Positions 1 to 64,000 of a stretch of DNA of 64,000 nucleotides are shown here, in pieces; the stretch's first letter is position 1, and each line of letters opens with the position of its first letter. The notes beneath the pieces are model-generated. The model saw only the letters and a program-made list of their open reading frames with translations, had not been told where the DNA came from and did no database searches. The stretch spans positions 1 to 64,000 of the forward strand of contig NZ_WHPN01000275.1 in assembly GCF_009735685.1 (NCBI RefSeq), written 5' to 3'. The DNA comes from Streptomyces lycii. Lineage in GTDB: Bacteria; Actinomycetota; Actinomycetes; Streptomycetales; Streptomycetaceae. Position numbers and translations under genes: made by a program.

Positions 1-2716
1 CCCCGGCCGTAGTCGCCGCCCCGGCCATCAGCAGTGCCTCCGCCCAGCGGTGGGCGATTCCGGCCGAGAGATGCGGATAGCCGTACGGTTCGAAGGCGGC
101 GGCCGCCTCGGCCCAGCGCTCCGGGTCGTTCACCCCGCGGGCCCGCGCCAGCTCGGCGTCGAACCGCAGCGACCAGGCCCTCCAGATTCCCGCACGGCAG
201 GCCAGCCCGCGTCCGGACGCGTGCAGCCGGTCCACCAGTGCCTGCCGCCGGGGCTCGTCGGTACCGGGCAGCCCGCGCAGGTCCCCGGCCAGCTCGGCGC
301 CGCGGACCAACAGCGGCCAGACGTACGCCTCCTGGCCGAGCAGCGGCAGCAGGCCCAGCGCGCAGTCCAGCACCGCAAGGGCTTCGTCGAACCTGCCCCT
401 CGCCGCGGCGGCGCGCAGCTCCGCGCCGGCCAGCGGGAGTTCGTACTGCGGCTCCATGTCGTTCTTGCCGAGGTGGCCGCGGCCCGCGGCGACCAGTCCG
501 GGGACCAGGTCGAACTGTCCCCGGTCCAGCGCCAGCGTGGCGGTGTGCAGCTCGAACGACGCGAGCGTGCCGGCGCTGCGGGAGCCGTCGCGGTACCGCA
601 CGAGCACTGCCTCCGCCCGCTCCCACTCCCCCAGCGCCAGCAGTGCCTCCGCGAGGTTCGTGGCGGTGAAGCCCACGGAATTGTCCATGCGGTGCCGCCG
701 GAGGACCTCGATGCCCCGCTCGGCCACCTCGACGGCTTCGGCGGTACGGCCCGTCTTGTGCAGCGCGTCGGCGAGGTTGCAGTGCACCCGGCCGAGCGCG
801 CGGGGCGCCCGGACCCGCTCCAGCGTCTGCCGCACCGCGTACAGCTCGTCGATGCCCCGGTCGGCCTCGCCCGCGGCCACCAGCAGTCCCGCCAGCGTGA
901 TCCGCGCGAACAGGGCCACCTCCTCGGCACCGACGAGCCCGGCCAGCTCCACCGCCCGCTGCGCCATCGGCAGCGTCTCGGCGTCGGAGACGTGCAGGGC
1001 GTGCCAGGTGGCCGCGACGGCCAGCACGTCGGCGTGCACGGCCGACGGCGGAAGGCCGCGCACCAGTTCCTGGGCCCGGGCTATCTCCGCCCAGCCGTCG
1101 CCGCGGCCGAGCCCGATCATCAGCCGGGAGCGCTCCATCCAGAACCAGGCCGCGCGGACCGGGTCCTGCCGTTCGTCGATCAGCTTGAGCGCCTGTCGGC
1201 ACAAGGCCAGCGAGCGTTCCCGCGATCCGTCCCAGCGGGCCGCCACCACGGCCTCGGCGAGCAGGTCCAGGAAGTGCAGATGGCGGCCCGGCCGGTCCGG
1301 ACAGCAGCCGCAGGGCGGATACGAGTCGGCGTGGCCGATGTCCGGCAGCAGCTCACGCCGCTCCTCCGGCACCTCGTCCCACAGCTCCATGGCCCGCTCC
1401 AGCAGTCTGAGCTGCTCGGCGTAGGCATGCCGGCGCCAGGCCTCGCGGGCGGCCTCCAGCACCGCCGGGAGCGCCTTGGCCGCGTCGTGGGCGTAATACC
1501 AGTAGCTGGCGAGGCGGGTGGCGCGCTGCTCGGCCCGGACCAGGCCGGGGTCGGCCTCCAGGGCCTCGGCGTACCGGCGGCTGAGCCGGGAGCGCTCGCC
1601 GGGCAGCAGGTCGTCCATGACCGCCTCGCGGAGCAGGGCGTGCCGGAAGCGGTAGCCGTCGCCGTCGCCCGTGGGCACGAGGACGGCGGCGCCGACGGCC
1701 GCGCGCAGTGCGGCGATCAGCTCGTCGTCCGCGCAGCCCGTGACGGCGGCGAGCAGGTCGTACTCGACGGTGGCGTCGTGCGCCGCGGTGCGGACGATCC
1801 GCTGGGCGGGCTCGGGCAGCGCCTCGACCCGGACCAGCAGCAGGTCGCGCAGCGAGTCGCTGAGGCCGCAGGTGTCGTGGCCGCTGGTGGCCAGCTCCTC
1901 GACGAAGAAGGGATTGCCCTCGGATCGTTCGAAGATGCCGTCGGCGAGGACAGGGTCCGGCTCGGCGCCCCGGATCCCGGTGAGCTGGCGGCGCACCTCC
2001 TCGCGGCTGAGCCGGGGCAGCTCGATCCGGCGGACGGTGCGCAGCCGGTCCTGTTCGGCGAGGAACGGGCGCAGCGGATGCCGCCGGTGGATGTCGTCGG
2101 CGCGGTAGCTGGCGAGCAGCACGACGCGGGCGCTCTGGAGGGACCGGAAGAGATAGCCGAGGAGTTCGCGGGTGGAGCGGTCGGCCCAGTGCAGGTCCTC
2201 GATGACGAGGACCAGGGTCCGGGTCTCGGCGAGGCGCTCCAGCAGCCGGGCGGTCACCTCGAAGAGCCGGGCGCGGCCGCCCTGGTCGTACGGATCCCCG
2301 GCGGCGCTCACCGCGCCGCCCGCGCCCGGAGCGGCGGGCCCGGGCAGGGCGTCCGGCCCGGCCACGTCGGGCAGCAGCCGGGCCAGGTCGGCCTCGCGGC
2401 CCGCTGCCGCCTGCTCCAGCTCGCCGCCGAGCTGCCGGTGCAGGGCGCGCAGGGCGGTCGCGAAGGGGGCGAACGGCAGGCCGTCGGCGCCCAGTTCGAG
2501 GCAGCCGCCGACGGCGGCGGCCGCGCCGTCCCGCCGGGCGACGGCGAGGAACTCGTCCAGCAGGCGGGTCTTGCCCACACCGGCCTCGCCGCCGACGAGG
2601 ACGGCCTGCGGCTCCCCCGTCGTGGCACGGGCGAGCGCCGCGGTGAGGGTCGCCAACTCCTCGCCGCGGCCGACGAACACGGGACTGACCGATCTGCTCT
2701 GCACGTCCCCCAGCAT
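1..2716 (-). CDS. LAL/LuxR-type ATP-binding transcriptional regulator, N-terminal part
   Basis: This is the first ~905 residues of a large ATP-binding regulator of the LAL (MalT-like) family. The gene runs off the left edge, so the expected C-terminal LuxR helix-turn-helix is not in the window. Walker A GGEAGVGKT lies at residues ~42-50 and a Walker B-type block (VLVIEDLHWAD) at ~165-175. A long helical region rich in TPR-like repeats follows. The family match exists only in this frame, and the long plus-strand open frame over the same DNA is a shadow. The start at ATG 2716 was chosen because it directly precedes the ATPase module. The frame stays open upstream, so a longer start is possible. 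Ligand and target genes cannot be inferred from this part. Confidence 0.85.
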   Translation of the reverse strand, partial: MLGDVQSRSVSPVFVGRGEELATLTAALARATTGEPQAVLVGGEAGVGKTRLLDEFLAVARRDGAAAAVGGCLELGADGLPFAPFATALRALHRQLGGELEQAAAGREADLARLLPDVAGPDALPGPAAPGAGGAVSAAGDPYDQGGRARLFEVTARLLERLAETRTLVLVIEDLHWADRSTRELLGYLFRSLQSARVVLLASYRADDIHRRHPLRPFLAEQDRLRTVRRIELPRLSREEVRRQLTGIRGAEPDPVLADGIFERSEGNPFFVEELATSGHDTCGLSDSLRDLLLVRVEALPEPAQRIVRTAAHDATVEYDLLAAVTGCADDELIAALRAAVGAAVLVPTGDGDGYRFRHALLREAVMDDLLPGERSRLSRRYAEALEADPGLVRAEQRATRLASYWYYAHDAAKALPAVLEAAREAWRRHAYAEQLRLLERAMELWDEVPEERRELLPDIGHADSYPPCGCCPDRPGRHLHFLDLLAEAVVAARWDGSRERSLALCRQALKLIDERQDPVRAAWFWMERSRLMIGLGRGDGWAEIARAQELVRGLPPSAVHADVLAVAATWHALHVSDAETLPMAQRAVELAGLVGAEEVALFARITLAGLLVAAGEADRGIDELYAVRQTLERVRAPRALGRVHCNLADALHKTGRTAEAVEVAERGIEVLRRHRMDNSVGFTATNLAEALLALGEWERAEAVLVRYRDGSRSAGTLASFELHTATLALDRGQFDLVPGLVAAGRGHLGKNDMEPQYELPLAGAELRAAAARGRFDEALAVLDCALGLLPLLGQEAYVWPLLVRGAELAGDLRGLPGTDEPRRQALVDRLHASGRGLACRAGIWRAWSLRFDAELARARGVNDPERWAEAAAAFEPYGYPHLSAGIAHRWAEALLMAGAATTAG

Positions 2717-2972
2717 TCCATCGGGGTACGACAGCGCGGCACCGCTTTTCCCGGCGGCGGCCGGCGGTGCGGGGGCGGGCGGGACGGCGACGGGCCGGGA
2801 GCCGGGGCCGGAGACAGGTCGGGAGACAGGTCGGGAGACAGGGCGGGGAACGCGGCTGGAAGAGGCGATCGGGGCGGAGCTGGGGCGGGAAGAGGCGATC
2901 GGGGCGGGGGCGGGACGGGCGGAGACCGGCGGGACGGGGGCCGGTGCCGTGTCCGGCACCGGCCCGGCCGTC

Positions 2973-3176
2973 TCAGGCCCGGGCGGCACGGGCGGACCCG
3001 CTTCCCGTCCGGGCTCCGGACCCCCGCGCGCTCACCCGCCCTTCCCGTTCCCCGCCCCGCCCACCGCGGGACCGGGCGGCGCGGCGGGCGGCGGCCACCT
3101 CGCGGGCGAGCCGGTGTTCGCCGGCCTCCCGGAGCAGCTCGGCCCGGCGCATCTCGTGCAGTGCGTACTCGAACAT
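2973..3176 (-). CDS. 67-residue basic hypothetical protein
   Basis: A small charged protein starting MFEYALHEMRRAELL. It has an Arg/Ala/Glu-rich amphipathic helix in its first ~40 residues and a basic, Gly/Arg/Ser-rich tail. An AGGAGA ribosome binding site lies 6 bases before ATG 3176, which decides this start over an in-frame codon 49 residues upstream. Small proteins starting MFEY with an Arg/Ala helix are common in Streptomyces and have no known function (recalled, not searched). It lies 256 bases upstream of the LAL regulator on the same strand and may be co-transcribed with it. No function can be assigned. Confidence 0.6.
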   Translation of the reverse strand: MFEYALHEMRRAELLREAGEHRLAREVAAARRAARSRGGRGGEREGRVSARGSGARTGSGSARAARA

Positions 3177-3441
3177 CGTGGTCTCCTGGTGGACGAAGGT
3201 TTCTCCGGCGCTGCCAGCTTCGTCCGCCGGGTGGTCCCGGGGCATCGGGAGACCGCCCGATCTTCTCCGGGCCGGGGGCCTCAGACCGGCGGACCCGTCC
3301 GGGCGCCGGATACCTAGGGGCATCGTGTGCCGCCTCCGGATGCCGTGGCGAAGGCCCGTTCCGCGCCCCCGGACCCCTCAGGAGGCGGGCGCCGGGTACT
3401 CGACGGGGCGTACCTGTTGCCGCAGGACGCCAAGGACGCCC

Positions 3442-3495
3442 GAGGACCCCAAGAACGGCGAGGACCCCAAGAACGGCGAGGACCCCAAGAACGGC
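3442..3495. repeat. 18-bp tandem repeat, three perfect copies
   Basis: Three head-to-tail copies of GAGGACCCCAAGAACGGC lie at 3442-3459, 3460-3477 and 3478-3495. Degenerate GAGGCC/GAGGAC units follow to about 3540. The repeat is outside any supported gene. Confidence 0.9.
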
Positions 3496-3598
3496 GAGGA
3501 GGCCGAGGACGCCGAGGAGGCCGAGGAGGCCGAGGACGGCGGCAAGCGGGCCGCCGTCATCGGCCGCACGAGCGTGGACTCGGGCATGTGCCGGGGCA

Positions 3599-3626
3599 AG
3601 CCGGCCGGCTCCTGGGCCGGCCGGCT
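3599..3626. terminator. 11-bp GC-rich hairpin, possible terminator
   Basis: A perfect inverted repeat with arms AGCCGGCCGGC (3599-3609) and GCCGGCCGGCT (3616-3626) and a 6-base loop. It sits ~200 bases past the end of the MMPL gene and ~420 bases before the next minus-strand gene. There is no T run, as is usual for Streptomyces terminators. Confidence 0.45.
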
Positions 3627-3828
3627 CCAGGCTCCCCGGCATCGGGTTGCGCTTCAGGGGCTCGTACGGCTCGTACGGCTGGAACGAGCAGCCGTACCGG
3701 CGGGCGAGCCGACCGGTCGCGGTGCGGCCCGCCCCCGCGGTCCCGCTCCGGGCGTTCCCCGGTGCCGGACGTTCCGGTGCCGGGCGGCGGCTCACGTCCG
3801 GTCGCGGGCCGCGGCCGCCGGCCGACCG

Positions 3829-6255
3829 TCAGGTCTGGGTCCGGCTCCCGGCCGCCGCGGGCTCCCCGTCCTCCGGACCCCGCTGCTCCGGTACGGCACC
3901 GTGCTCCGCCCCGGACGCGGGTACCGGCACGGGCACGAGCCCCGGCGCGGCCCCCCGGGCCGGTGCGGCCTCCCGGGCCGGTGCGGCCTCCCGGGCCGGT
4001 GCGGCCTCCCGGGCCGGTGCGGCCTCCCGGGCCGGCCCCGGTTCGGTCACCGGGCCCGGCTCCGGCTTCCGCTCCGGCTTCCGCTCCGGCTTCAACTGCG
4101 GCTCCGGCTCCGGCTCCGGCGGTTCGATGCTGATCCGGGGCAGCAGCGCGTCCAGCCGGCGCGGAAGCCACCAGTTGGCTCCGCCGAGCAGATGCATCAG
4201 CGCGGGCACCAGCAGCGTACGGAGCACGAACGCGTCGAGGGCGACGGCGGCCGCGAGCCCGATGCCGAACATCGCGATGATCCGGTCACCGCTGAGCACG
4301 AAGGCCCCGAACACGGCGATCATGATGACGGCTGCGGAGTTGATCACCCGGCCGGTCTCGGCGAGCCCGACGCGCACCGCGACGGCGTTGTCCCCGGTCC
4401 GCCGCCACTCCTCGTACATCCTGCTGACCAGGAAGACCTGGTAGTCCATGGAGAGCCCGAAGAGCACCGAGACCATGATCACCGGCAGGAACGGTTCGAT
4501 CGGCCCGCCGCTGCCCAGTCCGAGTGCCCCGAGCCCCCAGCCCCACTGGAAGACGGCGACGACGACACCGAAGGACGAGGCGACGGCCAGGACGTTCATG
4601 ACGGCGGCCTTGAGCGGGATGCCGACGCTGCGGAAGGCGAGGAGCAGCAGCACGCTGCCGCAGCCGATGACGGTCGCGACGAACAGCGGCAGCTTGCCGG
4701 TGACGACGTCGGCGAAGTCGTCGTAGCCCGCGGTGACGCCGCCGACGTGGGTGTCCAGCGAGGTGCCGTCCTGCGCGGCGGGGAGCACGTCGGTCCGCAG
4801 CCGCTCGACCAGTTCGGAGGTCTCCGGGTCCTGCGGGGCGGACTCCGGGACGACGGTGAGGACGCCGGTGCCGCCGCCGGGGTCGACGGCCGCGCCGGTC
4901 ACCCGCGCGACGCCGTCGGTGTCGCGCAGCGTGCCGGACAGTTCGTCGAAGGCCTGCCGGTCCGCGGCGCCGCCGATCTCGGAGACCAGGGTCAGCGGGC
5001 CGTTGGCGCCGGGGCCGAAGCCCTCGGCGAGCAGGTCGTACGCCTGCCGGGTGGTCGAGGAGGGCGGGTGGTTGCCCTGGTCGGCGGTGCCGAGCCGGAG
5101 GCCGAAGGTGGGCAGCGCGAGGACGACCATGACGGCGACGGCGACGACGCCCAGCAGCTTGGGGTGGCGTTCGACGAAGTGGGACCAGCGGGCGGCGGCC
5201 CCGTGGTGCCGTTCCCGGCGCGGGCCGTGCTCGGCGAGCCGGCGGCGCTCCCGGCGGCCCAGCGCGCGCCGCCCGATCACTCCGAGCAGGGCGGGCAGCA
5301 GGGTGACCGAGGCGGCAACGGTGAGCAGGACGGTCAGCGACGCGGCGATCGCCACGCCGTTGAGGAAGTCGAGGCGCAGCACGAGCATGCCGAGCAGCGC
5401 GATGCAGACGGTGGCACCGGCGAAGGCGACGGCCCGGCCGGAGGTGGCGACGGCGCGCTCGGCGGCCCGGCCGACCGACAGCCCCTCGCGGAGGCCCCGG
5501 CGGTGCCGGGTGACGATGAACAGGGCGTAGTCGATGCCCACGCCGAGTCCGATCAGTGCCCCGAGCATGGGGGCGAAGTCCGCCACGGTCATGGTGTGGC
5601 CGAGCAGCCCGATGGCGAGGGTGCCGGTTCCGGTGGCGACGAGAGCGGTGGCGATGGGCAGGGCCATGGCGGCGAGGGAGCCGAACGCGAGGAAGAGAAC
5701 CACGGCCGCGGCCAGCACGCCGACGATCTCGCTGGTGTGTCCGGAGGGCTTGCCGGTCTGCTCCACGGAGGAGCCGCCGACCTCGACGCGGAGCCCGTCG
5801 CCCTCGGCTTCCTGCACGGTGTGCACGAGCCGCTCGACGTCCTCAGGGGCGACCTCGCCGGACGGCGCGGTGAAGGCCACGGTGGCGTAGGCGGTGTGCC
5901 CGTCGGGGCTGATCCGGCCGGTGTCCGCGGCCCCGTACGGCCCGGTGACGGAGCCGACGCCGGGGAGTTCCGCGGCCTCCTCCAGGGTCTGCGTCATGCG
6001 CTGCTCGACCCCGGCGGCCTCGACGGTGCCCCGGTCGGTGTGCCAGACGACGGTGTCGCGCCCGCCGTCCTGGCCGGGGAATGCCTCCTGGACGAGATCG
6101 GCGGCCCGGCCCGATTCGGTGCCGGGGACGCCGTAGTCGTCGGAGTACGCGGAGCCCGCGACGGCGGAGGCCGCGGCGGTGCCGCCCAGAGCGGCGAGCC
6201 AGAGCAGGACGACGAGAAGGCGGTGGCGGACGCACCAGCGGGCGAGTGCTGCCAT
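3829..6255 (-). CDS. MMPL-family RND transporter
   Basis: An 808-residue membrane protein of the MMPL branch of the RND superfamily, which exports lipids, antibiotics or drugs using the proton gradient. It has an N-terminal membrane segment (residues ~10-35), a periplasmic domain, a block of five hydrophobic segments (~195-345), a second periplasmic domain and a matching C-terminal block (~510-700). The C-terminal ~110 residues form a Pro/Glu/Ala tail with repeated EAAPAR units that is not part of the family fold. ATG 6255 follows GGGAG. The promoter region carries a 12-bp palindrome, which suggests a repressor, but no regulator gene is adjacent. The substrate is unknown. Confidence 0.92.
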   Translation of the reverse strand: MAALARWCVRHRLLVVLLWLAALGGTAAASAVAGSAYSDDYGVPGTESGRAADLVQEAFPGQDGGRDTVVWHTDRGTVEAAGVEQRMTQTLEEAAELPGVGSVTGPYGAADTGRISPDGHTAYATVAFTAPSGEVAPEDVERLVHTVQEAEGDGLRVEVGGSSVEQTGKPSGHTSEIVGVLAAAVVLFLAFGSLAAMALPIATALVATGTGTLAIGLLGHTMTVADFAPMLGALIGLGVGIDYALFIVTRHRRGLREGLSVGRAAERAVATSGRAVAFAGATVCIALLGMLVLRLDFLNGVAIAASLTVLLTVAASVTLLPALLGVIGRRALGRRERRRLAEHGPRRERHHGAAARWSHFVERHPKLLGVVAVAVMVVLALPTFGLRLGTADQGNHPPSSTTRQAYDLLAEGFGPGANGPLTLVSEIGGAADRQAFDELSGTLRDTDGVARVTGAAVDPGGGTGVLTVVPESAPQDPETSELVERLRTDVLPAAQDGTSLDTHVGGVTAGYDDFADVVTGKLPLFVATVIGCGSVLLLLAFRSVGIPLKAAVMNVLAVASSFGVVVAVFQWGWGLGALGLGSGGPIEPFLPVIMVSVLFGLSMDYQVFLVSRMYEEWRRTGDNAVAVRVGLAETGRVINSAAVIMIAVFGAFVLSGDRIIAMFGIGLAAAVALDAFVLRTLLVPALMHLLGGANWWLPRRLDALLPRISIEPPEPEPEPQLKPERKPERKPEPGPVTEPGPAREAAPAREAAPAREAAPAREAAPARGAAPGLVPVPVPASGAEHGAVPEQRGPEDGEPAAAGSRTQT
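3956..4035. repeat. 18-bp in-frame tandem repeat in the MMPL tail
   Basis: Four copies plus a partial copy of CGGGCCGGTGCGGCCTCC, encoding EAAPAR repeats near the C-terminus of the MMPL protein. The unit length is a multiple of three, so copy-number change would keep the frame. Confidence 0.9.
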
Positions 6256-6355
6256 GAACGGGGACTCCCTGAGTCACGTGGCGTGGCTCTCCTCGGGAGT
6301 GCGGCCGACGGTGGCAGCGGCCCTCAAAGAACGCGAGCAACGCTGTCCACTTTGA

Positions 6356-6367
6356 CACCATATGGTG
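6356..6367. promoter_or_regulatory. Palindromic operator candidate upstream of the MMPL gene
   Basis: CACCATATGGTG is a perfect 12-bp palindrome ~100 bases upstream of the MMPL start, in an AT-richer pocket that is unusual here. It overlaps TTGACA (6352-6357) on the plus strand. Its size and position fit a TetR- or MarR-type operator, which is an inference from the sequence alone. Confidence 0.45.
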
Positions 6368-6430
6368 ATCGACAGGACTTTTCGTGGGTTTCCTCACACG
6401 GGGCGCTCACCGGCACCGCGGGAACACCAC

Positions 6431-6472
6431 GGGGCCGGCGCGTCCGTATCGGCGTACGGCCGCGCCGGCCCC
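6431..6472. terminator. Strong 17-bp interrupted hairpin between gatB and the MMPL gene
   Basis: The outer arms GGGGCCGGCGCG (6431-6442) and CGCGCCGGCCCC (6461-6472) pair perfectly over 12 bp. After one mismatch, CCGTA/TACGG adds 5 bp around a 6-base loop. It is the strongest hairpin in the gap and could end the gatCAB transcript, although it lies 335 bases past the gatB stop. Confidence 0.6.
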
Positions 6473-6480
6473 GGTGGGGG

Positions 6481-6625
6481 ACGGCTGTCGGTGACCGCTG
6501 CCTCCCACCGGGGAGACGGCTGTCGGTGACCGCTGCCTCCCACCGGGGAGACGGCTGTCGGTGACTGCTGTCGGTGACTGCTGTCGGTGACTGCTGTCGG
6601 TGACTGCTGTCGGTGACTGCTGTCG
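6481..6625. repeat. Compound tandem repeat: 35-bp x2 then 13-bp x5
   Basis: Two perfect 35-base copies (6481-6515 and 6516-6550) and a partial third run into five copies of GTGACTGCTGTCG (6561-6625). Degenerate GGGTGACGACCGCC units continue to about 6700. The array fills most of the gap at 6256-6806. There are no spacers between copies, and no gene is seen in the gap. Confidence 0.9.
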
Positions 6626-6806
6626 GATCACGATCGCCGGGTGACGACCGCCGGGTGACGACCGCCGGACGACGCCCCCGGGTGACGACCTCCGGACGCC
6701 TGCCGGACGACGCCTGTCCGCGCCCGCCGTCGGGGACGGCCGAACGTGACGGACCCGGTGACGGACTCCGGTGACAGCGGCCGGGGACGGACGCCGGGGA
6801 CGGCGG

Positions 6807-8315
6807 TCAGTCCTGCGGAGCGAGCCGCTCCAGGATCAGCTCCCGGACCCGCGCCGCGTCCGCCTGGCCGCGGGTCGCCTTCATGACCGCGCCGACCAGC
6901 GCGCCCGCCGCCGCGACCTTGCCGCCGCGGATCTTGTCGGCGACCGCGGCGTTGCCCGCGATGGCCTCGTCGACGGCCGCGGTCAGCGCGCCCTCGTCCG
7001 AGACGACCTTCAGGCCGCGCTTCTCCACGACCGTGTCCGGGTCGCCCTCACCCGCGAGCACGCCCTCGATCACCTGGCGGGCCAGCTTGTCGTTGAGCGA
7101 GCCCTCGGCGACCAGCGCCGAGACCCGGGCGACCTGCTCCGGGGTGATCGGCAGCGCGGACAGCTCGGTGCCGTCCTCGTTGGCGCGCCGCGCCAGCTCG
7201 CCCATCCACCACTTGCGGGCCTGGTCGGCGGGCGCGCCCGCCTCGATCGTGGCGAGGATCGGCGGGATGGCGCCGGCGTTGAGCACCGACTGCATCTCGT
7301 GGTCCGAGATGCCCCACTCCGCCTGGAGCCGCTGCCGCCTCACACGCGGCAGCTCCGGCAGGGTCTCCCGCAGCTCCTCGACCCACTCCCGGGACGGGGC
7401 GACCGGCACCAGGTCCGGCTCGGGGAAGTAGCGGTAGTCCTCCGCCTCCTCCTTGACCCGGCCGGAGGTGGTGGAGCCGTCCTCCTCGTGGAAGTGGCGG
7501 GTCTCCTGGACGATCACGCCGCCGCCGGAGAGGACGGCCGCGTGCCGCTGGATCTCGAAGCGTGCGGCGCGCTCGACGCTGCGCAGCGAGTTGACGTTCT
7601 TCGTCTCGGAGCGGGTGCCGAACTTCGCCGTGCCGTGCGGCCGCAGCGAGAGGTTGACGTCGCAGCGCATCTGGCCCTGCTCCATGCGGGCCTCGGAGAC
7701 GCCCAGCGCCTTGATCAGCTCACGCAGCTCCGCGACGTAGGCCTTGGCGACCTCCGGGGCCCGCTCGCCCGCGCCCTCGATCGGCTTGGTGACGATCTCG
7801 ATGAGCGGGATGCCGGCCCGGTTGTAGTCGAGCAGCGAGTGCGAGGCGCCGTGGATGCGGCCGGTGGCGCCGCCGACGTGCAGGGACTTGCCGGTGTCCT
7901 CCTCCATGTGGGCGCGCTCGATCTCGACGCGGAAGACCTCGCCGTCCTCCAGCTGGACGTCCAGACAGCCGTTGAAGGCGATCGGCTCGTCGTACTGCGA
8001 GGTCTGGAAGTTCTTCGGCATGTCCGGATAGAAGTAGTTCTTCCGGGCGAAGCGGCACCAGGAGGCGATCTCGCAGTTCAGCGCGAGGCCGATGCGGATC
8101 GCGGACTCGACACCGGTCGCGTTGACGACCGGCAGCGAGCCGGGGAGTCCGAGGCAGGTCGGGCAGGTCTGCGCGTTCGGCTCGGCGCCCAGGGCGGTGG
8201 AGCAGCCGCAGAACATCTTGGTCTTGGTGCCCAGCTCGACATGGACCTCCAGGCCCATGACGGGGTCGTAGGCCGCGAGCGCGTCCTCGTACGACACCAG
8301 TTCAGTGACGGTCAC
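6807..8315 (-). CDS. gatB: Aspartyl/glutamyl-tRNA(Asn/Gln) amidotransferase subunit B
   Basis: A 502-residue GatB, the tRNA-binding kinase subunit of GatCAB. It phosphorylates the misacylated Asp or Glu on tRNA before amidation. The N-terminal GatB/PET112 catalytic domain includes the signatures MGLEVHVEL, the CGCST...CPTCLG zinc-binding cysteines and [10 protein letters not shown]. The C-terminal YqeY-like tail follows (~350-502). GTG 8315 follows a GAGAGGGAAG ribosome binding site, and the length equals that of other actinobacterial GatB proteins. It is the last gene of the operon gatC-gatA-small protein-gatB. Confidence 0.97.
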
Positions 8316-8329
8316 TTCGAACTTCCCTC

Positions 8330-8569
8330 TCAGCCCAGCAGGACGTCGTCGTCGCCGAGGCGGCGCAGTTCGCGGACGAGGACGGCCACGCCGGTGACGA
8401 TGGCGGCGGCGGAGACCGCGGCGTCGGCCAGCATCAGCAGGTCGTTCTCGCTGCGCGCCTTCCTCGCCTGCTTCACCACGCCCATCGCACCGAAGATCGT
8501 GGTGCCGATGGACAGATACGTGCCGGCCTTGGACTTCTTGAACCCCTTGGCCTTGGAAAAGTTGCTCAC
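8330..8569 (-). CDS. 79-residue membrane protein between gatA and gatB
   Basis: A small protein starting with GTG 8569, which overlaps the gatA stop by 4 bases. AGGAGG lies 10 bases upstream. The first ~20 residues are Lys-rich ([10 protein letters not shown]). A weakly hydrophobic stretch (~22-32) and a clear membrane segment (~50-68, [17 protein letters not shown]) follow, then an acidic end. Its position inside the gatCAB operon suggests co-translation. A small protein at this position is recalled in other Streptomyces, but its function is unknown. Confidence 0.75.
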
Positions 8570-10062
8570 AGCGACGGTGCCTCCTCGAGCAGCGGGTGCC
8601 CCCAGCGTGCGGTGTACGCGGCCTCGACCGCGGCACCGACCCGGTAGAGCCGGTCGTCGGCCATGGCGGGGGCGATGATCTGGAGCCCCACCGGCAGGCC
8701 GTCCTCGGGTGCCAGGCCGCAGGGCAGCGACATGGCGGCGTTCCCCGCCAGGTTGGCCGGGATGGTGCACAGGTCGGCGAGGTACATCGCCAGCGGGTCG
8801 TCCGCGCGCTCGCCGATCGGGAACGCCGTGGTCGGGGTGGTCGGCGAGACGATCACGTCGACCTGCTCGAAGGCCTTCTCGAAGTCCTTCGAGATGAGCG
8901 TGCGGACCTTCTGCGCCGAGCCGTAGTACGCGTCGTAGTAGCCGGAGCTGAGCGCGTACGTGCCGAGCATGATGCGGCGCTTCACCTCGGGGCCGAAACC
9001 GGCCTCTCGGGTGAGGGCCGTGACGTCCTCGGCGGACCGCGTGCCGTCGTCGCCGACCCGCAGGCCGTAGCGCATGGCGTCGAAGCGGGCCAGGTTCGAG
9101 GAGCACTCGGACGGGGCGATCAGGTAGTACGCGGCGAGCGCCAGGTCGAAGGACGGGCAGGAGATCTCGGTGACCTCCGCGCCCAGCGAACGCAGCAGGT
9201 CCACGGACTCGTTGAACCGCTGCATCACGCCGGCCTGGTAGCCCTCGCCGGCGAACTCCTTGACGACGCCGACGCGCAGGCCCTTCACGTCGCCGTTCCG
9301 CGCCGCCTCGACGACCGGCGGCACCGGGCGGTCGATGGACGTGGAGTCCAGCGGGTCGTGCCCGGCGATCACCTCGTGCAGCAGGGCCGCGTCGAGCACC
9401 GTACGGGCACAGGGGCCGCCCTGGTCGAGGGACGAGGAGAAGGCGACCATGCCGTAACGGGAGACGCCGCCGTAGGTCGGCTTGACACCGACCGTGCCGG
9501 TGACGGCCGCGGGCTGGCGGATGGAGCCGCCGGTGTCCGTGCCGATCGCGAGCGGCGCCTCGTACGCGGCGAGCGCGGCCGCCGAACCGCCGCCGGAACC
9601 GCCCGGGATACGGGTCAGGTCCCAGGGGTTGCCGGTCGGGCCGAACGCGCTGTTCTCCGTGGAGGAGCCCATCGCGAACTCGTCCATGTTGGTCTTGCCC
9701 AGGATGACGACGTCGGCCGCCTTGAGCCGCTTCGTCACCGTCGCGTCGTACGGCGGCAGCCAGCCTTCGAGGATCTTGGAGCCGACCGTGGTGGGGACGC
9801 CCTCGGTGGTGAAGATGTCCTTCAGCGCGAGCGGCACACCGGCCAGCGGGCCCAGCTGCTCGCCCCGCGCCCGCTTCTCGTCGACGGCGCGCGCCTGGGC
9901 GAGCGCGCCCTCGCGGTCCACGTGCAGGAAGGCGTTGACCTTCTCGTCCACCGCCTCGATCCGCGCCAGGTGCGCCTCGGTGACCTCCACGGCGGTGACC
10001 TCGCCGGAGGCGATCAGCGCGGCGGTCTCGGCCGCGGTCAGCCTGATCAGGTTCTCGGCCAT
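8566..10062 (-). CDS. gatA: Aspartyl/glutamyl-tRNA(Asn/Gln) amidotransferase subunit A
   Basis: A 498-residue amidase-signature protein. It releases ammonia from glutamine for transamidation of Glu-tRNA(Gln) or Asp-tRNA(Asn). The Ser-cisSer-Lys catalytic set is visible: Lys in [10 protein letters not shown] (~80), the Gly/Ser-rich [10 protein letters not shown] (~155) and the nucleophile region [12 protein letters not shown] (~175). The start is 1 base after the gatC stop, with GGGGGAGGA inside gatC. Gene order and spacing show a single operon. Confidence 0.97.
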
Positions 10063-10063
10063 G

Positions 10064-10360
10064 TCAGTCCTCCCCCAGGATCTGCGGCACCTTGAAACGC
10101 TGCTGCTCCTGCGCGGGGGCCCCGGAGAGCGCCTGCTCGGGGGTCAGTGACGGACGGACCTCGTCCTGTCGCATGACATTGGTCAGCGGCAGGGGGTGCG
10201 AGGTCGGCGGTACGTCCTCGTCGGCCACATCGGAAACGCGGGCGACCGCGCCGATGATCACGTCGAGCTGTTCGGCGAAGTGGTCGAGCTCTTCGGCCTT
10301 CAGCTCAAGACGTGACAGCCGGGCGAGGTGGGCGACCTCCTCGCGCGTGATGCCAGGCAT
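10064..10360 (-). CDS. gatC: Aspartyl/glutamyl-tRNA(Asn/Gln) amidotransferase subunit C
   Basis: A 98-residue GatC, the belt-like subunit that stabilises GatA on GatB. It has the family start [15 protein letters not shown] and the C-terminal LRPDE-like part ([11 protein letters not shown]). ATG 10360 follows GAGGATCGCTGA. It is the first gene of the gatCAB operon, so the operon promoter should lie in the repeat-rich gap to its right. Confidence 0.96.
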
Positions 10361-10874
10361 TCAGCGATCCTCAGGGTGAGTGTGTGGGTGTCCGGCCCAA
10401 TCCTATGGCCGACGCCCACCCCGAGACGAAAGGGTTCCGGCGGCGGCCCGGGACCTGCGGCGGACCGGCTGCTCCCGGGCGCGCCTCTCGCGGGCGCGCG
10501 CGTACCGCGGCCCGCGGCGGCGGGGGCGGGTCGGTCCGGGATTCCGGGCGGGGCGGGTCCGGGGTGTGGGGACGGGGGGTACGGGAGCGCGGGGTACGGG
10601 GCCCGGGGCGAGGTCGGCTTCAGAGTGCGGGTCCGCGGGTCGGCTCCGGAGTCCCGGGGGCGGGGCACGGGTCGGGTCCGGGGTGCGGAGATACGGAGAT
10701 ACGGAGATGCAGAGATACGGAGGCGCGGGCAAAATCGGCGCCGGAGACCGGGTCCGCGGGCCGGCTCAGGAGTCCCCGGTCCGGGGTCCGGGGTCCGGGG
10801 TCCGGGGTCCGGGATCGCGGCGGTGCGCGCCACGGCTCACGCCCGGGGGCGCGGGCGCCGGATCCGCCGGGCGG
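10361..10874. repeat. 514-base gap with low-complexity tandem repeats
   Basis: This gap lies between gatC and the end of the GGDEF-EAL gene. It contains degenerate GGTCCGGG runs, a 9-base GGAGATAC-type cluster (10688-10722) and an 8-base unit GGGGTCCG repeated about four to five times (10778-10813). Open frames here change product in every frame and carry no family signature. The gatCAB promoter must lie at the left end of this gap, but no clear -35/-10 pair was found. Confidence 0.65.
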
Positions 10875-13109
10875 TTAGTTGACGGGCTGGCCCGAGGACC
10901 GCGGCCGGTCGGCGTTGCCCTTCGTGCCGCCGTGCGTGCCGCCGTGCGCGCTGCCGTGCGTGTTCCCGTTGCCGTGCCCGTTCGCGGGAGCGGGGCCCGC
11001 GGCCGGGCCGAGTTCCGGCCGGACCGCACGCTCCAGGCGCGCGGGGGCCGCCGCGGCCGCCGCCTGCCCCGGCCCGGCGGCCGCCTCCCGCAGCCGGAGC
11101 CACGCGGTCGTCTCGTCCGGCGGCATCGCCGCGGCGACCAGCCATCCCTGCACGGCGTCGCAGCGCAGGTCCCGCAGCCGCTCCCAGGTCTCGTCGTCCT
11201 CGACTCCCTCCGCGACGACGAGCAGGCCCAGCGAGTGCGCCAGGTCCACGGTGCAGCGGACGATCTCGGCGTCCTCGGCGTCGATCGCGAGCCGGGCCAC
11301 GAAGGAACGGTCGATCTTCAGCTCGCTGACCGGCAGCCGCCGCAGATGGACGAGCGAGGAATAGCCGGTGCCGAAGTCGTCGAGCGACATCTTCACGCCG
11401 TGCCCGGTCAGCGCGGCGAGGGTGTCGGCGGCGCGCTGCGGGTCCTCCAGCAGCACATGCTCGGTGATCTCCAGCTGGAGGGCGCCGGGCGGTACGCCGT
11501 GCCGGGCGAGCCGGGCGGCCACCGATCCGGCGAACCCGGGCGTGTGGACGTCGCGCGGCGAGACGTTGACGGCCACCGGCGCCATCAGCCCCGCGGCCCG
11601 CCAGACGGCGACCTGCGCGAGGGCCGTCTCCAGGACGTACTCCGTGAGATGCGGCATCAGGCCGGAGGACTCGGCGATGGCGATGAACTCGTCCGGGCTG
11701 ACCCGGCCGCGCTCCGGATGCACCCAGCGCACCAGCGCCTCCAGCCCGCGCACCCGGCCGTCGAACCCGACCTTGGGCTGGTAGTGCAGCTCGACGTCAC
11801 CCGCGTCCAGGGCCCGGCGCAGATCGCCCAGCAGCCCGAGCCGGTCGGGCGTGTTGCCGTCGCGCTTCGCCTCGTAGACCTCGCAGCCGCTGCGGTCCCG
11901 CTTGGCCTGGTACATGGCGACGTCCGCCCGGCGCAGCAGGTCCTCGGCGTCCAGCGCGTGGTCGGGGAACACGGCGACCCCGGCGCTGGCCTCCAGCACC
12001 AGGTTGAGCCCGTCCAGGTCGAGCGGGGTGCTGAGGGAGGTGGCGAGTTCGCGGGCCATGCGCTGGGCACTGGTGATGGAGTCGGTGGCGGGCAGCAGTA
12101 CGGCGAACTCGTCACCGCCGAGCCGAGCGGCCTCGGCGCCGCTCGGCAGGGCGAGCCGGAGCCGGTCTGCGATCTGCAACAGCAGCCGGTCACCGGCGAG
12201 ATGGCCGAGGGTGTCGTTGACCGAACGGAAGCGGTCGAGGTCGATCAGGACGAGCGCCGCCCGGCCGCCGACCCGCTCGGCGTCGTCCAGCGTGGTCCAG
12301 GCGCGCTCCAGCAGCCACTGCCGGTTCGGCAGCCCGGTCAGCGGGTCGCGCAGCTGCTCCTCGGCGCGGGCCCGGGCGATCCACAGGGTGGAGTCGAGGG
12401 CGATCAGCGGCACGGCGAACAGCGGCAGCAGCACCGGGAGGTCGATGGCGACCACGCAGATGAGCGGGGCGATGCCGAGCAGCGCGACCCCGACGAGGGC
12501 CTGCCGCAGCATCGCGGTGCGGGCGACGCTGGGCAGGCTGCCCGCGCGCGGCGCGAAGCAATACCAGAGCAGCAGCCGGGTCACCAGCAGATAGGTGAGG
12601 GCCGCGGCGAACAGCTCGGGGAGCACGAGCAGGTCCCAGCTCTCCGGCTTCCACGGGTGCTCGACGGACGGGGCCTCCCCGCAGAGGGAGAGCACGAGCG
12701 CCGCGGCCGCGATGCCGTGGATGTCCACCGCGCCGTGCAGCAGTCCGAGCCGCCAGCGCTGATGTCTCGCGGCGCTCACCAGCACCACGACGGCGAGGCT
12801 GACCAGAACGGCCGGGACCCAGCCGTAGAGGAGCAGCACGGCCAGGGTCAGGGCGGCGCCGGAGCCCGTACCGCCCCACCAGCGGTCCCGGCCGAGCGCC
12901 ACCAGATGGCCGACGATGATCCCGGTGAGGATCGCCAGCGACCAGCCGACGGTCCCGGTCGGGAAGAGCGCCCGGCCGCTGACGAGCACATGGAAGACGC
13001 CGGCGGCCAGCACGAGGCCGGCCGCGGCGACAACGGCCGTCGGCAGCGGCCCCGGCCCGGCGAACCGGCGCAGCCGTGTCGCCGGATCGGCACTGTCGGT
13101 CGGTTTCAT
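10875..13109 (-). CDS. rmdB: Membrane GGDEF-EAL cyclic di-GMP protein (RmdB-like)
   Basis: A 744-residue protein with 6-8 N-terminal membrane segments (~10-250), a GGDEF domain (~275-435, intact RLGGDEF at ~330) and an EAL domain (~450-700, intact LEALVRW at ~453). A low-complexity tail follows (AHGGTHGGT-type). It makes or breaks c-di-GMP at the membrane. In S. coelicolor the orthologue next to ligA is recalled as the phosphodiesterase RmdB, which affects aerial development. Both motifs are intact here, so the net direction cannot be told from sequence. ATG 13109 follows GAGAGGGACGGGA. An open frame extends 72 codons upstream but lacks coding character. Confidence 0.88.
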   Translation of the reverse strand: MKPTDSADPATRLRRFAGPGPLPTAVVAAAGLVLAAGVFHVLVSGRALFPTGTVGWSLAILTGIIVGHLVALGRDRWWGGTGSGAALTLAVLLLYGWVPAVLVSLAVVVLVSAARHQRWRLGLLHGAVDIHGIAAAALVLSLCGEAPSVEHPWKPESWDLLVLPELFAAALTYLLVTRLLLWYCFAPRAGSLPSVARTAMLRQALVGVALLGIAPLICVVAIDLPVLLPLFAVPLIALDSTLWIARARAEEQLRDPLTGLPNRQWLLERAWTTLDDAERVGGRAALVLIDLDRFRSVNDTLGHLAGDRLLLQIADRLRLALPSGAEAARLGGDEFAVLLPATDSITSAQRMARELATSLSTPLDLDGLNLVLEASAGVAVFPDHALDAEDLLRRADVAMYQAKRDRSGCEVYEAKRDGNTPDRLGLLGDLRRALDAGDVELHYQPKVGFDGRVRGLEALVRWVHPERGRVSPDEFIAIAESSGLMPHLTEYVLETALAQVAVWRAAGLMAPVAVNVSPRDVHTPGFAGSVAARLARHGVPPGALQLEITEHVLLEDPQRAADTLAALTGHGVKMSLDDFGTGYSSLVHLRRLPVSELKIDRSFVARLAIDAEDAEIVRCTVDLAHSLGLLVVAEGVEDDETWERLRDLRCDAVQGWLVAAAMPPDETTAWLRLREAAAGPGQAAAAAAPARLERAVRPELGPAAGPAPANGHGNGNTHGSAHGGTHGGTKGNADRPRSSGQPVN

Positions 13110-13367
13110 TCCCGTCCCTCTCACAGCCGGCGGTGCCTGTGCCCCGTCGGGGCGCCGGACCGGAGCGGAACATGGCCGGGCCCCCGCGCGGCACCGTCGG
13201 GGTGCCACCGCGTTCGAGATCCCACCACGCAGCTGTGCACGGCAGGCGCACACCCTCAACAGTAGGCTGCCCAGCAGGAAGACGGACAACGATCCGAAGT
13301 GGTTGCCCGAATGCGATCCCGCCATCCTGAACGCTCTGATATGCGTAAAAGAAGCGGCATGTGACGG
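13110..13367. promoter_or_regulatory. Upstream region of the GGDEF-EAL gene
   Basis: 258 bases between ligA and the GGDEF-EAL gene, both on the minus strand, with local AT-rich pockets around 13320-13365. It should contain the GGDEF-EAL promoter. On the minus strand TTGTCC lies 19 bases before TACTGT (near 13265-13295), a weak match. No BldD-type box was recognised. Confidence 0.35.
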
Positions 13368-15584
<2,217 letters not shown>

Positions 15585-16598
15585 TCACTCAGGGTTGTCC
15601 GCGAGGGATCTCGCCGCCCGGGCACCGTGCGCCAGCACATCCCGCGCGTAGGCCGGGGAGGCGCCCGCGAGACCGCACGCCGGGGTGATCACCACGGACT
15701 CGGCGAGAGTCCCCGGATCCAGCCCCAGCCTGCGCCACAGCGTCCTGACACCCATGACGCTACCGGCAGGGTCCGACAACGGGGCGTCCGTCCCCGGCAC
15801 GATTCCGGCGAACAGCGCCGTACCGCCCTCGACGGCTTCCCCGACCTGCTCGTCGTCACGCTCCGTGAGCAGCGAGAAGTCGAACGAGATCCCTGCGGCC
15901 CCGGCCCGGCGCAGCAGCCCGAACGGCACGTCCGGCGCGCAGGAGTGCACCACGACCGGGGCGCCGTCCGCCGCGGCGATCACCTCGCGCAGCGCGCCCT
16001 CGGCCACCGCGCGGTCGACGGCCCGGTGCGTGCGGTAGCCGCTGGCCGTCGGCACCCGGCCGAGGAGCACGGCGGTCAGCGACGGCTCGTCCAGCTGGAG
16101 CACGGGAGCGGCTCCGGGCACCCTCCGCCGCACCTCCGCGAGATGCCCGCGCACCCCCTCGGCCAGCGACGCCGCCAGGTCCCGGCAGGCGCCGGGGTCG
16201 CCGAGCATCGCCTCGCCGCCGCGCCGCTCCAGCGCCGCGGCGAGCGTCCACGGGCCCGCGGCCTGCACCTTCAGCGCGCCCTCGTACCCCTGCGTGAACT
16301 CCTCCAGGGCGTCGAGGTCCTCGCCGAGCCACGACCGCGCACGGCGCGTGTCACGCCCCGGCCGGTCGCTCAGCCGCCAGCCGCTGGGCTCCACATGCGC
16401 GTACAGCTCCACCAGCAGCCCGGTGGTCCGGCCGATCATGTCCGCGCCGGGCCCGCGCGCGGGCAGCTCGGGAAGGTGCGGCAGCCGCTCCAGCGAACCG
16501 GTCACGGTCTTCGCCGCCTCCCGCGCGTCCCCGCCGGGCATCGAACCGACCCCGCTCGCGGCGGCGGGGCCCCAGCTGAACTTCTGCTTCTCGCTCAC
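15585..16598 (-). CDS. Cobalamin-independent methionine synthase-like protein
   Basis: A 337-residue protein related to the C-terminal catalytic half of MetE (UROD/MetE-like barrel). It is much shorter than true MetE (~750 residues). Visible features are SGVGSMPG near the start, VQAAGPWTLAAALE (~120), LQLDEPSL (~185), VVHSCAPD (~235) and ITPACGLAGAS (~315). The His and Cys in the last two resemble MetE zinc ligands. The gene beside ligA in mycobacteria (recalled as Rv3015c) belongs to the same family, so the pairing is ancient. GTG 16598 starts the conserved part but has no good ribosome binding site. The substrate is unknown. Confidence 0.8.
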   Translation of the reverse strand: MSEKQKFSWGPAAASGVGSMPGGDAREAAKTVTGSLERLPHLPELPARGPGADMIGRTTGLLVELYAHVEPSGWRLSDRPGRDTRRARSWLGEDLDALEEFTQGYEGALKVQAAGPWTLAAALERRGGEAMLGDPGACRDLAASLAEGVRGHLAEVRRRVPGAAPVLQLDEPSLTAVLLGRVPTASGYRTHRAVDRAVAEGALREVIAAADGAPVVVHSCAPDVPFGLLRRAGAAGISFDFSLLTERDDEQVGEAVEGGTALFAGIVPGTDAPLSDPAGSVMGVRTLWRRLGLDPGTLAESVVITPACGLAGASPAYARDVLAHGARAARSLADNPE

Positions 16599-16861
16599 GC
16601 GGAAAGCGTACGGGGCGCCCGCCCCGCGACCGGGCGCCCCGCCCCCTGCCCCGTCCGACCGCGCCCGGCCGCGCCCGCCGCATCCCGGCCCGCTCCCTGC
16701 CCGGTGTGCGCCCGCCACGCTCCGTCACTGCCCGGCGCCGCTCTTGCCCGGCTGGGCCGGGCCGCGCCCCGTACCTGTGCTCCCGCCCGCGCTCCGGCCC
16801 GCCGGACGGACCGGCTCCGGCGCCTGTCCGGCCGTGGGCCGCTCCTCTCGTTCCCGATGGC

Positions 16862-17407
16862 TCAGGCGGCCAGCGCGGGCACGCCCGCCGGCGGGGGCTC
16901 CTCTCCCAGGACGAGTTCGAACCACACGCTCTTGCCGACCGCACCCACCGGAGGCGTGTCCTCCGGCGGGCCGTCCCCCCAGGAGTCCGCGAGCAGATCG
17001 AGGATCAGCAGCCCGCGCCCCCGCTCGGCCTCCGCACCCGGCACGTCCGGCGGCCCGGCGGCCGGACACACGGGCAGCCCGGCGCAGTCGTCCAGAACGC
17101 TCACCCTCAGCACGGGGTGCAGCCAGCGCAGCCGTACGACGGCGGGTCCGGCCGCGTAGCGCACGGCGTTGGTGGTCACCTCCGAGGCGAGCAGCTCGGC
17201 CCGGTCGGCGAGCACGCCCAGGCCGTGCGCTCCGAGCACGGCCCGCAGGGTGGTCCGGGTGATGCCGGGTCCCCGCGGATCCCTCGGGAAGCGGAGTTCG
17301 TACTCCCAGGGGCCGTGGAAGCCGATGGGTTCGGGCGAGGGCGGGAACTGCGGCCTTGGAGCGGTCTCCTGTCCGGGCACGTGCCGGGACTCGGTCCTCT
17401 TCTGCAC
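16862..17407 (-). CDS. RsbW/SpoIIAB-like ATP-binding regulatory protein
   Basis: A 181-residue HATPase_c_2 protein of the anti-sigma/serine kinase type found in great numbers in Streptomyces. The N-box is ELLASEVTTNAVRYA (~85-100) and the G-box is RGRGLLILDLLADSWG (~137-152). The first ~40 residues are a variable Pro-rich region. GTG 17407 follows a perfect AGGAGGTGTCCGC site, which decides it over a start 59 codons upstream. It is divergent from the HTH/DUF397 pair, and together they form the classic WhiJ-type triad. Confidence 0.88.
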   Translation of the reverse strand: MQKRTESRHVPGQETAPRPQFPPSPEPIGFHGPWEYELRFPRDPRGPGITRTTLRAVLGAHGLGVLADRAELLASEVTTNAVRYAAGPAVVRLRWLHPVLRVSVLDDCAGLPVCPAAGPPDVPGAEAERGRGLLILDLLADSWGDGPPEDTPPVGAVGKSVWFELVLGEEPPPAGVPALAA

Positions 17408-17734
17408 GCGGACACCTCCTGGTGCGGGTGGTGGGTCGTGTGACGACTCACGGGCGGGTGGGCTGCCGGGTTCGGCAGCGGCCACACGACCCACGGCGTT
17501 TCGGCCGCCGCAGCTCTGCCGGTGGCATTGCCGCCGCACCGGGGCCGACAGGCCCTGTTCGGTCGGCGGTGCGCTTCCGCTCATACGCCGCTGTCGAGTG
17601 GCTCAGATCACACGCTAGCGTCCGCTCTATAACCCGTGCTACCGAAGTCACTTGAACGAGTTAACCCAAGAGCCCGCGCTGGACGGCCGGACGCGAGCCT
17701 CGGCAAACTGTGCGGGCACACAAGGAGTTGACCC
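17408..17734. promoter_or_regulatory. Divergent promoter region of the WhiJ-type triad
   Basis: 327 bases between the ATPase (minus) and HTH (plus) genes, with an AT-richer core at 17590-17670. The core holds CTCTATAACC, the palindromic GACGCTAGCGT-like stretch and TTGAACGAGTTAAC, plausible -10 elements and an operator for the HTH protein. No single promoter stands out. Confidence 0.4.
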
Positions 17735-18586
17735 ATGGCCCCGCGGCACCACCCCACGATCCGGCAGCGACGATTCGGTGCCGAACTCCGCCGCCTGCGC
17801 GAAGGCGCAGGGCTCTCGGCGCCCGTGGCCGCGGAGCGTCTGGGCGCGGACCGAACCGTGATCTCCAACATCGAGGCGGGCCGGTTCGGCATCAGCGAAG
17901 AGCGGCTGCGGCGGCTGGCCAGCATCTACGAGTGCAACGACCCCGGACTCGTCGACGCGCTGGCCGCGTTGACCGGAGGACGCGGGAAGGGCTGGTGGGA
18001 GGAGTACCGGGGCAGGATTCCGCCGGACTTCCTGGACGTCGCGGAACTCGAGCACCACGCCGCCGGACTTCGGACGCTCCAGACCGCACACATGCCGGGC
18101 CTCTTCCAGACGGAGGACCACGCCCGCGCCCTGTTCGACCTCTTCGTGCCCGCCCTGCCCCGTCTGGAGGTGGAACTGCGGGTCGCCCAGCGCCTGGAAC
18201 GCCACAGCGTCATCACCCGCGAGCCCGGCGTACCGTACGTCGGCCTGGTCCACGAGGCGGCGCTGCGCATGCGGATCGGCGGACGCCGCGTCGCCCGGGA
18301 TCAGTTGGGGCGCCTCCTTGAAGAGAGCGAGCGGCCCAACGTCCGGCTCCTCGTGGTTCCGTTCACAGCCGAAGGGTTCCCCATGGCCGGGGACACGGTC
18401 ATGTACGCGTCGGCCGCGAACCCGCACCTGGACACCGTCGAGGTGGACTCGCCGACCGGGGCGGTCTTCTTCGACTCCCCCACCCAACTGGCCAACTTCC
18501 GTCGGCGGCTGGACTTGGTCGAACAGGTGGCGTTGAATCCGAAGGCGTCGAGAGACCTCATCCTCGACATCGTCGGAGACCTGTAA
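17735..18586 (+). CDS. XRE-family HTH regulator with DUF5753 (WhiJ-like)
   Basis: A 283-residue DNA-binding protein with a Cro/CI-type helix-turn-helix (~12-65, RLGADRTVISNIEAGRFGI) and a C-terminal DUF5753 domain (~95-280, typical HMPGLFQTEDHARAL and NVRLLVVPF). Members of this Streptomyces family work with a neighbouring DUF397 protein that relieves repression, as described for WhiJ-type systems. ATG 17735 follows AAGGAGTTGACCC. Only 11 bases separate it from the DUF397 gene, so the pair is an operon. Confidence 0.93.
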   Translation: MAPRHHPTIRQRRFGAELRRLREGAGLSAPVAAERLGADRTVISNIEAGRFGISEERLRRLASIYECNDPGLVDALAALTGGRGKGWWEEYRGRIPPDFLDVAELEHHAAGLRTLQTAHMPGLFQTEDHARALFDLFVPALPRLEVELRVAQRLERHSVITREPGVPYVGLVHEAALRMRIGGRRVARDQLGRLLEESERPNVRLLVVPFTAEGFPMAGDTVMYASAANPHLDTVEVDSPTGAVFFDSPTQLANFRRRLDLVEQVALNPKASRDLILDIVGDL

Positions 18587-18597
18587 GAGGTAGCCCT

Positions 18598-18801
18598 GTG
18601 CCGGCCGAGCTGAACTGGTTCAAGTCCTCGTACTCCGAGGCCGCGGGGAACGCCTGCGTGGAGGTCGCCGTCCGCGAGGACGACGGCATAGCGATACGGG
18701 ACAGCGTCTTTCCCGAGCGGGTCCTGCGGACCAGCAGAGCGGGCCTCGCCGCCCTGGTCGCCGGGGTGCGGGACGGGCGGTCCGGACGGCTGCCGGGCTG
18801 A
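18598..18801 (+). CDS. DUF397 protein
   Basis: A 67-residue DUF397 protein with the family core LNWFKSSYSEAAGNACVEVA (residues ~5-24) followed by IRDS. GTG 18598 follows AGAGGTAG. It is the partner and putative antagonist of the preceding HTH protein. Full length, with no oddities. Confidence 0.93.
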   Translation: MPAELNWFKSSYSEAAGNACVEVAVREDDGIAIRDSVFPERVLRTSRAGLAALVAGVRDGRSGRLPG

Positions 18802-18827
18802 GCCCGGGCCGGTCGCCCGGCCCGGGC
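18802..18827. terminator. Bidirectional terminator hairpin
   Basis: Arms GCCCGGGCC (18802-18810) and GGCCCGGGC (18819-18827) pair perfectly around an 8-base loop. It lies between the convergent DUF397 gene and SDR gene and starts at the DUF397 stop. Confidence 0.65.
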
Positions 18828-18840
18828 CGGAGCACGGTGC

Positions 18841-19533
18841 TCAGCCGCCCGGCCGCACCGACAGGTCGGTGATCTCCGCGTCGCGCGGCAGGTCCAGCGC
18901 CGTCAGGATCGTCGTCGCCACCGACTCGGGACTGGCCCAGCGCTTCGGGTCGTACTCCTTGCCCTCCTGCTGGTGCACCTTCGCCTGCATCGGGGTCGCC
19001 GTCCGGCCGGGGTAGACCGAGGTGACCCGGACACCGTTCTCGTGCTCCTCCGCGCGCAGGGAGTCGGCCAGCGCCCTGAGTCCGTGCTTGCTCGCCGCGT
19101 ACGCCGACCACTGCGGGCTGGCGCGCAGCCCCGCGCCGGAGTTCACGAAGAGGACGTGCCCGCGCGCCGCCCTGAGCTGCGGCAGCAGCAGCCGGGTCAG
19201 CTCGGCGGGCGAGACGAGGTTGGCCGCGAGCTGCCGGTTCCAGTCCTTCGGTGTCAGCTGGCCGACCCCGCCGAGGTCGACCACGCCCGCGCAGTGCACG
19301 ACCGAGTCGAGCCGCTCGGGGAGTTCCTGGTGGCTGAGCGCCCAGGACAGCTTCTCGGGGGCGCAGAGGTCGCCGACGAGGGTCCGCGCCCCGGGGTACG
19401 CCCGGCCCAGTTCCTTCGCCCGGCCCGCGTCCCGCGCGAGCAGCCACAGCTCGTCCCCGCGCTCGTCGAGCCGGCGGGCGAGCGCGGTCCCGATGCCGGA
19501 ACCGGCACCGGTGATCAGATGTACGGCAGTCAT
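18841..19533 (-). CDS. Short-chain dehydrogenase/reductase
   Basis: A 230-residue SDR. The cofactor motif TGAGSGIG is at ~8-15, the catalytic Ser region LFVNSGAG at ~125 and YAASKHG (Tyr and Lys) at ~142-148, followed by VYPGRTATPM. Everything needed for NAD(P)H-dependent oxidoreduction is present. ATG 19533 was chosen because MTAVHLITGAG is the normal family start; a start 6 codons upstream is possible. The substrate is unknown, and the neighbours are unrelated. Confidence 0.9.
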   Translation of the reverse strand: MTAVHLITGAGSGIGTALARRLDERGDELWLLARDAGRAKELGRAYPGARTLVGDLCAPEKLSWALSHQELPERLDSVVHCAGVVDLGGVGQLTPKDWNRQLAANLVSPAELTRLLLPQLRAARGHVLFVNSGAGLRASPQWSAYAASKHGLRALADSLRAEEHENGVRVTSVYPGRTATPMQAKVHQQEGKEYDPKRWASPESVATTILTALDLPRDAEITDLSVRPGG

Positions 19534-19598
19534 GGGCCCAGCTTGCCTCATCCCGGTGAGGCGCCGGCTTCGGCGTGCCCGTGCGCCACGGCGACCCG

Positions 19599-19648
19599 GC
19601 CGGGCCCGGAGCCCGGAGCCACGGCGACCCGCACGTGCCGGGCCCGGC
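19599..19648 (-). terminator. Hairpin directly after the LOG gene
   Basis: Arms GCCGGGCCCGG (19599-19609) and CCGGGCCCGGC (19638-19648) give an 11-bp stem around a 28-base loop. The stem abuts the LOG stop codon at 19649, which fits a transcription terminator for that minus-strand gene. Confidence 0.5.
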
Positions 19649-20188
19649 TCAGCGGCCGGGGGCGTTCTCCTCCAGATAGGCCAGCGCCGAGGCCCCGTCC
19701 TCCGCGAAGTACACCAGCTCCGCGAGCGGGCGGTGCAGGAAGCCCTCCTTGTCCATGCGCTGGAGCTGGATCTTCAGTCCGTCGTAGAAGCCGTCGGCGT
19801 TCAGCAGCACCACCGGCTTGTCGTGCAGGCCGTGCTTCTTCAGCTCCATGATCTCGGTCGCCTCGTCCATGGTGCCGGTGCCGCCGACCATGACGACTAT
19901 CGCGTCGCCCCGGGCCAGCATCTCGGCCTTCCGCTCCGCGAGATCCCGGGCGACGATCATCTCGTCCACGCCGTGCCGTGCCGCGTGCGACAGGAACTCC
20001 ACGGACACCCCGGACAGCCGTCCGCCGGCCTGCTCCACGCCGTCCGCCATCACCTTCATCAGCCCGACGTCCGAGCCGCCCCACACCATGGTGTGGCCGC
20101 CGCGGCCGAGCAGTGCGGCGAATTCCCGGGCCGGGGCGGTGTAGCGCTCGTCGAGTTCGGCGGCGGAGCAGAAGACGGTGATGTTCAT
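19649..20188 (-). CDS. LOG-family nucleoside 5'-monophosphate phosphoribohydrolase
   Basis: A 179-residue LOG/TIGR00730 protein. Relatives cleave cytokinin riboside or purine 5'-monophosphates to free base and ribose 5-phosphate. The fold motifs are VFCSAAELDERY at the N-terminus, WGGSDVGLMKVMADG (~36-50) and the active-site loop VGGTGTMDEATE (~100-111). The usual motif is PGGxGTxxE; here Val replaces Pro, while the Gly-Thr and Glu residues are kept. It starts at ATG 20188 and is divergent from the VOC gene. The natural substrate is not predictable. Confidence 0.9.
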   Translation of the reverse strand: MNITVFCSAAELDERYTAPAREFAALLGRGGHTMVWGGSDVGLMKVMADGVEQAGGRLSGVSVEFLSHAARHGVDEMIVARDLAERKAEMLARGDAIVVMVGGTGTMDEATEIMELKKHGLHDKPVVLLNADGFYDGLKIQLQRMDKEGFLHRPLAELVYFAEDGASALAYLEENAPGR

Positions 20189-20300
20189 GGCCGCAGCCTA
20201 CGGACCGGCCCGCGCTTTCGGAATCCGGCCCGGGGACCGATGAGATTCCGCGGCCGCCGTCGTCAGTACGGGCAGGAAGCCCAACGACGAGGAGGCAAAC

Positions 20301-20783
20301 ATGGCCACCAAGGGATTCACCACCTGTCTGTGGTTCGACGGCCGGGCGGAGGAGGCCGCGAACTACTACGTGTCGGTCTTCAAGGACTCGAAGCTCGGCG
20401 GGATCGCCCGTTACACCGAGGCGGGCCCCGGGCCCGCCGGTTCGGTGATCACGGCCGAGTTCGAGATCAACGGCCAGAAGTTCGTCGCGCTGAACGGCGG
20501 ACCCGAGTTCAGCTTCACCGAGGCCATCTCGTTCCAGATCTTCTGCGACGACCAGGACGAGGTGGACTACTACTGGGACGCGCTCACCGCCGACGGCGGC
20601 CAGGAGGTCCAGTGCGGCTGGGTGAAGGACAAGTACGGGGTGTCCTGGCAGGTCATTCCGTCCGGGTTCGTCGAGCTGGTGCAGGACCCGGACCCGGAGA
20701 AGGCCAAGCGGGCGACCGAGGCGATGATGAGCATGAAGAAGCTCGACCTGGCGGCGGTCCGCAGGGCGCACGCCGGGGAGTGA
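20301..20783 (+). CDS. VOC-superfamily (PhnB-like) protein
   Basis: A 160-residue VOC (glyoxalase/bleomycin resistance fold) protein of the PhnB/3-demethylubiquinone methyltransferase-like type. It has FTTCLWFDGRAEEAANYY at the start and GQKFVALNGGPEF and CGWVKDKYGVSWQVIP further on. ATG 20301 follows a strong AGGAGG site 6 bases upstream. Most of this subfamily have no proven enzyme activity. Confidence 0.9.
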   Translation: MATKGFTTCLWFDGRAEEAANYYVSVFKDSKLGGIARYTEAGPGPAGSVITAEFEINGQKFVALNGGPEFSFTEAISFQIFCDDQDEVDYYWDALTADGGQEVQCGWVKDKYGVSWQVIPSGFVELVQDPDPEKAKRATEAMMSMKKLDLAAVRRAHAGE

Positions 20784-20836
20784 GGCGTACGGGGCCCGGG
20801 AGCACGCCTGCGCCCCCGGGAGGCCGGGTCTCACCG

Positions 20837-20940
20837 GCCGGGGTTCACGGTGGGGCGGCTTCCGGTCCGGGGGTCACGCAGGGCCGCTTCCGCTCCGGGG
20901 TTCACGGAGGCTTCCGGTCCGGGGATCACAAAGGGGCGCC
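20837..20940. repeat. Imperfect ~26-35-bp repeats between convergent genes
   Basis: Repeated blocks of CTTCCGGTCCGGGG followed by a TCACG-type segment occur three to four times in the 239-base gap between the VOC gene and mnmA. No gene is seen. The gap probably also contains terminators for both convergent genes. Confidence 0.6.
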
Positions 20941-21022
20941 TCGCCGTGCTCCCCGGCCGCACCCGTGAGGGACCGGGTCCGCGGTGCCGGGGCGGACCCA
21001 CGGGTCCGCGGGCGGCACGCTC

Positions 21023-22192
21023 TCAGGCGGGGCGGGCCTCCGCCGGCCGGGCGCGCTCCGTCGTCGCGATCGTCGCCGAGCCCACGACGCGCGTGCCGTC
21101 GTAGAGCACGACCGCCTGGCCCGGGGCCACGCCGCGCACCGGCTCCGTGAACGTCACGTGCAGACCGCTGCCGTCGGGCGACTCCACCGGCTCGGCGCGG
21201 ACCTCCGTCTCGCCGCCGTGCGCGCGCAGTTGCGCCGTGTACGTGCCGGGGCCGGCCGGCGGCGTGCCGCACCAGCGGGGCCTGATCGCGGTGAGGGCCG
21301 TGACGTCCAGGGCCTCCTGCGGGCCGACCGTGACGGTGTTGTCGACCGGGGAGATGTCCAGGACGTAGCGCGGCTTGCCGTCGGGGGCCGGGTGGCCGAT
21401 GCGCAGGCCCTTGCGCTGGCCGATGGTGAAGCCGTACGCGCCCTCGTGGCTGCCGAGCCGCGCGCCCGACTCGTCGACGATGTCGCCCTCCGCCGTGCCG
21501 AGGTGCTTCGCCAGGAAGCCCTGGGTGTCGCCGTCGGCGATGAAGCAGATGTCGTGGCTGTCGGGCTTGCTCGCGACGGCCAGGCCGCGCCGTTCGGCCT
21601 CGGCGCGGATCTCGTCCTTGGTGGTGAGGGTGTCCCCGAGCGGGAACATCGCGTGCGCGAGCTGGCGCTCGTCGAGGACTCCGAGGACGTAGCTCTGGTC
21701 CTTCGCCGCGTCCGAGGCGCGGTGCAGCTCGCGGCTGCCGTCGTCCTTGACGACCACCGTCGCGTAGTGCCCGGTGCAGACCGCGTCGAAGCCGAGCGCC
21801 AGGGCCTTGTCCAGCAGCGCCGCGAACTTGATCTTCTCGTTGCAGCGCAGGCAGGGGTTCGGGGTGCGCCCGGCGGCGTACTCCGCGACGAAGTCCTCGA
21901 CGACGTCCTCGCGGAAGCGCTCGGCGAGGTCCCACACGTAGAAGGGGATGCCGATCACGTCGGCGGCGCGGCGCGCGTCGTGGCTGTCCTCGATCGTGCA
22001 GCAGCCGCGCGCGCCGGTGCGGAAGGACTTCGGGTTCGCGGAGAGGGCGAGATGGACCCCGGTGACGTCGTGCCCGGCCTCGGCGGCGCGGGCGGCGGCG
22101 ACGGCGGAGTCGACACCGCCGGACATGGCGGCGAGGACGCGCAGCCGGGTGCCGTCGCGGGGAGTGGCGGGTGCGCCGGGGAAGTCGTTCAT
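21023..22192 (-). CDS. mnmA: tRNA-specific 2-thiouridylase
   Basis: A 389-residue MnmA, which adds sulfur to U34 of Lys, Glu and Gln tRNAs using ATP and a sulfur relay. The PP-loop SGGVDS is at ~24-29, the first catalytic Cys in [12 protein letters not shown] at ~110 and the second in SHDICFI at ~212; a C-terminal beta-barrel follows. ATG 22192 has only a weak ribosome binding site. The cysteine desulfurase at 23191-24360 on the same strand is the likely sulfur donor, with an unrelated amidase gene lying between them on the other strand. Confidence 0.95.
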
Positions 22193-22437
22193 AGCGGTAC
22201 CAGCGTACGGGCCGGGGGCCGTGTTCCCCAACGCGATGCCGGATGCCCGGACGGCCACGGCGGCGGAGCCGGGCGTCCCCGGGCCGGGGGGCCGGGAGCG
22301 CAGTCCCGGCCGGGAGCGGAACAGCCGTGCCCGGTCGCACGTTGTGTGCAGCAGACAGCCGGCACACGGCAGCAGACGGAGCACAGGCACCCCGGCGAGC
22401 CCTCGCGCCCCGGGAACGAGCGCACAGGGGTTCGACG

Positions 22438-23181
22438 ATGGTGGCACAGCAGACCCGCCCGGCCGGGCCGGGGCAGCGGGGGCAGCGACCCGGCGGGGGC
22501 GTCAGCCGGCGTGCCCTGCTGCTGGGCGGCGGGGCGGTGGGCCTGGGCGTCGCCGGCTACCTCGGCTGGGAGAACGCCCCCGACCGGCTGCGCTACCGGG
22601 TGCCCGGCGTCGACCGGCCGCGGGAGGAGGGCGCGGTCGACCACCCCGGCGCCGAGTGGATACCGGCCTCGGAGGAGAACTGGCGGCGCGCCGACCGGCC
22701 GTACGACTACGGCATAGACCGGGTCGTCGTCCATGTCCCGCAGGCGACGTACGCGATCACGCTGAAGGTCTTCAGGGACCCCGGGCACGGGGCGGCCTCG
22801 CACTACGTGGTGCGGTCGGAGGACGGGCACGTCGCGCAGATGATCCGCGAGCTGGACGTCGCGTACCACGCGGGCAACCGCGGCTTCAACGAGCGCAGCG
22901 TCGGCATAGAGCACGAGGGCTGGGTCGACCGGCCGGGGTATCTGACCGACACGATGTACGAGGCCTCGGCGCGGCTGGTCGCCGGGATCTGCGCCCGCTA
23001 CGACATCCCGCGCGACCGCGAGCACATCGTCGGCCACGTCGAGGTGCCGGGCACCGACCACACCGACCCGGGCCCGCACTGGGACTGGGACCGCTACATG
23101 AGGATGCTGCGCGACGCGAAGGCGCCGGAACCGTCTCCGTCGGAGCCGGGCGGGACGGGCCGGGAGCGGCCCGCCCGCTGA
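22438..23181 (+). CDS. Tat-exported N-acetylmuramoyl-L-alanine amidase
   Basis: A 247-residue Amidase_2/PGRP-like enzyme that cuts the lactyl-amide bond of peptidoglycan. The N-terminus has a twin-arginine signal ([21 protein letters not shown], residues ~23-43). Candidate zinc ligands are the His in RVVVHVPQ (~99) and those in [14 protein letters not shown] (~200-213). The domain includes [25 protein letters not shown] 22438 follows AGGGG. The C-terminus is Pro/Ser-rich. It is flanked by tRNA-thiolation genes on the opposite strand. Confidence 0.88.
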
Positions 23182-23190
23182 GGACGCCCG

Positions 23191-24360
23191 CTAGCTCAGC
23201 CCCGCCGTCCGGGCCCGGTCCACCGCCGGGCCGATGGCCTCCGCCAGGGCCGCCACGTCCGCCTTCGTGGAGGTGTGGCCGAGCGAGAAGCGCAGCGTGC
23301 CCCGCGCCAGGTCCGGCCCCGTGCCGGTGGCGAGGACGACATGGCTGGGCTGGGCGACCCCGGCCGTGCACGCCGAGCCCGTGGAGCACTCGATGCCCTG
23401 CGCGTCGAGGAGCAGCAGCAGGGAGTCGCCCTCGCAGCCGGGGAAGGAGAAGTGCGCGTTGGCGGGGAGCCGCCCCGCCGGGTCCGGGTCGCCGCCGAGG
23501 ATCGCGTCGGGCACCGCCTCGCGGACGGCCGCCACCAGCTCGTCGCGCAGCGCGCCGACCTCGCGGGCGAACTCCTCGCGGTGCTCCGCGGCGTACTTCC
23601 CGGCCGCCGCGAACGCCGCCGTCGCCGGGACGTCCAGGGTGCCGGAGCGCACCTGCCGCTCCTGCCCGCCGCCGTGCAGCAGCGGTACGGGGGCGTGGTC
23701 GCGGCCGAGCAGCAGGGCCCCGATGCCGTACGGGCCGCCGATCTTGTGGCCGGAGACGGTGAGCGCCGCGAGCCCGGAGCCGGCGAAGGAGACCTCGGTC
23801 TGGCCGAAGGCCTGGACGGCGTCGGCGTGCATCGGGATGCCGTGCTCGCGGGCGACGGCGGCCAGCTCGCGGACCGGCATGACCGTGCCGATCTCGTTGT
23901 TGGCCCACATGACGGTGACGAGCGCGACGTCGCCGGGGTCCCGTTCGACCGCCTCGCGCAGCGCGTCCGGGTGCACGCGGCCGAAGGAGTCGACGGGGAG
24001 GTGTTCGACCCGGGCCCCCTCGTGCTCGGCGAGCCAGTCGACGGCGTCGAGCACCGCGTGGTGTTCGACGGGGCTGGTGAGGATCCGGGTGCGGCGCGGG
24101 TCGGCGTCCCGGCGGGCCCAGTAGAGGCCCTTCACCGCGAGGTTGTCGGACTCCGTGCCGCCCGCGGTGAACACCACCTCGCTGGGGCGGGCGCCGAGCG
24201 CAGCGGCGAGCGTCTCCCGGGACTCCTCGACGGTGCGCCGGGCCCGCCGCCCGGCCGCGTGGAGGGAGGAGGCGTTGCCGGTGACGGCGAGCTGGGCGGT
24301 CATCGCCCGGACCGCCTCCGGCAGCATGGGGGTGGTGGCGGCGTGGTCGAGGTAAGCCAT
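23191..24360 (-). CDS. Cysteine desulfurase (NifS/IscS-like)
   Basis: A 389-residue PLP enzyme that takes sulfur from cysteine. It starts [11 protein letters not shown]. The PLP Lys lies in [11 protein letters not shown] (~204) and the catalytic Cys in the [10 protein letters not shown] loop (~325-335), followed by GHTSTKADV near the C-terminus. It probably supplies mnmA (same strand, on the far side of the amidase). The start has no obvious Shine-Dalgarno sequence. Confidence 0.94.
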
Positions 24361-24453
24361 GGTGGGGGCAATTCTACGAGCCGGGCGGGGCGCCGTCGGC
24401 GGCGCGTACCCGGCGCGCGGGGGCGCACGCCGGGCAGCACGCTCGGCGGGGTC

Positions 24454-25320
24454 TCAGCCGCGCGGCGCGCGGGCCAGTTGCCGGGACTGCGCGACGAGGC
24501 GGTCCGCGCTGTCCCAGACCTCGGCGTCCTCCTCCAGGAAGCCGCCGGCGAGGTTGCGGGTGGTGATGGCGACGCGCAGCGGCCCGGGCGCGGGCCGGGC
24601 GCGTATGTGCGCGGTGAGTTCGATCGTGGGAACCCAGCCGGACAGGCCCAGGTCGAAGGCGGTCGGCGGCAGCGCGTCGACGGCCAGCAGCAGGGCCAGC
24701 GGGTCGGGCGCGCGGCCGTCGGCGAGGCCGAGCCAGCCGCGCATCCCGCCCCGCCCGGACGGCTTGCCGAGCGCCCAGCCGGAGGTCTCCGGGTCGAGCC
24801 GCACGTCGAGCCGGCCGGCGATCTCCGTGGTGCCGAGCATGGCCGCCACCTCGTCGGAGGCGCCGGAGGCGTCACGGGTGCCGAGGCATTCCTCGTACGG
24901 GGGCATCGACGGCGGCTTCGCGGAGGTGCGGACGTCGCCGGGCAGGGCACCGAGGTCGCCGTATCCGGCGATCACCCGCAGCCGCTCGACCTCGCTGCCG
25001 TCCTCGGCGAACTGCACGAGCGAGGCCTGGCCGGTGGACATGGTGCGGCCGGTGCGCACCACATCGGTGCGGATCCGGGCGGGGCCGGGACGGGAGGCGG
25101 TGAGGTAGTGCGCGGTGACGGTGAACGGGTCGGGGTGCGGCAGGGCCTCGGCGAGGGCCCGCCCGGCCAGCGCCAGCAGATAGCCGCCGTTGACGGCGCC
25201 GAAGATCGTCCAGCCCGCGGAGAGTTCCGCGTCGTGCACCCCCGGTCCGCGCGGGACCAGCGCGGTGTCCCGGTCGAACTCACTGTTCCCGATGGTCGTC
25301 TCTGCCCTTGCCTCTGACAT
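24454..25320 (-). CDS. Thioesterase-family (double hot-dog, TesB-like) protein
   Basis: A 288-residue acyl-CoA thioesterase-like protein. It has an N-terminal hot-dog (GWTIFGAVNGGYLLAL, ~35-50, and PDPFTVTAHYLTASRPG) and a C-terminal hot-dog (WVPTIELTAHIRARP). The start is ATG 25320; a GTG three codons earlier is possible. Members hydrolyse acyl-CoAs of unknown identity. It stands next to the TRIC gene on the same strand, 59 bases away. Confidence 0.82.
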   Translation of the reverse strand: MSEARAETTIGNSEFDRDTALVPRGPGVHDAELSAGWTIFGAVNGGYLLALAGRALAEALPHPDPFTVTAHYLTASRPGPARIRTDVVRTGRTMSTGQASLVQFAEDGSEVERLRVIAGYGDLGALPGDVRTSAKPPSMPPYEECLGTRDASGASDEVAAMLGTTEIAGRLDVRLDPETSGWALGKPSGRGGMRGWLGLADGRAPDPLALLLAVDALPPTAFDLGLSGWVPTIELTAHIRARPAPGPLRVAITTRNLAGGFLEEDAEVWDSADRLVAQSRQLARAPRG

Positions 25321-25379
25321 GGGGTGCACGCTACACGGAAATTGTTACTGGCGGGTAGCCAGCAGGGGCCGCCCCCGTC

Positions 25380-26039
25380 TCACTCCCGTTCCGCCCGCGT
25401 CGAACTGCGGTTCCACGCCCTCGGGGCCCGCCAGCCGAAGCGCATCGCGCACAGCCGCAGCACGAAGGCCGTCGCCGCCGACAGGGCGCTGGTCACCGGA
25501 TTCAGCGCGCCGAACTGGATGAGCAGCGCGCACATGCCCGCGCCCACGATCGCCGGCACCGCGTAGATCTCCCGGTCCCAGCGCAGCAGCGAGGGCACCT
25601 CGTTCGCCAGCACGTCCCGCAGCACACCTCCGCCCGCCGCGGTGACGACGCCGAGCAGCGCCGCGAACGGCAGCGCCAGCCCGTGGTCGTACGCCTTGGT
25701 GGTGCCGACGACGCAGAACAGCCCGAGCCCGGCGGCGTCGAACACCCCGACCGCACGGTTGATCCGCTCCACCTCCGGGTGCAGGAAGAACACCAGCACG
25801 GCGGCCGTCAGCGGAGTGATCAGATAGGCGAGATCGGTGAACGCGGCGGGCGGCACTGCGCCGATGATCACATCCCGGACCAGGCCGCCGCCGGTCGCGG
25901 TGGCCTCGGCGAGCACGACGATGCCGAAGACGTCGAAGTTCTTCCGTACGGCGAGCAGCGCGCCGGAGATCGCGAAGACGAAGACGCCGGCGATGTCGAG
26001 CGTGTGCAGCAGGGAGGGCGTGAACAGATCGGTGAGCAC
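25380..26039 (-). CDS. TRIC-family (UPF0126) cation channel protein
   Basis: A 219-residue membrane protein with two homologous three-helix repeats, each carrying the family glycine motif (ATGGGLVRDV at ~41 and AAGGGVLRDV at ~130). Prokaryotic TRIC proteins form monovalent cation channels. The start was taken as GTG 26039, but an in-frame GTG lies 8 codons upstream at 26063. Both GTGs fall inside a 15-bp perfect inverted repeat, so the true start and its control are open. Confidence 0.88.
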   Translation of the reverse strand: MLTDLFTPSLLHTLDIAGVFVFAISGALLAVRKNFDVFGIVVLAEATATGGGLVRDVIIGAVPPAAFTDLAYLITPLTAAVLVFFLHPEVERINRAVGVFDAAGLGLFCVVGTTKAYDHGLALPFAALLGVVTAAGGGVLRDVLANEVPSLLRWDREIYAVPAIVGAGMCALLIQFGALNPVTSALSAATAFVLRLCAMRFGWRAPRAWNRSSTRAERE

Positions 26040-26064
26040 CCGGCAATTCTGCCGGGTGCTCACC
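26031..26064. promoter_or_regulatory. 15-bp perfect inverted repeat covering the TRIC start codons
   Basis: Arms GGTGAGCACCCGGCA (26031-26045) and TGCCGGGTGCTCACC (26050-26064) flank the loop ATTC. The mRNA of the minus strand would fold into a very stable hairpin holding both candidate GTG starts. It also lies ~50 bases after the ABC-transporter operon end at 26113, so it could instead be that operon's terminator. Confidence 0.75.
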
Positions 26065-26112
26065 GTGAGCCCGTTCGGCGCGGTCGCGCCCCGCCGGCCC
26101 CGCCCGGCCGGG

Positions 26113-27543
26113 TCAGTCCTTGGTGACCGCCGACTCGGCCGCCTCCGCGGCTTCGACGGTCTCCGCGGCTTCGCCGGTCTTCGGGGCTTCGCCGGTCTTC
26201 GGGGCTTCGCCCGCGTCCGTGGCTTCGTCGGCGTCCGCGGCTTCATCGGCCTGCACGGCGTCCCCGGCCTCCGGGGTTCCACCGGCCTCCGGCGTGGTGC
26301 CGGTCCCGGCGGTTCCGCCGCCCTGAGCCGTCTCCGCGGACTCCGCGGACTCCGCGGACTTGCCGCCCGTCCCGCCGGTCCCGGCCGTCCCGCCGGGCTC
26401 CGCTGTCTTCCCCGGCTCCGCGGCCCGGCCGGCCCGGCCGCCCGGGTCCGCCGTCCTCCCGTCGTCGGCCGGCTTCGCGGGCGCGGGGACCTCAGCCGGG
26501 GCCGTCTCCGCCTCCGGCGGCCTGACCGCTCCCGGCACCGTCTGCCGGACCGTGCCGGCCGCGATCTCCGCCGCGTAGTGGCAGGCCACCTTGTGCCCGT
26601 TGCCGGCGTCCTTCAGCTCCGGGCGCTCGGTGGCACACAGGGTGTCCTGCTTCCACGGGCAGCGGGTGTGGAACCGGCAGCCGGTGGGCGGCTTCGACGG
26701 CGACGGCAGATCGCCGGTGAGCAGGATCCGCTCCCGGGTGTCCTCGACCGCCGGGTCCGGGATCGGCACCGCGGACATCAGCGCCTTGGTGTACGGGTGC
26801 AGCGGCTCCGCGTACAGCGTGTCGCTGGGGCCCTCCTCGACCAGCCCGCCCAGATACATCACCCCGATGACGTCGGAGATGTGCCGGACGACGGCCAGGT
26901 CGTGGGCGATGACGACGTACGTCAGGCCCATCTGCTCCTGGAGTTCCTCCAGCAGGTTGATCACCTGGGCCTGGATGGAGACATCGAGCGCGGACACCGG
27001 CTCGTCGCAAATGATCACGTCCGGTTCCAGGACGAGCGCGCGGGCGATGCCGATGCGCTGCCGCTGGCCGCCGGAGAACTCGTGCGGATAGCGGGAGAGG
27101 GCGCCGGTGGGCAGGCCCACCTTGGCCAGGATCTCCCGGATCCTGGTGCGGCGCTCCTCGCGGTCCGCCCCGATGCCGTGCGCGGCCATGCCCTCGGAGA
27201 GGATCGACTCGATGTTCTGCCGCGGGTCGAGGGAGCCCAGCGGGTCCTGGAAGACCATCTGGAGACGGCGCCGCATCCCGCGCATCTCCTCGCCGGGGAG
27301 TTCGGCGAGGTTGGTGCCGTCGAGGACCACGTCGCCCTCGGTGATGTCGACCAGCCGCAGGATGGCGCGGCCGAGCGTCGTCTTGCCGCAGCCGGACTCG
27401 CCGACCAGGCCGTAGGTCTGCCCGGCCTCGACGGAGAGCGAGACCCCGTCGACCGCGTAGACGTGGCCGACCGTGCGGTCGAAGAGGACGCCCTTCTTGA
27501 CCGGGAAGTGGACCTTCACCCCGTCCAGTTCGAGCAGGCTCAT
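26113..27543 (-). CDS. Oligopeptide ABC transporter ATP-binding protein (OppF/DppF-like)
   Basis: A 476-residue ATPase of a peptide importer. Walker A GESGCGKT is at ~42, the Q-loop MVFQDP, the signature SGGQRQR at ~160, Walker B VIICDEP at ~180 and the OppF C-terminal Cys cluster (CRFHTRCPW...C) at ~285. The core ends at ~330. About 140 more residues of Ala/Glu/Thr/Gly/Pro low complexity follow and are not part of the family. The start overlaps the previous gene by 4 bases (ATGA). Confidence 0.93.
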   Translation of the reverse strand: MSLLELDGVKVHFPVKKGVLFDRTVGHVYAVDGVSLSVEAGQTYGLVGESGCGKTTLGRAILRLVDITEGDVVLDGTNLAELPGEEMRGMRRRLQMVFQDPLGSLDPRQNIESILSEGMAAHGIGADREERRTRIREILAKVGLPTGALSRYPHEFSGGQRQRIGIARALVLEPDVIICDEPVSALDVSIQAQVINLLEELQEQMGLTYVVIAHDLAVVRHISDVIGVMYLGGLVEEGPSDTLYAEPLHPYTKALMSAVPIPDPAVEDTRERILLTGDLPSPSKPPTGCRFHTRCPWKQDTLCATERPELKDAGNGHKVACHYAAEIAAGTVRQTVPGAVRPPEAETAPAEVPAPAKPADDGRTADPGGRAGRAAEPGKTAEPGGTAGTGGTGGKSAESAESAETAQGGGTAGTGTTPEAGGTPEAGDAVQADEAADADEATDAGEAPKTGEAPKTGEAAETVEAAEAAESAVTKD

Positions 27544-28589
27544 GAGGTGGCCTCCGTCTTCTCGAGCCCGGCGGTGCCGCCGGTGGTGCCGCCGGTGGCA
27601 CCGGCACTGCCGGGCAGCACCGGGTTGACGCAGCGGACCTGGTGGCCGGCCGCCCGCGGCTCCGACAGCCCGGGGGTGCCGGCCAGGCACTCGAGGGTGT
27701 AGAAGTCGCAGCGCGGCGCGAAGGCGCAGCCGTCCGCCCAGGCGATGTTGTCGTTGATGGAGCCGCGGATCGGGTGCAGCGGCTCGCCGCGCGGCGCGTC
27801 GAGCCGCGGGATGGAGTTCAGCAGCCCGTGCGTGTACGGGTGCGTGGGCGCCGCGAACAGGTCGCGCCGGCCCGCCGACTCGACCACCTTGCCGGCGTAG
27901 AGGACGTTGACCTCGTCGCAGAGCCCGGCGACCACGCCGAGATCGTGGGTGATCATCAGCAGGGCGGTGCCCTCCTGGTCGACCAGTTCCTTGAGGAGTT
28001 CCAGGATCTGCGCCTGGATGGTCACGTCCAGCGCGGTGGTCGGCTCGTCGGCGATGAGCAGCCGCGGCGCGCAGGCCACGGCCATCGCGATGAGGGCACG
28101 CTGCCGCATGCCGCCGGAGAGCTGGTGCGGGTACTCCTTGAGCCGCCGGCGCGGGTCGGGGATGCCGACCCGGTCGAGCAGGCTCGCGGCCTCCTTGCGG
28201 GCGGCCTCGCCCTTCATCCCGCGGTGCCGGGCGAGGATCTCCGTGACCTGGACACCGATCGGCACGACCGGGTTCAGCGAGGACAGCGGGTCCTGGAAGA
28301 TCATCGCGAGCTGGGAGCCGCGGAGGGCCCGCCGGCGCGACGGGCTCAGGCCGAACAGGTCCGTACCGTCGTACTCGGCACGGCCGCCGACCCGTACGCC
28401 GCGGTCCGGCAGCAGGCCCATCAGCGCGAGCGAGGTGACGCTCTTGCCACAGCCGGACTCGCCGACCAGGCCCACGACCTGTCCCTGGTCGACGGAGAAG
28501 GAGACCCCGGACACGGCTTGGACGTCGCGGCGTCCGCGTCCGGTGAAGGTGACGGTCAGTTCGTCCACGGAAAGCAACGGCTGCGTCAT
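27540..28589 (-). CDS. Oligopeptide ABC transporter ATP-binding protein (OppD/DppD-like)
   Basis: A 349-residue ATPase with Walker A GESGCGKS (~42), the signature LSGGMRQR (~155), Walker B LLIADEPT (~175) and the OppD-type C-terminal Cys motif (CAFAPRCDFYTLEC, ~290). It pairs with the downstream OppF-like ATPase. ATG 28589 follows GAGG inside the end of the permease gene. Confidence 0.94.
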   Translation of the reverse strand: MTQPLLSVDELTVTFTGRGRRDVQAVSGVSFSVDQGQVVGLVGESGCGKSVTSLALMGLLPDRGVRVGGRAEYDGTDLFGLSPSRRRALRGSQLAMIFQDPLSSLNPVVPIGVQVTEILARHRGMKGEAARKEAASLLDRVGIPDPRRRLKEYPHQLSGGMRQRALIAMAVACAPRLLIADEPTTALDVTIQAQILELLKELVDQEGTALLMITHDLGVVAGLCDEVNVLYAGKVVESAGRRDLFAAPTHPYTHGLLNSIPRLDAPRGEPLHPIRGSINDNIAWADGCAFAPRCDFYTLECLAGTPGLSEPRAAGHQVRCVNPVLPGSAGATGGTTGGTAGLEKTEATS

Positions 28590-28593
28590 GTCG

Positions 28594-29547
28594 TCAACCT
28601 CGCAGTTTCGGGTCGAGGGCTTCGCGCATGGCCTCGCCGAGCAGGGTGAAGCCGAGAGCCGTGATGATGATCGCCACCGCGGGGTAGACCGCGAGCGACG
28701 GCGCGGCGTCGAAGTAGCTCTGCGCCTGCGCCAGCATGACGCCCCACTCGGGCACGGACGCGTCCGGGTTGCCGAGGCCGAGGTAGGAGAGCGCCGCGGC
28801 CTCGATGATGGCGGTCGCCAGGCTCAGCGTGGCCTGCACGATCACCGGGCTCAGCGAGTTCGGCACGATGTGCCCGAGCACGATGCGGCGCTTGCGCACC
28901 CCGAGCGCCCGGGAGGCGAGCACGTACTCCGAGCCGCCCTGGGCGAGCATCGAACCGCGCAGCAGCCGGGCGAAGATGGGGATCTGTACGACTCCGACGG
29001 CGATCATGACGGTGGTGAGGCTCTGCCCGAGCACCGCCGCGACGCTCACGGCGAGCAGCAGCGACGGGATGGCCAGCATCATGTCGATGAACCGCATGAC
29101 GACGGAGTCGAACCGTCGTCCGGCCCGGCCGCCCAAGGTGCTGGCGGCACCGGCGGCGACGCCCACGGCGGCTCCGACGGCGAAGCCGAGCGCCGTGGAG
29201 ACGACGCCGACCAGCAGCGTCTGCCGGGCGCCCTCCAGCATCCGGGAGAACTCGTCGCGGCCGAGGTGGTCCAGGCCGAGCCAGTTGCCGCCGCGGGGCC
29301 CCACGAAGACGTTCTGGTTGGGGAGCACGTCGCCGCGCCAGGTCTGCGCGATCGGCGAGTGCGGCGCGATCCACGGGCCGATGACGGCGATCACCACGAA
29401 GGCCGCGATGATGCAGGCGCCGATGACGGCCATCTTGCTGGCCCGCAGCCGGCGGAAGGCCTCCACCCACAGGCTGGAGCCGGAACTCGTCTCGGTCTGT
29501 GCGGTCAGCTCCGCGAGCCGGTCGATCTTCTCGGTCTTGGTGCTCAT
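28594..29547 (-). CDS. Oligopeptide ABC transporter permease (OppC/DppC-like)
   Basis: A 317-residue inner-membrane permease with an N-terminal OppC_N segment (~32-60) and five further membrane segments. The EAA-type cytoplasmic loop is SEYVLASRALGVRKRRIVLGH (~205-225). It starts at ATG 29547, which overlaps the stop of the previous permease by one base (TGATG), so the two are translationally coupled. Confidence 0.94.
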   Translation of the reverse strand: MSTKTEKIDRLAELTAQTETSSGSSLWVEAFRRLRASKMAVIGACIIAAFVVIAVIGPWIAPHSPIAQTWRGDVLPNQNVFVGPRGGNWLGLDHLGRDEFSRMLEGARQTLLVGVVSTALGFAVGAAVGVAAGAASTLGGRAGRRFDSVVMRFIDMMLAIPSLLLAVSVAAVLGQSLTTVMIAVGVVQIPIFARLLRGSMLAQGGSEYVLASRALGVRKRRIVLGHIVPNSLSPVIVQATLSLATAIIEAAALSYLGLGNPDASVPEWGVMLAQAQSYFDAAPSLAVYPAVAIIITALGFTLLGEAMREALDPKLRG

Positions 29548-30551
29548 CAGTGCACCCGCACTCTCGGGTCAATGAGGTTGTAGGCCAGGTCGACCAGCAA
29601 ATTGATGATCACGTAGGTCAGCGCGATGAACAGGATGAATCCCACGAGCACCGGATAGTCGCGGCCGTCGATGGCGGTACGGAGGAAGGAGCCGATGCCG
29701 CCGAAGGCGAACACGGACTCGGTGAGCACCGCGCCCGACAGCAGGCTTCCGGTGAGCAGGCCGACGGCGGTGACGACCGGCAGCATCGCGTTGCGCAGCA
29801 CGTGCCGGCCGCGGATCACCCGCCGGTCCAGGCCCTTGGACTCGGCGGTGCGGACGTAGTCCTCGCCGAGCACCTCCAGCACGCTGGCACGGGTCATCCG
29901 GACGATGGTGGCGAGCGGGATCGACGCCAGCGCCAGGGCGGGCAGGATCAGGTGCATCACGGCGTCCCAGGACGCGTCCCACTCGCCGGTGAGGACCCCG
30001 TCGAGGACGAAGAAGCCCGTCACCTCCGTCGCGTTGATGCCGGTGGTCTGCCGGCCGAAGCTCGGGAACCAGCCGAGCTGCACGGCGAACACGGCACGGA
30101 GCAGGAAGGCCAGGAAGAAGACCGGGATGCAGATGCCCAGGAGCGAGCCGGACACGGCGGCCACGTCCAGCCAGCTGCCGCGGCGGCGGGCCGCGAAGTA
30201 GCCCAGCGGGATGCCCACCGCGACGGCGATCAGAATGGCGAAGAGAGCCAGCTCCACCGTGGCCGGGAACCGCTGGGTGAACTCCTCCCACACCGGCTGG
30301 CCGGTCTGCGACGACGTGCCCAGGTCCAGCTCGAACAGCCGCTTGATGAAGCGGCCGTACTGGACGTACAGCGGCTGGTCGAGCCCCAGGGCCGCCTCGA
30401 TCCGGATCCGGTCCGCCTCGGTGGCCCGCTCTCCGAGCATGGCGGCCGCGGGGCCGCCGGGCAGCCGGTTGAGCCAGACGAACAGGAGTACCGACAGGCC
30501 GAGCAGTGTGGGTATGAGCTGCAGCAGTCTGCGTACGACAAGACGCAACAC
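29547..30551 (-). CDS. Oligopeptide ABC transporter permease (OppB/DppB-like)
   Basis: A 334-residue permease with six membrane segments. It has the OppB N-terminal motif RRLLQLIPTLLGLSVLLF and the EAA loop EDYVRTAESKGLDRRVIRGRH (~225-245). GTG 30551 follows GGGGTATCGCGG and begins at the conserved N-terminus; the in-frame extension upstream has no coding character. It is the first membrane gene after the binding-protein gene, 133 bases away. Confidence 0.93.
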   Translation of the reverse strand: MLRLVVRRLLQLIPTLLGLSVLLFVWLNRLPGGPAAAMLGERATEADRIRIEAALGLDQPLYVQYGRFIKRLFELDLGTSSQTGQPVWEEFTQRFPATVELALFAILIAVAVGIPLGYFAARRRGSWLDVAAVSGSLLGICIPVFFLAFLLRAVFAVQLGWFPSFGRQTTGINATEVTGFFVLDGVLTGEWDASWDAVMHLILPALALASIPLATIVRMTRASVLEVLGEDYVRTAESKGLDRRVIRGRHVLRNAMLPVVTAVGLLTGSLLSGAVLTESVFAFGGIGSFLRTAIDGRDYPVLVGFILFIALTYVIINLLVDLAYNLIDPRVRVH

Positions 30552-30684
30552 CCCGCGATACCCCTTTCTGGTTTCTGGCGATTCCAGCGTGTGTGACGCT
30601 TCTGACGGGTTGCGGATCCAGGTCCGCCCGGCCACCGTGTGCGCGTGGCCGGGCGGACCTGGACCTGTGAGTGGTCGCTCGTGG

Positions 30685-32352
30685 TTACTTGAGGGAGACC
30701 TCCGCGAAGTTCTCCTGCGTCAGCGGGGAGACCTTCGGCGGGTTGACGTCCTTGGCGAACGCGATCGCCGGCGGCGACGAGGAGACCGGGACGCCCGGGA
30801 GGAAGTCCATGATGACCTCGTTGGCCTTCTCGTACAGCGCGGTGCGCTTCTTCACGTCCGGCTCGGTCTCGGCCGCCTTCATGGCGTCGAAGACCTTGTC
30901 GTTCTTGAAGCCCCACTGCGTGTCGTAGCCGCCGAACCAGGTGCCGATGAAGTTGTAGCCGTCGTTGAAGTCACCGGTCCAGCCCATCAGGTACAGGCTG
31001 CAGCTGCCGCTCTGCGTGGAGTCCACGTAGTCCGGGTTCCACTTCATGGCGCGCGGCTTGACCTTGATGCCGGCCTTCTCCAGGTCGGCCTTCATCAGCT
31101 CGAACATGTCGGCGGGGGCCGGCATGTACGGGCGGGTGACCTCGGTCGGGTAGCAGAAGTCCAGGGTCAGCTTCTCCTCGCCGGCGTCGGCGAGCAGGTC
31201 CTTGGACTTGGCGGGGTCGAAGTCGTACGTCTTGACCTTGTCCGAGTAGCCCGCGACGGTGTCCGGCATGAACTGGGTCGCCTTGACCCCGCCCTCGGGC
31301 AGCTGCGTCTTGACGATGTGGTCCCGGTCGATCGCGTGGGCGATCGCCTCCCGGACCTCCTTCTTCTGCAGGACCTTGCTCTTCTCCTGGTTGAAGCCCA
31401 GATAGAAGATGTTGAAGACATCGCGGGTCGGGACCTGGAAGCCCTCGTTCTCCAGCGTCTTCACGTCGGAGGGCGCGACCAGGTCGTAGCCGTGGATGTC
31501 CCCGGCCTGAAGCGCCTGGCGGCGGCCTTCCTCGGTGTCGATGGTGCGGAAGACGAGCGTCTTCACACCGGCCTTCTCGCCCCAGTAGTCGTCGAAGCGC
31601 TCAAGGGTGACTTCCTTGTTGCCCTTGTTCCACTTCGTGATCTTGAAGGGGCCGGTGCCGGCCACGGTGCCGGCCTCCTGGCTGTACTTGGGGTAGCTGA
31701 TCGCGTCGCCCTCGCCGGAGGCCTTCTCCTTCTTGTAGGCCTCGATGGCCTTCGGGGAGTGAATGGCCAGCGCCTGGAGGGAGAAGCCGCCGGGCAGGTT
31801 CGCGGACGGCTCGTTCACCTCGATGACGGCGGTCGACTCGTCCTTCGCGGTGCAGGACTTGTAGTTCGCCTTCGGCGTTTCCTTGTCCTCGTTCTTCGCG
31901 AAGCCGCCCATGATGGTCTGCCAGTAGTAGGAGACCGCGCTGCTCTGGTAGGCGCCCGTCCAGTTGAACCAGTAGTCGTAGTTCGCGCAGACGGCCTCGG
32001 CGTCGAACGTCTCGCCGTCGTGGAACTTCACGCCCTTGCGCAGGTTGAAGGTCCACTCGGTGCCGGCCTCGTTGCTGTCCCACGACTCGGCCAGGCCGCC
32101 CACGAGTTCGGTACCGCCGGGCTCGTGCTCGATGAGGGCCTCGAATGCCTGACGGGTGACGCGGAACGTCTCGCCGTCGCTCGCCAGCGCCGGGTCCAGG
32201 GACGTCGGGTCTCCCGCCCCGCCGAAGATGAAGGTGTCCCCTCCCTCTCCGCCCTTGCCGGTGTCGCGCTCACTGGAGCAGCCGGTGGCGATCAGACCGA
32301 CCGCCAGCGCAGCCATGAGCGCCTTAGCCGCTCCGGATCTTCTTATTTGCAT
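30685..32352 (-). CDS. Extracellular oligopeptide-binding lipoprotein (SBP_bac_5)
   Basis: A 555-residue solute-binding protein that captures peptides outside the membrane for the ABC importer. Its lipoprotein signal ends in the lipobox LIATGC (Cys ~24). SBP_bac_5 features follow: DPTSLDPALASD (~50) and the family block RKGVKFHDGETFDAEAV. ATG 32352 has GGGGTGGAG just upstream. It is the first gene of a five-gene operon; the 133-base gap behind it probably attenuates the downstream genes. It is not the bldK locus by gene order (inference). Confidence 0.94.
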   Translation of the reverse strand: MQIRRSGAAKALMAALAVGLIATGCSSERDTGKGGEGGDTFIFGGAGDPTSLDPALASDGETFRVTRQAFEALIEHEPGGTELVGGLAESWDSNEAGTEWTFNLRKGVKFHDGETFDAEAVCANYDYWFNWTGAYQSSAVSYYWQTIMGGFAKNEDKETPKANYKSCTAKDESTAVIEVNEPSANLPGGFSLQALAIHSPKAIEAYKKEKASGEGDAISYPKYSQEAGTVAGTGPFKITKWNKGNKEVTLERFDDYWGEKAGVKTLVFRTIDTEEGRRQALQAGDIHGYDLVAPSDVKTLENEGFQVPTRDVFNIFYLGFNQEKSKVLQKKEVREAIAHAIDRDHIVKTQLPEGGVKATQFMPDTVAGYSDKVKTYDFDPAKSKDLLADAGEEKLTLDFCYPTEVTRPYMPAPADMFELMKADLEKAGIKVKPRAMKWNPDYVDSTQSGSCSLYLMGWTGDFNDGYNFIGTWFGGYDTQWGFKNDKVFDAMKAAETEPDVKKRTALYEKANEVIMDFLPGVPVSSSPPAIAFAKDVNPPKVSPLTQENFAEVSLK

Positions 32353-32548
32353 ACTCCACCCCGGGGATGAAAGGTATTGAGAGGCGCTGACCGGCCGAAC
32401 ACTACAGACGACGAACGCGCCGGTGAACAGTCCGCATAGCGGTGATACATACCTGAGACCCGGACAGTGCATAAATGCGGACATGCCCGGGTCGCGCCTT
32501 CCGTACTCCCCGTGACGCCCCGGCAACTCCTCCCGTGCGGAGAGCCTT
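32353..32548 (-). promoter_or_regulatory. Promoter region of the peptide-importer operon
   Basis: 196 bases upstream of the binding-protein gene, with an AT-richer stretch at 32360-32480. It must hold the operon promoter and the end of the SseB-family transcript. No clear -35/-10 pair or operator was recognised. Confidence 0.4.
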
Positions 32549-33355
32549 TCAGCGCGGGGCGGCGCCCGGCTGCATGCCGTGCGGCGGCGGATATCCGTAA
32601 CCGGCCGGGGCCGCCGGCGGAGGACCGCCCGCGCCGTACCCCTCGCGGTCGAAGAACGGACGGGCACCCGCGCGCATCCACAGCGCGACCGGGTCGTAGC
32701 CGTCCGCCAGCGAGACCGTCTGGACGGGCAGCCCGTCCGGCAGCACGCCGAGCGACTGCCGCATCATCCGCTGTACGGCATCCAGCGCCTGCGGCCCCTC
32801 GTCGTACAGGTCCAGGCCGATGGCCAGATACGGCGCGCCGACCGCGGGCTGCACCCAGGCGCGGCGCAGCGCGCGGACGACGGGGGTGCGGTGCGCGTTC
32901 TGCGTCAGCAGGGCGTAGAACTGCGGAACCTCGATCGCGGGCTCGGACAGCCGCAGCGGCCCGGCGGGCAGCCGGTCCAGTCCGGCGGCGATGCGGCGCA
33001 GGTCCGGCCACGGGACGCCGACGCCGCCGCCGGGGGCGTGCGGGTTGAGCCACAGGCCCCAGCGTCCGGGGTAGAGGGCACCGGCGACGTCCCGGCCGCC
33101 GACGACCTCGTGGGCCCGCTCCCATCCGCTGGCCGCCAGCTCCCGGGCGGAGGTCACACAGGGGGCGTAGCCGAGGCCGTCGACCTCCATGTTCCCGTAC
33201 TGCGCGTCCGGTGACCCGGGGGCGCCGTGCCACAGCAGCATCCAGACCCGGCCCGCGGCCAGCGCGCGCAGCAGCGCCTCATAGGTGTCGTACCGCCCGG
33301 GCGTCACCTGCGGCAGCAGCTGCTCGACCTGCTCCCTGTCCCCGCCCGCGCTCAC
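32549..33355 (-). CDS. SseB-family protein
   Basis: A 268-residue protein resembling the enhanced serine sensitivity family SseB: ALAAGRVWMLLW near the N-terminus, then IEVPQFYALLTQNAH and the C-terminal SseB-like part PYLAIGLDLYDEGPQALDAV (~180). It ends in a Pro/Gly/Tyr-rich tail. GTG 33355 follows AAGGGG. Overexpressed SseB makes E. coli serine-sensitive. Two SseB-family genes here stand 1-3 kb from a glycine/serine catabolic operon, which may not be chance. The molecular role is unknown. Confidence 0.75.
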   Translation of the reverse strand: MSAGGDREQVEQLLPQVTPGRYDTYEALLRALAAGRVWMLLWHGAPGSPDAQYGNMEVDGLGYAPCVTSARELAASGWERAHEVVGGRDVAGALYPGRWGLWLNPHAPGGGVGVPWPDLRRIAAGLDRLPAGPLRLSEPAIEVPQFYALLTQNAHRTPVVRALRRAWVQPAVGAPYLAIGLDLYDEGPQALDAVQRMMRQSLGVLPDGLPVQTVSLADGYDPVALWMRAGARPFFDREGYGAGGPPPAAPAGYGYPPPHGMQPGAAPR

Positions 33356-33543
33356 CTGGCTCGCCCCTTCGTCTCACCTCTCGGCACCATCCGGGACGTC
33401 CCCGCGCCCCGTGGTGGTCATCCAACCAGCTTACGGACCGGATCCGGCAGTCCCACCGGCGCTCGCCGGTCGTTCGGCGCGCCGCGCGGCGGCCGCGCCC
33501 GGGCCGCACGGCAGCCGCACAGCCGCCCCGGGGCCCGGCCCGC

Positions 33544-34362
33544 TCAGCGGTCCGCCGTGTGGAAGGGCCGGATCCGTTCCCGCATCCAGTCGCCGACGGG
33601 GTCCTGGGCGACGTCGAGGAGCACGAGCTGCACCGGCCAGCGGACGGGCACCGCGCCCAGCGCCCGGCCGAGCGCGTCCAGGATCCGGGTCCGGTCGTCC
33701 GGCTCCAGCCGGGCGGCCTCGACGCCGATGAAGAGGGCCGGCGGATCGCCCTCGACGCTGGCGAGGGCCCGGCGGGCGGTCAGCACGACACCGGTCGTGG
33801 TGAACTCCCCGGCCGCGGCGGCGAGGAAGTCGACCGGCTCCTCCTGCCAGTCCGGCTCGAACATCCGCACCCGCCCGCCGGAGGGCCCCGCTCCGGCGGG
33901 CCCGGGACCCTCCGGGCGCGTCCGGCACAGATCGGCCACGGCCTGCGGCGGCACCGGGACACCGACGGCACCGTCCGGATTCACCACGATGCCGAGCTGG
34001 GGCGGCAGCCCGCGGGCGAACTCGCGGGCCGGGGCGACGGTGAAGGACATGTGGGAGCCGACGACGGCCAGGAACTCCTCCTCGGAGCTGAACACCGGGA
34101 CACAGGCCATCCCGCCGACGTCCATGGTCGGCAGGTCCAGGTCCCGGCTCTGCGGGCCGCCGCCGTTCGGCAGCGGCACCCACACCCGGCTGCGGCCGAG
34201 CACCTCGACCAGCCGGGGGCCCGCGCCGGGCACACCGACGGACGCCGCGAGTGCTTCCTCCAGCTCGTTGCGGGGGAACGCGCGGCGCGGAAGGCCGCCG
34301 GGGAAGGTCCCGGGGAAACCGCCGGGGGCCAGGGCGTGCTCGTGCTGCTCCGGGATGCTCAT
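33544..34362 (-). CDS. SseB-family protein
   Basis: A 272-residue protein with the SseB N-terminal fold (LEEALAASV, VWVPLP, ACVPVFSSEEEFLAVVG, ~30-110; the PPQLGIVVNPDGAVGVP strand) and a C-terminal SseB domain (PPALFIGVEAARLEPDDRTRIL). It is a paralogue of the preceding gene. ATG 34362 was chosen, but GGACGAG is a weak ribosome binding site and the frame is open for ~20 codons upstream. The 188-base gap between the two genes holds nothing recognisable. Confidence 0.78.
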   Translation of the reverse strand: MSIPEQHEHALAPGGFPGTFPGGLPRRAFPRNELEEALAASVGVPGAGPRLVEVLGRSRVWVPLPNGGGPQSRDLDLPTMDVGGMACVPVFSSEEEFLAVVGSHMSFTVAPAREFARGLPPQLGIVVNPDGAVGVPVPPQAVADLCRTRPEGPGPAGAGPSGGRVRMFEPDWQEEPVDFLAAAAGEFTTTGVVLTARRALASVEGDPPALFIGVEAARLEPDDRTRILDALGRALGAVPVRWPVQLVLLDVAQDPVGDWMRERIRPFHTADR

Positions 34363-34496
34363 CTCGTCCAACCACGTCTCGAACTCGTCGCACCCGAACC
34401 TTAGCGCCGGGGCACCCCTCCCCCGCCAGGGGCCGGGCCGCCCCGGTTCGTACGGAATTCCCCTCCCCGGAGCGGCCCGTAGCCCCCGGCGCGCGG

Positions 34497-35246
34497 TCAG
34501 CCGGGCCGGTCCGGCCGGTCGAAAGCGATGACCTCCAGCGCGCTCGCCGCCGTCCGGTCCAGCAGCACCACCGAGGCGCAGCCCGCCGGCGGCCTGCCCC
34601 GCTCCGCCTCCGCCACCAGCCGCGCCACCGCGCGCCGGTGCCGGGCGAAGGCGTAGCCGGAGACGCCCCGGCCGCGCACCGCCTGGCCCTCCAGGGCCAC
34701 TTCGGGCGGTACGTCGAGCAGCACCATGTGCAGCGCCCGGCCCCGGCGCCGGGCGTCCCGCGCCAGCCAGCGGCGGACCCAGGGCAGCGTCCCGCAGTCG
34801 TGCACCACGACGCTGTCCCCGGAGGCGAGGGCGCGGCGCAGCCCCGCGTAGTGCGCGACCCGGACCAGCGGGCGGTAGAGCCCGTACGGCAGGACGGCGG
34901 GCAGCCTGCGCTCCCAGCGGTCGCGGGTGTCCTGGGAGTCCACGCACCGCACGCCCGCGGCGGCTGCCGCCTCCGGCCGCTCCCCGGACGCGCCGTCCGG
35001 CCCGTCCGCCGGGGCGGCACCGGCGGCCCGCCGGATCAGGGTGCTCTTGCCGCTGCCGGGCAGCCCGGAGACCACGACGACGTCACCGGCCGGACGCCGC
35101 AGCTCCGCCGGTCTGCGCCCGCGCAGATCGGAACCGGCCGCGGGACGCGCCGGCCGGGCCTCTCCCCGGGCCGCCGGGACGGTGCCCGCGGGCACCTCGC
35201 CGGGCCCGGCCTCCGGTGTCACCGGATACGCCCCATGAGCCTGCAC
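34497..35246 (-). CDS. P-loop NTPase (AAA/zeta-like kinase fold)
   Basis: A 249-residue protein with a disordered N-terminus (~1-50), Walker A VSGLPGSGKSTL (~58-69) and a lid region (RHRRAVARLVAEAERG). It resembles polynucleotide-kinase/zeta-type small-molecule kinases (VVVHDCGTLPWVRRWL, HMVLLDVPPEVALEGQ). GTG 35246 follows GGAGGGGGACGATCAC. It is transcribed away from the glycine riboswitch. The substrate is unknown. Confidence 0.75.
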   Translation of the reverse strand: MQAHGAYPVTPEAGPGEVPAGTVPAARGEARPARPAAGSDLRGRRPAELRRPAGDVVVVSGLPGSGKSTLIRRAAGAAPADGPDGASGERPEAAAAAGVRCVDSQDTRDRWERRLPAVLPYGLYRPLVRVAHYAGLRRALASGDSVVVHDCGTLPWVRRWLARDARRRGRALHMVLLDVPPEVALEGQAVRGRGVSGYAFARHRRAVARLVAEAERGRPPAGCASVVLLDRTAASALEVIAFDRPDRPG

Positions 35247-35417
35247 CGTGATCGTCCCCCTCCGTGCGGCCGCCTCGGACCGAGCGTGTCAAGAAATGGC
35301 AATGAGCTACAACCTCGATACCCCTCGTCATGGCCCGTTACCTCGGGGACCGCTCTGTCCGTACGCGCGGTTCCCGTGCGATGATGACGCCGCCAACTCC
35401 ATATCGCCGTTCGAATC

Positions 35418-35633
35418 CGCGCGGGAGAGTCCCCGGTCCGGCCGCCGTGCCGCGTCCCCGGGGCGCCGAAGGAGCAAGCCCTCCCTGGAATCTCTCAGGC
35501 CCCGATACCGCGCGGACGAGGCAAATCTGAAAAGCGGGCAGCCCCCGGGCGGCCCCACCCAAGGTGCAAGCCGTCAGCCGTGTGTACGTACGGTTGTGGC
35601 GAACCTCTCAGGTTCCGATGACAGATGGGGAGA
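35418..35633 (+). ncRNA. Tandem glycine riboswitch (gcvT leader)
   Basis: Two consecutive glycine aptamers with the family core elements. Aptamer 1 starts at GCGGGAGAG (35421), has GCGCCGAAGGAGCAA, CTCTCAGGCCCC and ACGAGGCAAATCTG, and is followed by the short linker AAAAGCGGGC. Aptamer 2 has CCACCCAAGGTGCAA, CCTCTCAGGTTCCGATGACAG and ends GATGGGGAG (~35631). The gcvT start is 50 bases further on. Glycine binding is expected to turn on the gcvT-gcvH-glyA-sdaA genes. The promoter must lie in 35250-35415; no convincing hexamers were found. Confidence 0.93.
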
Positions 35634-35681
35634 CTGTGATGTTCCGCAGATTTCCGTCCCCTCCGTCCGGGAGCCCGACCC

Positions 35682-36812
35682 ATGACCGAAGCCCCACGCC
35701 GCACCCCGCTTGACGCGCTGCACCGCTCGCTCGGCGCCACCATGACCGACTTCGCGGGCTGGGACATGCCGCTGCGCTACGGCAGCGAGCGCGAGGAGCA
35801 CCAGGCCGTCCGCACCCGCGCGGGCCTCTTCGACCTCTCCCACATGGGCGAGATCTCGCTGACCGGCCCGCAGGCGGCCGAGCTGCTGGACTTCGCCCTG
35901 GTGGGCAACCTCTCCGCGGTGAAGCCCGGCCGCGCCCGCTACACCATGATCTGCGACGAGCGCGGCGGCATCCTGGACGACCTGATCGTCTACCGGCTCG
36001 CCGAGGAGTCGTTCCTGGTGGTGGCCAACGCCTCGAACGCCCAGGTGGTGCTCGACGCGCTGACCGAGCGCGCCAAGGGCTTCGACGCCGCGGTGGCCGA
36101 CGACCGCGAGAACTACGCGCTGATCGCCGTCCAGGGCCCGGAGGCGGCCGGCATCCTGGGCGGCCTCACCGACGCCGGGCTGGACGAGCTGAAGTACTAC
36201 GCCGGACTGCCCGGCACGGTCGCCGGGGTGTCCGCGCTGATCGCCCGTACCGGCTACACCGGCGAGGACGGTTTCGAGCTGTTCACCGCCCCCGGCGACG
36301 CGGAGACCGTCTGGACCGCGCTCACGGAGGCCGGCCGGGACTCCGGGCTGGTGCCCTGCGGGCTGTCCTGCCGCGACACGCTGCGCCTGGAGGCGGGCAT
36401 GCCGCTGTACGGGCACGAGCTGACGACGGGCACCACCCCGTTCGACGCCGGTCTCGGCCGGGTCGTGAAGTTCGAGAAGACCACGAACGGCGGCCGCTTC
36501 GTCGGCCGCGAGGCGCTGCTCGCCGCCGCCGAGCGCGCCGGGGCCGCCCCGCCGCGCCGGCTCGTGGGCCTGGTCGCGGAGGGCCGCCGGGTGCCGCGGG
36601 CAGGCTATCCGGTCGTGGCCGCCGGCGACGGCACGCTGATCGGCGAGGTCACCTCGGGCGCCCCCTCCCCCACCCTCGGCAAGCCGGTCGCCATGGCGTA
36701 CGTCGACCCGGGGTACGCGGAGCCGGGCACCCCCGGCGTCGCCGTGGACATCCGCGGCAGCCGTGAGCCGTACGAGGTCGTGGCCCTGCCGTTCTACAAG
36801 CGGCAGCGCTGA
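35682..36812 (+). CDS. gcvT: Glycine cleavage system aminomethyltransferase (T protein)
   Basis: A 376-residue T protein. It transfers the C1 unit from the lipoyl arm of GcvH to tetrahydrofolate and releases ammonia. Features: TDFAGWDMPLRY (~20-31), LFDLSHMGE (~45), the folate-binding catalytic Asp region YTGEDGFELF (~193) and the C-terminal barrel. ATG 35682 follows GGGAG. It is the first gene under the glycine riboswitch. gcvP, the decarboxylase, is not in this window. Confidence 0.96.
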   Translation: MTEAPRRTPLDALHRSLGATMTDFAGWDMPLRYGSEREEHQAVRTRAGLFDLSHMGEISLTGPQAAELLDFALVGNLSAVKPGRARYTMICDERGGILDDLIVYRLAEESFLVVANASNAQVVLDALTERAKGFDAAVADDRENYALIAVQGPEAAGILGGLTDAGLDELKYYAGLPGTVAGVSALIARTGYTGEDGFELFTAPGDAETVWTALTEAGRDSGLVPCGLSCRDTLRLEAGMPLYGHELTTGTTPFDAGLGRVVKFEKTTNGGRFVGREALLAAAERAGAAPPRRLVGLVAEGRRVPRAGYPVVAAGDGTLIGEVTSGAPSPTLGKPVAMAYVDPGYAEPGTPGVAVDIRGSREPYEVVALPFYKRQR

Positions 36813-36965
36813 ACCTCCGCCCGCCGGTGTCCCCCTCCCGGGGCAGCGGCGGGCCGGGCGGGCGGCGGCCCCCGGCGCCCCGCGGCGCTGAGCGTTTCGC
36901 CACATCGCGTCCCATCTGTCAAGACTCCCGCACGAGCATCCCCTCTCATCTTGGAGAATCAGGTC

Positions 36966-37349
36966 ATGAGCAACCCCCAGCAGCTGCGCTACAGCAAGGA
37001 GCACGAGTGGCTGACCGCCGCCGAGTCCGGAGTGTCCACGGTGGGCATCACCCGGCACGCGGCCGACGCGCTCGGTGACGTCGTCTTCGTCCAGCTCCCG
37101 GAGGTCGGTGACACGGTGACCGCGGGCGAACCCTGCGGCGAACTGGAGTCGACCAAGTCCGTGAGCGATCTGTACGCGCCGGTGTCCGGCGAGATCACCG
37201 AGGTCAACCAGGACGTCGTGGACGATCCCGCGCTGGTGAACTCCGCCCCGTACGAGGGCGGCTGGCTGTTCAAGGTGAAGGTCGACGAGGGCTCGCCCGA
37301 GCCGGAGCTCCTGACCGCCGACGAGTACACCGCCTTCACCGGCAACTGA
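36966..37349 (+). CDS. gcvH: Glycine cleavage system H protein
   Basis: A 127-residue lipoyl carrier that shuttles the aminomethyl group between P, T and L proteins. The lipoylated Lys lies in [14 protein letters not shown] (~64), and the C-terminal GWLFKVK is conserved. ATG 36966 follows GGAGAATCAGGTC. It lies 153 bases after gcvT and 49 bases before glyA. Confidence 0.96.
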
Positions 37350-37398
37350 CGCAACGCCCCGGGCTCCAACGCCACCCGCCACCGATCGGGAAGACCTG

Positions 37399-38661
37399 AT
37401 GTCGCTTCTCAACGCCTCCCTCCACGAGCTCGACCCCGATGTCGCCGCCGCCGTCGACGCCGAGCTCCACCGCCAGCAGTCCACCCTCGAGATGATCGCC
37501 TCGGAGAACTTCGCGCCCGTCGCGGTCCTGGAGGCGCAGGGCTCGGTCCTCACCAACAAGTACGCCGAGGGCTACCCCGGCCGCCGCTACTACGGCGGCT
37601 GCGAGCACGTCGACGTCATCGAGCGGCTCGCGATCGAGCGGATCAAGGAGCTGTTCGGGGCCGAGGCCGCGAACGTCCAGCCGCACTCGGGCGCGCAGGC
37701 CAACGCCGCCGCCATGTTCGCCGTGCTGTCCCCCGGTGACACGATCCTGGGCCTGAACCTGGCCCACGGTGGTCATCTGACCCACGGCATGAAGATCAAC
37801 TTCTCCGGCAAGCTCTACAACGTGGCCGCCTACCACGTCGACGCCGAGACCGGCCGGGTCGACATGGACGAGGTCGAGCGGCTCGCCAAGGAGCAGCGGC
37901 CCAAGCTGATCATCGCGGGCTGGTCGGCGTACCCGCGGCAGCTGGACTTCGCGGCGTTCCGGCGGATCGCCGACGAGGTCGGCGCGTATCTGATGGTCGA
38001 CATGGCGCACTTCGCGGGGCTCGTCGCCGCGGGCCTGCACCCGTCGCCGGTGCCGCACGCGCACATCGTCACCACCACCACGCACAAGACCCTCGGCGGC
38101 CCGCGCGGCGGTGTCATCCTCTCCACCCAGGAACTCGCCAAGAAGATCAACTCGGCGGTCTTCCCGGGCCAGCAGGGCGGACCGCTGGAGCACGTCATCG
38201 CGGCGAAGGCGGTGTCCTTCAAGGTCGCGGCGAGCGAGGAGTTCAAGGAGCGCCAGCAGCGCACCCTGGCCGGCTCGCGGATCCTCGCGGAGCGGCTGAC
38301 CGCCGCCGACGTCACCGAGCACGGCGTCTCGGTGCTGTCCGGCGGCACCGACGTGCACCTGGTGCTGGTCGACCTGCGCGACTCCGAGCTGGACGGCCGG
38401 CAGGCCGAGGACCGCCTCCACGAGGTCGGCATCACCGTCAACCGCAACGCGATCCCGAACGACCCGCGGCCCCCGATGGTCACCTCGGGCCTGCGGATCG
38501 GCACCCCGGCCCTGGCCACCCGCGGTTTCCAGGAGGCCGACTTCCGCGAGGTCGCGGACATCATCGCGGAGGCCCTCAAGCCCTCGTACGACGCCGAGTC
38601 GCTCCGCGGCCGGGTCTCCGCGCTGGCCGCCGCGCACCCGCTGTACCCCGGCCTGAAGTAA
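37399..38661 (+). CDS. glyA: Serine hydroxymethyltransferase
   Basis: A 420-residue PLP enzyme that interconverts serine and glycine with tetrahydrofolate. Features: MIASENF (~31), [15 protein letters not shown] (~55-69), DMAHFAGL (~200) and the PLP Lys in [13 protein letters not shown] (~229). With the glycine cleavage T and H proteins it turns two glycines into serine, which the next gene removes. Full length. Confidence 0.96.
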
Positions 38662-38838
38662 CCGCGGCCGGCCGCACCCGCGGCGGTACGGGGCACCGCG
38701 CGCACGCACATCCGAGGTGTGCCGGTGCCCCGTCGCCGCGTCCGCACGCTCTCCCGCACGCCCCGCGCCCATCCCGCGCACCCCACGGGCCCACCACGCC
38801 CCGCACACCACCACGAGCAGACAAAGGAGTCCGCAACC

Positions 38839-40419
<1,581 letters not shown>

Positions 40420-40770
40420 GGGGGTCCCGGCCCCTCACAGCGCCGCCACCACGGGCCGCCCCCGCTCCGGGTCCGCACCCCCTCGGGTCCGCACTCCCAC
40501 GGGGGCGGCACCCTCCTCGAACCGGTACCTGTCCCCGCCCTGACCGGGCCCGCAGCCGCCTCCACGGTGCCCGGCACGGCGTACGGGACAGCCGCCGCGG
40601 CCCTCCGGGCCGGTTCGTGTCGTCCCCGGATCCGTGCGGCGCCGGACACCCCGGAGCGAGGTGATTCAAGACTTCCGAAAGGTTTGCCCAAGGTCGGGAC
40701 GTCACCGTGGGACACCCCCGCACGGGGGCTCGTCACTTCACACGCGCGACAACCCACCGAGGAGGGCCGC
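40420..40770. other. 351-base gap between sdaA and the secreted protein gene
   Basis: GC-rich with no repeats of note and no gene. The AT-richer stretch at 40660-40700 (GATTCAAGACTTCCGAAAGG) is the likeliest promoter area for the secreted protein gene. No clear terminator hairpin for the gcv-sdaA transcript was found. Confidence 0.4.
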
Positions 40771-41907
40771 ATGAAGAGAGCAGGAGTGCTGTCGGGGCTG
40801 CTGGGGGCGGCGCTGGCACTCGCCGGCACCGTCGTCCCGTCGTCCACCGCGAGCGCGGCGGCACCGCCGGCCGCCGCCGGCGCGGCAGCGTCACCGGCCG
40901 CCGCCTGTATCGGCGACGACGGCGGCACGAAGAAGGTCCAGGTCCTGTACGTGCGTTCGCCCGCGGGCGCCGACCGCTACGCCGAGATGGCGGACGACTT
41001 CAACCAGATGGCGAACCAGGTGGGCAACGTCGTCAACAAGTCGGCGCTGAAGACGGGCGGGGAGCTGAACATCCGCTACGCCAGGAACGCCGACTGCTCG
41101 GTCGGCATCGGCAACGTGGTCGTCTCCTCCACCACCAACATCATGGACTTCGACGCCATCGTGCGGGACCTGGAGTCGAAGGGGTACGACAGAACCGACC
41201 GCAAATACCTGGTCTTCGCACAGACGGCTGCCTTCTGCGGCCTGGCGGCCCGCGGAACGTTCGACTCCGGACCCTCCTACGCCATGGTCGGAACGGGATG
41301 CTGGTCCTGGAACGCGGCCGGACACGAACTGCTGCACACACTGGGCGCCGTGAACCCGGACGCACCGCACGGCACGCCCGGGGGCCACTGCTGGGACGAC
41401 CCGGACATCATGTGCTACGACGACGACGGGAAGCCCGCCACATATCCGCTGCAGGACCTGTGCCCCAAGGCGTTCGGGGACGACATCGACTGCAACAGCG
41501 ACGACTACTTCAGCGCGCATCCCCCCGCCGGCACCTGGCTGGCCGACCACCCGAGGTCGAACGTCGCCAAGAGCCCCTTCCTGACCACCTCCACGAAGTA
41601 CCACGTGCTCTACACCGGGGAGAAGACCGTCGCCACCGCGCGGGCCGGGGCGACGGCGTACGTGACCAAGTACCAGTCGGAGGCCGGCTGGACCGCGAAG
41701 GCCAAGGTCGTGACCAGCTCGGGCAGCCCGTTCCACTCGTCCGTGCTCGCGGTGCGCACCAGCGCCGGCACCCGGTACGTGCCGCCCGCCGGGGTTCCCC
41801 GCGGTTCGGCGGCCCACGTCACCATCGACATGGACACGGTGCTCGACGTCAAGCTCTGCCAGGGCAACGCCACGGCGAAGAGCGGCTGTACCGCCACCTG
41901 GTGGTGA
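40771..41907 (+). CDS. Secreted metzincin-like zinc metalloprotease
   Basis: A 378-residue exported protein with a Sec signal peptide (~1-30, cut after ASA). The zinc motif AAGHELLHTLGAVNPDAPH (~181-199) fits HExxHxxG with a late third His. A Met-turn-like DIMCYDDD lies ~25 residues on. Several Cys pairs (e.g. CPKAFGDDIDC) suggest disulfides. The C-terminal ~100 residues look like a separate beta domain. ATG 40771 follows GAGGAGGGCCGC. The family is likely a secreted endopeptidase, but the spacing of the third ligand differs from classic metzincins. Confidence 0.72.
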   Translation: MKRAGVLSGLLGAALALAGTVVPSSTASAAAPPAAAGAAASPAAACIGDDGGTKKVQVLYVRSPAGADRYAEMADDFNQMANQVGNVVNKSALKTGGELNIRYARNADCSVGIGNVVVSSTTNIMDFDAIVRDLESKGYDRTDRKYLVFAQTAAFCGLAARGTFDSGPSYAMVGTGCWSWNAAGHELLHTLGAVNPDAPHGTPGGHCWDDPDIMCYDDDGKPATYPLQDLCPKAFGDDIDCNSDDYFSAHPPAGTWLADHPRSNVAKSPFLTTSTKYHVLYTGEKTVATARAGATAYVTKYQSEAGWTAKAKVVTSSGSPFHSSVLAVRTSAGTRYVPPAGVPRGSAAHVTIDMDTVLDVKLCQGNATAKSGCTATWW

Positions 41908-42094
41908 CGAGCCGGGCCGCTCCGGCCGGCGGACACCGGTGACGCTCTCCGTGTCCGTGCCGAACCCGCTCCCGCGAGCCGCACCGCACCGCGGCCCCGT
42001 GGGGGCGGGCCGGCGGCACGTCCACGGGAACCGACGAGGGCGACGACGCGCCGGACGCGCCGGCCCGCCCCCTTTGCCGGGACGCCCTTCCCGG

Positions 42095-42146
42095 CGGTCT
42101 CCCGGGGCGGTCTCCCGGGGCGGTTTCCCGGGGCGGTGTCCCGGCA
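42095..42146. repeat. 13-bp tandem repeat, four copies
   Basis: CGGTCTCCCGGGG occurs twice perfectly (42095-42107 and 42108-42120) and twice with changes, in the 272-base gap between convergent genes. The self-complementary CCCGGG in each unit could act as a terminator. Confidence 0.85.
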
Positions 42147-42179
42147 CGGCCTGCCGGGGCGGCTCTCCCGGGCCGTTCC

Positions 42180-42383
42180 CTAGAACTCGTCGGGCTCCAG
42201 GGCGAAGAACATCACCGCGGGTTCCGCCACGCCGGTCTCCTCGCTCACGGCGGACACCACACGGCGGTAGACCTGCTGCCGCGTCTCCCCCGGACCGATG
42301 AGCACGGTCCCCTCGACGGTGCGCGGTCCGGCGGCTGCCGCCTGAAGGGTCACGACCCAGTGGTGGACCTTGGACTGTTCCAT
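42180..42383 (-). CDS. 67-residue hypothetical protein
   Basis: A small alpha/beta protein, MEQSKVHHWVVTLQA... with VEGTVLIGPGETRQQVYRRVVSAV and an acidic end. GGAGGAATCCG directly precedes ATG 42383. It lies 14 bases behind the Vms1-like gene on the same strand, so the two form an operon. The pattern (strand, strand, long helix, strand) suggests a small stand-alone ferredoxin-like fold. The function is unknown. Confidence 0.8.
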   Translation of the reverse strand: MEQSKVHHWVVTLQAAAAGPRTVEGTVLIGPGETRQQVYRRVVSAVSEETGVAEPAVMFFALEPDEF

Positions 42384-42397
42384 CGGATTCCTCCGTG

Positions 42398-43492
42398 CTA
42401 GTAGCGCAGCAGGGCGGCGACGCCGTCCGTCGCGCGGGCGGGCGGCAGGATCTCCGTGAAGGCGGCCCCGCCGGCGACGGCCGAGCGCAACAGCAGCGGC
42501 GCCGCGGGCGCGCTGAACACCGTCGGGTCGTCCCCCAGCGCCGCCGGGTCGGTGCCCACCACGCGCGGGTCGCGGCGGGACCCGTACAGCTCGGGGTCGG
42601 CGGAGCGGTCGGCGGCCAGCAGCAGCGTCTCCACCTTCCCCTCCGCGAGTGCTTCCTTCACGGCGGGGATGCCCTGCAGCCCGCGGCCGCCGGCCAGTTC
42701 CGCCTCCAGGATGTTCAGCACGCTCCGGTGGCGGGCGGTCATGGCCTCGCGCACGGCGGCGTCGACGCTCTCCCGCAGACCCTCCCGGGCCGACGCGTCG
42801 GTGCGGCCCCCTTCGATGTAGACCAGTTCACCGGCCGGGGGCTGTGCCGTCAGGTGCTCGCGCAGCAGCCCCACCGCCTTGGGGTCTCCGGCGACCAGGA
42901 TCACGGCGGCGTCCACGTCGGCCGCCGCCTGCCGCACGTCGGCCGCCGCCTGCCCGGTGTTCTCGGTCCACAGATTGACCGACCGCCGGTGGAAGGACGC
43001 CTTCGCCTCGGCGCCGGCCTTCACCCGGCTGATGTGGAGCGTGCTGCCGTTGAAGGTGCGCTGGAAGGACGGCTCGTGCGCCGCCGCCGGGTACGCCTCG
43101 ACGTCCGCTCCCTCGCGGTCCACGGCGACGACGACGTGCGGAAGCTGGTGGTCCCTGTCGATCGCCAGCCCCAGCGGGTCGGGCACCGGCAGCAGCCGCG
43201 CGCTGTCGGCAGCGGGCGGTTCCGCCAGCGTGAAGGCCCCCAGCAGCTTCCCGGCCGAGGCGAACAGCGCCTCGCCCTGGGGCCCGGGAACCTCGGCGAC
43301 GCCGCCGATCACGTCGTCCAGCACGCGCAGGGTCTCCTCGTCCGCGCCCTGCTCGCCCAGCGACCGGCGCGCCGCCCGCCGGCGCAGCTCGATCTGCTTG
43401 TCGGCGTCGTGCGTCGTACGCGTCGTGTCCAGGTGGACCGACACGACAGGAGCGTCACCCTCGTACAGGGTCTGAAGGAACCCAAGATCCAT
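42398..43492 (-). CDS. Rv2629/Vms1-like eRF1-domain protein
   Basis: A 364-residue protein of the bacterial eRF1/Vms1-like family (baeRF type, like mycobacterial Rv2629). It has PVVSVHLDTTRTTHDADKQ at the N-terminus, the central AVILVAGDPKAVGLLREHL (~205) and a C-terminal L7Ae-like part (VKEALAEGKVETLLLAADRS, ~290). Relatives act on peptidyl-tRNA or hibernating and stressed ribosomes; the exact role here is not known. ATG 43492 starts MDLGFLQ. A perfect 14-bp palindrome (GGGCTGATCAGCCC, 43500-43513) lies just upstream, and an alternative GTG start lies beyond it. Confidence 0.8.
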   Translation of the reverse strand: MDLGFLQTLYEGDAPVVSVHLDTTRTTHDADKQIELRRRAARRSLGEQGADEETLRVLDDVIGGVAEVPGPQGEALFASAGKLLGAFTLAEPPAADSARLLPVPDPLGLAIDRDHQLPHVVVAVDREGADVEAYPAAAHEPSFQRTFNGSTLHISRVKAGAEAKASFHRRSVNLWTENTGQAAADVRQAAADVDAAVILVAGDPKAVGLLREHLTAQPPAGELVYIEGGRTDASAREGLRESVDAAVREAMTARHRSVLNILEAELAGGRGLQGIPAVKEALAEGKVETLLLAADRSADPELYGSRRDPRVVGTDPAALGDDPTVFSAPAAPLLLRSAVAGGAAFTEILPPARATDGVAALLRY

Positions 43493-43887
43493 GATCGACG
43501 GGCTGATCAGCCCTTCCACCTTTCGGAGTCCGGACGCGAGCAGCGCATCGGCCCGCCATCTCCCATTGGACGGCATGAGAGGCGTCCGCGCCTCCGCTGC
43601 GCTCGCTGCCGGAGCGGGGAATGGACCAGACGGGCGACGCCCCGCGGCGACGGCCGCCGCAGGCCCGGGGGGCGCATGCGGCCGCCGCAGGGCCGGGAGA
43701 CCCGTGCGGGCGGCCAGGCCCGGGAGACGCGTGCGGGCGGATCCGTGCGCCCGTCGGCGTTCCGCCCGTCTTCCGCACGCCGCCGACTGCGGCCCCCGCG
43801 GCAGCTTCCGCACGCCACCACCGGGGGCCCGCCGGGCACGGTCACCGGACGCCGCCGCCGGGCGCGGCCCCCGCGGCAGGCCCGCGG
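43493..43887. other. 395-base gap upstream of the Vms1-like gene
   Basis: It holds the palindrome at 43500-43513, a likely promoter zone (43515-43580) and two imperfect copies of a ~28-base unit (GGCCCGGGAGACGCGTGCGG-type, 43680-43745). Frames crossing it show no family and no ribosome binding site. Confidence 0.5.
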
Positions 43888-44496
43888 TCAGTGGCGGCCC
43901 CGGAAGATCCGGTCCAGCTGGTGGGTCAGGACCGCGCCGGCCGACTCGGGGCTGCGCTGGCCGACGAGAACGCTGGTGCCGAGCCCCGCGGACATGGCGA
44001 GCAGGCCGACCGCCTCCAGCCGCGCGTCCACACCGGGCGGCGCCTGGTCCGCCTCCTGCGCCTCCCGGATGAGCCCGGTCAGGATGTCCTCGGCGGCGTC
44101 GGGGTTCTTGATGAAGGGCTGGGCGGCGAGGGCCCGGTCGTGCACGGCGAGAACGGCGTACGAGGTGTAGAGGTGGTGGAAGGTGCGGCTCTCCTCGTCG
44201 GTGGGCAGCGCCGCCATCAGCAGCGCCTCCGCCGTCGCGCGCGGTCCCGGGTCGTCCCCGGCGGCCCCGGCCCGGGCGGCGAACCGCTGCCCGAACCGTT
44301 GCGCGAGATGCTCCAGCCCGAAGAGCAGCAACTTCTCCTTGGTCTCGAAGTAGTACTGCACCAGCCGCAGCGACACGCCCGCCTCCGCGGCCACGTCGCG
44401 CATCCCCACAGCGTGCAGCCCGCGCCGGCCGGCGACCCGGACGAGCGCTTCGGCGATCGCGGTACGCCGTTCGGCATGGTCCACGCGTTTGGGCAT
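43888..44496 (-). CDS. TetR-family transcriptional regulator
   Basis: A 202-residue repressor-type protein with an N-terminal HTH (~8-55, GMRDVAAEAGVSLRLVQYYFETKEKLL) and a C-terminal TetR_C domain. The start ATG 44496 was preferred because GGAG lies 9 bases upstream and MPKRVDHAERR is a typical TetR start; an ATG 5 codons earlier is possible. It is divergent from the hydrolase gene, with two palindromes in the 134-base gap between them. Confidence 0.92.
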   Translation of the reverse strand: MPKRVDHAERRTAIAEALVRVAGRRGLHAVGMRDVAAEAGVSLRLVQYYFETKEKLLLFGLEHLAQRFGQRFAARAGAAGDDPGPRATAEALLMAALPTDEESRTFHHLYTSYAVLAVHDRALAAQPFIKNPDAAEDILTGLIREAQEADQAPPGVDARLEAVGLLAMSAGLGTSVLVGQRSPESAGAVLTHQLDRIFRGRH

Positions 44497-44564
44497 CGAC
44501 CGCTGCTCCATTCGTCGTTTCGGCTGGTCCGGGCCCTGTCACGGGCTGCCGCGGCCGTCGATGA

Positions 44565-44601
44565 TACAGCTGTACCAACATCGTGGTACGTTCGTATCAC
44601 G
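44565..44601. promoter_or_regulatory. Two operator-like palindromes between TetR and hydrolase genes
   Basis: TACAGCTGTA (44565-44574) is a perfect 10-bp palindrome. CGTGGTAC-GTTC-GTATCACG (44582-44601) pairs 7 of 8 positions around a 4-base centre. They lie in the AT-richest part of the divergent gap, where a TetR operator would repress both genes. Confidence 0.65.
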
Positions 44602-44630
44602 AAAATCCGTACGATCCCGGAGGTGGCCGC

Positions 44631-45542
44631 GTGCCCGCATCCGTTGCCCGCGCCCGGACCGATGTCGGCCGCTATGTGAGCGATGACCGGCGTGACCGCT
44701 ACTTCGCCGCGTGCGACGCGGTCTACGCCCTCGGGGCGCCCGCGCTCGCGGAGGAGGACGTGGAGACGTCCTTCGGCACCACGCACGTCTACCGGTACGG
44801 CCCCGCGGACCCGGCCGGCCGCTCCCGCACCCCCGTCGTCCTGGTGCACGGCGCGGGCTCCTGCTCCGCCATGTGGTACCCGAACACCCCCGCCCTCAGC
44901 GCCGGCCGCCCGGTCTACGCGATCGACACACCGGGCGACCCCGGCCGCAGCGTGCAGCGCACCCCTCTCCACCGGCCCGAAGACGCCGCACGGTGGCTGG
45001 ACGAGACACTGGCCGGGCTCGGGCTCGACCGCGTGCACCTGGTCGGCTCCTCCTACGGCGGATGGCTCGCCCTCAACCAGGCGCACCGCGGGCCCGGCCG
45101 CCTCGCCTCGGTCACCCTCCTCGACCCCGGCGGCCTGGAGAAGGTGGGACTGCGCTTCTTCGTGTGGATCTTCGCCGGTTACTTCGCCACCTTCGCCCCG
45201 CGGGCGCTGCGCCCGCGGCTGGCGGCCTGGCTGGAGCAGCCGGTGCTCGTCATGCCGGAGCTGCGCACGATGATCCGGGAGGGCGTCCGCGCCCACCGCG
45301 TCCGGCGCCCGGCCCCTCTCCCGCTGTCCGAGGAGGAGCTGGCCGGCATCCGCACCCCGCTCTATCTGGTGCTCGGCAGGCGCAGCCTCCTCGTGCACCC
45401 GCGGCGGCAGGCGGAGCGCGTTCCGCGTCTGGTGCCGGGCGCCCGGGCGGAGATCGTCTCGGACACCGGCCACGGACCGCAGATCGACCACGCGGCGGAG
45501 GTCAACCGCCGGATGCTGGACTTCATGGACTCCGTCGGCTGA
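44631..45542 (+). CDS. Alpha/beta hydrolase
   Basis: A 303-residue hydrolase. It has the oxyanion strand VVLVHGAGSCSAMW (~85), the nucleophile elbow GSSYGG (Ser ~146) and a catalytic His in DTGHGPQIDH (~285). A cap domain lies between (RFFVWIFAGYFATF). GTG 44631 follows GGAGGTGGCCGC. It is probably repressed by the divergent TetR protein. The substrate is unknown, and it borders the aminocyclitol locus. Confidence 0.9.
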   Translation: MPASVARARTDVGRYVSDDRRDRYFAACDAVYALGAPALAEEDVETSFGTTHVYRYGPADPAGRSRTPVVLVHGAGSCSAMWYPNTPALSAGRPVYAIDTPGDPGRSVQRTPLHRPEDAARWLDETLAGLGLDRVHLVGSSYGGWLALNQAHRGPGRLASVTLLDPGGLEKVGLRFFVWIFAGYFATFAPRALRPRLAAWLEQPVLVMPELRTMIREGVRAHRVRRPAPLPLSEEELAGIRTPLYLVLGRRSLLVHPRRQAERVPRLVPGARAEIVSDTGHGPQIDHAAEVNRRMLDFMDSVG

Positions 45543-45571
45543 CGGCCCGGCAGGTCCCGCCGTCCGCAGGC

Positions 45572-46870
45572 TCAGCCGTCCGCCCGGCGGAGCCCGCGGA
45601 CGGCCGGGACCAGCAGCAGCACCGCGACCACCCCGACGTTGAGCGCGGCGGCGCCCAGCAGGAGTTCGCGGGCGCCGAGCCAGTGCGCCGCCGGGGTGGC
45701 CAGGGCGCGCCCGGCGGCGAGCATGGCCACGGACCCGGCGACGTCGTACGCGTGCACCCGGTTCAGCTCGTGCGCCGGGACATGCGTCTGGACCGCGGTC
45801 GACCACATGACGACCCAGAACGCCAGTCCCGCCCCGCCGGCGAAGAAGGCCGCACCGAGGAGCGGCAGCGGCGCGCCCAGGGCGAGAGCCGCGACGTTGG
45901 CGGTGAGGCCGAGCAGGGCGAGCGCCCCGGCCGCCAGGGGTTTCCGGGGGCGGAGCCGCATGGCGAGCAGACCGCCCGCGGCGTTGCCCGCCCCCTGCAC
46001 GGCCAGCATGGTGCCCAGCGCGGACGCCCCGTGGTCCCGGGTGATGAGGACGGCCTGGAGGGGCAGCATGGGGCCGAGGACGACCAGGGAGTAGGCCGTC
46101 CAGACGGCGATGACGGACCACAGCCAGGTCCGGGAGCGGAAGCCCCGCCAGCCGTCCACGAGATCCCGCAGCATGGACCGCCCGTCGCCGTGGGCGGCCG
46201 GCGCGCGCCGCATGAGGAACAGGCACACCCCGCTGACGCCGAAGGTCGCGGCGTTGACGGCGAAGAGCGCGGAGGCTCCGCCGAGGCCCGCCAGTACGCC
46301 GGCCGCCGCCGGGCCGGCCATGGCCATCAGCGACTCGGAGACGCGGACCACGGCGTTGGCGCGCTGCACCTCGGTCGTGACGGCGGGGATCGTACTGGCG
46401 ATGCCGGGCTGGAAGAGACCGGTGCCGACGCCGTTGACCGCGCTGAGCACGTAGACCAGCCACAGGACCGGCTGCCCCGCCGCGAAGACGAACACGAGCG
46501 CCGTGGTGACGACGAGCCGGAGCAGGTCGGCCAGCACCATCATGCGCCGGGCGGAGAAGCGGTCGGCGAGCACACCGCCGAAGAGGACGAAGCCGGCGAA
46601 GCAGGCGGTCCAGGCCCCGAGGGCGAACGACACCGCGAAGGTGCCCTCCCCGGCCCCCACCAGTCCGGTCGCCAGGGCCACGGGCACCATGCCGTCGCCG
46701 AACTTGGCGATCGTACGGGCGCCGAAGAACAGCCCGAAGTCCCGGTTCCAGAGCGCGTGCCGGCCCGCCCCTCCCGCCGCCTCCCGCGCCTCGCCGGGCG
46801 GTTCCTCCGGCGGCCGGCGGCCGGCGGGCCGCCGCTCCCGGTCCGTGTCCGCTACGGGGTCAGCCGCCAT
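45572..46870 (-). CDS. MFS transporter
   Basis: A 432-residue major facilitator with ~12 membrane segments, of the enterobactin/drug exporter-like (MFS_3) type, e.g. GVLADRFSARRMMVLADLLR (~90-110, the loop 2-3 signature). A charged N-terminus (~1-30) precedes the first helix. ATG 46870 overlaps the end of the MurC-like gene by 11 bases, so it is likely co-transcribed and could export the locus product (inference). Confidence 0.9.
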   Translation of the reverse strand: MAADPVADTDRERRPAGRRPPEEPPGEAREAAGGAGRHALWNRDFGLFFGARTIAKFGDGMVPVALATGLVGAGEGTFAVSFALGAWTACFAGFVLFGGVLADRFSARRMMVLADLLRLVVTTALVFVFAAGQPVLWLVYVLSAVNGVGTGLFQPGIASTIPAVTTEVQRANAVVRVSESLMAMAGPAAAGVLAGLGGASALFAVNAATFGVSGVCLFLMRRAPAAHGDGRSMLRDLVDGWRGFRSRTWLWSVIAVWTAYSLVVLGPMLPLQAVLITRDHGASALGTMLAVQGAGNAAGGLLAMRLRPRKPLAAGALALLGLTANVAALALGAPLPLLGAAFFAGGAGLAFWVVMWSTAVQTHVPAHELNRVHAYDVAGSVAMLAAGRALATPAAHWLGARELLLGAAALNVGVVAVLLLVPAVRGLRRADG

Positions 46871-48410
46871 CACCGGCCGCCGCGGGGGCCGGGATCCGCG
46901 CGGCCTCAGCGACGGCCGGCCCGCGGCGGGCCAGTTCGTCGAGGAGCCGCGGCCCCACCGTGGTGATGTCACCGGTGCCCATGGTCAGCACGAGATCCCC
47001 GGGCCGGACCAGGTCCCGCAGCACGGGCAGGAACCGCTCCGCCTCGGGGCAGTAGGTCACGTGGCCGCCCGGCAGCGGTATCCGGCGGGCGATCAGTTCC
47101 CCGGTGACGCCGGGCAGCGGCTCCTCCCGGGCCCGCGAGACGTCCGAGACGACCACCTCGTCGGCCAGCCCCAGCGCGGCGCCGAACTCCGCGGGGAAGC
47201 GCCGGGTGGTGGTGAACAGCGGCGGCTGGAACGCGACGACCAGGCGCCCCTCCCCCGCCACGAAACGCGCGGCGCGCAGCTGTTCGCGGACCTTGGTGGG
47301 GTTGTGGGCGTAGTCGTCGTACACCCGGACACCGGCGGCCTCGCCCTTGAACTCGAAGCGCCGCGCGACCCCCTGGTAGGCCGCCAGCCCGCCGATCGCG
47401 TCCCGGGCGGAGAAGCCCAGTTCGACGGCGGTGAGCAGGGCCGCGGCCGAGTTCAGCGCCATGTGCCGGCCGGGGACCCGCAGCCGTACGGGCGGCAGCG
47501 GTACGCCGTCGAGCGCGGCATCCCAGACCGTGCCCTCGGGGCCGACGGTGAGGCCGGACAGCCGCAGATCGGCGCCGGGCGACTCGCCGTAGGTGCGGAC
47601 CCGCACCCGGCCGCGGGCGTGGTCGGCCAGGCGGGCGGCCCCGGGGTCGTCCACGCCCGCGACGAGCAGCCCGTCCGCGGGGAGCCTCTCCACGAAGCGC
47701 TCGAAGGCGCGGGCGTAGTCCTCGGCGGTTCCGTGCAGGTCGATGTGGTCGTCGTCGCCGACATTGGTGACGATGGCCGTGTCCGGCTCGAGCAGCAGGA
47801 AGGAGCTGTCGCTCTCGTCGGACTCGGCGATGAACAGGGGGCTGTTCCCGCGGTGGGCATTGGTCCCGGCGCCGCCGAGGTTCGCGCCGGCGGCGAAGGA
47901 CGGGTCGGTCCCGCACTGACGGGCGATCACGGTCAGCATGCCGGTGGTGGAGGTCTTGCCCGCCGTCCCGGCGACGGCGACGCGGTGCCCGCCGGCCATC
48001 ACGGCCGCGAGGGCCCCGGCGCGGTGCACCACCGGGAGGCCCAGCTCCCGGGCCGCGCGCACCTCGGGGTTGTCGTCGCGCAGGGCGTTGGACGTGACGA
48101 CCCGGCTCGCGCCCCGCACGTGCGCCGCATCGTGGCCGATGTGCACCACCGCCCCGAGCGAGCGCAGCGCCTCCACGTTGCGGGACTCCTTGGTGTCACT
48201 GCCGGAGACGGGCACACCGGCGGCCAGCAGGATGCGGGCGACGCCGCTCATGCCGGCGCCGCCGATGCCGACGAAGTGGGCCCGCGCGAACCCGGCCTCC
48301 CCGGCGGAGGCCGGGCGGGGACGGGAGACCGCCGCCCGTGCGAGGGCGGCCGGGGAACCGGGCAGCGGCCCGGTGCCGGTGGGACGTGCCGGGGACTGAG
48401 GCTTCGTCAT
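46860..48410 (-). CDS. Diverged MurC-like ligase
   Basis: A 516-residue Mur ligase closest to MurC, which joins L-alanine to UDP-MurNAc. The Rossmann N-domain is HFVGIGGAGMSGVA (~45-58) and the P-loop GTAGKTSTT (~147-155). Next come ESDESDSSFL, TNVGDDDHID (~214) and YDDYAHNPTK (~361). Against housekeeping MurC the His of GTHGKT is Ala, the Glu of TNxExDH is lost and AHHPTE is AHNPTK. An extra ~40-residue N-terminus is present. No cell-wall genes are near; an exporter overlaps and aminocyclitol genes follow. It is probably a paralogue recruited to a biosynthetic pathway. Confidence 0.85.
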   Translation of the reverse strand: MTKPQSPARPTGTGPLPGSPAALARAAVSRPRPASAGEAGFARAHFVGIGGAGMSGVARILLAAGVPVSGSDTKESRNVEALRSLGAVVHIGHDAAHVRGASRVVTSNALRDDNPEVRAARELGLPVVHRAGALAAVMAGGHRVAVAGTAGKTSTTGMLTVIARQCGTDPSFAAGANLGGAGTNAHRGNSPLFIAESDESDSSFLLLEPDTAIVTNVGDDDHIDLHGTAEDYARAFERFVERLPADGLLVAGVDDPGAARLADHARGRVRVRTYGESPGADLRLSGLTVGPEGTVWDAALDGVPLPPVRLRVPGRHMALNSAAALLTAVELGFSARDAIGGLAAYQGVARRFEFKGEAAGVRVYDDYAHNPTKVREQLRAARFVAGEGRLVVAFQPPLFTTTRRFPAEFGAALGLADEVVVSDVSRAREEPLPGVTGELIARRIPLPGGHVTYCPEAERFLPVLRDLVRPGDLVLTMGTGDITTVGPRLLDELARRGPAVAEAARIPAPAAAGDGG

Positions 48411-48459
48411 GCTGCTCCGGGCCTTCCGTGAAGCGGATCCGTGCCGGGGGAGACCGACG

Positions 48460-48508
48460 TTGCCATATATTGCCCATCATTGGCAATAGAAGCTGCGAAC
48501 GATACGGT
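48460..48508 (+). promoter_or_regulatory. Palindrome and promoter in the MurC-like/YdcF-like divergent gap
   Basis: TATTGCC-N7-GGCAATA (48468-48488) is a perfect 7-bp inverted repeat, with another TTGCC half-site at 48460. Its right arm overlaps a good plus-strand promoter: TTGGCA (48480-48485), 17 bases, TACGGT (48503-48508). A repressor bound here would block the YdcF-like gene. The same half-sites occur upstream of the inosose synthase. Confidence 0.65.
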
Positions 48509-48564
48509 CTCCATGTGCCCGTACCGCTACGGGGCCGGGTCATCCGAGGCAAGAAGGGGACAGC

Positions 48565-50953
<2,389 letters not shown>

Positions 50954-51754
50954 CTAGAGCAGACCGCGGATGGTTCCGCCGTCGACGCCCCAGACCGATC
51001 CCGTGACGAAGGACGCCGCGTCGGAGGCCAGGAACGCGATGACGCGGGCCACCTCCTCGGGCGCGCCCATCCGCCCGAGCGGCAGCTGGCGCTTGCTCAT
51101 CTCGTACTCCACCGCCTCCCTGGCGTCCCTGCCGTGGACGTCCCCCAGGGTCTCGGCGAAGCCGCCGGGGCGGGTCCACAGCGGGGTCCACACCGGGCCG
51201 GGGGCCACGGCGTTGACCCGTACCGCGGGCCCCTCGGACAGCGCCAGGCTCTTGGTCAGGCTGAGCAGGGCGACCTTGGAGACCTGGTAGTCGGCCGGTC
51301 CCGCCTCCGGCTGCCGGGCCAGGTCGGAGGCGTTGGTGACGATGCTGCCGCGGCCGCGGTCGCGCATGCCGGGGAGCACGAGCCGTACCGCGCGGACGGC
51401 GCTGAGGAAGTTGACCTCGAAGGTGTGCAGCCAGTCCTCGTCGGACAGCTCGCCGAAGGCACGGGCCCGGCACTGCCCGACGTTGTTGACGAGCACGTCC
51501 GTGTGCCCGCCGAAGGCGTCGAGCACGGCGGTGACGCCCCGGGCCACGCCGGGGCCGTCGCCGAGGTCCGCGGTGACCGCCGTCACCTCGGTGACCGCCG
51601 ACAGTTCCTTGGCCAGCCGGGCGAGTTCCTCCTCGTCGCGGTCCACGAGCCCCAGCCGGACGCCCTCCGCGGCGAGCACGCGCGCGGTCTCGGCCCCGAT
51701 CCCGCTCGCGGCACCGGTGACCAGGGCACTGCGTTCCGCAAGGCCGAGTTTCAT
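50954..51754 (-). CDS. SDR oxidoreductase of the aminocyclitol locus
   Basis: A 266-residue classical SDR. TGAASGIGAET is at ~13-23, the NNVGQ motif at ~88, the catalytic Ser in IVTNASD (~140) and the YQVSK Tyr-Lys at ~155-159. The full catalytic set is intact. ATG 51754 overlaps the cupin stop by 4 bases. In the 2-deoxystreptamine pathway a dehydrogenase oxidises the amino-deoxyinositol for a second transamination. This SDR could do that step, although the known enzymes are of other families (inference). Confidence 0.88.
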   Translation of the reverse strand: MKLGLAERSALVTGAASGIGAETARVLAAEGVRLGLVDRDEEELARLAKELSAVTEVTAVTADLGDGPGVARGVTAVLDAFGGHTDVLVNNVGQCRARAFGELSDEDWLHTFEVNFLSAVRAVRLVLPGMRDRGRGSIVTNASDLARQPEAGPADYQVSKVALLSLTKSLALSEGPAVRVNAVAPGPVWTPLWTRPGGFAETLGDVHGRDAREAVEYEMSKRQLPLGRMGAPEEVARVIAFLASDAASFVTGSVWGVDGGTIRGLL

Positions 51755-52491
51755 GCCACCCCCACCTCCGTGACGACGAACCGGACCGGCCCGCCGTCCG
51801 CGGGACCGCTCAGCTCGTAGGCGTAACCGGGCGGTACGGCCACGGACAGGCCGGGCTCCCCGCTGTGCTCGGTTCCGTCGACGGCGACCACCGCGCGGCC
51901 CTCCAGCACATGCAGGACGATGCTGCGGCCGGCGGGCACCCGCTCCCGGAGCGCGCCCCCGGCCGGGACCTCGACCAGCCGGAAGCACCGCCAGTCGCCG
52001 GTGAAGTGCGGGGTCAGGTCCACCTCGGCGCTGCGGTGCCCGGGCTCCGCGCCGGCGGTCAGCAGGTCCGGCACGTGGAGCTGCGCGGGCGCGGCGGCCG
52101 GTCCCTCGCCGGGGAAGACCTCGGTGACGAAGAAGTGCATGTCACTCGTCCCGCGGTTGGCGATGGAGTGCGAGGAACCGATCGGCGTGGTGACGAGGTC
52201 GCCCGCGACGGCCTCGGACTCCACACCGTCCATGGTGACGACGGCGCGCCCGGAGACGATGTGGTAGATCTCCTCGGTGCGCAGGTGGACGTGCTCGCCC
52301 ACCCAGGCGCCGGGCTCGATCACCACGTACTCCACGCAGTTCCACATGCCTTCCAGGTGCATGCCGTTCATCAGCGTCTTCCAGCGGCACACGCCCTCGC
52401 CCCCGACCTGGCGGTAGGTGACCGCCGCGCCGGACGTGTCGTTCGCTATCGGCCCGAAGGGGCGGCGCTCGCCGCGCACGACGGTGGCCAT
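51751..52491 (-). CDS. Bicupin protein
   Basis: A 246-residue protein with two cupin barrels. The N-terminal one has metal-binding-type residues (GEHVHLRTEEIYHIVSGRAVV, ~65-85, and SSHSIANRG, ~108). The C-terminal one (~150-246, VLHVLEGRAVVAVDG) has lost the His pair. It starts at ATG 52491, one base overlapping the inosose synthase stop (TGATG), so translation is coupled. A cupin is not a known part of 2-deoxystreptamine pathways. It may be an isomerase, epimerase or dioxygenase. Confidence 0.85.
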   Translation of the reverse strand: MATVVRGERRPFGPIANDTSGAAVTYRQVGGEGVCRWKTLMNGMHLEGMWNCVEYVVIEPGAWVGEHVHLRTEEIYHIVSGRAVVTMDGVESEAVAGDLVTTPIGSSHSIANRGTSDMHFFVTEVFPGEGPAAAPAQLHVPDLLTAGAEPGHRSAEVDLTPHFTGDWRCFRLVEVPAGGALRERVPAGRSIVLHVLEGRAVVAVDGTEHSGEPGLSVAVPPGYAYELSGPADGGPVRFVVTEVGVA

Positions 52492-53657
52492 CACGCACGC
52501 ACCAGGGCGGGGCGGGCGGCGAGCACGGACTCGATCCCGGTGCGCAGGACGTCCTCGTCCACCTGTGTGATCATGCCGCCGCCGGGGCGGTGCGGGCGGC
52601 CCAGGCCCTCCAGCAGGATCAGGTCGCAGCTGCCGGGGCGGGCCGCGACGTAGCCGCGCTTGTTGTCCAGGCGGACGATGCCGAGCAGGGCGTCGGGGTC
52701 GAGGCCGTCGGGCAGGGTCGTCGGCGCGCCGTTGCGGGTGAGCAGCACGTGGTGTGCCGCCTCGTCGGAGCGGTCCAGCAGTCCGAGTTCGCCCGAGACG
52801 CGGGCGGCGGCCAGCATGCCGAGCCCGATGGCGTACCCGTGCCGCAGGCGTCCCTCGCTGAGGAGTTCGGCGGCGTGGCCGACGGTGTGCCCGTACTCCA
52901 GCACCAGGGCCTGCTGCTTCTCGGTGGCGTCCTCCCGCATCACGGAGGTCTTGGCGTCCAGGCACAGCTCGATGAAGGAGATCAGGGCGTCCGGTGTGTA
53001 GCGGGCGTCGGGGCGGAGCAGCCGGGCGGTCTCGTCGAAGCGCTCGGGGACGATCCCGAGGACGTTCTTGACCAGCTCGCAGAGCGCGGAGCGGATCTCG
53101 TCGGCGGGCAGCGACTTGAGGAAGTCGAGGTGGTTCCAGACCAGGGCGGGGGCGTGGAAGGTGCCCAGGTGGTTCTTGCCGCAGCGGGAGTTGACGGCCT
53201 GCTTCAGGGACAGCACCGAATCGCTCATGGCCAGCAGGGTGGTGGGCATGTGGACCAGGCGGACGCCGCGGAAGACGAGCGCGGCCAGCAGCCCGGCGAG
53301 ATTGCCGACGAGGCCGCCGCCCAGCGCGACGACGACGGAGCGGCGGGTGATGCCGCCGCGCAGGGCGCGTTCGGCGATCCGGTCGAGCGCGACGAGGTTC
53401 TTCTCGGTCTCCGCGGCCTGTACGGGCAGCAGGTGGACCGGGGCCAGCGCGGAGAGGTGCGCCTCCGTCTCGGCGACCAGGCCGGCCGGAACGCCGGTGT
53501 CGGCGACCACGACGAAGCGGTCGGCGTCGAGCCGGGCGAACCGCTGGCCCATGTCGTGCCACGCGCCGTGGCCGTGCCGCACGTGGAAGTCGTAGCTGAC
53601 GTCGCCGAAACGGACCGTGCGGTCGAGTCCGGCAGTGCTTCTTGCCGAGGTGGTCAC
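52491..53657 (-). CDS. 2-deoxy-scyllo-inosose synthase-like sugar-phosphate cyclase
   Basis: A 388-residue enzyme of the dehydroquinate synthase superfamily. It carries the inosose-synthase-type block DSVLSLKQAVNSRCGKNHLG (~143-162) instead of the dehydroquinate synthase SVGGKTG. The NAD-binding ALGGGLVGNLAG is at ~118, and metal ligands are the Glu in LCELVKN (~194) and the His residues in EYGHTVGHA (~254) and LRHGYAIG (~270). DNKRGYV near the C-terminus is also typical. It should cyclise glucose 6-phosphate to 2-deoxy-scyllo-inosose. GTG 53657 follows GGAGTAGAC. It leads the operon with the cupin, the SDR and the aminotransferase remnant. Confidence 0.88.
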   Translation of the reverse strand: MTTSARSTAGLDRTVRFGDVSYDFHVRHGHGAWHDMGQRFARLDADRFVVVADTGVPAGLVAETEAHLSALAPVHLLPVQAAETEKNLVALDRIAERALRGGITRRSVVVALGGGLVGNLAGLLAALVFRGVRLVHMPTTLLAMSDSVLSLKQAVNSRCGKNHLGTFHAPALVWNHLDFLKSLPADEIRSALCELVKNVLGIVPERFDETARLLRPDARYTPDALISFIELCLDAKTSVMREDATEKQQALVLEYGHTVGHAAELLSEGRLRHGYAIGLGMLAAARVSGELGLLDRSDEAAHHVLLTRNGAPTTLPDGLDPDALLGIVRLDNKRGYVAARPGSCDLILLEGLGRPHRPGGGMITQVDEDVLRTGIESVLAARPALVRA

Positions 53658-53711
53658 GTCTACTCCAGGGAGTCGGGGGCGGGAGCAACGTAGTCGACCC
53701 GCGGAGCACCT

Positions 53712-53785
53712 GGCAATACTTTGCCTCAATGAGGCAAAAGTCTTGACTTCACGGACAGCTCCGATCATGCCAACAAACTTGCCTC
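53712..53785. promoter_or_regulatory. TTGCC/GGCAA operator cluster between inosose synthase and kinase genes
   Basis: TTTGCCTCA-A-TGAGGCAAA (53720-53738) is a perfect 9-bp inverted repeat. A GGCAATA half-site lies at 53712-53718 and TTGCCTC at 53779-53785. TTGACT (53743-53748) beside it could be a plus-strand -35 for the kinase gene, but the matching -10 is poor. The half-sites repeat those of the 48.46 kb operator. Confidence 0.65.
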
Positions 53786-53862
53786 CTGGGTGCTATGCTG
53801 ACGCGGCCGGCAACCGCCGACGGCTGTCCGGCCGCCCTCCCGACCGACTCCAGGAGCAGCTC

Positions 53863-54771
53863 TTGACGACCGGGTACACCGAGGACACCAGGCCCGCCAT
53901 CGACACCGCTCTGGTCCGGCGCCTGGTCGACAGCCAGTTCCCGCAGTGGGCCGGACTGCCCCTGACGCTCGTCGACCCCGCCGGCTCGGACCACGTCATC
54001 CACCGGCTGGGGGACCGGCTCTCCGTGCGGCTGCCCCGGCACGCCGGGGCGATCGGCCAGGCCAGGAAGGAGTACGAGTGGCTTCCCCGGCTGGCCCCGC
54101 ATCTCCCCCTCACCGTCCCGGTGCCGGTGGCGGTGGGCGAGCCCGGCTTCGGTTACCCCTGGCGGTGGGCGGTGGCCCGCTGGATCGACGGGGAGGTGGC
54201 GACCGCCGAGGCGCTGGGCGACTCGCCCGCGGTCGCGCGCGAACTGGCGCGGTTCCTGCTGGCCCTCCAGCGCTACGAACCGGAGGAGCCGACGGCCCTG
54301 TCCGCGGGCGGCTTCCCCGAGGACCTGGTCCCCGGCACCCTCGCCGACCGGGACGAGGTGACGCGCGCGGCCATCGCGCGAGTCGACGGCGTGTTCGACG
54401 GCGCGGCCATGACCCGGCTGTGGGACGCGGCCCTCGGCGCTCCCGCCTGGGACCGTCCCCCGGTGTGGATCCACGGGGACTTCCACACCGGCAATCTGCT
54501 GACCCGCGACGGCCGGCTCAGCGCCGTCATCGACTTCGGCGGCCTGGCGATCGGCGACCCGGCCGGCGACCTGGAGATCGCGTACACGCTGATGACGCCC
54601 GCCAGCAGGGACGTCTTCCGCAGCGCCCTGGGAAGCGACGACGCCACCTGGCTGCGCGGCCGCGGCTGGGCGCTGACCACGGGTCTCACCGCCTACACCG
54701 CCTACGCGGACGTCGACGCCCGGATCGCCGAACAGACCACCCGGCAGATCAACCAGGCACTGGCGGGATAG
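53863..54771 (+). CDS. APH-type aminoglycoside phosphotransferase family kinase
   Basis: A 302-residue APH-fold kinase. The nucleotide-binding ARKEYEWLPRLAPHLP lies at ~67, the catalytic loop HGDFHTGN at ~203-210 and the metal-binding IDFGGLAIGDPAGDLE at ~222-237. All catalytic residues are present. TTG 53863 is the start: AGGAG lies 6 bases upstream, and no ATG/GTG fits. Next to an inosose synthase, it is a natural candidate for self-resistance or for phosphorylating an aminocyclitol intermediate. Its substrate cannot be read from sequence. Confidence 0.9.
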   Translation: MTTGYTEDTRPAIDTALVRRLVDSQFPQWAGLPLTLVDPAGSDHVIHRLGDRLSVRLPRHAGAIGQARKEYEWLPRLAPHLPLTVPVPVAVGEPGFGYPWRWAVARWIDGEVATAEALGDSPAVARELARFLLALQRYEPEEPTALSAGGFPEDLVPGTLADRDEVTRAAIARVDGVFDGAAMTRLWDAALGAPAWDRPPVWIHGDFHTGNLLTRDGRLSAVIDFGGLAIGDPAGDLEIAYTLMTPASRDVFRSALGSDDATWLRGRGWALTTGLTAYTAYADVDARIAEQTTRQINQALAG

Positions 54772-55207
54772 CCCGGGAGGCGGGCCGCGCGGACTGCGCG
54801 GGCGGCCGGCAGCACGGGTGGCCGGGGGCAGGCCGGTCCGGGGGCGCGGACGTCCGGGATCAGGCCGGCCCGGGAGCGCGGCCGTCCCCGGGAGCCGACG
54901 GCTCGGGACCCCGGAACCCGCAGCCCCGGGCCGGGAGCCGGGCGTTCCGAAGCAGGAACCCGAAGCCGGAGCCGGAGCCTTGAGTCGGAGTCGTAGCCGG
55001 AGTCGGAGTCGGAGCCTTGAGTCGATGCCGGAGTCGGAGTCGGAGCCTTGAGTCGGTGCCGGGAGCCAGGAGTCGGGTGCCGGGTGCCGGGAGTCGGGTG
55101 CCGGGAGCCGGGAGCCGGGAGCCGGGAGCCGGGAGCCGGGAGCCGGGAGCCGGGAGCCGGGAGTCGGGTGCCGGACCCCGGGGCCGTCGCCCCCGGGGTC
55201 CGGACGG
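54772..55207. repeat. 436-base gap filled with GGAGTC/GGGAGCC satellites
   Basis: A 6-base GGAGTC array (about 54975-55075) passes into a 7-base GGGAGCC array (about 55100-55165), ending near the response-regulator stop. Small frames over it encode only repeats. No gene or terminator was recognised in it. Confidence 0.85.
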
Positions 55208-55852
55208 TCAGGTCTCCAGATAGCGGAGCACGGCCAGCACCCGGCGGCTGTACGCCGCGGTGTGGGGCAGTTCGAGCTTGTCGAACACCGCGTTGACGTT
55301 CTTCTCCACCGCGCTCCGGGAGATGTGCAGCTTCTCCGCGATGCCGGTGTTGGTGTGGCCCTGCGCCATCGCGTCCAGCACCGTCCGCTCCCGTGGCGTC
55401 AGCCGGGCGAGCGGGTCGGTGTGGGTGGTGCGGGCGAGCAGCTGTCGTACGACTTCCGGGTCGATGGCCGTGCCGCCCGCGTGCACCCGCTCCAGGGCGT
55501 CCAGGAATTCGTCGACCTCGGCGACCCGGTCCTTCAGCAGATAGCCGATCCGGGCGGTGTCGGCGGTGAGCAGCCGCACGGCATAGTCCTTCTCGACATG
55601 CTGGGACAGCACGAGCACACCGGTCTCCGGCAGGCGTTCACGGATGTCCAGCGCGGCCCGCAGGCCCTCGTCGGTGTGGGTGGGCGGCATCCGGATGTCC
55701 ACGACGATCAGATCCGGCCGGTGCCGTTCGGTCTCCCGTACCAGCGCCGTGCCGTCGCCGACCGCCGCGAGCACCTCGTGGCCCTCCTCGGCCAGCAGCC
55801 GGACGAGTCCCTCCCGCAGCAGGGTCGAGTCCTCGGCGAGGATTACGCGCAC
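55208..55852 (-). CDS. NarL/LuxR-type response regulator
   Basis: A 214-residue response regulator with a receiver domain (phospho-Asp in LIVVDIRMPP, ~53; the Lys in YLLKD, ~105) and a C-terminal LuxR HTH (LTPRERTVLDAMAQGHTNTGIAEKLHIS, ~150-178). GTG 55852 lies inside the end of the kinase gene (10-base overlap). Targets unknown. Confidence 0.95.
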   Translation of the reverse strand: MRVILAEDSTLLREGLVRLLAEEGHEVLAAVGDGTALVRETERHRPDLIVVDIRMPPTHTDEGLRAALDIRERLPETGVLVLSQHVEKDYAVRLLTADTARIGYLLKDRVAEVDEFLDALERVHAGGTAIDPEVVRQLLARTTHTDPLARLTPRERTVLDAMAQGHTNTGIAEKLHISRSAVEKNVNAVFDKLELPHTAAYSRRVLAVLRYLET

Positions 55853-57219
55853 GGCAACTCCGCGGTGATCGTGGTGGGCCCGCCGGGCGGGCTGCTGACG
55901 GTGAAGGCCCCGTCCAGCGCGGCGACCCGCTGCCGGAGCCCGGAGAGGCCGCTGCCGGACGGGTCAGCGCCGCCGGTCCCGTCGTCCTCGACCGTCACCC
56001 GCAGCACGGCGCCGTGCTGCCCGACGGTGACGGTGACCCGGCGGGCGCCGGAGTGCTTGGCGGCATTGGTGACCGACTCGGAGACGACGAAGTAGGCGGC
56101 GGTCTCGACGGGTCCCGGCAGCCCGGGCGGTACGGAACAGTCCATCCGCAGCGGCAGCGAGCACCGCTCGGCGACCCCGGCCAGGGCTTCCTTCAGGCCG
56201 AGGCTGTCCAGCGCCGTCGGGTACACCCGCCAGATGACCTCGCGCAGTTCGCCGAGGACCTCGCGGGAGGCCTCGTGCGCCTGCCGGAGCAGTTCCGCGC
56301 CGTGCTCCGGGTCCTTGCTGCGGCGGGCCCGGCCGAGCAGCATGGCCAGCGCCACCAGCCGCTGCTGCACCCCGTCGTGAACGTCCCGCTCGATCCGGCG
56401 GCGTTCGGCGTCGACGGCTTCGAGGATTCCGGCACGGCTCGCGGCCAGCTCGTCGATACGGCGCTCCAGCAACTCCCGCTCGGAGGGGCCGAAGTGCATC
56501 CGGGCCAGCCGGTCGTCGAGGGCGGCGAGGGCGATCAGCCCCTGTACGTCGAGGAACAGCAGTACGCCGCCGAGCACCGTCTGGCCCAGCAGCTCCGCCC
56601 AGCTCACGCTGCCCAGCAGCAGTCCCGCCACCAGCACCCCGGCCAGCACGGCGCCGAGGACCAGCAGACCGGCGACCACACCGGTCAGCACGCCGGTGCC
56701 CGCCCGCGCGGCGAGATGGGCGAGAAGCCGGGTGCCCGCGGCGCGGTCGTACGGGGAGCCGCGGTCGTACGGGGAGCCGCGGTCGTGGGAGGAGGCGGGC
56801 CCGTACGGGGAGGCGGGCTCGTACGGGAAGGCGCGGGCGTGCCGGAGGGCGCGGGCGTCCGGGGAAGCCCCGTCGTGCGGAGCGCCCGGGCCGTACGGGA
56901 AGGCGGGCCCGTACGGGGAAGCTGACCCGTGCGGCACGTCACGCTCGTGCGGGAAGCGGTCGCCGAAGAACGCGGCGCGGCGCCGGAGTTCCAGCGCGAC
57001 CAGCCGGCGGGCCCCCGCGGTCAGCAGCCGCAGCGCGGCGGCCCGGGTGCGCGGCCACAGCAGGAACAGGCCCAGCGCGCCGCCGGCGACCGCGAGGTAC
57101 AGCAGCGAGGCGAGGCCGGTGCCGATTCCGGCGAGCACCCCGGCGGCCCGGCGCGCGGCCGGGCCGGTGGCGGGCCCGGCTGGGGACGCGGGGCGCGCCG
57201 GGGACGCGGCACCGCTCAC
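55843..57219 (-). CDS. NarL-type sensor histidine kinase
   Basis: A 458-residue kinase with membrane segments at ~30-60 and ~165-230. The HisKA_3 box AERRRIERDVHDGVQQRLVAL carries His ~277, and a HATPase domain follows (N-box ESVTNAAKHSGA, ~385). Between the membrane parts lies a ~60-residue loop of SPYGP/SPYDR-type repeats. GTG 57219 overlaps the DedA stop (GTGA), which decides the start. With the next gene it forms a two-component pair. Confidence 0.9.
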   Translation of the reverse strand: MSGAASPARPASPAGPATGPAARRAAGVLAGIGTGLASLLYLAVAGGALGLFLLWPRTRAAALRLLTAGARRLVALELRRRAAFFGDRFPHERDVPHGSASPYGPAFPYGPGAPHDGASPDARALRHARAFPYEPASPYGPASSHDRGSPYDRGSPYDRAAGTRLLAHLAARAGTGVLTGVVAGLLVLGAVLAGVLVAGLLLGSVSWAELLGQTVLGGVLLFLDVQGLIALAALDDRLARMHFGPSERELLERRIDELAASRAGILEAVDAERRRIERDVHDGVQQRLVALAMLLGRARRSKDPEHGAELLRQAHEASREVLGELREVIWRVYPTALDSLGLKEALAGVAERCSLPLRMDCSVPPGLPGPVETAAYFVVSESVTNAAKHSGARRVTVTVGQHGAVLRVTVEDDGTGGADPSGSGLSGLRQRVAALDGAFTVSSPPGGPTTITAELPCA

Positions 57220-58034
57220 GAACGGCCCCGGTGACGCGCCGACCTCCGGCCCGGCCTGCGCCCGGCCCCGCCACCCGGCGCGCGGCCCGGATCGCGGCCC
57301 GGATCGCGGGAGGACTCCCCGGAGAAGCCGGAGGAACCCCCGGAAGAGCCCGAGGCCCCTCCGGAGGACTTCCGCGAGGACCTCCCGGAGGGCTTCCCGG
57401 AGAACAGCCGCTTGGCGACGAACGCCGCGCACGCCACCGCGACGAGCACCAGCACCACCTTGGAGAACACCCCGACATAGTCCCCCACCAGCTCCCAGCG
57501 GTCACCCAGCCAGTAGCCGGCCAGCACCAGCACGCTGTTCCAGATCAGCGAGCCGCACGCGGTCAGCCCCACGAAGACCGTCAACGGCATCCGCTCGACC
57601 CCGGCGGGCACCGAGATCAGACTCCGGAAGATCGGCACCATCCGCCCCAGGAACACCGCCTTCGTGCCGTGCTTGGCGAACCACTCCTCCGTGCGTTCCA
57701 GATCCGCGGGCTTCAGCAGCGGCAGCCTCGCCCACAGGGCGTACATCCGGCGGCGGCCCAGCAGCATCCCCAGTCCGTAGAGGGCGGTGGCGCCGACGAC
57801 GGAACCGAGCGTGGTCCAGAACAGCGCGGACGCCAGGCTGAGCACGCCCTGCCCGGCGGCGAAGCCGGTGAGCGGCAGGATCACCTCGCTCGGCAGCGGC
57901 GGGAAGAGGTTCTCCAGCGCGACGGCGAGGCCCGCTCCCGGGCCGCCGAGTGACTCCACCAGCCCCGCGGCCCATCCGGCGAGTCCGCCGGGGTCTGCGG
58001 TCTCGGCGGACGCGACCGGAATCACTGACTGCAT
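57216..58034 (-). CDS. DedA/SNARE-associated membrane protein
   Basis: A 272-residue DedA-family protein. The ENLFPPLPSEVILPLTGFAA motif (~35-54), FLGRMVPIFRSLISVPAG (~135) and four to five membrane segments fit the family of lipid scramblase/flippase-like proteins. About 60 C-terminal residues are Ser/Gly/Arg-rich and repeat-like. ATG 58034 follows GAGGTGTGTTCC. It is translationally coupled to the sensor kinase, which hints that the kinase senses envelope state (inference). Confidence 0.9.
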   Translation of the reverse strand: MQSVIPVASAETADPGGLAGWAAGLVESLGGPGAGLAVALENLFPPLPSEVILPLTGFAAGQGVLSLASALFWTTLGSVVGATALYGLGMLLGRRRMYALWARLPLLKPADLERTEEWFAKHGTKAVFLGRMVPIFRSLISVPAGVERMPLTVFVGLTACGSLIWNSVLVLAGYWLGDRWELVGDYVGVFSKVVLVLVAVACAAFVAKRLFSGKPSGRSSRKSSGGASGSSGGSSGFSGESSRDPGRDPGRAPGGGAGRRPGRRSARHRGRS

Positions 58035-58556
58035 GGAACACACCTCTGTACGCGTGGCTGGGCGGCCGCGGCCTTCCCGACCGCGTACCCGCAACGCTAA
58101 GAATGTGCGCCCCGGCGCGGTATGCGGTGCACCACCCGGGCTCCGGCGGTTCACCGCAGGCGCGTCCTGTGGAAGACCGCACCCCGGCGGCGGCTCCGCG
58201 CCCGGGAAGCGGGGCCGGGGAGCGGGGCCGCGAGGCCCGGCCGGGAAGCGGGAGCGGGAAGGCAGGAGCGCAGCGGCGGGACCGGCTCCCCGGCACGGAC
58301 GGCCCGGTCGCGCGTGCCGGTACGGCCGTGCACGGCGGTACCGGCACGCGCGAGGGTACGTACGGTCCTGCCCAGCGGTCCGGTCACCTGCGACGGCACG
58401 GCCGTACGGTTACGTGCGACGGCGCGGGCGTACGGCTACCCGCGACGGCACGGCCGTACGTTCACCCGCGGCTGCGGGCCCCACCGCGGGGACACGGCCC
58501 TCCGCGACGGGACGGCCGCGCTCGGCGGGACGGTCCCGCTCGGCCGGTCCGCCGTC
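58035..58556. other. 522-base gap between DedA and the sigma factor gene
   Basis: It contains the DedA promoter zone at its left end, low-complexity GGAAGCGGG-type units (58195-58260) and the 26-bp tandem repeat at 58389-58466. No gene is seen. Confidence 0.5.
58389..58466. repeat. 26-bp tandem repeat, three copies
   Basis: Three 26-base copies (58389-58414, 58415-58440, 58441-58466) of a unit like TGCGACGGCACGGCCGTACG plus six bases. Each copy holds the palindromic GTAC, and most hold CGGCCGTAC. Further degenerate units flank the array. Confidence 0.9.
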
Positions 58557-59150
58557 TCATCCGCACCCGCCCGCGCCGCGGGCCGCCAGGGTCTCGCGCA
58601 GCCGGCGGATCGCGTAGAAGGACCGCGACTTCACGGTGCCGGGCGGTATCCCCAGCACTCGGGAGGTCTCGGCGACGCTGTGGCCGACGTAGTAGAGGTG
58701 GAGCAGCACCTCCCGCTGGTGCGCGGCGAGGCCGTCGACGGCCTCCGCCAGCAACTGCGCGGTGAGGGCGTGGTCGAACTCGTCACCGGTGTGCAGGCCG
58801 GCCATCGCCTCGTCGCCGACCTCCTGGGGCCGGGAGCGGCGGGCCCGGTAGTCGTCGATGACGAGGTTGCGCACCACCGTGTAGAGCCAGGGCCGCAGGT
58901 CGTCCGCCGGGGGCGCGGGCGTGCCGAAGTGCCGCCAGGCCCGCATGGCGGTCTCCTGGAGGATGTCCTCGGCCCGGTGCCAGTCGCCGTTCAGCAGCCG
59001 TGCGGCGAACCGCAGGAGCGGGCCGCCGTGCTCCTCGTAGAGCTTCCGTAAGAACATCTCGTCGGGCGGGCACCCGTCCGGGCCCGGCCGCCGCCCGGGT
59101 GCGCTCCCGCTCTCCGTCCGGGTCGGGGCGCATACGGCGACTGCGGTCAT
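58557..59150 (-). CDS. ECF-type RNA polymerase sigma factor
   Basis: A 197-residue ECF sigma factor with region 2 (LLRFAARLLNGDWHRAEDILQET, ~50-75, and DDLRPWLYTVVRNLVIDDYR) and region 4 (HREVLLHLYYVGHSVAETSRVLGIPPGTVKSR, ~145-180). ATG 59150 follows GAGGACAGCCCC. The frame is open for another 105 codons upstream, but that stretch is repeat DNA. No anti-sigma gene is adjacent. It stands behind the condensation/carrier protein pair and might control it (inference). Confidence 0.92.
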   Translation of the reverse strand: MTAVAVCAPTRTESGSAPGRRPGPDGCPPDEMFLRKLYEEHGGPLLRFAARLLNGDWHRAEDILQETAMRAWRHFGTPAPPADDLRPWLYTVVRNLVIDDYRARRSRPQEVGDEAMAGLHTGDEFDHALTAQLLAEAVDGLAAHQREVLLHLYYVGHSVAETSRVLGIPPGTVKSRSFYAIRRLRETLAARGAGGCG

Positions 59151-59461
59151 GGGGCTGTCCTCGTCTGTGGTGCGGTCGGTGCTGGTGGTGCCGGTGTTGC
59201 TGTTGGTGGAATGGGTGGAGCCGGTGATGGTGCCGGCGGTGTCGGTGCTGCCGGGTGTGCGGTCAAGCCGGCCGGCGGTGCGGTCGGGTCTGTCGGCGGT
59301 GCGGTCGGGCCGCCGGGTGGCACGAGCGGTGCGGCGCCGGGGTGCGGGCCGCACCGGACTCTCGCGATGCTTGCGCCCCGTTCTTGCCGTGGCCTTGCCG
59401 TCCCGGTACGGACCGGGCGCGCAGCCGGAGCCGCGGCCGCTCACCGGTCCGGCCGCGACGG
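59151..59461. repeat. 311-base repeat-rich gap upstream of the sigma factor gene
   Basis: GGTGCTGGTGGTGCCGGTGT-type triplet-like units (59165-59245) and three GGCGGTGCGGTCGGG units (59270-59320). It should contain the sigma factor promoter, but no AAC/CGT-type autoregulatory ECF site was recognised. Confidence 0.6.
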
Positions 59462-60934
59462 TCACGACGCCCCGGCCGGCGCGGACACGGACGGCGCGGG
59501 GACGGGCGACGCGGTGACGGGCGACGCGGACACGGACCGGGCGGACTTGCCCCGTACCGGCGCGGGCGTGCCCCGTAGCGGCGCGGCGGCGTACCGGCGC
59601 AGTGACTCGGTGAACTCCTCCAGCCGCCCGGCCAGTTCACCGGCGGTGCAGACTCCCGGGCCGGCCGCGAACTCCAGCGTCAGGCCGCGGCCCGCCTGCG
59701 GGTCGCCGGACACGTTGAGCCGCAGGCCGTCGGCCGGTCCGGCGGCCAGGGTGCGCAGCGTCGTGACGCAGTCGCCGAACCGCAGGCCACGCTCGAAGGA
59801 CAGGATGTTGACGGAGGTGCGGCCGGGCCCGCCGTATCCGTGTCCGTGACCGGCGGGCGCGTCCGGTGAGCCGAAGCGGTGGCGCTGGTGGCGGAGCGCC
59901 CCGCCGACGCGTTCGGAGACCTGTCCGACGAGCGCGGCGAAGGCGTCATCCGCACCGGCTCTTCCCGCTCTTCCCGCTCTTCCGGCCGGTCCGGCCGGTC
60001 CCGCGGTCCGGGCGGGCGCCGGGGTGCGCAGCCGCAGCGGCAGTTCGTTGGCCAGGTTGGCCGGGGTGTTCAGCGCCGCCCGGGTGAGCCGCCCGGCGAC
60101 CATCAGCCCGAGTACGACGTCGTCGGTGCCGGCCCGCTCGCCGAGATGGGCGGCCAGCGCCGCGATCAGGACGGCGGACCAGCGGGTGCGCGCCTCACGG
60201 GCCGTGCCGAGCAGCGCGGCGACGACCTCGTCCGGCAGCCGGGCCGCCGCCCGCAGCGGCCGGACGGCCGCGGCACCGTCCCGCCCGGCGGGTCCGGTCT
60301 CCGGGTACGGGGCGGCGAGCACCTCGCGCCAGTACGCCTCGTCCCGGGCGGCCTGCCCGGAGTGCTGGTAGGCCATCTCCTCGCCGACCAGCTGGGTCAG
60401 GGTCCCGGCACGGCTCCCGGGCACGTCGGAGCCGGCGGCCAGGGCCGTGTAGACCTCGGCGACGCGGCGCAGGTACTGGTGGCGGCTGTAGGTGTCGGCG
60501 ACGACCCGGTGGTGGCGGAGGAAGAGCAGGTGGTGCCGCTCCCCGAGCGTGAGCAGGGCGTGCTCGTACGGCGGCCCGGAACGCGGGTCGCTCCCCTCGT
60601 CCAGCCGCTCCGCCATCCAGGCGGCGGCCGCGTCGGCGGGGCCGGTCCGGCCGGACAGGTCGTGGCGGGGCAGCGGTGCCTCGTCCGCCGGGACGACGCA
60701 CTGCCAGGGAAAGCTGTGGTCCTGGCCGAAGCGGACGCGCAGCGCCTCCGTCCCGGCCAGCGCCGTGTGCAGCGCGCGCTCCAGCAGGACGGGGTCGAGG
60801 TCCCCGCGGATCTCCACGTAGGCACCGCAGTTGTGAGCCGGGTCCGCCGGCGCGGCCGCGCCCTGTGCCCACATCCTCTGCTGCGCCGCGAGCAGCGGAA
60901 ACCGGGGGTGCGGTGGTGCGTCGTTCCCCGTCAC
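59462..60934 (-). CDS. Standalone NRPS condensation-domain protein with altered active site
   Basis: A 490-residue condensation-family protein: FPLLAAQQRMW at the start, ALRVRFGQD, then the active-site region LRHHRVVADTYS (~137-148). Aligned to the canonical HHxxxDG, the second (catalytic) His position is Arg and the Gly is Thr (H-R-V-V-A-D-T). LNTPANLANELPLRL, with a Gly/Arg-Ala repeat inside the C-lobe, follows, and NILSFERGL resembles NxLxF. GTG 60934 overlaps the carrier-protein stop by 4 bases. No adenylation domain is nearby. Confidence 0.8.
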   Translation of the reverse strand: MTGNDAPPHPRFPLLAAQQRMWAQGAAAPADPAHNCGAYVEIRGDLDPVLLERALHTALAGTEALRVRFGQDHSFPWQCVVPADEAPLPRHDLSGRTGPADAAAAWMAERLDEGSDPRSGPPYEHALLTLGERHHLLFLRHHRVVADTYSRHQYLRRVAEVYTALAAGSDVPGSRAGTLTQLVGEEMAYQHSGQAARDEAYWREVLAAPYPETGPAGRDGAAAVRPLRAAARLPDEVVAALLGTAREARTRWSAVLIAALAAHLGERAGTDDVVLGLMVAGRLTRAALNTPANLANELPLRLRTPAPARTAGPAGPAGRAGRAGRAGADDAFAALVGQVSERVGGALRHQRHRFGSPDAPAGHGHGYGGPGRTSVNILSFERGLRFGDCVTTLRTLAAGPADGLRLNVSGDPQAGRGLTLEFAAGPGVCTAGELAGRLEEFTESLRRYAAAPLRGTPAPVRGKSARSVSASPVTASPVPAPSVSAPAGAS

Positions 60935-61212
60935 GCGTCGTCCGCCTCCGCGGCCGCCAGCATGCGGTCGAGGAGGCCGGCCAGCTCCCCGACGGTCGCG
61001 TGGTCCCAGAGCGCGGTGGTGTCGACGGCCACACCGAAGTGGTCCTCGGCGGCGGCCGCGACGGCGAACCCGGTGAGCGAGTCGAGGCCGTAGTCACCGA
61101 GCGGGACGTCCGGGGCGATGGCGCTCACGGGCAACCGGGTGTGCCCGGCGACCTGCTCGGTGATCCACCTGGTCGTCGGTTCGGTCGCTGCTTCCGGTGC
61201 GGCAGTTGTCAT
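60931..61212 (-). CDS. Acyl/peptidyl carrier protein
   Basis: A 93-residue carrier protein with the phosphopantetheine Ser at ~45 in DYGLDSLTGF. ATG 61212 follows GGAGTGGAGCG. It is coupled to the condensation protein, which presumably uses the acyl group it carries. No ligase or adenylation gene to load it is present in the window. Confidence 0.9.
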   Translation of the reverse strand: MTTAAPEAATEPTTRWITEQVAGHTRLPVSAIAPDVPLGDYGLDSLTGFAVAAAAEDHFGVAVDTTALWDHATVGELAGLLDRMLAAAEADDA

Positions 61213-61494
61213 CGCTCCACTCCTTCGGTCACCCGTATGCGTTCCGGGACACGGGAACGGCCGTACCCGGCGCCGGGCGGCGACGCTGCCCGCGCTCGGG
61301 ACGCGGCACCGGGTAACACGGACGAGAATGCCCTCGCGTTCTTGTCGGCGGCTTGCTCCCGGCCCGCGGTGGCTCGCCGGGCACCGCCCGGGGGCGGTTT
61401 CCGACATCCGTTCGCCGTGCCCCGTGACCCTTGGCAGCCTGTCCGGGCGGGAAATCTGGAAGGAGACCGCCGCCCCACCGGGAGGAGAACGCCA
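61213..61494. promoter_or_regulatory. Divergent region between carrier protein and muramidase genes
   Basis: 282 bases without a gene. GC-rich with a GCCCGGGGGC-type hairpin near 61385. It must carry promoters for both divergent genes; none could be assigned. Confidence 0.35.
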
Positions 61495-62049
61495 GTGATC
61501 AACGGCATCGACGTCAGCTCCCACCAGCCCCAATACTCCGCCTCCGGATGCGACTTCGTCTTCGTCAAGGCCACCGAGGGCCGTTCGTACAGCAATCCGC
61601 ACCGCGCCGACCAGGCACGGCGGGCCCGGGAGGCGGGCTGTGTCGTGGGCTTCTACCACTTCCTGTGGCCCGGTGACATCGCGGAGCAGGCCCGGTACTT
61701 CACCGAGCGGTGCGGCGCGGAGAAGGGCGACGTGCTCGCCGCGGACTGGGAGGTGACCGCCGACGGCACCCGTGCGAGCGGCGAGGACAAGGACCGGTTC
61801 CTCGACGAGGTGCGCGAGCTGCGGCCGGACCACCGCGTGATCCTGTACTGCAACCGGACGTTCTGGCGGCGGCACGACACGTCGTCCGCTGCCGGGGACG
61901 GGCTGTGGATCGCCGACTACGTCACCAAGGGCGAGCCGCGGATCGAGGCGGAGTGGCGGTTCCACCAGTACACCGACACGCCTCTCGACAAGAACGTCGG
62001 CCGGTTCCGCGACAAGGACGCGCTGCGGGCCTGGGCGAAGAAGTCCTGA
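61495..62049 (+). CDS. GH25 muramidase (lysozyme)
   Basis: A 184-residue glycoside hydrolase family 25 domain that cuts the MurNAc-GlcNAc bond. It has GIDVSSHQ (Asp ~5) and LAADWEVT (Asp and Glu, ~82-85), preceded by VGFYHFLWP, and ends in WIADY...FHQYTDT. No signal peptide is present, so it is either leaderless or acts in the cytoplasm or after lysis. GTG 61495 follows GGAGGAGAACGCCA. Confidence 0.9.
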   Translation: MINGIDVSSHQPQYSASGCDFVFVKATEGRSYSNPHRADQARRAREAGCVVGFYHFLWPGDIAEQARYFTERCGAEKGDVLAADWEVTADGTRASGEDKDRFLDEVRELRPDHRVILYCNRTFWRRHDTSSAAGDGLWIADYVTKGEPRIEAEWRFHQYTDTPLDKNVGRFRDKDALRAWAKKS

Positions 62050-62144
62050 CCGGCGGCCGTCCCGGACCGGTGGCCGCCCCCGGTCCGCTCGCTTCGGACG
62101 GCCCGACCGCGCCGGGCGGCCCCTCCCCGCCCGTCCACCGGCTT

Positions 62145-62232
62145 CGTGCCGGTACGCCGTCTCCGTGCCGGTACGCCGTCTCCGTGCCCGGTGCGCAGAC
62201 TCCGTGCCCGGTGCGCAGACTCCGTGCCCGGG
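62145..62232. repeat. Tandem repeats of 19 and 20 bp
   Basis: Two copies of CGTGCCGGTACGCCGTCTC (62145-62182) followed by two copies of CGTGCCCGGTGCGCAGACTC (62183-62222) and a partial one. The gap (62050-62274) has no gene. Confidence 0.9.
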
Positions 62233-62274
62233 ACGGCGGCGCCGCTGTCAGTCGCGGCGCATAAGCTCCTGGGC

Positions 62275-62586
62275 ATGGGTTACGCAGACCTGCGCGAGCT
62301 CCGCACCGCGCTCAGCACGGCACAGGACATCGCCTTCAACCTGGACCCGGCGGCGCCGTCCGCCGAGCAGACCGCCGAGCTTGTCGACGCCCTGCGCAGG
62401 GCGCTGGGCTCCGCGACCGCGCTCACCGGCGAGCAGGGCTCGACGGGCTGTCCCGAGCATCCGCGCGGCGCCGTCGACCCGCTCCACGGCGACAAGGACG
62501 ACCCGCTGCCGCCGGGCTGGGGCAAGTGCCTGCTGTGCAACGACCGCAGGCGCCGCGCCGGCACCCAGCGGCCCAGCCGCCGGTGA
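62275..62586 (+). CDS. 103-residue hypothetical protein with CxxH/CxxC
   Basis: A helical N-terminal half (DLRELRTALSTAQDIAFNL...) and a C-terminal CPEHP...CLLCNDRRRR that could bind zinc. ATG 62275 was chosen, but its ribosome binding site is weak. The acetyltransferase start overlaps its stop (GTGA), so the pair is an operon. Function unknown. Confidence 0.7.
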   Translation: MGYADLRELRTALSTAQDIAFNLDPAAPSAEQTAELVDALRRALGSATALTGEQGSTGCPEHPRGAVDPLHGDKDDPLPPGWGKCLLCNDRRRRAGTQRPSRR

Positions 62587-63242
62587 CGGCTGTGCCGGCC
62601 GCCCGGGGTCTCGCCTCCCTGCTCGCCGACGCCGCCCACGGCGCGTTCCCGCCGCCCGACGGCTCCGTCACGGTGCTGCCCCAGCCGAACCCCCGGGACG
62701 CGGGCGTGCTGTCCCTGACGGCTCATGCCGTGGTCTTCACGGACGAGGATCCGGCCTGGGTCCGCGCCCGGCTGGCGGAGGTGCCGAGCGATCCGCTCGG
62801 CGCCGCGCTGTCCCCGTCGTTCCTGTCCGCCCTCATGACCCGTACCGGCCGGCTGGTGAACAACACCGACCTGCTGACCGTCGCCCGCGCCCTGCCCGGC
62901 CCGCCCGCCTTGTCGCTGCACGAGATCGAGGACCGGGACCATCCGCGGGTGGTCCGCGCGCTGGCGTTCCGCGACGACGTACGGGTCTGGTGCACGGCCG
63001 AGGGCGGGGTGCTGGTGATGGGCCGGGGCGTCGCCGGACGCTGGGAGACGGCCGTCGAAGTGGACGGCGCCCTCCGCGGCAAGGGGCTCGGCCGGGCTCT
63101 CGCCGAGGCGGCCCGGCATCTCGTGCCCGACGGCGGTCCGCTCTGGTCCCAGCAGGCGCCGGGCAATGCCGCGAGCGTCCGGGCCTTCCAGGCTGCCGGG
63201 TTCCGGCCCGTCGGCGCGGAAGCGCTGCTGGTGGCTCCATGA
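62583..63242 (+). CDS. GNAT-family acetyltransferase
   Basis: A 219-residue protein whose C-terminal half is GNAT-like: TAVEVDGALRGKGLGRALAEAARHL (~155-178, the RGxGxG acetyl-CoA loop) and QQAPGNAASVRAFQAAGFRPVG (~195-215). The N-terminal half is a variable domain with FTDEDPAWVRARL. GTG 62583 overlaps the previous stop. The substrate is unknown. Confidence 0.85.
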   Translation: MTAVPAARGLASLLADAAHGAFPPPDGSVTVLPQPNPRDAGVLSLTAHAVVFTDEDPAWVRARLAEVPSDPLGAALSPSFLSALMTRTGRLVNNTDLLTVARALPGPPALSLHEIEDRDHPRVVRALAFRDDVRVWCTAEGGVLVMGRGVAGRWETAVEVDGALRGKGLGRALAEAARHLVPDGGPLWSQQAPGNAASVRAFQAAGFRPVGAEALLVAP

Positions 63243-63257
63243 ACGGACCGCGGCGCG

Positions 63258-63385
63258 GACCACCGGCCCCGGACCTCGGCTCTCGTACCGCCGACCGCGG
63301 CTCTCGGACTACCGGCCTCGGCCCTCGCACCACCGACCTCGGGGCCTCGCACCACCGGCCCCGGCCCTCGCACCACCGGCCCCGT
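63258..63385. repeat. ~24-bp imperfect tandem repeat
   Basis: Five to six imperfect copies of CCTCGCACCACCGGCCCCGG-type units fill the gap between the convergent acetyltransferase and ATPase genes. No separate terminator is seen. Confidence 0.8.
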
Positions 63386-63423
63386 CATGCCGCCGACCGC
63401 GGATCCCGGTCCCCGGGCCCGGC

Positions 63424-63939
63424 TCAGCGGTCGGCGACGCGGATCTCGAACCAGGTGGTCTTGCCGCACGGCAGCAGGTCCACGCCCCACCGGTCGGAGA
63501 GGGTGTCCACCAGGAACAGTCCCCGGCCGCTGATGTCGAGCGGCTGGACGGGCATCAGGCAGGGCAGTCCCCGGGACGGGTCGCGGACCTCGACACGGAT
63601 CCAGCCCCGGCGGCGCAGCATGCGCAGGCCGAACGTGCGGGCGCCGGTGTGCCGTACGGCGTTGCCGACCAGTTCCGAGACGAGCAGCACGACATGCTCC
63701 GCGAGCTGCGGCGACAGTGCCCATTTGCGCAGTACGACGGACTCCGCCAGCCGGCGGGCCGCGCCGGCCGATTCCGGGCGGGACGGGAGCCGGACTTCCT
63801 CGGCGGCCGGATCCCCGAAGAGTCCGAGCGCCCCCCGCGCCTGTTCGTCCGCGGTGGACGGCGTCCGTCCGGTCGCGGGCACATCGGCCCTGCGCCGCGG
63901 CCGTTCCACACCTTCGAGCCCAGCCATGCTCTCCATCAT
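63424..63939 (-). CDS. RsbW/SpoIIAB-like ATP-binding regulatory protein
   Basis: A 171-residue HATPase_c_2 protein. The N-box is LLVSELVGNAVRHTG (~85-100) and the G-box SGRGLFLVDTLSDRWG (~135-150), with a variable N-terminus (~1-50). Three ATGs are near (63939, 63936, 63927), none with a strong ribosome binding site. No HTH/DUF397 partner is beside it in the window. It is one of the many orphan anti-sigma-like kinases of Streptomyces. Confidence 0.87.
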   Translation of the reverse strand: MMESMAGLEGVERPRRRADVPATGRTPSTADEQARGALGLFGDPAAEEVRLPSRPESAGAARRLAESVVLRKWALSPQLAEHVVLLVSELVGNAVRHTGARTFGLRMLRRRGWIRVEVRDPSRGLPCLMPVQPLDISGRGLFLVDTLSDRWGVDLLPCGKTTWFEIRVADR

Positions 63940-64000
63940 GGCCGCTCGGAGCCCGTCACGGGCTGGAACCGGAGGATTACGCCCCGCCGATCACCGACGG

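What the first reader, a model, noticed from the sequence alone, without database searches (positions are those of the whole stretch)
45572..54771. Candidate undescribed aminocyclitol locus built around an inosose synthase
The sequence shows a 2-deoxy-scyllo-inosose synthase-like cyclase, a DegT/inosose-type aminotransferase (broken), an SDR, a bicupin and an APH-type kinase in one block. A MurC-like ligase and an MFS exporter adjoin them. Inosose synthase plus aminotransferase plus dehydrogenase is the core of 2-deoxystreptamine assembly (established). A Mur-type ligase and a bicupin are not known parts of that route, and no glycosyltransferase is present. I infer a small aminocyclitol, possibly acylated with an amino acid by the MurC-like enzyme.
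Basis: partly seen in the sequence, partly recalled or inferred. Interest (0 to 1): 0.9.

Follow-up and report, generated by a model that had tools for sequence, protein, structure and literature searches.

The report
Aminocyclitol cluster with MurC-like ligase
A rare set of eight genes, all found again in Streptomyces xiaopingdaonensis, is predicted to build a small sugar-like ring amine from glucose-6-phosphate and likely couples it to an acid with a remodelled relative of the cell-wall enzyme MurC.

Summary
The block has a cyclase of the 2-deoxy-scyllo-inosose (DOI) synthase clade, a bicupin, an SDR, a DegT aminotransferase split over frames, a PF27209 protein, a MurC-like ligase, an MFS transporter and an APH kinase. 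All eight recur in S. xiaopingdaonensis, aminotransferase intact; of ten flanking proteins searched there, nine gave no hit. That aminotransferase is closest to a solved DOI aminotransferase. The cyclase-bicupin-SDR triad is in 11 loci but rare: bicupin in 3 of 392 genomes sampled in the genus. Sister loci, one in this genome, have ATP-grasp ligases and no MurC-like gene. MurC-like is not the housekeeping MurC (46% identical, on another contig); its group of eight keeps the N-domain but changes C-domain motifs nearly invariant in 109 canonical rows. TTGCCA-N4-TTGCCM occurs four times in 7.65 Mb (backwards control two), twice at the two cyclase loci. Best reading: a small amide-type aminocyclitol pathway, with MurC-like as amide ligase on the cyclitol amine. 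The MurC-like link rests on two genomes read directly and two inferred; chemistry is untested.

The parts
45572..46972 (-). MFS transporter, predicted exporter (true start probably nearer 46870-46825)
   Evidence: PF07690 88.2 bits; 64% to the MFS next to MurC-like in S. xiaopingdaonensis L150:1746-3014
46860..48410 (-). MurC-like ligase, second MurC-type protein of this genome, altered C-domain motifs
   Evidence: three Mur ligase Pfam domains; TIGR01082 415.6 bits, cut-off 335.1; other MurC at C372; motif changes; 67% to L150:249-1712
48411..48564 (.). divergent promoter with iterated element TTGCCATATATTGCCCATCATTGGCAA at 48460-48486, matched in the same promoter of S. xiaopingdaonensis (L150:184)
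   Evidence: 1 match in the window, 0 in 100 shuffles
48565..49779 (+). PF27209-type protein of unknown function, predicted partly YdcF-like core plus low-confidence repeat-rich tail (49599-49680 is a 15-bp repeat)
   Evidence: 65% homologue at the same place in L009
49780..50930 (-). DegT/DnrJ/EryC1 aminotransferase, L-glutamine:DOI type, reading frame broken (frame changes near 50.73 kb and 50.14 kb)
   Evidence: PF01041 on the middle piece; pieces 68/83/69% to intact L009 gene, which matches the solved L-glutamine:DOI aminotransferase 5w70 at 538 bits
50957..51754 (-). short-chain dehydrogenase/reductase
   Evidence: PF13561 183 bits; 66-80% in nine of the ten distinct sister loci, 38% in Dictyobacter L016
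51754..52491 (-). bicupin; N-terminal cupin keeps a metal-type site, C-terminal cupin has no HxH
52494..53768 (-). sugar-phosphate cyclase, 2-deoxy-scyllo-inosose synthase clade (true start probably near 53657)
53617..54771 (+). APH-type phosphotransferase (true start probably near 53863)
   Evidence: PF01636 117.7 bits; 66% to APH beside MurC-like/MFS in L150:3150-4061

Best explanation
The block is a rare eight-gene cluster, found again in S. xiaopingdaonensis, that likely makes a small amide-type aminocyclitol with a remodelled MurC-like enzyme as the predicted amide ligase. Likely steps: the cyclase turns glucose-6-phosphate into 2-deoxy-scyllo-inosose (inferred from clade and active-site signature). 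The bicupin and SDR, directly after the cyclase in all 11 triad loci, rework the ring by isomerisation or dehydration and redox (inferred; order unknown). The aminotransferase, broken here but intact in relatives and in this genome's second locus, puts an amine on it with L-glutamine (inferred from its closest solved relatives). The MurC-like ligase would then use ATP to join a carboxylic acid to that amine; its N-domain is largely kept and its amino-acid pocket is changed (pocket assignment recalled). MFS exports the product and APH phosphorylates it for self-protection or as a processing step (inferred). The TTGCCA-type promoter element suggests joint control with this genome's second cyclase locus, perhaps by the XRE-TPR regulator on contig C48 (untested).
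For: Cyclase: DOI synthase 2d2x (BtrC by recall) is the best solved match; E where DHQS has N; parted from DHQS at 100. Aminotransferase: intact L009 copy 538 bits to 5w70 (RbmB by recall) and 307 to 2c7t (BtrS by recall), both deposited as L-glutamine:DOI aminotransferases, next class 174; window middle piece 76-78% to aminotransferases beside the cyclases of Streptoalloteichus L035, L036, L045, L058. Linkage: all eight genes in S. xiaopingdaonensis, where contigs 248 and 249 each hold one end of the PF27209 gene; cyclase, PF27209 and MurC-like proteins of Streptomyces sp. NPDC051956 all list a contig of 237067 bases, and a second trio lists 103396. Ligase role: sister loci L008, L013, L108, L113, L114 and L162 hold ATP-grasp or L-amino-acid-ligase-like genes near the triad, while window, L009 and L150 gave no such hit at E 1e-3. 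MurC-like: housekeeping-type MurC is elsewhere, 45-46% identical; the group of 8 deviates at 1 of 36 near-invariant N-domain columns, 3 of 54 middle, 5 of 48 C-domain. Promoter element: 15 match rows at one mismatch or fewer in 13 loci, 0 with the same loci read backwards; 4 sites in the whole genome, 2 in its control.
Against: No product, activity or expression data. Of the 15 cyclases nearest the window's (P0180-P0194) only those three other sources have a MurC-like partner among the 120 listed; and three MurC-like/PF27209 pairs (contigs 47467, 9004, 15024) show no cyclase of that contig length among the 120 listed. MurC-like still scores above the MurC equivalog cut-off. Two of its changes are not special: the P-loop H to A is in 21 and the E to K in 24 of 24 intermediate proteins; the canonical rows were chosen by that histidine, so its invariance there is by construction (it is also invariant in the 25 rows). 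The window protein itself lacks the one N-domain and one of the three middle-domain deviations. The window's aminotransferase is broken, so its own locus may be dead or may borrow the C58 enzyme. The promoter element has no match at one mismatch or fewer in L113, L013, L010, L012 or L014. PF27209 relatives also stand beside other genes (L157-L159), and a 35% bicupin relative has no cyclase in its 20 kb (L163).
Confidence: 0.55

Rival explanations
1. The MurC-like protein is a spare, drug-insensitive MurC that protects the producer from its own product, while the amide bond is made by another enzyme or not at all.
For: It passes the MurC equivalog cut-off, keeps the N-domain nearly whole, the genome has a separate canonical-motif MurC, and a transporter and an APH, both self-protection types, are in the block.
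Against: All 8 group members change HHPTE to HNPTK and the histidine and arginine of FQPHxxSRT; by recall these line the alanine end of the pocket, so a working MurC would be unlikely. In sister loci without it, ATP-grasp ligases appear.
Confidence: 0.15
2. The cluster makes 2-deoxystreptamine or 2-deoxy-scyllo-inosamine as part of an ordinary aminoglycoside whose glycosyltransferases lie elsewhere.
For: Cyclase and aminotransferase are of the DOI/DOS type; an APH is present; L008 has a family-2 glycosyltransferase about 7 kb from the cyclase.
Against: The bicupin and SDR follow the cyclase in all 11 triad loci, while the Streptoalloteichus loci (aminoglycoside makers by recall) have no bicupin hit; no glycosyltransferase among the ten proteins scanned.
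Confidence: 0.12
3. The cyclitol genes are a decaying remnant; MurC-like, MFS, APH and PF27209 form a separate functional unit that merely lies next to them.
Against: Same eight genes in S. xiaopingdaonensis with an intact aminotransferase; cyclase, bicupin and SDR open and under similar constraint.
Confidence: 0.18

Closest known systems
2-deoxystreptamine pathway (BtrC-type DOI synthase, BtrS/RbmB-type L-glutamine:DOI aminotransferase; names recalled)
   Same: Cyclase clade and aminotransferase type
   Different: Bicupin and SDR directly after the cyclase, no glycosyltransferase among the block's scanned proteins, ATP-grasp or MurC-like ligases present
Nabscessins of Nocardia abscessus (PMC11364655, passages read)
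   Same: Small aminocyclitol with small acid groups, proposed to start from a DOI synthase
   Different: The N. abscessus cyclase found here (L057, presumably that locus) lies in another branch; no bicupin or MurC-like hit in its 21 kb
Bacilysin genes bacABCDEF (gene roles recalled)
   Different: Starts from a sugar-phosphate cyclase, not prephenate; only one cupin domain keeps a metal-type site; YlbA-type cupins tie with BacB
MurC, UDP-N-acetylmuramate:L-alanine ligase
   Same: Three Mur domains, TIGR01082 above cut-off
   Different: P-loop histidine, HHPTE and FQPHxxSRT motifs changed in all eight of the group

Membership tests
2-deoxy-scyllo-inosose synthase | Groups with DOI synthases, not dehydroquinate synthases | tested here: met
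   SH-aLRT 100 split from 5 DHQS among 61 rows; 273.8 against 137.1 bits
2-deoxy-scyllo-inosose synthase | E in place of the DHQS N before the YGHT motif (signature partly recalled) | tested here: met
2-deoxy-scyllo-inosose synthase | Makes DOI from glucose-6-phosphate | not testable with these tools
   needs enzyme assay
2-epi-5-epi-valiolone-type cyclase | Closer to solved valiolone-type cyclases (4p53, 5tpr; types recalled) than to DOI synthase 2d2x | tested here: not met
   73.4 and 78.6 bits against 273.8; no such row was put in the tree
L-glutamine:DOI aminotransferase | Best solved relatives are of that type | tested here: met
   intact L009 copy: 5w70 538, 2c7t and 5w71 307, next class 174 bits; the window copy is in pieces
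2-deoxystreptamine aminoglycoside cluster | Glycosyltransferase in the cluster | tested here: not met
   none among the ten proteins scanned; rest of the window not scanned for one
MurC (UDP-MurNAc:L-Ala ligase) | Three Mur ligase domains and equivalog score | tested here: met
MurC (UDP-MurNAc:L-Ala ligase) | HHPTE and FQPHxxSRT motifs (and the P-loop GTHGKT) | tested here: not met
   8 of 8 group members differ; near-invariant in 109 canonical rows, which were chosen by the P-loop H; H150, H370, E373, H397 and R401 all invariant in the 25 rows
BacB-like bicupin isomerase | BacB/AerE fold | tested here: inconclusive
BacB-like bicupin isomerase | Metal-type histidines in both cupin domains (recalled for BacB) | tested here: not met
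   alignment A1: H67, E74, H108 invariant in the N-domain, H69 not in L016; no HxH in the window's C-domain
DUF218/YdcF-like | YdcF fold of the PF27209 protein | tested here: inconclusive

The most novel reading that the evidence does not exclude
The MurC-like ligase still takes UDP-MurNAc (its N-domain is nearly unchanged) but joins it to the aminocyclitol amine instead of L-alanine, giving a cell-wall nucleotide capped with an aminocyclitol: a new class of natural product made from a peptidoglycan precursor, and a Mur ligase recruited to antibiotic synthesis.
Probability: 0.12. Interest if true: 0.88.

Novelty: new variant of a known kind. Interest (0 to 1): 0.6.

Why it matters
DOI synthase is usually read as the mark of aminoglycosides. 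Here it heads a small gene set without a glycosyltransferase in which the ligase differs, ATP-grasp in some loci and MurC-like in others, over one shared core. That gives a ready test of how Mur ligases can be turned to new amines, and a handle (cyclase + bicupin + SDR) for finding more such loci.

Tried and rejected
Dehydroquinate or valiolone-type cyclase: rejected. The window MurC as the housekeeping MurC: rejected; C372 holds one with the canonical motifs, and 58 of 60 relatives show exactly one MurC at E 1e-60 (G001, incomplete, none; G010 two). WelO5-like genes in sister loci as halogenases: not favoured; all three sequences read HND, not the HxG recalled for WelO5. PF27209 protein as a cluster-only gene: rejected; L157-L159 show it beside other genes. 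Foldseek gave no usable match for it; among the chains VIA-align compared only YdcF stood out. Plasmid collection: 115 records matched the cyclase, all under 60% identity, best-ranked 43.5%. Literature: the listings showed no description of this gene set; PMC10745416 was searched for MurC pocket residues without result, so pocket roles are recalled. Labels: the P rows were put in the 'cupin_core' group by identity to the cyclase only; a bicupin beside them was not checked. The genome samples overlap.
Full report
What is there. On the minus strand between 45.5 and 53.8 kb lie, in order of transcription, a sugar-phosphate cyclase, a bicupin, an SDR and a DegT aminotransferase, nearly end to end, then a MurC-like ligase and an MFS transporter; two genes run the other way, a PF27209 protein (48565-49779) and an APH kinase (53617-54771). 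The aminotransferase is broken as sequenced: its homology passes through two frames in three segments. Each segment still matches the intact genes of L008 and L009 at 63-83% and shows pN well under pS, so the break is recent or a draft error. The window genome is in the same genus as G105, whose locus is identical to the S. atriruber record L011 over 16296 bases, hence Streptomyces.

Cyclase and aminotransferase. The cyclase matches the solved DOI synthase 2d2x (BtrC by recall) at 273.8 bits and the best dehydroquinate synthase at 137.1. Of 103 rows aligned, 42 read KEGETH, as 2d2x, 41 KEAETH, as the window, 16 KERNTH, as DHQS, and four otherwise. In a tree of 61 rows the five DHQS part from the rest at 100. 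The intact aminotransferase of L009 matches 5w70 at 538 bits and 2c7t and 5w71 at 307, all three deposited as (L-)glutamine:DOI aminotransferases, against 174 for the next class. DOI as first product and amination by L-glutamine are thus well-supported inferences, not shown.

A conserved core. Of the 80 cyclase loci, seven also hold the bicupin, directly after the cyclase and before the SDR; so do L108, L113, L114 and L162, which were fetched because of a cyclase or bicupin hit. L011 and L113 are the same place. With the window that makes 11 distinct loci: Streptomyces, Mycobacterium europaeum, Nocardia, Umezawaea and, more distantly, Dictyobacter. The aminotransferase follows directly in the window, L008, L009, L011, L108 and L114; L010, L012 and L016 have no hit, L013 has a 38% relative further off, and L162 ends after the SDR. 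The bicupin at E 1e-25 or better is rare: 3 of 392 genomes in the genus, 3 of 394 in the family, one of them at 35% identity, 4 of 199 around S. xiaopingdaonensis, one at 34%; the samples overlap and include the query genomes. A 35% relative (L163) has no cyclase hit in its 20 kb. This genome has two loci: the window and C58 (L108), whose aminotransferase frame is open.

Two kinds of ligase. Near the core, L008, L013, L108, L113, L114 and L162 have ATP-grasp or L-amino-acid-ligase-like genes; C58 (L108 with L151), L113 and L114 also have a GATase-like and a glutamine-synthetase-like gene. Window, L009 and L150 gave no hit to any of these at E 1e-3. Instead they have MurC-like. In S. xiaopingdaonensis contig 248 carries cyclase, bicupin, SDR, intact aminotransferase and most of the PF27209 gene up to its end; contig 249 begins with the first codons of that gene, then MurC-like, MFS and APH, 67, 64 and 66% identical to the window's. 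Of ten flanking window proteins searched there, nine had no hit and one matched at 26%. Against this: of the 15 cyclases nearest the window's (P0180-P0194) the other 12 have no MurC-like partner among the 120 listed, and three MurC-like/PF27209 pairs (47467, 9004, 15024) have no cyclase of that contig length among the 120 listed.

The MurC-like protein. It passes the MurC equivalog cut-off, but a MurC with canonical motifs is on C372. Against 25 MurCs it differs at 12 of 94 strictly invariant columns; the 25, each tested against the rest, differ at 0 to 9. With 120 database proteins added, eight, the window's own among them, share HHPTE to HNPTK and FQPHxxSRT to FQPP with T or S for R. Deviations shared by at least 7 of the 8 fall at 1 of 36 near-invariant N-domain columns, 3 of 54 middle and 5 of 48 C-domain columns; the window protein lacks the N-domain one and one middle one. 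Not all changes are special to this group: 24 intermediate proteins all have the E-to-K change and 21 of them the P-loop H-to-A change; four others (S. prunicolor, MST-110588, S. canus, one unnamed) show other changes at the same places. In the alignment to 1gqq/1p3d the C-domain changes are at chain positions 349, 352, 376 and 380 (counted); that they line the alanine end of the pocket is recalled. I infer that the acid side is kept and the amine side changed, which fits an aminocyclitol as acceptor.

Shared control. The MurC-like/PF27209 promoter has TTGCCATATATTGCCCATCATTGGCAA, one match in the window and none in 100 shuffles for its first 18 bases; S. xiaopingdaonensis has TTGCCAAATGTTGCCCATGACTGGCAA at the same place. 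In the window, L150 and eleven cyclase loci, TTGCCA-N4-TTGCCA gives 15 match rows at one mismatch or fewer and none when the same loci are read backwards (40 against 12 at two); 24 control loci (487 kb) give one. Besides the promoter named, rows lie upstream of the cyclase in L008, L009 (about 500 bp off), L108, L114 and L162 and before the XRE gene of L150; rows at window 35287 and in L016 look like chance; L113, L013, L010, L012 and L014 have none. In the whole genome TTGCCANNNNTTGCCM occurs four times (pattern backwards: two): window, C58 cyclase promoter, C48 and C66. The only XRE-TPR homologue at E 1e-20 (55%) is on C48, beside two ligases and an MFS related to those of the sister loci.

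Verdict. The finding is real, and its linkage in another genome is now shown. It is a new variant of DOI-based aminocyclitol loci; nabscessins show that sugar-free DOI products exist. Main uncertainties: what the MurC-like enzyme joins and how firmly it belongs, what bicupin and SDR do, and whether the window's own copy works.

Noticed in passing
L108/L151 (G000:C58:8000-44000): A second cyclase-bicupin-SDR-aminotransferase locus in the same genome, with ATP-grasp, L-amino-acid ligase, MFS, GATase-like, glutamine-synthetase-like and WelO5-like genes.
   Followed up: partly
L169 (G000:C48:22000-41000): A third locus, without cyclase hit, with the XRE-TPR regulator, two ATP-grasp ligases, MFS, S9 peptidase and PhyH oxygenase; near-matches of the TTGCCA element at L169:2880 and 15568.
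   Followed up: partly
L108:10674-11510, L114:4764-5657, L113:7678-8481: WelO5-family genes that keep HxD (HND), so more likely hydroxylases than halogenases.
   Followed up: partly
L010, L012 (Mycobacterium europaeum, Nocardia sp. alder85J): Cyclase-bicupin-SDR triad without an aminotransferase hit, hinting that bicupin and SDR act on the inosose itself.
   Followed up: no
proteins P0004, P0006, P0011, P0012: Another group of MurC-like proteins (S. prunicolor, MST-110588, S. canus, one unnamed) with different changes at the same pocket motifs; context unseen.
   Followed up: no
L157, L158, L159: PF27209 gene, 61-62% like the window's, in three other genomes of the genus, beside a large gene that looks like a 2-oxoglutarate dehydrogenase (recalled, not scanned).
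   Followed up: no
window 39325-39552: Two tandem repeat arrays (18 and 15 bp) inside an open frame that looks like L-serine ammonia-lyase (recalled, not scanned).
   Followed up: no
window 59462-61965: Condensation-domain gene and carrier-protein domain (NRPS-type) beside a sigma factor.
   Followed up: no
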